NCBI GenBank assembly: GCA_020350725.1
Contig: CP070719.1
Location: 489,696 to 522,362, forward strand
Direction of reading: 5' to 3'
DNA: 32,667 nucleotides
Source of the DNA: a bacterium
GTDB lineage: Bacteria; BMS3Abin14
Each line of letters starts with the position of its first letter. Positions within the stretch are counted from its first letter, which is position 1. Positions 1 to 32,667 of the stretch are shown one piece after another. The notes under the pieces were generated by a model. That model made no database searches. It had not been told where the DNA came from and saw nothing but the letters and a program-made list of their open reading frames with translations. The position numbers and the translations under genes are program-made.

Positions 1-342
<342 letters not shown>

Positions 343-415
343 CTTTCTGTTTACCTTTGACAGGTAACGCTCTTCGGTCACAATGATCTCTTACCCCTAT
401 CTTCAGAATTCGGTT

Positions 416-533
<118 letters not shown>

Positions 534-544
534 ATTTATTCGAG

Positions 545-577
545 AGCCCCGAGTGATACGACATCGCTCGGGGCTTT
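545..577 (+). terminator. Rho-independent terminator of the rRNA operon
   Basis: The stem AGCCCCGAG (545-553) pairs perfectly with CTCGGGGCT (567-575). A short T run and C-rich sequence follow. It begins 12 nt after the 5S gene, where an rRNA operon terminator is expected. Confidence 0.85.
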
Positions 578-583
578 CCCATT

Positions 584-618
584 GGACTAAGCGCCAAGGA
601 CTATGTGCTAAGCGCAAA
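584..618 (+). repeat. Heptad repeat tract, five units
   Basis: Five consecutive 7-nt units in register: GGACTAA, GCGCCAA, GGACTAT, GTGCTAA, GCGCAAA. Two word types alternate, giving a 14-nt super-period. The tract directly follows the rRNA terminator. The rest of 619-786 is plain noncoding sequence in which I see no other clear element. Confidence 0.7.
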
Positions 619-786
619 GGTCAACTGTATGCAGCTGGTTTGTCAAATCCTGTCCCCATCAGCGGATCATGGTTCATTTGATCATCTCAGTTCTTTGCTC
701 TTAGCCTTTAATTCTGTAACTTTAGAAACTTTCCACATTCCACTTTAACCTTTTCTCTCAATCGTCCTTCTGCTATCTTCCCCGCA

Positions 787-1905
787 ATGAATCAGCAGAC
801 TGACAACAGAAAACTCCTCTATTTCGTGGCCGGTTTCGTCCTCACCGTTGTCGCTCTGGTCTACCTGGCTCCCGGGGCCTTTCGAACACTGGCGCTGGCC
901 TTCGCTCTGGCATACCTTGCGGATCCCGTCGTTGATTTCCTGGCATCGAGGAGGGTCCCCAAGACCCTTTCCATCCTTTTCATCCTCCTTGTCATCGTCG
1001 GCGTCATCGTTCTCCTGCTGGTCCTGGTCGTCCCGATTCTCCTGGACCAGGCCCTTGCCTTCGCCAGGGAGCTTCCGGACCTGCTGAGGGATGCCTTCGA
1101 GAGGGTTCGGCTGTGGGGCATCTGGGCGGCCACGGGCTATGAGATCCCGGACACGCTTCCCCAGGCGCTGGAGAAACTGGCATCGGGGCTGAAGGAAAGG
1201 GGTTTGGCCCTGATCAGTCCCGCCATATCGGCTGTGTTCAACGTCACTTCAGGTCTCGTCGGATTTATCCTCACCCTGGCCAGCCTTATCATCATCCCCG
1301 TGTTCTTCTTTTTCATTCTCAGGGATATCGATGCCATCGCAGACAGCTTCTACGCTTTTGTCCCCCCGTCGGGCAGGGAAGGGGTCCGAAACTATCTTGC
1401 GATGGCCGACCGCGTCCTGGGCGGTTTCATCAGGGGGCAGTTCCTCGTCGCCCTGATCCTGGCTTTTCTGTATGCCGCCGGCCTGGGCCTCACAGGCATC
1501 AGGTTCGGCGTCCTCATCGGTGTGATCTCCGGCCTTCTCTTCATCGTTCCGTATGTCGGGACCGTTATCGGGATCCTCGCTTCGGCCATCGTCCTCATCG
1601 TCGATTTCTCAGGGTGGGGACAGGTAATAGGGGTGGCGGCGACCTTCGGGATCGCCCAGGCCATAGAGGGTTACCTCCTGACCCCGAGGATCACCGGGAA
1701 CAGGGTGGGCCTGAACCAGCTGGAGACCCTTGTCGCCATCCTCATCGGAGGCGAGATCGCAGGCTTCACCGGCCTGCTCATCGCCATACCCGCCGGGGGG
1801 ATCTTAAAGCAGACCCTGAATCTGTTGAGACCGGAAGGGGAGAAACCAGAGGTGGAAAGGGGAAGAGGGGGCGAAGGGGAGGGAAATTCAGAGTCAAGTG
1901 TCTAG
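787..1905 (+). CDS. AI-2E family (PerM/YdiK-type) membrane transporter
   Basis: A 372-residue polytopic inner-membrane protein with about eight hydrophobic segments, matching the AI-2E transporter family (DUF20/UPF0118) in length and layout. The C-terminal signature GLNQLETLVAILIGGEIAGF followed by TGLLIAIPAGG is typical of the family, as is the internal segment around IRGQFLVALILAFLY. Members have been linked to autoinducer-2 export, sodium/proton antiport or general permease activity, so the substrate here is unknown. The last ~24 residues form a charged Gly/Glu/Arg-rich tail. The ATG at 787 has no clear Shine-Dalgarno, but no better start is near. A heptad repeat tract overlaps the TAG stop codon. 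Confidence 0.88.
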   Translation: MNQQTDNRKLLYFVAGFVLTVVALVYLAPGAFRTLALAFALAYLADPVVDFLASRRVPKTLSILFILLVIVGVIVLLLVLVVPILLDQALAFARELPDLLRDAFERVRLWGIWAATGYEIPDTLPQALEKLASGLKERGLALISPAISAVFNVTSGLVGFILTLASLIIIPVFFFFILRDIDAIADSFYAFVPPSGREGVRNYLAMADRVLGGFIRGQFLVALILAFLYAAGLGLTGIRFGVLIGVISGLLFIVPYVGTVIGILASAIVLIVDFSGWGQVIGVAATFGIAQAIEGYLLTPRITGNRVGLNQLETLVAILIGGEIAGFTGLLIAIPAGGILKQTLNLLRPEGEKPEVERGRGGEGEGNSESSV

Positions 1906-1940
1906 ATTCTAGAGTCTAGCCAGAAACCAGACACCAGACA
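1899..1940 (+). repeat. Heptad repeat tract, six units, overlapping a stop codon
   Basis: Six abutting 7-mers: TGTCTAG, ATTCTAG, AGTCTAG, CCAGAAA, CCAGACA, CCAGACA. The first unit supplies the TAG stop of the upstream permease gene, so the repeat starts inside the coding sequence. Confidence 0.8.
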
Positions 1941-1946
1941 CTGTTT

Positions 1947-1971
1947 TTCCTCCCGTTATTTAATGGAGGAA
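1947..1971 (+). promoter_or_regulatory. Hairpin sequestering the ribosome binding site of the next gene
   Basis: TTCCTCC (1947-1953) is the exact reverse complement of GGAGGAA (1965-1971), separated by an 11-nt AT-rich loop. The second arm is the Shine-Dalgarno of the small protein starting at 1978. Folding would hide the ribosome binding site, so it could act as a translational switch. The pairing is seen directly; the regulatory role is inference. Confidence 0.5.
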
Positions 1972-1977
1972 TAACCC

Positions 1978-2175
1978 ATGACCGGAACCAAGGAATCGAA
2001 GATGGAGACAACCGGGACCGTTGAGACCTACTGCATCCAGTGCGGAAAGGTGATCGAAGGCGAACCCTATGAGATGAGCATGGACGGCATATGCGCCTCC
2101 GTCACCCCAGTCTACTTCTGCTCGAAGGAGTGCTGGGAGAGCAGTGACGAATACAACACGGAAAATTGGGATTAG
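1978..2175 (+). CDS. Small Cys-rich putative zinc-binding protein, paralog 1 of 3
   Basis: A 65-residue protein of no known function. After a ~16-residue polar leader it carries YC-x2-CG, the block IEGEPYEMS, and PVYFCSKECW, ending N-T-E-N-W-D. The four framework cysteines follow CX2C-X25-CX3C, which resembles treble-clef/TRASH-MYM-like metal-binding fingers, so zinc binding is inferred. An extra Cys lies in the middle loop. The same pattern recurs in the next two genes at 2458 and 2864. A strong Shine-Dalgarno (GGAGGA, 1965-1970) lies 7 nt before the ATG but sits in a hairpin arm. There is no signal peptide, so it is probably cytoplasmic. Confidence 0.8.
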   Translation: MTGTKESKMETTGTVETYCIQCGKVIEGEPYEMSMDGICASVTPVYFCSKECWESSDEYNTENWD

Positions 2176-2187
2176 GTAAGGTGTTTT

Positions 2188-2220
2188 AGAGCATTAGAGC
2201 ATTGGAGATTAGAGCATTGG
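2188..2220 (+). repeat. 7/8-nt repeat tract of the ATTAGAGC family
   Basis: AGAGCATT occurs three times, twice adjacent and once after the 7-mer GGAGATT, giving a 15-nt unit. The same word family recurs at 4607-4651 and 22961-23005, and as its complement at 30459-30533. The rest of 2221-2457 is noncoding with no other recognised element. Confidence 0.7.
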
Positions 2221-2457
2221 ACCGTTGAGGGAAACGTTCTACAATCCAATATCTATCGTCTCATCACCATTTTCCAACCTCCGATATCTCAGTGCTGTAT
2301 CCCCGATCTCCAATGCTCCGGCGAGTGATCATTCCCGATCCCACATCTCGAGACCGTCACGGAAGGGCAGGTTCTCCGGCTGTCTGTTTCCCGGTCTTCC
2401 CTTCCGGCCGACAGTCCTGCTATAATCCGTTCCTCGGGAGAGGGAAGGAGGCAAGAG

Positions 2458-2685
2458 GTGTCTACATACTACAGTCAGTCCGAGCTGCAGACATTCGGGA
2501 CCGTGAATCTCTGGTGTGACGAGTGCGGCCGCAAGATCGAGGGAGACCCCTACGAGACCAGTTTCTGCGGCATCTGCGTATGCTTTGAACCGGTTGACTT
2601 CTGCTCCAAGGAGTGCTGGGACCGTGCAGACATGTACAACACCGACAACTGGCCCCCGCCACCTGATCCCCCCGAAGGATGGTAG
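2458..2685 (+). CDS. Small Cys-rich putative zinc-binding protein, paralog 2 of 3
   Basis: A 75-residue paralog of the genes at 1978 and 2864. It shares C-x2-CG, IEGDPYE-x-S, F-x-P-V-x-FCSKECW and N-T-D-N-W, with the same CX2C-X25-CX3C spacing. It has three further cysteines in the loop (FCGICVCF), more than either sister. The start is GTG, preceded by GGAAGGAGG about 6 nt upstream. The C-terminus is a short proline-rich tail (PPPPDPPEGW). Function is unknown; metal binding is inferred from the cysteine framework. It lies ~280 nt after paralog 1, separated by repeat-bearing noncoding DNA. Confidence 0.78.
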   Translation: MSTYYSQSELQTFGTVNLWCDECGRKIEGDPYETSFCGICVCFEPVDFCSKECWDRADMYNTDNWPPPPDPPEGW

Positions 2686-2692
2686 AAGAGCG

Positions 2693-2720
2693 GTAGTCAG
2701 TAATCGGGATTCAGTATTCC
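2693..2720 (+). repeat. Heptad repeat tract, four units
   Basis: Four 7-mers in register: GTAGTCA, GTAATCG, GGATTCA, GTATTCC, starting 7 nt after the stop of paralog 2. Confidence 0.65.
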
Positions 2721-2863
2721 GTGGGGAGATCTTCTGTCACCAGGAACGGTCGATGGCCCACTGAGCACTCAAAAAATGATAAACAATTCAATAATGTCAG
2801 CGATAACAGTTAGATGAGAATTTAAATTAAAGTATTTTATTAGGTTTGTCCCGGGGGTCTGCC

Positions 2864-3076
2864 ATGCCGAAAGTGGATAAGGAAGGGATTCAAGCCAACG
2901 CGCCGATGCAGTACTACTGCGTGGAGTGCGGCCACAGGATCGATGGGGACCCCTACGAGATGAGCCTGGCCGCCTATGAGGACTCCTGCGATCCCGTGTA
3001 TTTCTGCTCAAAGGAGTGCTGGGACGGTTCCGAGGAATTCAACACCGACAACTGGCCCGATCCTTCCGGGAGTTGA
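2864..3076 (+). CDS. Small Cys-rich putative zinc-binding protein, paralog 3 of 3
   Basis: A 70-residue paralog of the two preceding small genes, with YC-x2-CG, IDGDPYEMS, C-D-P-V-Y-FCSKECW and N-T-D-N-W, and identical CX2C-X25-CX3C spacing. The ATG at 2864 follows a GGGGG stretch at about 7 nt. An in-frame TTG at 2846 is a possible alternative start. An AT-rich segment (about 2763-2845) lies upstream, unlike the GC-rich surroundings, and may contain its own promoter, though I see no convincing -35/-10 pair. Function is unknown. It converges on the minus-strand gene at 3118 with a 41-nt gap. Confidence 0.78.
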   Translation: MPKVDKEGIQANAPMQYYCVECGHRIDGDPYEMSLAAYEDSCDPVYFCSKECWDGSEEFNTDNWPDPSGS

Positions 3077-3117
3077 GCCTACCTGAAAATTCTCACCCGG
3101 ACCCGACATCGGGACTG

Positions 3118-3786
3118 CTAACGCGTCCTCTCCGTCGAATAGACCTTCATCTCTATACGGGACGAGTCGCCGGACGCCGTGGGATAATCACGGACGGTCT
3201 TCTGGTTCTCGGGGGGGACGGGGGACTTCCCCTTTTTCCTCTCTCTGAGATAGTCCAGGGGGGCGCTGAAACCCTGTTCCGAATCATCCCGCCCGTAGTG
3301 ATACCGATACAGGTACCTTCCCTCCATGTGGGATCCAAAGTCATACCTGTAGATCTCAACCGGCTCCCCGTGCACGATGTCGATGGTGCCGAGGTTGACC
3401 AGCTGGCCGGGAGCGACCGAGAAATCCAGGATGGAAATGGTCTTTTCCCCCTTCCAGTCGTCTCTGTCGACCCTGGACCGGATGAGGCTGTAATTGCCGG
3501 CGGGAACGGTTTTGACAAAGAAGCCCCTCCTGTCAGTCGACAACCTTTTCCTGAACCCCGAATCCCTGCCCACGATGGTAAAACCCCTGATGCGCGGCCG
3601 GTAGGGGTTCAGGCTGTTCTGGTAGCGCATGTCTCTCTTAAAAAGGTAGGGTACGGTAAGATCCACCCCCAGGATGCGGCCGACAACCTGGCCTTCCGCC
3701 GGTTCGGTCCCGGCGGCAACCCCTTCGCCAAGAAGGGGGACGCAGACCAGAAGGAAAATGATCAGAACCAGTGAAGATCGTCTCAT
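3118..3786 (-). CDS. Exported protein of unknown function with a carboxypeptidase-regulatory-like fold
   Basis: A 222-residue protein with a classic N-terminal signal peptide (MRRSS then a hydrophobic run to about residue 22, and a small-residue cleavage region). The central part reads like a carboxypeptidase-regulatory-like beta-sandwich: a variable strand, a T-D-R-R-G-F-F turn, then VPAGNYSLIRS, the usual pattern of a secreted or periplasmic scaffold domain. The C-terminal third is rich in Tyr, Arg and charged residues. Start chosen at the ATG with GAGG about 8 nt upstream; a GTG three codons earlier is in frame but overlaps that site. The long plus-strand frame opposite it is a shadow. Fold assignment is by eye and uncertain. 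Confidence 0.72.
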   Translation of the reverse strand: MRRSSLVLIIFLLVCVPLLGEGVAAGTEPAEGQVVGRILGVDLTVPYLFKRDMRYQNSLNPYRPRIRGFTIVGRDSGFRKRLSTDRRGFFVKTVPAGNYSLIRSRVDRDDWKGEKTISILDFSVAPGQLVNLGTIDIVHGEPVEIYRYDFGSHMEGRYLYRYHYGRDDSEQGFSAPLDYLRERKKGKSPVPPENQKTVRDYPTASGDSSRIEMKVYSTERTR

Positions 3787-3907
3787 GGGAGTCACCTCGT
3801 TTCCTCAGCCCCTCCACGTAGAGAGTTTAACACCGCCCCTCCATTTGGCAACGGCTCGCTGCGTTTGTCTGTCCCCTGGGATCTGATGGCCCTTTCCGTT
3901 TAAACTC

Positions 3908-3935
3908 TGGACTCTGCCGAGGCAGATGATATAAT
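3908..3935 (+). promoter_or_regulatory. Putative sigma-70 promoter for the HIT gene
   Basis: TGGACT (3908-3913), 16 nt, then a consensus TATAAT (3930-3935). It lies ~150 nt before the HIT start in the 301-nt gap between divergent genes (3787-4087). The same gap holds a heptad tract (3984-4011). Confidence 0.5.
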
Positions 3936-3983
3936 CATGCCACCTGAAACCGTTACCGGCACTGACGGTTGAGAACAAGGTGG

Positions 3984-4011
3984 AAAGTACAAAGGGAAAA
4001 GGGGAAAATCT
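3984..4011 (+). repeat. Heptad repeat tract, four units
   Basis: AAAGTAC, AAAGGGA, AAAGGGG, AAAATCT in 7-nt register, in the 5' leader of the HIT gene. Confidence 0.6.
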
Positions 4012-4087
4012 AGGTTCCAAACTCGACCACCTATCTCCTTTCGCCCTGTTGCTTTCAACTGAACCGAGCGACGAACGGGAGTATACC

Positions 4088-4585
4088 GTGAAGGTCCTGT
4101 GGGCACCCTGGCGCATGGAATACATCCTCTCGGAAAAGGATGGCGGCTGCTTTCTCTGTGACCTGGTGGACGCCGGGCCCTCAGTGGAGAACCTCCTGCT
4201 CCTTCGCACGGAGAGGGCCATGGTCCTCATGAACCGGTTTCCCTACAACAACGGCCACCTCCTGGTGGCGCCCAAGGTCCACACATCAGGGCTTTCCGAG
4301 CTCGAACCCTCCGTCTACTACGAGGCCATGGAATTGTTTCGGTTCGGCATCGATGTTCTGGAAGAGGCCCTGGCTCCGGAGGGTTTCAACGCGGGCCTTA
4401 ACCTGGGAAAATCGGCCGGGGCGGGCCTCGAGGATCACGTTCACTGGCATATTGTCCCCCGCTGGCACGGAGATACCAATTTCATGCCGGTGGTCTCGGA
4501 CACGAGAGTGATACCGGAAGCGATTCAGGAGACGTACAACTCCCTCCGACCGATGTTCGAGAGGTATGGTGAAATCAGGGATTAG
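4088..4585 (+). CDS. HIT family nucleotide hydrolase/phosphorylase
   Basis: A 165-residue histidine-triad protein. The N-terminus reads VLWAPWRMEYI, diagnostic of the bacterial Ap4A-phosphorylase-like HIT subgroup, followed by a CFLC pair that may bind zinc. The active-site triad is HVHWHIVPRW (H-x-H-x-H), with MNRFPYNNGHLLV and the GFNAGLNLG strand also conserved. Members cleave or phosphorolyse dinucleoside polyphosphates or nucleotidyl conjugates through a His-linked intermediate; the exact substrate cannot be read. Start chosen at GTG 4088, with GGGAG about 6 nt upstream, because family members begin just before WAPWR. Upstream in-frame codons to 3980 run through repeat DNA and are rejected. 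Confidence 0.88.
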   Translation: MKVLWAPWRMEYILSEKDGGCFLCDLVDAGPSVENLLLLRTERAMVLMNRFPYNNGHLLVAPKVHTSGLSELEPSVYYEAMELFRFGIDVLEEALAPEGFNAGLNLGKSAGAGLEDHVHWHIVPRWHGDTNFMPVVSDTRVIPEAIQETYNSLRPMFERYGEIRD

Positions 4586-4606
4586 GGTTTTACAGATCAG
4601 AGCACC

Positions 4607-4651
4607 GGATCATTGGATCATTAGAAATTAGATCATTGGAAATGGGAAGTA
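4607..4651 (+). repeat. 7/8-nt repeat tract of the GATCATT family
   Basis: GGATCATT twice, AGAAATT, AGATCATT, GGAAATG, GGAAGTA in alternating 7/8-nt steps, just after the HIT stop. The remaining gap to 4774 contains looser versions of the complementary words but no clear regulatory signal. Confidence 0.6.
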
Positions 4652-4774
4652 AGATGATTGAACATTAGAAGCTGTGATGTTGTAACGGTCGATGCTCTCC
4701 TGCACTAATGGTCAATTGTTCCAATATCTATTCTCTAATTTCCATTGTCTGCTCTCCATACAAACGGTGACCCT

Positions 4775-5191
4775 ATGAAATACGTTTACGCAACCCTTAT
4801 CCTCCTCCTGGCTCTGACGCTGGCCGCGTTTATCCAGCAGAACAGCCAGACGACCATCCTCAGATACTTCACCTGGGAATCCCCGGCCCTGCCTCTCTCC
4901 CTTTATATGGTGGTGGCGTTCGCCGCCGGCTATCTGCTGGCGACCCTGCTGGGATTCACGGGCGGCATACGTCGGAAGGTCAAGTACTCGGTCATGGAGC
5001 GGGAAAACAGGAAACTGAAGGACGAGCTCGCCCTCCGGGAAACCGCGAGTGCCGGGGAGACCGTTTTGATCTCCAAAGAGGAGGAAACGGCGCCTGAACG
5101 CCCCGAGGGGCAGGGTGACAGGACCGCCGCCCTGTCGGCGCCCTCTCCCGGGGGCGGGGAGGGCGATGAGGCTGGAGAAGAGGAGATTTGA
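4775..5191 (+). CDS. LapA-domain (DUF1049) inner-membrane protein
   Basis: A 138-residue protein with two transmembrane helices: residues ~3-20 (TLILLLALTLAAFIQQN) and ~45-65 (VVAFAAGYLLATLLG). Between them is the N-x-x-x-T-x-x-x-F segment typical of LapA/YciS proteins, and a cytoplasmic coiled coil (ENRKLKDEL) follows. In E. coli LapA works with LapB in regulating LPS synthesis; here only the domain can be claimed. The C-terminal ~50 residues are acidic, Pro/Gly-rich and low-complexity. The ATG at 4775 has only a weak GGTGA site. Its TGA overlaps the TTG start of the next gene. Confidence 0.82.
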   Translation: MKYVYATLILLLALTLAAFIQQNSQTTILRYFTWESPALPLSLYMVVAFAAGYLLATLLGFTGGIRRKVKYSVMERENRKLKDELALRETASAGETVLISKEEETAPERPEGQGDRTAALSAPSPGGGEGDEAGEEEI

Positions 5192-6030
5192 TTGCACGAT
5201 CCACTGGCATTTGCTGGCGAGGGATAAGAGCCGGTGGGCTGTACCTGTTGGCAAATCTGGTCATATCCCTGATCCACCCCGCTACCGCTTCCTGCAGTGG
5301 ACCTCAGGAATTCCTGCTCGTAGGCCGCGCCCACTTCATGGCCGGAAACCTCTCCGACGCCATTCCACCCCTGCAGGCGGCGGCCGCATCCGGCGACCCG
5401 GCTGGGGCGGACGCCCACTATCTTCTGGGCAGGATCCACCTGCTGATGGGCGACTACAGGCAGAGCAAGGAGTATTTCGAGAGGGCCTTCGAGGATTGCA
5501 GCGGAGCGAACCCGCAGGCGTATGGGTGCTGGCGGGCAGCCATGGGCATAGGGGACGCCCTGTACGGAAACGGGAACTATCAGGAGGCCATCAGACGATA
5601 CCGCGAAGCCGGACAGGGTTCGGGTGTGAACCGTCCCGAGCTTGATCTGCGGATCGCTCTTGCCGACATGGCCCAGGGGCGCCGGGAGGAATCTCTCGAA
5701 CGGCTCCGTGAGGCCCTGTCCCGGATACCGGTTCTCTCCGGTTGGCGGGGCAGGGAGGAGGACTTCATCAGGACCCTGACCATGCAGGGATTGAACAGGA
5801 ATGCGCCCGATATCGTCAGAAGGTTTTACGTTCTCGTGGGCCCGGTGGGCCGGGAGGTGACGACGCTGGACGGGATCGAGATCGACAGTTCGGTTCTCAT
5901 CCAGAGGGTTCGGATCAAAGGGCGCTTTTTTCTCGAAGTCGGACCCTTCTGGGACTCCATCGAGGCGGTCATGATGGCCGAGTCCATCAAGTCCGGAGCC
6001 TCCCTATCCGCGGAGATCATCTCAAGATGA
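5188..6030 (+). CDS. Exported TPR protein with C-terminal SPOR-like domain
   Basis: A 280-residue protein. An N-terminal hydrophobic stretch (~17-32, ending PATASC) suggests export. Residues ~42-170 contain at least three TPR-like helical pairs, for example AHYLLGRIHLLMGDYRQSKE and the G-N-Y-Q-E-A-I-x-x-Y repeat. The C-terminus (~205-280) with FYVLVGP and RFFLEVGPF, then a helix and a final strand, resembles a SPOR peptidoglycan-binding domain. Start taken as TTG overlapping the LapA stop; AGGAG lies only 2 nt before it, so a start a few codons downstream is possible. The gene ends in an ATGA overlap with mutS. The TPR call is firm; SPOR is by eye. Confidence 0.72.
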   Translation: MIARSTGICWRGIRAGGLYLLANLVISLIHPATASCSGPQEFLLVGRAHFMAGNLSDAIPPLQAAAASGDPAGADAHYLLGRIHLLMGDYRQSKEYFERAFEDCSGANPQAYGCWRAAMGIGDALYGNGNYQEAIRRYREAGQGSGVNRPELDLRIALADMAQGRREESLERLREALSRIPVLSGWRGREEDFIRTLTMQGLNRNAPDIVRRFYVLVGPVGREVTTLDGIEIDSSVLIQRVRIKGRFFLEVGPFWDSIEAVMMAESIKSGASLSAEIISR

Positions 6031-8675
6031 CCCGGAACAGGACCGACAAAAGCGGCGGGACAGCCACCCCCATGATGAAACAGTATCTGTCCATCAAGCG
6101 GGAGCACCCCGACGCCATCCTCTTCTTTCGAATGGGTGATTTCTACGAGATGTTCATGGAGGATGCCGTCAAGGCCGCGGAAGTGTTGAAGATCGCCCTG
6201 ACCTCGAGGGATAAAGGAAAGGAGAACTCCGTTCCCATGTGCGGTGTGCCCTATCACGCCGCTGAGAGCTACTTGACAAAACTGGTGCGTTCGGGTTTCA
6301 AAGTGGCCATCTGTGAGCAGGTTGAGGATCCCAGGAAGGCCAAGGGACTCGTCAGGCGGGAGGTCACCAGGATCGTCACACCCGGCACCGCAGTTGAAGA
6401 AGCCCTTCTGGAGGCCGACGAGCCGTCCTACCTGGCGTCCATCGTCAGGGATCGGCACACCGTGGGGATCGCTCTGCTGGACGTCACGACCGGTGATTTC
6501 AGGGTGGCTCAGTGGAAAGACGATGACGCCGGTCGGGACCTGGATATGGCCCTGGCCAGGTTCTCCCCAAGGGAGATCCTGGTTCCGGAGGGTGACCAGA
6601 ACGGCTTCCCGGGCGTTCATACGACGAGGATCGAGGGGTTCCGCTTCCACACCGATCTCGCCGAACGGACGCTGATGGATTTCTTCGGCGTCCGGACCCT
6701 CGAGGGCTATGGACTGGACGATATGCCCCTTGCCGTTGGTGCCGCGGGCTCGGTCCTGTGGTACGTCAACGAGGTTCACGGCAGGACCCTGAAGAACATC
6801 AAGGCGATCCGGCCCCTTGTCGGCGAGGACGGCCTCGTGCTGGACCGGACGTCCCTGAAGAACCTGGAGATCACCCATTCCCAGGCGGAGGGGAGGAGGG
6901 AGGGTAGTCTTCTCAACGTCATGGACAGGACGGTGACCCCCCAGGGGGCGCGTCTGCTGAAGGAGTACCTCATCCATCCCCTGCGGGACGCCGGGGCTAT
7001 CAATGCCAGGCTGGATCTCGTGGAGGAGCTTGTCCGCGGCATCATCCCCAGGGGCCGGATCAGGGAGACCCTCAGGGAGGTCTCGGATGTCGACAGGATC
7101 CTGTCGAGATTGTGTGCCGGCACCGTCAGCCCCAGGGACCTGGCGGCTCTGCGCGGCACACTGGCCGTGATCCCGGCATTGAGGGAGATCCTGGCCGACC
7201 TCGACTCGGACCTGGCCGAGGGTGTACTGGACAGGTTGGAGGAGATACCCGCCGTCAGGGACCTGCTGGAGAAGTCCCTGGTGGAGGCACCTCCGGCGGT
7301 CATGAAGGAGGGAGGAGTCATCCTCGACGGTTACAGTGAGGAGCTCGACGAGTTGCGCTCCCTCGCCAGAGACGGCAAGAGGTACATAGCCGACCTGGAG
7401 AAGGGGGAGAGGGAGAGGACGAAGATCCCATCCCTGAAAATCGGTTTCAACCGGGTCTTCGGTTACTACATCGAGGTCACCAACGCCCACAGGGATCTCG
7501 TCCCGGATGGCTACATCCGAAAGCAGACCCTGGTGAATGCCGAACGCTACGTCAATCAGGAACTCAAAGAGATGGAGGAGCGGATCCTCACCGCCGAGGA
7601 GAGGATGACCGCTCTGGAAAAGGAGATTTTCGAGAGGATCAAATCGGACGTCATGCTGCACATCGCGGACCTCCAGAGGACAGCCAGGGGTGTTGCCGAG
7701 ATAGACGTCTTCACATCCCTGTCAGAGCTGGCGCACACGTCGGGTTACGGCCGTCCCATCATCCTCGAGGACGACCCCATGAGAAGGCTGTCCATCACCA
7801 ACGGCCGCCACCCGGTGGTGGAGAAAGTAGACCTGGGGGAGACCTTCGTGCCCAACAGCGCCTATCTGGACGGCGAGGACAACCGCCTTCTGGTCATCAC
7901 CGGACCCAACATGGCCGGCAAATCCACCTTTATGAGACAGGTGGCCCTCATCGTCATTATGGCCCAGATGGGGTCTTTCGTCCCTGCCGAAGAGGCCATT
8001 ATCAGCCCCGTGGACAGGATCTTCACCAGGGTCGGGGCTGCAGATGTCCTGACCAAGGGGCTTTCCACGTTCATGGTCGAAATGGTCGAGACGGCCGATA
8101 TCCTCCACAATGCCACTCCACAGAGCCTGGTCCTTCTGGACGAGATCGGCAGGGGAACGAGCACATTCGACGGGATCAGCATCGCCTGGGCGGTGGCCGA
8201 ATATCTCCTGTCCAGGGACCGGATCGGCTGCAAGACCCTCTTCGCCACGCACTACCATGAGCTGACGGAGCTGTCGCTCACCAACGAAGGGGTGAAGAAC
8301 TACAACGTCGCCATCCGGGAATGGGGTGAGAGGCTCGTGTTCCTCAGGAGGGTCCAGGAAGGCCCTGCGGACGGCAGTTACGGGATCCAGGTCGCACGGC
8401 TCGCTGGGCTCCCCGAGGAGGTGATCAGCCGTTCCAGGACAATCCTCCGGAATCTCGAGGACAGCGCCCTGGATGCGTCCGGTAGACCGGTTCTCGCCGT
8501 CGCCGACGGGGGAGAAGAGGCAGAGCCCGGGCGGCAGCAGGAACAGATGGGGCTGTTCGCCGCCGGCGACCGGGGTTCGGAATTCCTGAAGGAGATTGCC
8601 GGAGTGGATCTTGACGGGATGACCCCCCTGGATGCGCTCAACCTGCTCGCGGAGCTGAAAAAAAGATATGGCTGA
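6027..8675 (+). CDS. mutS: DNA mismatch repair protein MutS
   Basis: An 882-residue MutS of full normal length. The N-terminal mismatch-recognition motif F39-Y40-E41 follows the conserved TPMMKQYL and RMGD. The ATPase domain has Walker A GPNMAGKST at 626-634 and Walker B LLDEIGRGTST with D705-E706, followed by ATHYHEL. The protein binds mispairs, clamps DNA and recruits MutL. The start ATG overlaps the stop of the TPR gene (ATGA) and gives the family N-terminus; longer in-frame upstream sequence overlaps the TPR gene and is rejected. mutL lies ~7 kb downstream in another operon. Confidence 0.98.
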   Translation: MTRNRTDKSGGTATPMMKQYLSIKREHPDAILFFRMGDFYEMFMEDAVKAAEVLKIALTSRDKGKENSVPMCGVPYHAAESYLTKLVRSGFKVAICEQVEDPRKAKGLVRREVTRIVTPGTAVEEALLEADEPSYLASIVRDRHTVGIALLDVTTGDFRVAQWKDDDAGRDLDMALARFSPREILVPEGDQNGFPGVHTTRIEGFRFHTDLAERTLMDFFGVRTLEGYGLDDMPLAVGAAGSVLWYVNEVHGRTLKNIKAIRPLVGEDGLVLDRTSLKNLEITHSQAEGRREGSLLNVMDRTVTPQGARLLKEYLIHPLRDAGAINARLDLVEELVRGIIPRGRIRETLREVSDVDRILSRLCAGTVSPRDLAALRGTLAVIPALREILADLDSDLAEGVLDRLEEIPAVRDLLEKSLVEAPPAVMKEGGVILDGYSEELDELRSLARDGKRYIADLEKGERERTKIPSLKIGFNRVFGYYIEVTNAHRDLVPDGYIRKQTLVNAERYVNQELKEMEERILTAEERMTALEKEIFERIKSDVMLHIADLQRTARGVAEIDVFTSLSELAHTSGYGRPIILEDDPMRRLSITNGRHPVVEKVDLGETFVPNSAYLDGEDNRLLVITGPNMAGKSTFMRQVALIVIMAQMGSFVPAEEAIISPVDRIFTRVGAADVLTKGLSTFMVEMVETADILHNATPQSLVLLDEIGRGTSTFDGISIAWAVAEYLLSRDRIGCKTLFATHYHELTELSLTNEGVKNYNVAIREWGERLVFLRRVQEGPADGSYGIQVARLAGLPEEVISRSRTILRNLEDSALDASGRPVLAVADGGEEAEPGRQQEQMGLFAAGDRGSEFLKEIAGVDLDGMTPLDALNLLAELKKRYG

Positions 8676-8770
8676 CCCGAAGCGGAACCGCATACCGATC
8701 TTCCGCACCCGAAAGAGGGAAACCGGTGCTGGCCACAGAACCGCCGATGGCGACCCTGGGCGAGGAGGAA

Positions 8771-10459
8771 ATGGATAGACCACTGAAGACCAGACATCTT
8801 TTTTCCGTCCTGCTGGCGTTGGGCGTGATGACGGCGACCCCGGCTGCGGGGCCGCTCTGGGCCAAAACCTACTGTGAGCGCCTGTACGAATCGGCCCGGA
8901 AGGACTATTACGCCCTCCTGGATAGCGACCGGAAGCAGCGTTTCCACGACAACTGGGACAAAGTCATCGACAAATTCGCCGCCATCGTGGATCAATACCC
9001 CGAATGCCCCCGCGCCCCGGATTCCCTGTTCAACGCCGGGGTTCTCTACCGCAAGCTATACCGGAAATCGTGGGTGAAGAAGGATCTGGAATCGGCTCTG
9101 AACTCGTTCAAGGAGCTCAACAGACAGTACCCGAAGAACAAGCTGGCCGACGATGCCCTCCTTGCCGCAGCCCAGATCCAGGAGGAGCTGGGTGACCGAG
9201 GAGCTGCCTATATCACCTACAGCGATCTGGTGAAAAGGTACCCGAAGGGAGACATGGCCGGCGAGGCCCGGCAGAAGATCAAGCTCCTTGCCGCCTATGC
9301 ACCCAGGAGATCACCACGGCCGGCCAAGCGATCCGGTTCCGCCGCCGTCAGGGTGACCGACATTAAATACTGGTCCAATCCGGACTACACGAGGGTCGTC
9401 GTCTACGGGACCGGCCGGTTTGAATACAGCGCCAATCAGCTGAGAGGAGACTCGGCCACCGGCAAACCGCCCCGGATGTACATCGATCTCGACGGAGCCG
9501 TCGTCCCCCAGGACCTTTGCAGCCCCATCACCATCTCCGACGGGCTCCTCCTCAGGACCAGGATGGGGCAGTACGACCGGGATACGGTCCGCCTGGTCCT
9601 GGACATCGACAGCATCGAGGATCACCGGGTCTTCACCATGGAGAATCCCTCCCGCCTTGTCGTGGACGTCATCGGAAAACAGGGCAAATTCACCGGCACT
9701 TCCTCCCGGGACGCTGAAACAGGACGGGAGAGCCCCTTGCCCCTGGCCCAGCAGCTCGGATTGGGCGTCAGGACCATTGTCCTGGATCCCGGCCACGGAG
9801 GTAAGGATCCCGGCGCCATCGGCCCCGGAGGACTGAAGGAAAAGGACGTGACCCTTGCCCTTGCAAGGAGGCTGAAACCCCTTCTCGAGGACAAGGGCTA
9901 CCAGATTCTCATGACACGGGACAGCGACACCTACGTGGAACTCGACGCGAGGACGGCTTTCGCGAACAAGCAGAGGGCCGACCTGTTCATCTCCATCCAC
10001 ACCAACGCCAGCCGGAGCCGCTCGGTCAGGGGCGTCGAGACCTACTTCCTCGGCGTGGCCAGGGATCGGGAGGCCAGCGAGACCGCCCTGCTGGAAAACG
10101 CCATCTCCGAACAGACACTGGCGGACCTGGATCTCATCCTTCTCGACCTGGCAAGAACGTCCAACCTCAAACAGTCGAGCGTGCTTGCCGAATCGATCCA
10201 GGACAACCTTTACCGGGGCCTGGCCAACAGACATTCCCGGGTCAGAAACAATGGAGTCAAGCAGGCGGCCTTCTACGTCCTCATCGGTGCGCAGATGCCG
10301 GCTGTGCTCGTCGAGACCTCCTTTATCAGCAACCCGGAATCCGAGAAACTCCTGTCGAGCCAGGAGTACCGGGATCTCATCAGCGATTCCATCTTCCGGG
10401 GGATCATCCATTACATCCAGAGGCTGGCATCCGTGAGTTCCAGGGATGAAGAATCATGA
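8771..10459 (+). CDS. N-acetylmuramoyl-L-alanine amidase (AmiC/AmiA-like, TPR + AMIN + Amidase_3)
   Basis: A 562-residue periplasmic amidase. It has a signal peptide (residues 1-~29, cleavage near LWA), a TPR-like helical segment (~30-165), an AMIN domain (~193-300) that targets the septum or outer wall, and a C-terminal Amidase_3 zinc domain. Zinc and catalytic residues are visible as D339-PGH-342-GGKDPGA, the E in GLKEKD, H in SIHTNAS, and E in VLVETSFISNP. It cleaves the amide bond between MurNAc and the stem peptide. The ATG at 8771 has GAGGAGG just upstream, and the signal peptide begins there. It ends in an ATGA overlap with glnD. Confidence 0.93.
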   Translation: MDRPLKTRHLFSVLLALGVMTATPAAGPLWAKTYCERLYESARKDYYALLDSDRKQRFHDNWDKVIDKFAAIVDQYPECPRAPDSLFNAGVLYRKLYRKSWVKKDLESALNSFKELNRQYPKNKLADDALLAAAQIQEELGDRGAAYITYSDLVKRYPKGDMAGEARQKIKLLAAYAPRRSPRPAKRSGSAAVRVTDIKYWSNPDYTRVVVYGTGRFEYSANQLRGDSATGKPPRMYIDLDGAVVPQDLCSPITISDGLLLRTRMGQYDRDTVRLVLDIDSIEDHRVFTMENPSRLVVDVIGKQGKFTGTSSRDAETGRESPLPLAQQLGLGVRTIVLDPGHGGKDPGAIGPGGLKEKDVTLALARRLKPLLEDKGYQILMTRDSDTYVELDARTAFANKQRADLFISIHTNASRSRSVRGVETYFLGVARDREASETALLENAISEQTLADLDLILLDLARTSNLKQSSVLAESIQDNLYRGLANRHSRVRNNGVKQAAFYVLIGAQMPAVLVETSFISNPESEKLLSSQEYRDLISDSIFRGIIHYIQRLASVSSRDEES

Positions 10460-13143
10460 GCCTCCTGAACCTCGACCTCCTCAGGTCGTCCCAGTCCAGC
10501 CAGGAAGCGGGGAAGCTCATCCAGTCCGAATACAGGAGCGCCTGGAACACCCTCAAGCTCGAGCACCGAGGGGGGATGGACAGCAACGAGGTGATCCAGC
10601 AGTTGACCCGGCTCATGGACGAGGTCATCGGTTTCGTCTTCGACCGGACCTCCCGGTCGATGCAGGAGGAAGGGCTGAAACCCGACGACTCACTGGTCCT
10701 CGTGGCCCTGGGCAGTTACGGGCGCAAAGAGCTCTCGCCGCATTCCGACGTCGACCTGCTTTTTATGCTTCCGGAGCGCCTGACGGAGTGGAGCAGGCTC
10801 TTCACGGAAAGGGTCCTCTACACGCTTTGGGACACCGGCCTCGACGTAGGCTACAGCAGCAGGACCCTCAGTGAGTGCTTCACCCTGTCCGCCGAGAACT
10901 ACGACGTCCTCACCTCGCTGCTGGATGCGAGATACCTTCAGGGAAACCTGCCTCTTTTCAAGAAATTCCAGGCCGAGTTCAGGAAAAAGGTTCTCGACCG
11001 GGTCGGCAGCGACTTCGTCATGACCAAGCTCCAGGCCATGAACGACAGGCTGGAGAAGCATGGCGGGACGATCTACGTCCTCGAGCCCAACATCAAGGAG
11101 GGAATGGGCGGACTGAGGGACATTCACACGGCGATGTGGGTGGCCAAGACCCTCTTCGGCGTGGAGAGCCTGGAGGATCTGAATGAACTCGACGACCTGA
11201 AGATCCTCGACGACAGCGACCTTCGCCAGCTGAGAAACTCTTTTCAGTTCCTCCAGAGGGTCCGGTGCGAGCTCCACTTTGCCTCCAATGCCGCCAGAGA
11301 CCTCCTGAGCATGGAGAGGCAGGCTTACCTGGCTGAACGGTTCGGTTTCAGACCCCGCAAAGAGGTCCCGGCCGTGGAGCGGTTCATGCAGACCTACTAC
11401 TCCCACGCCGGTCAGGTCCACCACATTACCGAGAACATCATCAGACGGAGCCTCGACAGGAAGAGGAAAAGACCTAAGATCCTCGCCCGATGGAAGGAAA
11501 AGGACCTGGGTGACGGATTCTATTCCAGGGAGGGGAACCTCTACACGAGGGAAGATCCCATCACGTTCTTCGGCAATGCCCCCGGCCGGATCATGGACGC
11601 CTTTCTAAAATACCAGGGGACCAATCTGGAGTTCTCCCCCGAGCTGTCGGTGGCCGTCAGGAGATCGCTCAAACTGGTGAACGCCGACTATAGAAAAGAC
11701 CGGGGGATCAGGAACAATTTCTTCAAGATCCTCAACAAGGACCGCCGGCTTTATGAGACCCTCCTCGCCATGAACGAGCTGCGCTTTCTCGGCAAGTACA
11801 TCCCCGAGTTCGCCACCATTCACTGCAAGATGCAGCACGATTACTACCACACCTACACCGTCGACGAACACAGCATCAGAGCGGTTCGGGAGATCGTGGA
11901 GCTCTCGGCCTCCCCGGACGAGTCCACGCAGCTCTACTCCCAGATCCTCGGAGAGATGAGGGGACAGCGTCTGCTGCTCCTCCTTACTGTTCTCCTCCAC
12001 GACGTCGGCAAGGGGCTCGGCGCCAATCACGCCGAGACGGGCGCCAGGATGATCGCACAGGCCGCCCGAAGATTCGGGATGGATGCCGAGGAAGTCGAGA
12101 CCATGTCCTTTCTCGTCAGGAATCATCTCCTCCTCTCCCATGTCGCCCAGCGAAGGGACCTCCATGAGGAAAAGACCATCATCGAGGTGGCCAAGCTCAT
12201 GGAGACCACCGAAAGGCTCAAGCTCCTGTACCTGCTTACCATGGCGGACCTCAAGGCCGTGGGGCCGGGTGTCTGGAACGAGTGGAAGGCGAGCCTGATA
12301 ACGGAACTCTTTCTGGAGGCCAACCACGCCATAGAGGCCGGCGGGCTCACCCGGGAGGATCTGGACGCGAAGATCGCCAGGGCCAAGGCCAGGGTCCTGG
12401 AGAGGATGGCCGAGAAATTCGACGAGTCGGCTGTCCGTTCGGAACTGGACAACCTCGCCGACAGGGCCTTTCTGGTCTTCCGGCCCAGGCTGCTCGCCCG
12501 TCTGATCTCTCTGCGGTTGAAGATGGGTGAGAGACAGGTCATCACCTCCTGGAGACAGGCTCGCAGCGGAGGGCATACCGAGTTCTGCATCGTCTCCCAC
12601 GACCAGCCGGGCCTCTTCGCCAAGATAGCCGGCGTGCTGGCGGCCAATAACGTCAATATCCTGGGAGCGCAGATCCTGACCCGGGAGGACGGCATCATCT
12701 TCGACCTGCTCCACGTCACGGACAGTGTCATGCGGCCCATCTCGGACCGCATGAAGTACCGCCTGGTCAGCGGTGAGCTGGAGAGGGTGATCACCGGCGA
12801 GGTGTCGGTCGAGGATCTTTTGAGGGGCCGGAAGCTCTCCCTGCCCCTCCACAGGAGAGACCGGACGGTCCTCGAGGCGCCCAACCGCGTCGACATCCAC
12901 AACGACGTCTCCGAGAGCTACACGGTGGTGGACGTCTATGCCAATGACCGGATCGGCCTCCTCTACACGATCACCTCCACGCTGAGCGCGCTGGGGCTGA
13001 CCATTCACACCGCGAAGGTGTCCACGAAGGTCGACCAGGCTGTGGACGTCTTCTATGTCGCCGATCTTGCGGGCAGGAAAATCGAGGACGAGGGGGCTAT
13101 AGAGAGGATACGGGAAGAGCTGCTGGGGGCCCTGGAACAGTGA
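10456..13143 (+). CDS. glnD: Bifunctional [protein-PII] uridylyltransferase/uridylyl-removing enzyme
   Basis: An 895-residue GlnD, the normal length. The nucleotidyltransferase motif G86-S-Y-G-R-K-E-L-S with D98-x-D100 carries uridylylation. The HD domain LLHDVGKG (H515-D516) carries deuridylylation. Two C-terminal ACT domains (from about residues 708 and 823, IVSHDQPGLFAKIAGVL and VDVYANDRIGLLYTIT) sense glutamine. The enzyme modifies PII proteins to report nitrogen status; no glnB/glnK is in this window. It starts at the ATGA overlap with the amidase. It converges with the diguanylate cyclase gene, leaving 12 nt between them. Confidence 0.97.
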   Translation: MSLLNLDLLRSSQSSQEAGKLIQSEYRSAWNTLKLEHRGGMDSNEVIQQLTRLMDEVIGFVFDRTSRSMQEEGLKPDDSLVLVALGSYGRKELSPHSDVDLLFMLPERLTEWSRLFTERVLYTLWDTGLDVGYSSRTLSECFTLSAENYDVLTSLLDARYLQGNLPLFKKFQAEFRKKVLDRVGSDFVMTKLQAMNDRLEKHGGTIYVLEPNIKEGMGGLRDIHTAMWVAKTLFGVESLEDLNELDDLKILDDSDLRQLRNSFQFLQRVRCELHFASNAARDLLSMERQAYLAERFGFRPRKEVPAVERFMQTYYSHAGQVHHITENIIRRSLDRKRKRPKILARWKEKDLGDGFYSREGNLYTREDPITFFGNAPGRIMDAFLKYQGTNLEFSPELSVAVRRSLKLVNADYRKDRGIRNNFFKILNKDRRLYETLLAMNELRFLGKYIPEFATIHCKMQHDYYHTYTVDEHSIRAVREIVELSASPDESTQLYSQILGEMRGQRLLLLLTVLLHDVGKGLGANHAETGARMIAQAARRFGMDAEEVETMSFLVRNHLLLSHVAQRRDLHEEKTIIEVAKLMETTERLKLLYLLTMADLKAVGPGVWNEWKASLITELFLEANHAIEAGGLTREDLDAKIARAKARVLERMAEKFDESAVRSELDNLADRAFLVFRPRLLARLISLRLKMGERQVITSWRQARSGGHTEFCIVSHDQPGLFAKIAGVLAANNVNILGAQILTREDGIIFDLLHVTDSVMRPISDRMKYRLVSGELERVITGEVSVEDLLRGRKLSLPLHRRDRTVLEAPNRVDIHNDVSESYTVVDVYANDRIGLLYTITSTLSALGLTIHTAKVSTKVDQAVDVFYVADLAGRKIEDEGAIERIREELLGALEQ

Positions 13144-13155
13144 CGGTCCCTGACG

Positions 13156-14130
13156 TCAGGTTTTCTTCTCCCGGGTGGGGTGGGAATAGATCTGATTGCC
13201 CCCCAGTTCCTTGGCCTTGTAGAGGGCGGTGTCGGCGGCGACGATGACCTGATCGTAGTTTTCCGCCGTTCCGGCGGCAAAGGAAACCAGGCCGATGCTC
13301 GCCTTGACCCGGTGCTCCTTGTCGTTCGTGACGAAAGGCCTCGAGAGACGCTCCATGACCTGCTGGGCCACCCTTTCTCCGCCGATACTGTCCGTCTGAG
13401 GAAGGAGGAGGGCGAATTCGTCCCCACCGTAGCGGGCCATGATGTCCGTCTCCCTCAGGCCGTCCACGAGCGTCTTGGCCACTTTCTTGAGGACGAAATC
13501 ACCATGCCGGTGGCCATAGGTGTCGTTGACCTCCTTGAAGTTGTCCAGGTCGATGAGGATCATGGTTATGGGAGTCTGATAACGCTTGCTCCTCTTGATC
13601 TCCTCATCGAGCTTGTCGATAAGGTGCCTGTAGTTGGGGATGCCTGTCAAACCGTCTGTGACAGCCATCTCCTCGAGCTGCCTGTTCTTCTCCCTCAGTT
13701 CGTCCTGGAGGTGTTTGATGCGCAGCATGGCCTTGATCTTGGCGAGGAGAAGAGTGGTGTTGAAGGGCTTGGTGATATAATCATCGGCTCCCGCATCGAT
13801 GCCCTTCATGATGTCCTCAGGCTGATCCTTGACGGTCACCATGAAGATGAGGGTATCCTGGAGGTCGGGGTGGGATTTGATCCGGCGGCAGACTTCCAGG
13901 CCGTCGATTCCCATGCCTACGGGCATATCCGGATCGGGGAGCATAACGTCGAGGAGGACGAGATCGAAGGGGCCCTCCGCCTGGATCTTGTCGAGGGCGT
14001 CCTTTCCGCTCAGAACCGAGACCGGTTCGTAGTCCTCCGACGACATGATCTTGCAGAGGATCTCGTTGAGATTGGCGTTGTCTTCAACGACGAGGATGCG
14101 GGCCTGGCTGTCGGTGCTCTTTTCACTCAT
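13156..14130 (-). CDS. Response regulator with GGDEF domain (diguanylate cyclase)
   Basis: A 324-residue PleD-like protein made of REC, coiled linker and GGDEF. The receiver (1-125) has E16-D17, phospho-acceptor D61 and K121. It carries an insertion of about eight residues just after the MLP turn (DPDMPVGMG). A heptad-like linker (LQDELREKNRQLEEM) leads to the cyclase. The active-site signature G235-G-D-E-F239 is intact, metal-binding D194 lies in LIDLD, and the inhibitory I-site R226-E-T-D229 sits exactly five residues before GGDEF. It should therefore make c-di-GMP with product feedback inhibition. Its ATG overlaps the stop of the CheY-like gene upstream (ATGA), so the two are co-transcribed. 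Confidence 0.93.
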   Translation of the reverse strand: MSEKSTDSQARILVVEDNANLNEILCKIMSSEDYEPVSVLSGKDALDKIQAEGPFDLVLLDVMLPDPDMPVGMGIDGLEVCRRIKSHPDLQDTLIFMVTVKDQPEDIMKGIDAGADDYITKPFNTTLLLAKIKAMLRIKHLQDELREKNRQLEEMAVTDGLTGIPNYRHLIDKLDEEIKRSKRYQTPITMILIDLDNFKEVNDTYGHRHGDFVLKKVAKTLVDGLRETDIMARYGGDEFALLLPQTDSIGGERVAQQVMERLSRPFVTNDKEHRVKASIGLVSFAAGTAENYDQVIVAADTALYKAKELGGNQIYSHPTREKKT

Positions 14131-14504
14131 TTGGATATCGCCGCGTAATGCTTTGCCTTACCCACGATCTCGGAGATCTTGAAGGGTTTTGTTATGTAGT
14201 CCACGGCTCCCAGATCGAGGCCCTCCTGGACCGATTTGGCCTGATCCATGGCGGAGATGAAGATCAGGGGTATCTTACTGGTGGCCTCGTTGTTCTTGAT
14301 CGCCCTCAGAAGGTCCAGGCCGGTCAGGCGGGGCATCATGATATCGGCGATAATGAGATCGGGTTTATCCTCCTCGAGGGAGACGAGGGCATCGAAGCCG
14401 TTGGATTTGGCGATGACTTCGTACCCGGCTTCCTCAAGACCCGATTTGATCATATTGAGGATGATTTTATCGTCGTCCACGACGAGAACTCGGCTGTCAG
14501 ACAA
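14127..14504 (-). CDS. Single-domain CheY-like response regulator
   Basis: A 125-residue stand-alone receiver. The acidic pocket is D10-D11-D12, the phospho-acceptor D54 lies in LIIADIMMP, and K106 lies in YITKPF; T/S (FISAM) is also present. It has no output domain, so it probably acts by protein contact or as a phosphate relay. It is first in a two-gene operon with the REC-GGDEF cyclase. The start is TTG (14502-14504), with GGGGA about 6 nt upstream; no ATG lies nearby. A ~210-nt gap separates it from the divergent rarA gene, where I see no convincing promoter. Its histidine kinase is not in the window. Confidence 0.9.
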   Translation of the reverse strand: MSDSRVLVVDDDKIILNMIKSGLEEAGYEVIAKSNGFDALVSLEEDKPDLIIADIMMPRLTGLDLLRAIKNNEATSKIPLIFISAMDQAKSVQEGLDLGAVDYITKPFKISEIVGKAKHYAAISK

Positions 14505-14712
14505 GAGGCGTCCCCTTTTCCCCGATGGAACTTTTTGATAACCTCGAAGGCGGCCGGATTTGAATCGGGATCGCGCCCGGATGCTGTCCCGGCTGTGGTC
14601 AGGTTGCTTCAGGGCAAACTCGATGGTGGCTTTTCCGGTCCGTCAGACTCTGCAATTTATTGAATGCGCACCGAAAAATCAAGGAATAATGGGAGACAAG
14701 GACAAATTCATC

Positions 14713-16101
14713 ATGACCGGTGATCTCTTTCCTCCCCGGAAGGAAGAGAGAGGGGAGGGAGCCACCCGGCCGCTTGCGGACAGGATGAGACCCGAGGCGC
14801 TTGATGACTTCGTCGGTCAGGAGGAACTCGTCGGCCAGGGCGCCATCCTGAGAAGGATGATCGAGGAGGACAGGCTCCGATCGGTCATCTTCTGGGGCCC
14901 GCCGGGGTCGGGGAAAACCACCCTGGCGAGGCTCATCGCCCACAGGACCGGGGCCCATTTTCTCTCCTACTCGGCTGTGACCTCAGGGTCCAAGGAGATG
15001 AAGAGCGTCATGGCGACCGCGAGGGACATCCGCCTCTCCACCGGAAAGAGGACCATCATGTTCGTGGACGAGGTCCATCGGTTCAACAGGGCGCAACAGG
15101 ATGCCTTTCTGCCCTATGTCGAGGCAGGGGATGTGATCCTCATCGGGGCCACCACGGAGAACCCGTCCTTCGAGGTCAACGCGGCCCTTCTCTCGAGGAG
15201 CAAGGTCTTCGTCTTCGGCCCCCTCTCCGACGACCAGATCGTAACCCTCGTCAGGAGGGCCTTGGAACGGGACCCGGAACTGTCGGCCGGAAGTTTCTCC
15301 CTCACCGAGGACGCCCTGGACACGATATGCCGCAACGCCGATGGCGATGCCAGGAGGGCGCTGAACGCCCTCGAGATGGCCGTTCTCCTGGCGGCAGAGG
15401 GCGGCATGGGTGAGGGGACGATCACGGGAGAAATGGTTACCAGGGCGATCCAGGGGAAATCCCTCGCCTACGACAAGACGGGGGAGGAGCATTACAATAT
15501 TATCAGCGCTCTGCACAAGAGCATCAGGAACAGCGACCCGGACGCGTCACTGTATTGGCTGGCCCGGATGCTGGAGGGAGGCGAGGACAGGAGATACCTT
15601 CTGCGGAGGCTGGCGAGGGTCGCCGTGGAGGACGTCGGTCTGGCCGATCCGGGGGCCATCGTGCAGGCCTCCGCCGCCAGCCAGACCTTCGACTTTGTGG
15701 GGGAACCGGAGGGGGACCTCATCCTGGCCCAGCTGGTCATCTACCTGGCCATGGCACCAAAGAGCAACTCGGTGTACACGGCGTACGGCAGGGCCGTCAG
15801 CGACGTCAGGAAGAGCACGGCACACCCCGTGCCCCTCCACATTCGAAACGCCCCGACCAGCCTCATGAAAGGCCTGGGCTACGGCAGGGGTTACGAGTAT
15901 GCCCACGACATGCCCCACCGGTTGTCTAAGCACAGCTTCTTTCCGGAGGAGATGGGTGAGAGGAGGTATTACCTTCCCGGAGACCAGGGGAAGGAGAAGA
16001 ATATCAAAGAGCGGCTGATGGAGATCAGGAAGGTGATTCGCCGTCTCCGGGAAGGAGGGGGCGAGGAGGAGATCGGGGGAGGGGAAGAGGAGGGTAAATG
16101 A
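14713..16101 (+). CDS. rarA: Replication-associated recombination protein RarA (MgsA/WHIP-like AAA+ ATPase)
   Basis: A 462-residue clamp-loader-like AAA+ ATPase. Visible motifs are PLADRMRPE, Walker A GPPGSGKT (62-69), Walker B FVDEVHRF (D119-E120), GATTENPSFE as sensor 1, NGDARRALN-type sensor 2 (here DGDARRALNALE), and the C-terminal HLRNAPT-like block (HIRNAPTSLMKGLGYG). RarA acts at stalled replication forks with SSB. Start chosen at ATG 14713 with AGGA 10 nt upstream; ATG 14689 is an in-frame alternative. The last ~15 residues are a Gly/Glu low-complexity tail. It ends with an ATGA overlap into mutL. Confidence 0.95.
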   Translation: MTGDLFPPRKEERGEGATRPLADRMRPEALDDFVGQEELVGQGAILRRMIEEDRLRSVIFWGPPGSGKTTLARLIAHRTGAHFLSYSAVTSGSKEMKSVMATARDIRLSTGKRTIMFVDEVHRFNRAQQDAFLPYVEAGDVILIGATTENPSFEVNAALLSRSKVFVFGPLSDDQIVTLVRRALERDPELSAGSFSLTEDALDTICRNADGDARRALNALEMAVLLAAEGGMGEGTITGEMVTRAIQGKSLAYDKTGEEHYNIISALHKSIRNSDPDASLYWLARMLEGGEDRRYLLRRLARVAVEDVGLADPGAIVQASAASQTFDFVGEPEGDLILAQLVIYLAMAPKSNSVYTAYGRAVSDVRKSTAHPVPLHIRNAPTSLMKGLGYGRGYEYAHDMPHRLSKHSFFPEEMGERRYYLPGDQGKEKNIKERLMEIRKVIRRLREGGGEEEIGGGEEEGK

Positions 16102-17810
16102 GCCGAAGGCCCGTCGTTGTCCTTCCCGACAGCCTCGTCAACGTCATCGCGGCAGGTGAGGTTATCGAGAGACCGTCTTCCGTCGTCAAGGAGCTTCTGG
16201 AGAACGCCCTCGACGCCGGAGCCGGTAGGGTCGTCGTCAGGCTCCAGGACGGTGGGCGGCGCCTGGTGTCTGTGGAGGACGACGGAGAGGGCATGAGCGA
16301 AGAGGACGCCCTCCTGGCCATCGAGCGGCATGCCACCAGCAAGATAGCCGTCCAGGCCGACCTGGGGGATATCCGGACCCTGGGATTTCGAGGGGAGGCC
16401 CTGCCGAGCATCGCCGCCGTCGGCGGTTTTGTCCTTGAGAGCCGGGACGAGGGCTCCCCGGCGGGAACCAGGATCACGATGGACTGCGGCAGGCTGATGA
16501 AGGTGGAGGCCTGCGGACGGCCCCGGGGGACCTCTGTCGCCCTCCGGGGCATCTTCTCCAAACTGCCGGCCAGGCGAAAATTTCTCAAGAGCCGGGAAAC
16601 GGAGCTCTCCTGGTGTCTAAGGGTGGTGGAGGACCTGGCCCTGGCATATCCCCGCGTCCACCTGGAAGTCCACTCCGACCAGAGCACCGCCCTCTCCTTT
16701 CCCCCTGTGGAGGGGCTGAGGGACAGGATCGCAGCACTCTGGGGTCCCGATACGGCCCACGGGCTGTCCCGCATGAGATGGGAGGACGAAGGCCTTTCCA
16801 TCGAGGGCTATCTGAGTCCTCCGTCGGAGACCTATCCCAGGCGAAGCCGGCACCATGTCCTGGTCAACGGAAGGCCCGTGAGGGACCCCGGCGTGAACAG
16901 GGCCGTCTCATCCGCCCTTGCCGGCAGGTACCCGCCGGGGCGCTTCCCGGCTCTCGTCCTCTCCCTCCGGCTTCCTCCGGGCGATCTGGACGTCAATGTC
17001 CACCCGTCGAAGAGAGAGGTACGGATCCGTGATCTGAACGGGGTGGCATCCGCGATGAGGGACGCGGTGGAGAGGCTGGACTTCTCGCCCTCCGGCCTCA
17101 GGGAGGCCCTCCCAGCAGCCGGGTCGCCCACCGATCATCCCGCGGTTTATTCCCATCCCCCCCCTCCCGCCTCCCGGAGCGGCCGGGCCGCCTCCGGAGG
17201 ACCGGCATATGGGTCTGGTGAGGCGGCGGATCTACCGCTGGAGAGGCGACAGAGGGTGCTCGGACAGCATCTTGGAACCTACATCATCACCCAATCGGGC
17301 CATGACCTGAGGCTCGTCGACCAGCACGCGGCCCACGAGCGGATCGTCTACAACCGACTCATGGAGTCGAGGGGGAAGGGTGACCCCTCCGTTCAGAGGC
17401 TGCTCGTCCCCGAGCTGGTCGAACTGAGCGGCTCCGAGGCGAAAAACCTCCTGGCACGACAGGAAGTCCTTTCCTCCTTCGGGTTCGAGATCGAACCGTT
17501 CGGCGGCGACAGCGTGAGGCTGCTGTCGGTCCCGGCGGCCATAACGACCCGAAAGGCGGGGGATCTTCTCAAAGCCGTTGCCGCAGACCTGTCCGAGATC
17601 CCCGACCTTCCCGAGGAGATCGGGCTCCTGGTGAGCAGGTGGGCCTGCAGGATGAGCGTCACAGCCGGCAGGGTCCTGTCGATGGCCGAGATGGAAAAGC
17701 TCATCACGGACCTGGAGACGGCAAGGTCCGGCTACGCCTGTCCCCATGGGCGTCCGACCAGCGTTTCCATCACTCCGGCCGATCTCGAGAAGCTCTTCGG
17801 CAGGCGATGA
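16098..17810 (+). CDS. mutL: DNA mismatch repair protein MutL
   Basis: A 570-residue MutL. The GHKL ATPase has E32/N36 (KELLENALDAGA), DDGEGM, ATSKI and GFRGEAL. The C-terminal dimerisation domain carries most endonuclease-type motifs: DQHAAHE (408-414), ACR, and CPHGRP (548-553). However, the last residue of the DQHA(X)2E(X)4E metal motif is N419 rather than Glu. Residues ~345-380 form a Pro/Ser/Gly-rich linker. The protein couples MutS recognition to strand incision. It is ATGA-coupled to rarA upstream and miaA downstream. Confidence 0.97.
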   Translation: MSRRPVVVLPDSLVNVIAAGEVIERPSSVVKELLENALDAGAGRVVVRLQDGGRRLVSVEDDGEGMSEEDALLAIERHATSKIAVQADLGDIRTLGFRGEALPSIAAVGGFVLESRDEGSPAGTRITMDCGRLMKVEACGRPRGTSVALRGIFSKLPARRKFLKSRETELSWCLRVVEDLALAYPRVHLEVHSDQSTALSFPPVEGLRDRIAALWGPDTAHGLSRMRWEDEGLSIEGYLSPPSETYPRRSRHHVLVNGRPVRDPGVNRAVSSALAGRYPPGRFPALVLSLRLPPGDLDVNVHPSKREVRIRDLNGVASAMRDAVERLDFSPSGLREALPAAGSPTDHPAVYSHPPPPASRSGRAASGGPAYGSGEAADLPLERRQRVLGQHLGTYIITQSGHDLRLVDQHAAHERIVYNRLMESRGKGDPSVQRLLVPELVELSGSEAKNLLARQEVLSSFGFEIEPFGGDSVRLLSVPAAITTRKAGDLLKAVAADLSEIPDLPEEIGLLVSRWACRMSVTAGRVLSMAEMEKLITDLETARSGYACPHGRPTSVSITPADLEKLFGRR

Positions 17811-18760
17811 AGGACAGACCTTTTGTCCTGATCATAGGGGGACCCACCGCTTCCGGCAAGTCGAGACTGGCCATGGAGCTGGCCCGCCTCATCCCCATCG
17901 AGATCATCAGCGCTGATTCCATGCAGATCTACCGCGGCCTCGATATCGGCACCGCAAAGCCGAGTGCCCGCGACAGGAAAACGGTCCCCCATCATCTGAT
18001 CGACCTCAGGGACCCCGACGAACCCTTCGACGCCGGGCAATACAAAGAGCTGGTCAGGACCATAGTGCCGGAGATCGCGGGCAGGGGCCGGATCCCCGTC
18101 CTGGTGGGAGGAACGGGCCTGTACATAAGGGTCGCCATGGGAGGCATCTTTCCCGGGCCCCCGCGGGATGAGCAGCTCCGGAAGCGCCTGAGGGCAGAGG
18201 AAAAGGGGGAAAGGGGAACTCTCCACCGGAGGCTGACCGAAGCCGATCCAGTGTCCGCCGGACGCATTCATCCCTCCGACACCGTCAGGGTCATCAGAGC
18301 CCTCGAGGTATTCCACCTGACCGGCAGACCGATCCGCGATCAGCAGGTGGAGCATACTTTCTCAGATCGGCCCTTCGTGACCGAATTTCTCTGTCTTGGT
18401 CCTCCCCGCGAACTGCTCTACCGTTGGATCGACGGCCGGGTGGACCGCATGATGGCGCAGGGCCTGCTGGAAGAGGTGACGGGCCTGCTGGAGAGGGGCT
18501 ACGGGCGGGGCCTGAACTCCATGAAGGCCCTTGGCTACAGGGAGATGACGGCCCACCTGCTGGGAGAGACGGGCCTCCGGGAAGCCATCGAGATGCTCAA
18601 GAGAAATACGCGCCGGTTCGCCAAGAGACAGATCACATGGTTCAGGGGCGAGAGCGACGCCGCCTGGCTGACGGTGGGGTCGGTGGAAGAGATCCCGGGC
18701 CTGGCCCAAAGCCTGGCGGAGAGACTCTCGTCGCGTGTGGAGCTGGGATCAGGGAACTAG
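17807..18760 (+). CDS. miaA: tRNA dimethylallyltransferase MiaA
   Basis: A 317-residue MiaA of usual length. The P-loop is GPTASGKS (12-19). The tRNA/DMAPP-binding segment is ADSMQIYRG (36-44), then GTAKPS, HHLID, GGTGLY, ALGYRE and the C-terminal RNTRRFAKRQITWFR. It transfers a dimethylallyl group to A37 of tRNAs reading UNN codons. The start is the ATG in the ATGA overlap with mutL; mutL-miaA adjacency is common in proteobacteria. A heptad tract begins at the last base of the TAG stop. Confidence 0.97.
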   Translation: MKDRPFVLIIGGPTASGKSRLAMELARLIPIEIISADSMQIYRGLDIGTAKPSARDRKTVPHHLIDLRDPDEPFDAGQYKELVRTIVPEIAGRGRIPVLVGGTGLYIRVAMGGIFPGPPRDEQLRKRLRAEEKGERGTLHRRLTEADPVSAGRIHPSDTVRVIRALEVFHLTGRPIRDQQVEHTFSDRPFVTEFLCLGPPRELLYRWIDGRVDRMMAQGLLEEVTGLLERGYGRGLNSMKALGYREMTAHLLGETGLREAIEMLKRNTRRFAKRQITWFRGESDAAWLTVGSVEEIPGLAQSLAERLSSRVELGSGN

Positions 18761-18794
18761 TTCCCGGTTTCCGGTTTTCAGTTTGGGGTCTTCC
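18760..18794 (+). repeat. Heptad repeat tract, five units, abutting a stop codon
   Basis: GTTCCCG, GTTTCCG, GTTTTCA, GTTTGGG, GTCTTCC in strict 7-nt register, beginning with the final G of the miaA TAG stop. Confidence 0.7.
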
Positions 18795-18808
18795 ATGACC
18801 AAAACACT

Positions 18809-18836
18809 TTGAATCAAAAGGGTCTTAAAGTATAAA
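18809..18836 (+). promoter_or_regulatory. Putative sigma-70 promoter
   Basis: TTGAAT (18809-18814), 16 nt, TATAAA (18831-18836), at the head of an AT-rich stretch (to ~18885) that stands out from the GC-rich surroundings. It lies ~200 nt before the GTG start at 19041. Confidence 0.45.
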
Positions 18837-18985
18837 TAGCCAAATAATTAAATAAGATACAATAATATATTAACAAAAGAGTTTAGGTTGGATTCCCTGC
18901 CGTCCGATGCCGGGGCGGGGCCGGGACAGGGGCTGGGGAAGGATCCGAATACCCTCTCCGCGATGGTGATTTCTCCCGCTGTTTG

Positions 18986-19020
18986 AACTGGAAACTGGAA
19001 ACTGAAAACTGTAAACTCAA
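18986..19020 (+). repeat. Heptad repeat tract, five units
   Basis: AACTGGA twice, AACTGAA, AACTGTA, AACTCAA, a clean 35-nt tract just before the ribosome binding site (GGAGG at 19028) of the next gene. Confidence 0.85.
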
Positions 19021-19040
19021 TGTCCTTGGAGGAACCCTCG

Positions 19041-20690
19041 GTGGACACCATTCGAAAGATCACGCTCACAGCACTGACCGTCTTCCTCGCAGCAGGCTTC
19101 GTCTGCGCCCCGGCTGCCGTTCACGCCAGATCCTACAAGGTGTCGGCATTTTCGTCCATCAACAGGGGGGACGTGGCCGCCGCCCAGGCTGAGGCCCTGG
19201 AAGAAGGACTCAAGAAGGGCGTCTCAATGGCCCTGGAGGACATGGTGACCGCCGAGTCCTACCAGGTCTTCCTTCCTCTCTTCGAAAACCGGATTCTCAC
19301 AGGGACCAAGAGGTTCATCTCCAACTACAAGATCGAATACCAGGATGTAAGTGACCTGGCCTACACGGTCCACCTGATCGTCAATGTGGACATCGACCAG
19401 CTGAAAGCCGAACTGGCCAGGATCGGGATCATCAAGGAGCCGGGCAGCCCTCCCATGGCGGCCTTGTTCATCACCGTTTCCCTGCCCGTCAACAAGGAGC
19501 AGTTCAGTGTCATCGGGGAAGTGACCGACGGCTATTTCTCCCGCACCCTGGGGAATGGCGGAATCACTGTCATCCCGCCCCCGGAGGGAGAGTTTCCCTT
19601 TCGTGTTGTGCGACCTCCCCAGGAGGCGGAAACTCTGATAAGCCGGGCATTGGAGAACAGGGCTGACCTGTCCCTCGGCATCCTCTTTCAGATGAACGGG
19701 GAGGCGCACAGGTCGGGCAAAGCTCTGACCGCCCCGGCCACCGTCTCCTACCAGATCCTGGACGTTGCCTCGCAAACCCTGGCCGGCGTCGGTTCGAGGG
19801 ACGTCACCCTTGTCCTTGACACCGACTCGGGGGAAATCCTGGAGGGCAACCTCAATGCGGTCCTCGGCGAACTGGCTGCGGCAATGGCCTCGGATCTCGG
19901 TGCCCTGGTTTCCAGTGATGAAGAGGAGAGGGAGGCCTTCCTCATCACCATCACCGGTGCCGTGTCGTCGGCCGTCATCCGCGAGCTCTCCTACAGGCTG
20001 ATCATGGACCTGGGCCAGGACACAGTGCTGCTGCCGATCAGGTTCACGCCGGATGAGGTGACCCTGAAGGTATTTACCGAGAGGAGGCGCGAGGAAATGG
20101 CCGACCGCCTCGCAGGCCTTATTCTCTCAGGTCATCCGGTGGAACTCACCGATCGCCAGGGTGGATTCAGCCTGACCGTTCCGGAAGAGGTCGCCGTCCC
20201 CGTCGGCGTCAGGGAGTACGGCGAGGAGATACCTTTTTACAGACGGATTCCCGCCCCCGGCATAGACAATCCGGAGGACCTGATCAAGGTGGAGGTGATT
20301 CCCTGGCAGGAAGTGGAGGAAAACGGGATCGTCGCCCTGGCCAACCCGGCGCCGACAGGGGAGGCGATCCTGGGCAGGATCGACCCGTCCAGGGACCGCG
20401 ACCTTTACCGGTTTCAGGTGCCGAAGAACACCTCCTCGATAACCGTAAGCGTCGAGCAGGCGGGACCCGGCGAGGTGAGGCCGAGGGTCCGTGTCTTCGA
20501 CGGCTCGGGCCGCCTCCTGGGGGATAGAAGGGCTTTCTCGCGGGGCAGGGGACTGTACATCTCCCTGCCGGTCAAGCCCGGCCTCGGAGAGGTCGTCCTG
20601 TCCGTGGAGGACTATCTCGGCAGGTATGTCTCCAAGTTCCCCTACATTCTCAGCGTCGGAGCAGTTGTCGGTCGGAGCAGGGAAGGATGA
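19041..20690 (+). CDS. Exported protein of unknown function with C-terminal PPC-like domain
   Basis: A 549-residue exported protein. A signal peptide (TLTALTVFLAAGFVCAPAAVHA) ends near residue 30. The N-terminal region contains the pattern INRGDVAAAQAEALEEGLKK then AV/S-x-A-L, a fold seen in LPP20/FlgT-like periplasmic proteins; this is a resemblance only. The C-terminal ~110 residues (ILGRIDPSRDRDLYRFQVPK, then R-V-F-D-G-S-G) resemble a bacterial pre-peptidase C-terminal beta-sandwich. Start is GTG 19041, with GGAGG 8 nt upstream; the ATG at 19020 has no ribosome binding site and lies in repeat DNA. It ends in an ATGA overlap with pgsA. A specific function is not recognised. Confidence 0.8.
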   Translation: MDTIRKITLTALTVFLAAGFVCAPAAVHARSYKVSAFSSINRGDVAAAQAEALEEGLKKGVSMALEDMVTAESYQVFLPLFENRILTGTKRFISNYKIEYQDVSDLAYTVHLIVNVDIDQLKAELARIGIIKEPGSPPMAALFITVSLPVNKEQFSVIGEVTDGYFSRTLGNGGITVIPPPEGEFPFRVVRPPQEAETLISRALENRADLSLGILFQMNGEAHRSGKALTAPATVSYQILDVASQTLAGVGSRDVTLVLDTDSGEILEGNLNAVLGELAAAMASDLGALVSSDEEEREAFLITITGAVSSAVIRELSYRLIMDLGQDTVLLPIRFTPDEVTLKVFTERRREEMADRLAGLILSGHPVELTDRQGGFSLTVPEEVAVPVGVREYGEEIPFYRRIPAPGIDNPEDLIKVEVIPWQEVEENGIVALANPAPTGEAILGRIDPSRDRDLYRFQVPKNTSSITVSVEQAGPGEVRPRVRVFDGSGRLLGDRRAFSRGRGLYISLPVKPGLGEVVLSVEDYLGRYVSKFPYILSVGAVVGRSREG

Positions 20691-21232
20691 ACCTGCCCAA
20701 TGCCCTGACCATCCTGAGGATCCTCCTGATCCCCGTGTTCCTGCACAAGGTTCTCAACGGGGAGTTTCTCTTCGCTTTGGTGATCTACATTGTCGCTGCC
20801 GTGACCGACGGTCTGGACGGATTCATCGCCAGATTCTGGTCGATGCAGACCCGACTGGGAACCTTTCTGGATCCCATGGCCGACAAGCTCCTCGTCACGA
20901 CCTCATTTGTCAGCCTGGCATTCCTGAAAGTCATCCCCCTGTGGCTTGCCCTCATGGTCATCACGCGCGATGTCATCATCGTCTCGGGATCCCTGGTCGT
21001 GTACCTGATGAAGCATCAGCTCACCGTCAGGCCCCATCCGGTCAGCAAGGTCACCACATTCTTTCAATTCCTGTACATCCTCATGGCCCTCTTCCTGGCG
21101 GCCGATCCGGGAAGGGGCGCCCCGGGATTCCTGCCCCCGCTCTACGGGACCCTTGGCGCCGTCACGGGTCTTTTCACGGTCGTCTCCGGGGCGATATACA
21201 TCCGGTTCGGCCTAAGGTCCCTCGAGGATTAG
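20687..21232 (+). CDS. pgsA: CDP-diacylglycerol-glycerol-3-phosphate 3-phosphatidyltransferase
   Basis: A 181-residue integral membrane enzyme of the CDP-alcohol phosphatidyltransferase family. The full signature D-G-x2-A-R-x8-G-x3-D-x3-D is visible as TDGLDGFIAR then RLGTFLDPMADK. The N-terminus NLPNALTILRILLIP is typical of PgsA. It makes phosphatidylglycerol phosphate, the committed step to acidic phospholipids. It is ATGA-coupled to the exported protein upstream and followed after 14 nt by a putative barrel protein, so all three are probably one envelope-related operon. Confidence 0.94.
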   Translation: MNLPNALTILRILLIPVFLHKVLNGEFLFALVIYIVAAVTDGLDGFIARFWSMQTRLGTFLDPMADKLLVTTSFVSLAFLKVIPLWLALMVITRDVIIVSGSLVVYLMKHQLTVRPHPVSKVTTFFQFLYILMALFLAADPGRGAPGFLPPLYGTLGAVTGLFTVVSGAIYIRFGLRSLED

Positions 21233-21246
21233 AGGAGCTCTGGAAC

Positions 21247-22524
21247 TTGTCCCGCCTCCTCGCCCAACTGATCTCCGTTCTTCTGCTCGCTGCACCGGTC
21301 GCCGCCGGGGCGGACGTCATGACGATCACGGTGGGTCCGGGAACATCCCTTATCAGGGACCGCGATACGGGCGAAGACCGGGACTTCGTCATCCTGTCCC
21401 TGCTGCCGTCCTACCGGTCCAGGACCTGGAACGTTTCACTCGATCTTAATCTGAGGTGGGATTCCTCCGACGGCTCCTTCTTCAAGGAGGAATGGAGCCG
21501 GAGGGGCGACTGGCTGAGGCCCCTCCGGCAGCTGACCTATTCCTCCCGGCGGGCGGACCTCACACTCGGCCTCGAACGCCTTACCGATTACACCCTCGGC
21601 AGCGGTCAATTGGTCAGGGGACTGATCGGCGATGCCGAGGTCCAATACGGCCTGCCCGGCTTCTTCCTGGAGGACGTGGTGGGCGACATTCGGGTCCAGG
21701 CGGCGGCAGACAGGACCGTCGATCCCTCGGTGGCCGGGGTGGCTTTCATCTGGGGGCCGTCCGAAGCCCTGACGGTGTCTCTGGAAGGAGCAGTGGACCC
21801 GGAGGCTCCCCTGGCCTTTTCCGGTCAGTTCGAGGGCGGCCGGCCTGTCGCGGACAGCGAGGAGGAGGTCACCGGTTGGGGAGGAGAGGTCAGTTACAGA
21901 TTCCTTGACGGGAGGGTCTTCAATCTGACCGGCGTTTTCAGGGGAGGATCCCTCGAGGGGGGAGCCAGAGGGCAGGGCGGGGGCATCCGCCTCGATCTGG
22001 ACTTCTCGTCTTTCTACGTGAACCGGCTCACCTTAAGGGCGGATTCCGTCAGTTGCGAGCGAGGTTACGTACCGGCCTATTTTGACGAGCTCTACAGCCT
22101 AGAGAGATGGGGCCTGACCGGTGAGCCTCTCAGGGTCCAGATTCCCTTTGGCGAAGGCGTTCCCGACAGGACCATGTGGATGACCTCCCTCCGGTACGCG
22201 CTCGGCGATTTTTTCCTGGTGGTCCTCGACTATGATCGGTTCGAGGACGGTTCCATGGAAAGGGCACGGGTCTCCATCAAGATCCTCGAGGAGGGGAACA
22301 AGGGTATCGAGGCCTTTGCGTGGTCGAGGACCAACAGCGAGGACGAGAATTTGTTCGACAGCGAGCGGAACTTCTTCGCAAGGGTGACGGCTCTGTACAA
22401 TTTACGTCCCCATCTCCTCTTCAAGGTGGGGTTCGATCATTCCTGGGCCATTACCGAGGAAAGGGGAGGTGTCTTTCCCAGGACGGATTTCATGGTGAAT
22501 CTGCTGTACACGATATCGATGTAA
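21247..22524 (+). CDS. Putative outer-membrane beta-barrel protein
   Basis: A 425-residue protein with a signal peptide (LSRLLAQLISVLLLAAPVAAGA). It then has a long series of alternating hydrophobic/polar strands separated by short turns (for example WNVSLDLNLRWDSSDGS, LTLGLERLTDYTLGSG, FNLTGVFRGGSLEGG), as in outer-membrane barrels. The final strand MVNLLYTISM lacks the usual terminal Phe. No named family is recognised. The start is TTG (21247-21249) with AGGAG 9 nt upstream, placed just after pgsA; upstream in-frame sequence overlaps pgsA in another frame and is not coding. The role is inferred to be envelope-related. Confidence 0.72.
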   Translation: MSRLLAQLISVLLLAAPVAAGADVMTITVGPGTSLIRDRDTGEDRDFVILSLLPSYRSRTWNVSLDLNLRWDSSDGSFFKEEWSRRGDWLRPLRQLTYSSRRADLTLGLERLTDYTLGSGQLVRGLIGDAEVQYGLPGFFLEDVVGDIRVQAAADRTVDPSVAGVAFIWGPSEALTVSLEGAVDPEAPLAFSGQFEGGRPVADSEEEVTGWGGEVSYRFLDGRVFNLTGVFRGGSLEGGARGQGGGIRLDLDFSSFYVNRLTLRADSVSCERGYVPAYFDELYSLERWGLTGEPLRVQIPFGEGVPDRTMWMTSLRYALGDFFLVVLDYDRFEDGSMERARVSIKILEEGNKGIEAFAWSRTNSEDENLFDSERNFFARVTALYNLRPHLLFKVGFDHSWAITEERGGVFPRTDFMVNLLYTISM

Positions 22525-22544
22525 ATGCAGGATCCAAAGTGATC

Positions 22545-22638
22545 CGTAATTCGTAACTCGTGATTGGGAATGAACGTGATTAGTGATTCGTGATTGGAAT
22601 GACCGTGATCAGTGACTCGTCATTAGTGATTCGTAATA
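22545..22638 (+). repeat. Heptad repeat tract of the CGTGATT family
   Basis: CGTAATT, CGTAACT, CGTGATT, a 9-nt break, CGTGATT, AGTGATT, CGTGATT, an 8-nt break, CGTGATC, AGTGACT, CGTCATT, AGTGATT, CGTAATA. These are complementary in sense to the AATCACG words at 22738, 27695 and 32158. The 302-nt gap 22525-22826 otherwise holds only the tRNA promoter. Confidence 0.85.
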
Positions 22639-22737
22639 TTTTAAGTAAATCAGACACTTGTTTGCACCAGAAGGGGCAGTCCGAATCATCGCGTAAGATT
22701 TATCAGGATGGTTTTAAATCATTGATGATCGAAACCA

Positions 22738-22772
22738 TTCACGAATCACAGATCACGAGTCACGTATCACGG
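22738..22772 (+). repeat. Heptad repeat tract, five units
   Basis: TTCACGA, ATCACAG, ATCACGA, GTCACGT, ATCACGG in register. It is in the opposite sense to the tract at 22545-22638 in the same gap, so the two could base-pair as a large imperfect hairpin. Confidence 0.85.
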
Positions 22773-22783
22773 CTTCTTGCATC

Positions 22784-22812
22784 TTGACAAAGGATTTACG
22801 AGTTGTTAGTTA
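22784..22812 (+). promoter_or_regulatory. Putative promoter of tRNA-Val
   Basis: A consensus TTGACA (22784-22789), 17 nt, then TAGTTA (22807-22812). Transcription would start just ahead of the tRNA at 22827. Confidence 0.55.
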
Positions 22813-22826
22813 CACTTTCATTCTGT

Positions 22827-22901
22827 AGGCACGTAGCTCAGTGGGAGAGCACTGCCTTGACGCGGCAGGGGTCGGCGGTTCGAAACCGCCCGTGCCTACC
22901 A
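22827..22901 (+). tRNA. tRNA-Val (anticodon GAC)
   Basis: A full cloverleaf can be drawn. Acceptor AGGCACG pairs with CGTGCCT, the D stem is GCTC/GAGC, the anticodon stem CTGCC/GGCAG encloses loop TTGACGC (anticodon GAC), and the T stem GGCGG/CCGCC encloses TTCGAAA. Discriminator A and an encoded CCA end the gene. The flanking bases extend the acceptor helix by two more pairs (GT/AC). Confidence 0.96.
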
Positions 22902-22914
22902 GACATTCAAGCTT

Positions 22915-22960
22915 CAGAGGCATCTTGTCGAGACCGGCAGCAAGATGCCTCTGTTATTTT
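22915..22960 (+). terminator. Rho-independent terminator after tRNA-Val
   Basis: CAGAGGCATCTTG (22915-22927) and CAAGATGCCTCTG (22941-22953) form a perfect 13-bp stem, followed by TTATTTT. Confidence 0.9.
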
Positions 22961-23005
22961 GACATTAGAACATTGGGTATTAGAGCATTAGGTATTAGAG
23001 CATTG
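22961..23005 (+). repeat. 15-nt repeat tract, three units
   Basis: GACATTAGAACATTG, GGTATTAGAGCATTA, GGTATTAGAGCATTG: three abutting 15-mers (7+8). It starts immediately after the terminator T run and ends ~20 nt before the thrS ribosome binding site. Confidence 0.8.
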
Positions 23006-23037
23006 GAGCGTCGGACATTTAACTGGAGGTTTTCGTT

Positions 23038-24945
23038 TTGAAGGTTACATTCCCAGACGGTTCGAGCAGAGAATACGATGCCGGGATCACCCTGAATCAG
23101 GTCGCCCAGTCCATAGGGCCCCGGTTGGCCCGGGAAGCCCTGGCGGCGGTGGTCGACGGTTCCCTGGCTGACATGTCCACTGCTGTCGAGGATTCGGCAA
23201 AGATCCGGTTTCTGACTTTCCAGGACGAGGAGGGCGTCGACGTCTTTCGGCACAGCTCCTCCCACGTTATGGCTCAGGCCGTCAAACGTCTCTACCCGGA
23301 AGCCAAACTCGCCATAGGACCCCCCATCCAGGACGGGTTCTATTACGACATAGACGTCGAGGAGAGGATCAGCGAGACGGACCTGGCCCGCATCGAGGAG
23401 GAGATGGCCAGAATTGTGTCCGAGAGGATCCCCTTCACCAGGAAAGTCCTGCCCAGGCAGGAGGCCATGGAGCTGTTCGAGAAACTCGGAGAGGATTACA
23501 AGGTTGAGCTTATCCGGGAACTGGAAGACGACACCGTGTCCGTTTACTGGCAGGGAGATTTTGTCGATATGTGCCGCGGCCCCCACGTTCCCGACACCGG
23601 TTACGTGAAATCGTACAAGCTCCTGCACACCGCCGGGGCCTACTGGAGGGGCGACGAGCACAACAAGATGCTCCAGCGGCTTTACGGCACCTCCTGGTTC
23701 GACAAGAAGGATCTCAAGGCATATCTCGACCGCCTGGAGGAGGCGAAGAAGAGGGATCACAGAAAGCTCGGCAAGGAGCTTGACCTCTTCTCCATCCTGG
23801 AGGAAGCAGGGCCGGGATTCGTCATCTACCACCCCAAAGGGGCGCTGATCAGGACCATTCTCGAGGACTTCGAGAAAAGAGAGCATCTGAAGAGGGGATA
23901 CCAGATCGTCGTCGGCCCCCAGCTTCTCAAACTGGACATGTGGAAAAAGTCGGGACACTTCGAAAATTACCGTGAGAACATGTATTTCACAGAGGTCGAG
24001 GATACCCAGTACGGCATCAAGCCCATGAACTGCCTCTCCCACATGCTCATCTACAGGTCGAAGATCCGGAGCTATCGTGACCTCCCCATCCGCTATTTCG
24101 AACTGGGGACCGTCTACAGACACGAGAAATCGGGCGTTCTCCACGGCCTCCTCAGACTGAGGGGCTTCACGCAGGATGACGCCCACCTCCTGTGCACGCC
24201 CGAGCAGCTGAACGGTGAAATCAGGGGGGTCATCAACTTCGTCAAGGACGTCATGGGCGTCTTCGGATTCGAGTATGAGATGGAGATCTCGACCAGGCCC
24301 GAGAAGTCCATCGGCTCGGACGAGGACTGGCAAAGGGCCACCGAGGCATTGAAACAGGCCCTTTACGATGAGGAGATACCCTTTTCCGTCAACGAGGGAG
24401 ACGGAGCATTCTACGGGCCGAAGATCGATGTGATCCTCAAGGACGCCATCGGCAGAATGTGGCAGTGCGCGACAGTTCAGTGCGATTTTGCCCTGCCTGA
24501 GCGTTTCGATCTGGAATACGTGGGCCAGGACGGCCAGCGGCACCGTCCGATCATGCTCCACAGGGTGATCCTGGGTTCCATCGACAGGTTCCTCGGCGTT
24601 CTCATCGAGCATTATGCGGGAGCGTTCCCCGCCTGGCTTGCTCCCGTCCAGGTGAAGATATTGACAATCACCGACAGGAGTGCTAACTATGCCCAATCCG
24701 TGGCGGAGCGCCTGATTCATGAGGGTTTCCGGGTCGAGAGTGATCTCAGGAATGAAAAGATCGGATACAAGATAAGGGAAGCCCGCCTGGAAAAAGTTCC
24801 GTACATGTTGATCATCGGTGAGAAGGAAGCCGCGGCCGGTGCCGTAGCTGTGAGGCATCGAGAGGACGGCGACAGGGGACTTGCGTCCCTTGACCGTTTT
24901 ATCGGCAATGTCCGCGCAGAGATGCTGCCACCGGTACTGGAATAG
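23038..24945 (+). CDS. thrS: Threonyl-tRNA synthetase
   Basis: A 635-residue ThrS of standard architecture: TGS domain (1-~60), editing domain with [10 protein letters not shown] near 75, class II catalytic core, and C-terminal anticodon-binding domain (~535-635). The zinc ligands correspond to C332 (MNCLSH), H383 (DDAHLL) and H508 (MLHR). It charges tRNA-Thr. The start is TTG at 23038, with GGAGG 8 nt upstream, giving the family N-terminus KVTFPDGS. It heads the thrS-infC-rpmI-rplT block; the gap to infC is 15 nt. Confidence 0.97.
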
Positions 24946-24960
24946 GCAAGGAGGGTCGAA

Positions 24961-25476
24961 ATAGTCTCAGAAAAGCAAGTTCCTGTTAACCGCAACATAT
25001 CGGCCCGCGAGGTGCGTGTCATAGGGCCGGAAGGCGAACAGCTCGGTATCCTGAGCAAGGATGAGGCCCTAAAGGCCGCCGAGGAAATAGGATTGGACCT
25101 CGTCGAGGTCGCATCGAACGCAGACCCGCCAGTTTGCCGTATCATGGACTACGGCAAGTTCAAGTACCAGCAGAGCAAGAAAGCTCAGATAGCCAGGAAG
25201 AAGCAGAAGATCATACTGGTCAAGGAGATCAAGCTCAGGCCGAAGACCGACATCCACGATCTCGAGGTGAAAGCCAAGCATGCGAGAAGGTTTCTTGAGG
25301 AGGGCAACAAGATAAAGGTCACGGTGAGGTACAGGGGAAGGGAGATCGTCCACGCCAATCGTGGGCAGATCGTCCTGAACAAGCTCATGGAGCTCCTCGA
25401 GGATGCGGCCGTCGTGGAGTCGAATGCCAAGATGGAAGGCAGGACCATGGTCATGGTCATTACGCCAAAAACGTGA
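24961..25476 (+). CDS. infC: Translation initiation factor IF-3, probable ATA start codon
   Basis: A 171-residue IF-3. The N-terminal domain includes [21 protein letters not shown], with the linker helix [19 protein letters not shown]; the C-terminal domain has [15 protein letters not shown] and the strand TVRYRGRE. The start is assigned to ATA 24961. AAGGAGG lies 6 nt upstream, and only this start keeps the conserved N-R-x-I-x-A-x-E-V segment; the in-frame GTG at 25012 would cut into it. Rare AUU/AUA/AUC starts are known in infC and let IF-3 repress its own translation. rpmI and rplT follow at once. Confidence 0.92.
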
Positions 25477-25492
25477 ATGCCTGGAGACAATG

Positions 25493-25690
25493 ATGCCTAA
25501 GATCAAGACCAACAGAGGGGCGGCCAAACGCTTCAGCCGCACCGGAAGCGGCAAAGTGAAAAGACGCAGGGCCTACCACAGCCACATCCTGACGAGCAAG
25601 AACCAGAAAAGGAAGAGGCGCCTGAGGACAGGCACCCTGATCCACGCCGCCGACGAGAAGAACATCAAGAAACTGATACCATACGTCTGA
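25493..25690 (+). CDS. rpmI: 50S ribosomal protein L35
   Basis: A 65-residue basic protein beginning [14 protein letters not shown], the L35 signature, and ending with LIPYV. Start at the second of two adjacent ATGs (25493), which has GGAG 6 nt upstream and matches the family N-terminus. It lies between infC and rplT in the universal order. Confidence 0.96.
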
Positions 25691-25709
25691 ACGACCGGGA
25701 GAAGACAAG

Positions 25710-26075
25710 ATGCCCAGGGTTAAGAGGGCGGTTCACGCCAGAAAGAAAAGAAAGAGCATTCTGTCCCAGGCCTCGGGGTACCGGGGCGGCAGGAAGAACC
25801 TCGTAAAACAGGCCCGTAACACGGTTGAGAAGGCCCTCCAGTATTCCTACAGGGACCGGCGAAACCGCAAGAGGGACTTCCGTCGGCTGTGGATCGTGCG
25901 GATCAACGCCGCTGCCAGGAGCCACGGTCTCTCCTACAGTCAGTTCATGCACGGCCTCTCCGAGGCCGGTGTCACCATAGACCGGAAGGTCCTTTCGGAC
26001 CTGGCGGTCCATGACGACGCCGCATTCGCAGAGCTCGCCAAGGTCGCCGGCGTACATATTGGAGAGAGCGCCTAG
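25710..26075 (+). CDS. rplT: 50S ribosomal protein L20
   Basis: A 121-residue L20 with the canonical N-terminus [15 protein letters not shown], a long basic helical extension binding 23S rRNA, and the globular part [19 protein letters not shown]. It is 19 nt after rpmI. No obvious terminator follows; a CCCCCT/AGGGGG hairpin (26098-26134) lacks a T run. Transcription may therefore continue into the pheS leader. Confidence 0.97.
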
Positions 26076-26150
26076 GGCGAAGGGTGTCCGGAGATAACCC
26101 CCTCCCATGCCGCCACGCGGAAAGGGCCAGGGGGATCAACACAGCAGCAA

Positions 26151-26411
26151 AAGCTTTGACGGAGAGTGATATCCTGCCGTGACGCTCCCAGAGAGGAGAG
26201 GCCATGGGCTGAAAGCCTTTCCGAACGTCAGAGGATCATCTTTCCCTCCCGAGCTTCCCGCCTGACCCGATCACTAGGGCGGGACGGCCGCTCCCCGTTA
26301 CCGGAGCTGGGCACCAGAGGTGCCCGCCGAGTGCCCACGCGGAGCGTGGGAACCGGGGTGGTAACGCGGAATGAACTTCCGTCCCCAGCGGGCGGAAGTT
26401 TTTGTTTTTTT
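26151..26411 (+). promoter_or_regulatory. T-box riboswitch leader sensing tRNA-Phe, upstream of pheS
   Basis: Stem I is closed by AAGCT (26151-26155) with AGCTT (26252-26256). The specifier-loop motif AGTGA (26165-26169) lies opposite a loop at 26237-26245 containing TTC (26242-26244), a Phe codon one base before the lower helix. The AG bulge CAGAGAG (26189-26195) and distal loop GGCTGAAAGCC (26207-26217) match T-box stem I consensus. The T-box core GGGGTGGTAACGCGG (26355-26369) carries TGGT, complementary to the ACCA end of tRNA-Phe. An antiterminator (GGGG and CGGAA pairing with TTCCG and CCCC) competes with a terminator. Uncharged tRNA-Phe should allow pheST transcription. Confidence 0.85.
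26374..26411 (+). terminator. Attenuator terminator of the pheS T-box leader
   Basis: AACTTCCG (26374-26381) pairs with CGGAAGTT (26393-26400), followed by a T-rich run to 26411 interrupted by one G. Its left arm is also used by the antiterminator, so the two structures exclude each other. Confidence 0.85.
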
Positions 26412-26439
26412 GACACACAGGACGCGGAGGAGAGATTCA

Positions 26440-26467
26440 GGTTCCAAGTTCCAGGTTCCAGGGCCCA
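26440..26467 (+). repeat. Heptad repeat tract, four units
   Basis: GGTTCCA, AGTTCCA, GGTTCCA, GGGCCCA, in the pheS leader between the T-box terminator and the start codon. Confidence 0.8.
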
Positions 26468-26533
26468 GATCCCGGAGTGCAGGCGCCAGGGTATGGAAAA
26501 GGACCCAGAAGGGAGCCGTCGGCAGACTGCCAT

Positions 26534-26561
26534 TTTTGGATTTTGGATTCGGGAATTGGGA
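26534..26561 (+). repeat. Heptad repeat tract, four units
   Basis: TTTTGGA twice, TTCGGGA, ATTGGGA. The first 18 bases recur exactly at 32134-32151, 5.6 kb away. Confidence 0.75.
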
Positions 26562-26597
26562 CCTAATCCAACGCACCATCGATCTGGAGAGGGTACC

Positions 26598-27614
26598 ATG
26601 AAAAAGAAGGTGGACAAACTCCTGAGGGAGGCCGTCAAGACCATAGAGGAAGCGTCCTCATCCAGGGAACTGGACGAGATCCGGGTGCGGTACCTGGGGA
26701 AAAAGGGAGCGATTACAGACCTCCTGAAGTCCCTGGGCACCCTCCCTGCCGGCGAGAGGCCGGCGGCCGGACAGACCGTCAACCTCGCCAGGAGGAACGT
26801 CGAGGAGGCGCTCGTCAAGAAGAAGGGGGAGATCTCCGCGGCCGAGGGCGATCGCCGCCTTCAGGAGCAGAGGACGGACATCTCCCTGCCCGGTGTGTCC
26901 TTCGAGCAGGGGAGCCGGCATCCCGTAAACCTGGTCATGGAGGAGATCCTGGGGATCTTCCGGGGCATGGGTTTCTCCGTGCGCACAGGCCCCGAGATCG
27001 AGAGCGACTACTATAATTTCGAGGCCCTCAACATCCCCCGAAACCACCCGGCGAGGGATATGCAGGACACCTTCTACATCGACGACGACACTGTTCTCAG
27101 GACCCACACCTCTCCGGTCCAGATCAGGACCATGGAGACCGAAAAGCCCCCTTTGAGGATCATATCCCCCGGAAAGGTCTACAGGGTTGATTACGACGTG
27201 ACCCATTCCCCCATGTTCCACCAGGTCGAGGGTTTTCTCGTGGACGAGAGGGTCACCTTCGGTGACCTGAAGGGGGTTCTCATCGAGTTCGTCCATCAGT
27301 TCTTCGGCCAGGGCACGCCTGTCAGGTTCCGCCCCAGCTTCTTCCCCTTCACCGAGCCCAGCGCCGAAGTGGATATCGGATGCGTCATATGCGGCGGCAA
27401 CGGCTGCAGGGTCTGTTCGGACACCGGTTGGTTGGAGATCCTCGGATCCGGCATGATCCATCCGGAGGTGTTCAGGTACGTCGGCTACGACAGGGAAAGG
27501 TTCAGCGGGTTCGCTTTCGGCATGGGTGTCGAGCGGGTGACCATGCTTCGCTACGAGATCGACGACATCAGGTTGTTCTTCGAGAACGACCTGAGGTTTT
27601 TGAGGCAGTTCTGA
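26598..27614 (+). CDS. pheS: Phenylalanyl-tRNA synthetase alpha subunit
   Basis: A 338-residue class II synthetase subunit. An N-terminal coiled coil (~1-85) for tRNA contact is followed by the catalytic core: GPEIESDYYNFEALN, HPARDMQDTFY, LRTHTSPVQ, motif 3 FAFGMGVERV, and the C-terminal FFENDLRFLRQF. A four-Cys cluster C262-x2-C265, C270-x2-C273 before TGWLEILG is common in this family. Start at ATG 26598 with GGAGAGGG upstream; longer in-frame sequence runs through the T-box leader and is noncoding. It pairs with PheT and is probably controlled by the upstream T-box. Confidence 0.97.
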   Translation: MKKKVDKLLREAVKTIEEASSSRELDEIRVRYLGKKGAITDLLKSLGTLPAGERPAAGQTVNLARRNVEEALVKKKGEISAAEGDRRLQEQRTDISLPGVSFEQGSRHPVNLVMEEILGIFRGMGFSVRTGPEIESDYYNFEALNIPRNHPARDMQDTFYIDDDTVLRTHTSPVQIRTMETEKPPLRIISPGKVYRVDYDVTHSPMFHQVEGFLVDERVTFGDLKGVLIEFVHQFFGQGTPVRFRPSFFPFTEPSAEVDIGCVICGGNGCRVCSDTGWLEILGSGMIHPEVFRYVGYDRERFSGFAFGMGVERVTMLRYEIDDIRLFFENDLRFLRQF

Positions 27615-27619
27615 GAAGC

Positions 27620-27647
27620 AGTACATAGTGCATAGTACAAAGTGCAA
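27620..27647 (+). repeat. Heptad repeat tract, four units
   Basis: AGTACAT, AGTGCAT, AGTACAA, AGTGCAA, beginning 5 nt after the pheS stop. Confidence 0.8.
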
Positions 27648-27694
27648 AGGAACACGGACCAATTATTCAGTGGGTAATTTGAAGTCCAAAATGG

Positions 27695-27729
27695 ATCCAC
27701 GAATCACGAATCACTAATTACGAATCACG
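27695..27729 (+). repeat. Heptad repeat tract, five units
   Basis: ATCCACG, AATCACG, AATCACT, AATTACG, AATCACG, ending just before the AAGGA ribosome binding site of pheT. Confidence 0.82.
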
Positions 27730-27744
27730 TATAAGGATTGTCCC

Positions 27745-29796
27745 ATGAAAATAAGTCTTGAATGGCTCAGGGAATTCGTCAAGGTGGACAGGGACCCCCG
27801 CCAGGTCGCCGAGGATCTCACCATGGCCGGCCTGGAGGTCGAGGGGCTGGAGGACACCGACGGGGACACCATCCTCGAACTTTCCGTGACCCCCAATCGG
27901 CCGGACTGGCTCAGCCACCTCGGTGTCGCCCGCGAGCTGTCGGCGCTGTACGGCCTGAAGGTGAAGATCCCCGACCAGACCGTGGAAGAGAAAGGCGTCC
28001 CCGTGGAGGCGATGTCCTCGATCGACATCGAAGATCCCGGCGGGTGTTCCCGGTACAGCGGACGGGTGATAACCGGCGTCACGATCGGTCCGTCACCGCC
28101 GGAAGTGGCGAAAAGGCTGGAATCTCTGGGTGTCAGGAGCATCAGCAACGTGGTGGACGCCACAAACTACGTCATGCTGGAGCTGGGTCAGCCCCTCCAT
28201 GCCTTCGATTATCACCGGCTCGCCGAGAACCGCATCGTGGTCAGAAGGGCAAGAGACGCAGAGGTCCTGAGAACCCTCGACGGCCAGGAGAGGGTCCTTG
28301 ACGGCGAGGACCTCCTGATCTGTGACGGTCTCGGGCCGGTGGCCCTGGCGGGCATTATGGGCGGCGAGAACTCCGAGGTGAGCGACGAGACCGTTGACCT
28401 GCTTCTCGAGAGCGCCCACTTCGACCCGACCTCCATCCGGAAGAGCGCCAAAAAACTGGGCCTTGCCACGGAAGCGAATTACAGGTTCGAGAGGGGTACG
28501 GACCCTTCCGGTACGGTGCGCGCCGTCAACCGCCTGGCCAGGCTCATCCATGAATGGTCCGGCGGCAGCGTCTGCGCCGGCGTTCTGGACGCCCACCCGA
28601 GGGTGGAGGGAGAGCGCAAGGTCGCCTTCACCATGGGCGCCGTCAGGGACTACCTGGGCCTCTCCATCGAAGACCGAAAGGTCAAGAGTATCCTCGCCGG
28701 CCTGGGCCTGAAACCGGCCAAGGAGAGCAGGGACCGGTGGTCGGTGACGGTTCCCGGTTATCGCAGGGACATCGCCATCGAGGAGGACATCATCGAGGAG
28801 GTGGCCCGGATCCACGGCTACCAGGAGATCCCCGTCACCATGCCTGAGGGGAGGACCGTACCCGTATCCCCGGCACGAAGGGAAAAGGTCCTGCGGGCCG
28901 CCGGCGGCGTCCTCGAGGGAATGGGCTTTTCGGAGGCCATCAACTTCAGTTTCATCAGCGCCAGGGAGCTCGAGGAGCTCGGCGTCACCGGCGGCCCGGA
29001 TCCCGTGAGGCTGTTGAACCCCATCTCCGAGGAAATGGAGGTCATGAGGACGAGCCTCCTTCCGGGACTGTTGAGCTCCCTGCGGACCAATATCAGCCGC
29101 AGGATCGAGGACGTCCGGCTTTACGAGGCCGGCAGGGTGTTTCTCCCGTGTACGGCGTGCAGTGTTTCGGAAGAGAGGATGAGGATCGCATCCGTCATGA
29201 CGGGAAACCGCATCCGGAAGACCTGGTATCAGGAGGGCAGGGGGGCTGATTTCTTCGACATAAAGGGAACCGTGGAGAGCCTCATCAGGTCTCTCGGTAT
29301 CTCTGAGGTCTCTTTTCAGGAGATGGAAACGCCCTACCTGCAGCCCGGTCAGAGCGCCTGGGTCATGATCGGCGACAGGTCCGTGGGCCCCGTCGGCACC
29401 CTCCACCCGCGTATCAGGGAGAAGTACGACATCAAGGACTGGGCCGGCTGTTTCGAGCTCGACCTGGATCCCATCGAGGAAAACGCCCTGGGTCACACCC
29501 CTTACAGGTCCCTGCCCCGCTATCCCGCTGTTCTCAGGGACCTTGCCCTCCTGGCCCCCGTCGGCGTGCCCGCCCTGGAGATCGAGGCGGTGTTGTCGGA
29601 AACGGGGACGGACGTTGCGGACATCAGGCTCTTTGACCTCTACCAGGGCAAGGGGATCGCCGAGGGATTTCGTAGCCTGGCCTATTCCCTGGCCTTTCAG
29701 AGCCACGACAGGACCCTGACGGACGAGGAGGTGGACGCTTCCGTTGACAGGATCCTGAAGGAACTGAAGAAGCGGTTTAGGGTGAAGCTGCGGTAG
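27745..29796 (+). CDS. pheT: Phenylalanyl-tRNA synthetase beta subunit, short form lacking the EMAP-like domain
   Basis: A 683-residue PheT, about 110 residues shorter than typical bacterial forms (~790-800). The N-terminal ISLEWLREFV and GLEVEG (29-34) run almost directly into ELSVTPNR (45-52). The tRNA-binding EMAP/OB insertion normally found between them is therefore missing. B3/B4 (SRYSGRVI to LGQPLHAFD), B5 (FERGTDPSG, IEEDIIEEVARIHGY), the catalytic-like core and the C-terminal FDX-ACB anticodon-binding domain (~590-683) are all present. AAGGA lies upstream of the ATG. The frame is intact, so this is a clean domain loss, not a frameshift. Confidence 0.96.
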   Translation: MKISLEWLREFVKVDRDPRQVAEDLTMAGLEVEGLEDTDGDTILELSVTPNRPDWLSHLGVARELSALYGLKVKIPDQTVEEKGVPVEAMSSIDIEDPGGCSRYSGRVITGVTIGPSPPEVAKRLESLGVRSISNVVDATNYVMLELGQPLHAFDYHRLAENRIVVRRARDAEVLRTLDGQERVLDGEDLLICDGLGPVALAGIMGGENSEVSDETVDLLLESAHFDPTSIRKSAKKLGLATEANYRFERGTDPSGTVRAVNRLARLIHEWSGGSVCAGVLDAHPRVEGERKVAFTMGAVRDYLGLSIEDRKVKSILAGLGLKPAKESRDRWSVTVPGYRRDIAIEEDIIEEVARIHGYQEIPVTMPEGRTVPVSPARREKVLRAAGGVLEGMGFSEAINFSFISARELEELGVTGGPDPVRLLNPISEEMEVMRTSLLPGLLSSLRTNISRRIEDVRLYEAGRVFLPCTACSVSEERMRIASVMTGNRIRKTWYQEGRGADFFDIKGTVESLIRSLGISEVSFQEMETPYLQPGQSAWVMIGDRSVGPVGTLHPRIREKYDIKDWAGCFELDLDPIEENALGHTPYRSLPRYPAVLRDLALLAPVGVPALEIEAVLSETGTDVADIRLFDLYQGKGIAEGFRSLAYSLAFQSHDRTLTDEEVDASVDRILKELKKRFRVKLR

Positions 29797-29829
29797 TTCA
29801 GGATCAGGAGTTCAAAAGTCCAAAAGTAG
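29795..29829 (+). repeat. Heptad repeat tract overlapping the pheT stop codon
   Basis: AGTTCAG, GATCAGG, AGTTCAA, AAGTCCA, AAAGTAG, starting with the AG of the TAG stop. Confidence 0.6.
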
Positions 29830-29955
29830 AATCTTAACCCGCAAGCTTTACACAGCCGGTATCCTTGATGTTTCGCCGTCAAGGGCTGGCCAGGGTCCCC
29901 GATATAGCCCCTGCTCTGGACTTCAGATTTTGGATGTTTGATTGCTTTTTTTCTC

Positions 29956-29985
29956 TTGACTGTGCAATCGTAAACCGACTAAACT
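29956..29985 (+). promoter_or_regulatory. ihfA: Putative promoter of ihfA
   Basis: TTGACT (29956-29961), 18 nt, TAAACT (29980-29985), about 55 nt before the ihfA start and inside the otherwise noncoding 29797-30040 gap. Confidence 0.5.
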
Positions 29986-30040
29986 ATAAACCATTGAAAT
30001 TCAAGGAAATTGTTGGAGTGAGGGAAGAAAGGGCATACAG

Positions 30041-30322
30041 ATGACGAAGGCCGATATCGTTGAGAAGGTCCACAACAGGACAGGCTTCTCAAAGAAAGAA
30101 TCCTCTGAAGCTGTCGAGTCGATCCTCGATATCCTTAAGGAAAACCTGGAGCAGGGCAACAAGGTGAAACTTTCTGGTTTCGGCAATTTCGTCATCCGCC
30201 AGAAAGATGTCCGGAAGGGCAGGAATCCCAAAACCGGCGAGGAGATGGAGATCTCCGCAAGGAGGGTCCTGACCTTCAAACCCAGCCAGAAACTGAAGGA
30301 CTACATCAACGGCAAAGCCTAG
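30041..30322 (+). CDS. ihfA: Integration host factor alpha subunit (HU/IHF family)
   Basis: A 93-residue DNA-bending protein. It shows the HU/IHF fold: helix MTKADIVEKVHNRTGFSKKE, the dimer strand VKLSGFGNF, and a DNA-binding arm with GRNPKTGEEMEISARRV followed by TFKPSQKLKD. The ISARRV arm and the position directly after pheST identify it as IHF alpha rather than HU. It bends DNA for transcription, replication and recombination. The ribosome binding site is weak (GAGGGAAG further upstream). merR follows after a repeat-rich gap, as in many proteobacteria. Confidence 0.92.
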   Translation: MTKADIVEKVHNRTGFSKKESSEAVESILDILKENLEQGNKVKLSGFGNFVIRQKDVRKGRNPKTGEEMEISARRVLTFKPSQKLKDYINGKA

Positions 30323-30458
30323 GGAAAAATTCTTTGGATATCAGTAAATTAGACTTTGTTGCTTGAGAGTTTGGAGTAACTCTTTGAGAACATTCGATCA
30401 TTAGAGATCAGCAGATGGAGATTGCAGGATCGATCCGGGAAGTTTAATTTGTCTTGCA

Positions 30459-30533
30459 CTAATCTCCACTGCTCTAATATCTAATGTTCTAATCTCTAAT
30501 GGTCTAATATCTAATGGTCTAATTTCCAATCTA
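30459..30533 (+). repeat. 15-nt repeat tract, five units
   Basis: Five abutting 15-mers (7+8): CTAATCTCCACTGCT, CTAATATCTAATGTT, CTAATCTCTAATGGT, CTAATATCTAATGGT and CTAATTTCCAATCTA. It ends ~11 nt before the merR start, so the 5' UTR is essentially repeat. Confidence 0.88.
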
Positions 30534-30544
30534 TCTTTTTTGTT

Positions 30545-30925
30545 ATGAGTGAAGGCCTGAGTACCCCCGTCAAGATCCCCGACAAACTGTTCTTCAAGAT
30601 CGGTGAAGTGAGCAGGCTCACGGACGTCAAGCCGCACGTCCTCAGGTACTGGGAATCGGAGTTTCCCATGCTGAGCCCCCCTAAGAACAGAGCTTCCCAG
30701 AGGGTTTACAGAAAAAAGGATATCGAGACCGTTCTCCGCATCAAGAAGCTGCTTTACGAGGAGAACTACACCATCTCCGGCGCCCGGAAAAAGCTCAGGG
30801 AACTCAGAAGCCAGGGCCGTTCCGCCGGACAGATGGACCTTTTCGGGGGTGGCGACCGGAAGCAGATCCAGGCCGCCATCGACGAGCTGGAAAGGGCGCT
30901 GTCCCTGATCGAGGGGGAAGAGTAG
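30545..30925 (+). CDS. MerR family transcriptional regulator
   Basis: A 126-residue protein with an N-terminal MerR winged helix: [20 protein letters not shown] then WESEF, and wing/second helix [18 protein letters not shown] with [10 protein letters not shown]. This short form after pheST-ihfA is conserved in many proteobacteria. A short linker leads to a C-terminal helix (~105-126) probably used for dimerisation. No metal-binding cysteines are seen, so a metal sensor is unlikely. The ATG at 30545 has no clear Shine-Dalgarno; the leader is T-rich repeat. Confidence 0.88.
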
Positions 30926-30930
30926 GTCGG

Positions 30931-30988
30931 AGTCTATAGTCTATAAGTTTATAGTCTATAGTCTATAGTTTTATAGTATATAGTTCAC
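30931..30988 (+). repeat. Heptad repeat tract of the AGTCTAT family
   Basis: AGTCTAT twice, AAGTTTAT, AGTCTAT twice, AGTTTTAT, AGTATAT, AGTTCAC in 7-nt steps with two 8-nt units, starting 5 nt after the merR stop. Confidence 0.85.
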
Positions 30989-30993
30989 AGCCC

Positions 30994-31012
30994 GCCCTGA
31001 GCTTGTCGAAAG
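30994..31012 (+). repeat. Dispersed-repeat-like element (TTCGACAAGCTC type)
   Basis: GCCCTGAGCTTGTCGAAAG; its complement resembles the TTCGACAGGCTC words at 32534-32561. From memory, similar words recur in many environmental bacterial genomes. Confidence 0.5.
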
Positions 31013-31017
31013 ATTCC

Positions 31018-31066
31018 CGGTTCACGGTTCCCAGCACACGGCTCACAGTTTCCAGCCTGCAGTTCC
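31018..31066 (+). repeat. Heptad repeat tract, seven units
   Basis: CGGTTCA, CGGTTCC, CAGCACA, CGGCTCA, CAGTTTC, CAGCCTG, CAGTTCC: seven abutting 7-mers sharing C-[AG]-G. The rest of the 421-nt gap 30926-31346 holds the promoter and palindrome listed separately. Confidence 0.85.
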
Positions 31067-31253
31067 GTTACCACCTCCCGCCCTCATGATGAGCGCCCGA
31101 ATCAAAACCCGTGTCATGCGGTTCCTCTCTGCGGGGATCTGCCCACGTCGTCGGGCCATCACCGCTTGTGCCGTCCCTGTTGACAGCCGGTTTCCGGGTA
31201 AGAGTTCCCCTGTCCGGTGGGCATAGGTAAGGGAATGATGCTAAATGCCCAAT

Positions 31254-31265
31254 CTGCCATGGCAG
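31254..31265 (+). promoter_or_regulatory. 12-bp palindrome, possible operator
   Basis: CTGCCATGGCAG is a perfect palindrome 11 nt upstream of the -35 box at 31277. It could be an operator for the HTH-REC gene it precedes; this is inference. Confidence 0.4.
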
Positions 31266-31276
31266 TTATTTTTAAA

Positions 31277-31304
31277 TTGACATCCATGGTACATTTAGTA
31301 TATT
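31277..31304 (+). promoter_or_regulatory. Putative sigma-70 promoter of the HTH-REC gene
   Basis: A consensus TTGACA (31277-31282), 16 nt, TATATT (31299-31304), 43 nt before the start codon. Confidence 0.6.
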
Positions 31305-31346
31305 TATTAGATATTAAAGAACCAACGCAGTGGGGCAGGAGCCGTC

Positions 31347-31922
31347 ATGCAGCCGAAGATCAAAACCAAACAGAACTACACGCCCAATGACGTTGGGATG
31401 CTGCTCGGCGTGCACCATAACACCATCAAGAACTGGATCAAGAGCAATCAGGTCCTCGCATTCCAGACCGTGGGCGGGCACTACAGGGTACCCAGGCGGG
31501 AAGTGGTCAGGCTCATCAAGGACCGCGGACTGCCCGTACCCGAAGAGCTTCAGGGCCCCATGGGCCTGCTCTACGTCGTAGACGACGATGAGCTGATAAG
31601 AAGAGCCATGGAGGACGCCCTGGACGACACGTACGAGATCTACACCTTCTCCAACGGCTTCGACGCCCTCATGCAGATGGGTCGCCTCAAGCCCGACCTC
31701 CTCGTCCTGGATATCTACATGCCCGGCATCGACGGCCTCGCCCTGGTCAAGAAGATCCGCCAGGACGAAAAGCTCACCTCCATCCACGTCATCGGGATGT
31801 CCGGAAAATCGGTGGATGCCGCGCATGCCATCGCCTCCGGCTTCAACGAGTTCTTCGACAAGAACGACGGGCTCCTGCCCATCGTTTCGAAGGTCCGGGA
31901 ATTTCTGGGAACACCGGTGTAA
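31347..31922 (+). CDS. HTH-REC regulator: excisionase/MerR-like DNA-binding domain fused to a C-terminal receiver
   Basis: A 191-residue protein. Residues ~10-60 form an excisionase/MerR-type helix-turn-helix (YTPNDVGMLLGVHHNTIKNW, then a wing GGHYRVPRREV). Residues ~73-190 are a receiver with D79-D80-D81, phospho-acceptor D122 (LLVLDIYMPGIDG), an MSG switch region and K172. The order is reversed from usual response regulators, with DNA binding first. AGGAG lies 5 nt before the ATG. A promoter and a 12-bp palindrome lie just upstream. No kinase is nearby. The family is recognised by parts only; its target genes are unknown. Confidence 0.85.
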   Translation: MQPKIKTKQNYTPNDVGMLLGVHHNTIKNWIKSNQVLAFQTVGGHYRVPRREVVRLIKDRGLPVPEELQGPMGLLYVVDDDELIRRAMEDALDDTYEIYTFSNGFDALMQMGRLKPDLLVLDIYMPGIDGLALVKKIRQDEKLTSIHVIGMSGKSVDAAHAIASGFNEFFDKNDGLLPIVSKVREFLGTPV

Positions 31923-31926
31923 AGAC

Positions 31927-31954
31927 AGTCCAGAGTCCAGAGGCCAGAGTCCAG
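31927..31954 (+). repeat. Heptad repeat tract, four units
   Basis: AGTCCAG twice, AGGCCAG, AGTCCAG, starting 5 nt after the stop of the HTH-REC gene. Confidence 0.8.
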
Positions 31955-32014
31955 AGGGGCGCGGGATGCAGCCCATCGAGAGGGAGCGGACGGGCGATGG
32001 GGCGAACAAGCGGT

Positions 32015-32050
32015 TGTCATTGCGAACCGATGCCCGTGTGAAGCAATCTC
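32015..32050 (+). repeat. Dispersed-repeat-like element (TGTCATTGCGA...AAGCAATCTC)
   Basis: Begins TGTCATTGCGA and ends GAAGCAATCTC. From memory this resembles a short intergenic repeat found in many unrelated environmental genomes; no search was possible. Confidence 0.5.
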
Positions 32051-32067
32051 GATGATATAGAGCCTTT

Positions 32068-32124
32068 ACCACAGAGGGCCACAGAACGGTCCCTTTCAGA
32101 CCGCATCACAGAGAACCACAGAGG
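32068..32124 (+). repeat. CACAGAG-word repeat cluster
   Basis: ACCACAGAGGG, CCACAGAAC, then TCACAGAGAACCACAGAGG: four copies of a (C/T)CACAGA word within ~55 nt. Confidence 0.5.
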
Positions 32125-32133
32125 TAATCTCAG

Positions 32134-32331
32134 TTTTGGATTTTGGATTCGCTACCTAATCACTAATCACAAGTCACTCATCACGGCGGTCTCAACTGTG
32201 AACCGTGAACCGTGAACCAGTCTTTTCGAATCACAAATTACGAATCACTAATCACGGGTGCTACCTAATCACAAGTCACTCATCACGGCTCTTTCCCAAC
32301 CGGGAACTGTGAACTCGGAACTAAGAACTAA
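32134..32331 (+). repeat. Composite heptad repeat block
   Basis: TTTTGGA twice; AATCACT, AATCACA, AGTCACT, CATCACG; GTGAACC three times; AATCACA, AATTACG, AATCACT, AATCACG; AATCACA, AGTCACT, CATCACG again; then GAACTGT, GAACTCG, GAACTAA twice. An identical ~25-nt string containing AATCACA, AGTCACT and CATCACG occurs at about 32163 and 32265. This is most of the 473-nt gap 31923-32395. Confidence 0.85.
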
Positions 32332-32351
32332 GAACGATCCCCTCACTTTCC

Positions 32352-32380
32352 TTGACTAAACACAAGTCTGTTGCTAAATT
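32352..32380 (+). promoter_or_regulatory. Putative promoter of tRNA-Pro
   Basis: TTGACT (32352-32357), 17 nt, TAAATT (32375-32380), ending 15 nt before the tRNA. Confidence 0.65.
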
Positions 32381-32395
32381 CCCCCTCTGTTACTG

Positions 32396-32472
<77 letters not shown>

Positions 32473-32478
32473 GACACA

Positions 32479-32510
32479 AAAACCGGAAGCCGTCTGCTTC
32501 CGGTTTTTTT
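32479..32510 (+). terminator. Rho-independent terminator after tRNA-Pro
   Basis: AAAACCGGAAGC (32479-32490) pairs with GCTTCCGGTTTT (32496-32507) around a 5-nt loop, then a T run. Confidence 0.92.
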
Positions 32511-32532
32511 ATGCCGCGGCGGGGTAGGGGGC

Positions 32533-32578
32533 CCTTCGACAGGCTCCGTTCGACAGGCTCACGACAGGCAGGACAGGC
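32533..32578 (+). repeat. Tandem TTCGACAGGCTC-type repeat
   Basis: TTCGACAGGCTC occurs twice (from about 32535 and 32550), then ACGACAGGCAGGACAGG. It is related to the complement of 30994-31012. The remaining sequence to 32667 is G-rich and noncoding, with no other element seen. Confidence 0.55.
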
Positions 32579-32667
32579 CGAGGGCCACAGTATTTGCGCG
32601 GGGGCGGCGGGGCGAAGGGGAGAGGGGGCGAAAGACCGACGCGGAGACGAGGGGAGAAAGACGAATC

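Follow-up and report, generated by a model that had tools for sequence, protein, structure and literature searches.

A T-box riboswitch joined to a transcription terminator is located between rplT and pheST at positions 26147-26412 of the window (the whole stretch of 32,667 nt that was analyzed; all features described here lie on its forward strand). The element has the RNA family, a covariation-backed structure, a specifier, a terminator, and a conserved place in its clade, and it very probably operates as a transcriptional, Phe-specific T-box controlling pheST. By family the pheS element is a T-box, and by its specifier loop it is a clade variant. T-boxes are known chiefly from Gram-positive bacteria. 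Outside Firmicutes and Actinobacteria they have been described in Chloroflexi, in Deinococcus (ile, gly), and before leuA in Geobacter/Pelobacter (PMC2494555; PMC3766115), and the rarity of such elements pointed out in the first-pass annotation is supported. A limited literature search returned no report of a T-box before pheS in a proteobacterium-like lineage. With this element, a small uncultured phylum whose PheS is near that of Pseudomonadota joins the lineages in which T-boxes control aminoacyl-tRNA synthetases; the element also demonstrates that such T-boxes can score under the Rfam gathering threshold and escape annotation.

Identity and architecture of the pheS leader

The Rfam T-box model RF00230, which the first-pass annotation had named as one way to check its reading of 26151-26411, matches positions 26147-26389 over model positions 1-219 of 219 with 81.1 bits and E=5e-18 (6.1e-18 for the same match in a whole-genome search). 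This full-length match, together with the covariation among eight relatives described below, confirms the T-box identity. The score is significant and still under the Rfam gathering score of 93 for this family, so that annotation at that cut-off would miss the element; a gathering-threshold Rfam scan of the window reported only rRNA and tRNA, the pheS T-box being absent. The minimum free energy of the leader is lower than that of all dinucleotide shuffles (200/200, z=-3.4). The genome contains a second T-box, a canonical one before ileS (102 bits), and no further one.

The gene order is thrS, infC, rpmI, rplT, T-box, pheS, pheT, a gene for an HU/IHF-family DNA-binding protein, and a gene for a MerR-type regulator. 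The last gene of the thrS-infC-rpmI-rplT group, rplT (25710-26075; Pfam PF00453), is followed by the leader and by the regulated gene pheS (26598-27614; PF01409 and PF02912), and then by pheT (27745-29796), which encodes 683 aa with the Pfam domains B3_4, B5, beta CLM, and FDX-ACB and no tRNA_bind domain. The PheT proteins of the clade are of this length (~683 aa) and are devoid of the ~120-aa tRNA_bind (B2) region; the examined PheT proteins of Desulfuromonadales, Desulfobacterota, and Gammaproteobacteria are ~800 aa long and have this region.

The complete leader, comprising aptamer, antiterminator/terminator, and U tract, is delimited by the RF00230 match, the terminator-like site, and the eight-genome covariation. 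The parts that had been read from the letters (closing helix, AG bulge, distal loop, TTC, TGGT, and overlapping antiterminator and terminator) all proved to be in place. Stem I (26151-26256), read from the sequence and corresponding to helices 1-5 of the covariation count, includes the closing helix AAGC/GCUU (26151-26154/26253-26256), the K-turn helix GGAG/CUCC (26161-26164/26246-26249), the AG bulge AGAGA (26190-26194), the distal stem GGAGAGGC/GCCUUUCC (26195-26202/26215-26222), the distal loop GGCTGAAAGCC (26207-26217), and the Phe specifier codon UUC (26242-26244). The AGTGA noted on the 5' strand of the specifier loop is present (26165-26169) but does not form half of a canonical S-turn, since the opposing GAA is missing; G26168 and A26169 are instead base-paired with the facing strand. 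Stem II (26257-26283; helix 6) is formed by CCCGCCU/GGGCGGG, and Stem IIA/B (26285-26307; helices 7 and 8) by CGG/CCG, with a pseudoknot from GCUCC (26290-26294) to GGAGC (26303-26307). Stem III (26329-26352; helix 10) contains the helix CCCACGC/GCGUGGG (26334-26340/26344-26350), flanked in the alignment by RRRxG (here GAGUG) and AA, a conserved motif taken from PMC7583486. The antiterminator GGGGUGGUAACGCGGAA...UUCCGUCCCC (26355-26386; helices 11-12) carries the UGGU bulge (26359-26362), predicted to bind the tRNA acceptor end and invariant in the eight relatives. The intrinsic terminator (26373-26412; z=-4.8) consists of a 12-bp hairpin (26373-26401) and a U tract. Antiterminator and terminator share UUCCGUCCCC and are mutually exclusive, the terminator being the stronger (-18.2 vs. 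-10.9 kcal/mol).

Conservation in the clade and the variant specifier loop

The genome falls in a GTDB phylum represented by 12 species, all of one family, including CP070698.1 (bacterium bin582) and JAFGWO01 (Proteobacteria bacterium ZodW_Metabat.265). Deltaproteobacteria, the placing hinted at in the first-pass annotation, is not the best one, as the genome belongs to its own small phylum and its PheS is sister to that of Pseudomonadota; the label "Gram-negative" is suggested solely by PheS kinship and gene content. A T-box was found at E <= 0.001 in 10/12 genomes of the phylum and, before pheS, in eight of them (G000, which is the genome studied here, G001, G002, G004, G005, G006, G007, and G008). 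All eight pheS T-boxes are located downstream of rplT with no intervening gene; in G001 the start of pheS is present, and an assembly gap then cuts the gene.

RNAalifold applied to the alignment without a preset structure recovers the T-box layout. Across the eight genomes, 92.1% of cells pair in the named T-box structure, a share that is biased towards the structure because the pairs were taken from the same sequences, and the better evidence is provided by two-sided changes, which were observed for 27 pairs as compared with a shuffled mean of 12.9 (0/500 shuffles as high). Sliding the partners by one column lowers pairing to <59%. The two-sided changes are distributed over Stem I (upper and distal stems), Stem II, Stem IIA/B with its pseudoknot, and Stem III; the outer pair of the IIA/B pseudoknot, for example, is GC, UA, or CG depending on the genome. 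The K-turn, AG bulge, and distal loop of Stem I are kept in all eight. The pheS T-box of G004 (L103) has an insertion of ~150 nt between Stem IIA/B and Stem III, with the flanking domains kept. Short imperfect repeats, e.g., GGTTCCAAGTTCCAGGTTCCAGG and CTGAATACTGAATCCTGAATACTGAATCC, occur in terminator-to-start spacers or upstream of leaders (window positions 26435-26560; L001:1790-1860; L139; L141).

In most T-box RNAs, AGUA faces GAA across the specifier loop, although this is not a strict requirement (PMC4695836). A purine 3' of the specifier is conserved and has been described as critical (PMC7583486), without being strictly needed for membership of the family. The AGUA/GAA S-turn is absent from all eight pheS T-boxes of the clade, whereas AGTA occupies the 5' strand of the loop in 36/37 other T-boxes (clade ileS, Desulfuromonadales leuA, Bacillota, and others), a contrast that is only descriptive, since a model of canonical T-boxes was used to find the 37 and related genomes do not count as independent. 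In place of AGUA, the eight pheS loops have AGUGA, AGUGG, ACCGG, AUCGG, or CGCGG with no GAA opposite, and their bases form ordinary pairs (columns 39-41 with 111-113) that show two-sided changes. The base after UUC, where most T-boxes have a purine, is C in four genomes (C26245 in G000; also G001, G006, and G008); the remaining four have A. The Stem II S-turn is also altered in G000 and G001; in G000 it reads ACUA for AGUA, the bulged G being changed.

Possibly, although we regard this as rather doubtful, these elements constitute a distinct subclass of Phe T-boxes with a minimal loop in which 3 nt face [U/C]UUC[C/A], without an S-turn and partly with C instead of the stacking purine. In the ribosome, C1400 holds the place of the purine stacked below the codon-anticodon duplex (PMC7583486), and if the subclass were real, its loop might read an anticodon in a manner closer to that of the ribosome. 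A role proposed for the S-turn is to prevent the modified base 37 of the tRNA from clashing (PMC7583486), an idea that a Phe T-box without an S-turn makes testable.

Proposed regulation and alternative readings

The UUC specifier is invariant in 8/8 relatives and lies directly above the K-turn helix, where specifiers are located. tRNA-Phe with anticodon GAA and an ACCA end, fitting both UUC and UGGU, was found in six relatives, and the previously claimed Phe specificity agrees with these data. In G000 itself tRNA-Phe was not located by a family scan and pattern searches (one pattern having too short a D-loop gap). The family scan detected 36 tRNA genes, none of them for tRNA-Phe, tRNA-Ile, or tRNA-His; since it misses other essential tRNAs (Ile, His), the missing tRNA-Phe is not taken as absence and is probably a limit of the scan. 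The start codon of pheS is ~185 nt past the terminator, a distance that makes control of translation initiation unlikely. The transcriptional mechanism and the control of pheS put forward earlier are supported.

In the mechanism that we propose from the sequence, the binding of tRNA and the in vivo steps of termination and antitermination are all predicted events. RNA polymerase arriving through rplT would transcribe the leader. Uncharged tRNA-Phe(GAA) would contact the leader twice, its anticodon pairing with the Stem I UUC and its free ACCA end with the UGGU bulge, so that the antiterminator would be stabilized and pheST transcribed. Charged tRNA-Phe would not make the second contact, and the stronger terminator would form near 26412, stopping transcription before pheS. 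The upstream ribosomal-protein genes would be unaffected by the switch.

No sigma-70-like promoter site was found by a promoter scan of 25900-26620, and in 7/8 genomes the promoter match for the pheS T-box is 6-8 of 12, about the background (mean 7). A perfect TTGACA precedes 6/8 of the ileS T-boxes tested, and in five of these a -10-like hexamer lies at a constant 46-48 nt ahead of the T-box. On this difference the pheS T-box, with no promoter-like site, probably gates read-through from the upstream ribosomal-protein operon, whereas the ileS T-box, with such a site, appears to start its own transcript. That pheST is a separate transcription unit with its own promoter just upstream of the T-box seems unlikely from these matches, although the ~72 nt from rplT to the T-box are available, the scan is blind to promoters of other sigma factors, and the pheS T-box of G005 has a 9-of-12 match; such a promoter would alter the operon layout and not the T-box mechanism, and so overlaps with the favored explanation. 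The proposal in the first-pass annotation that the synthetase is controlled apart from the ribosomal protein genes fits the position of the element and the absence of promoter-like sites and is best read as a suggestion. A pheM-type attenuator as in E. coli, in which ribosome stalling at Phe codons governs the terminator, would suit the gene order, which, with an HU/IHF-family gene after pheT, matches that of E. coli. The stretch 26070-26598 contains no short frame with consecutive Phe codons, and attenuation would leave the whole T-box architecture unexplained; it was rejected for want of a Phe-rich short frame, and we consider its probability negligible. The further claim, that the T-box stands in for the peptide attenuation of E. 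coli, is conjecture: the leader lacks a Phe-rich peptide, but there is no sign of an ancestral one.

Loss of T-box parts elsewhere in the clade bears on whether this copy still senses tRNA. In G003 (L131) and G009 (L130:660-1530), rplT and pheS are separated by a TrkA-like gene (assigned by reading of the translation, not by Pfam), and the stretch just before pheS aligns to the antiterminator/terminator of G005 and G007 (0/2000 shuffles as good). This stretch has no Rfam T-box match, and its sequence marks it as a T-box terminator fossil without an aptamer; the ileS genes of both genomes have no T-box. The pheS T-box of G007 is without Stem II, and before ileS in the same genome (L139) only the antiterminator and terminator are left, directly below a TTGACA promoter-like site, with Stems I, II, and III gone. 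It is therefore conceivable that the copy studied here is itself decaying, with a working terminator, lost or weak tRNA sensing, and a fixed pheST level: it deviates in both S-turns and in the purine position that follows the specifier, nothing but a terminator remnant is left before pheS in genus g4, and the G007 ileS leader is reduced as described. Such decay is quite improbable in view of the 27 pairs with two-sided changes, the UUC and UGGU bulge that are invariant over eight genomes, and the intact discriminator part. With T-boxes that are intact, altered, or half-deleted in similar gene surroundings, the clade provides a natural series in which the loss of a tRNA-sensing switch can be studied.

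Origin and comparison with known systems

A PheS tree with 89 rows places the clade as the sister group of Pseudomonadota (96/85), separate from the T-box-bearing Bacillota PheS. Joint import of T-box and pheS from Bacillota is thereby ruled out; the T-box may have been inherited or may have arrived alone by transfer. No T-box sequence was detected in up to 800 nt before pheS in nearby lineages with the rplT-pheS order, including Desulfuromonadales and Gammaproteobacteria.

The pheS T-boxes of Bacillota, found here before four pheS genes, have all domains in common with the clade element, as well as the UUC specifier and the control of pheS. They contain AGUA/GAA and a purine after UUC and are not located directly after rplT, whereas the clade element has ordinary pairs for the S-turn, C as the next base (in this copy), and a place between rplT and pheS. 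A canonical T-box between rplT and pheS was observed in a genome of another phylum (G050, L101), the PheS of which groups near Bacillota. The leuA T-boxes are known in Geobacter/Pelobacter, Gram-negatives formerly called Deltaproteobacteria (PMC2494555). The nine Desulfuromonadales leuA T-boxes found here differ from the clade element in controlling leucine synthesis and in having a canonical specifier loop, and their genomes have no T-box before pheS. The B. subtilis alaS T-box also lacks the loop E (S-turn) motif (PMC4695836). The S-turn missing from alaS is that of Stem II, whereas in the clade pheS T-boxes it is that of the specifier loop in all eight, with the Stem II motif altered as well in this copy. 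In E. coli, the pheM attenuator lies at this very position of an identical gene order and responds to the same signal, the charging of tRNA-Phe, which is sensed there by the ribosome on a Phe-rich leader peptide, whereas the clade leader has no such peptide.
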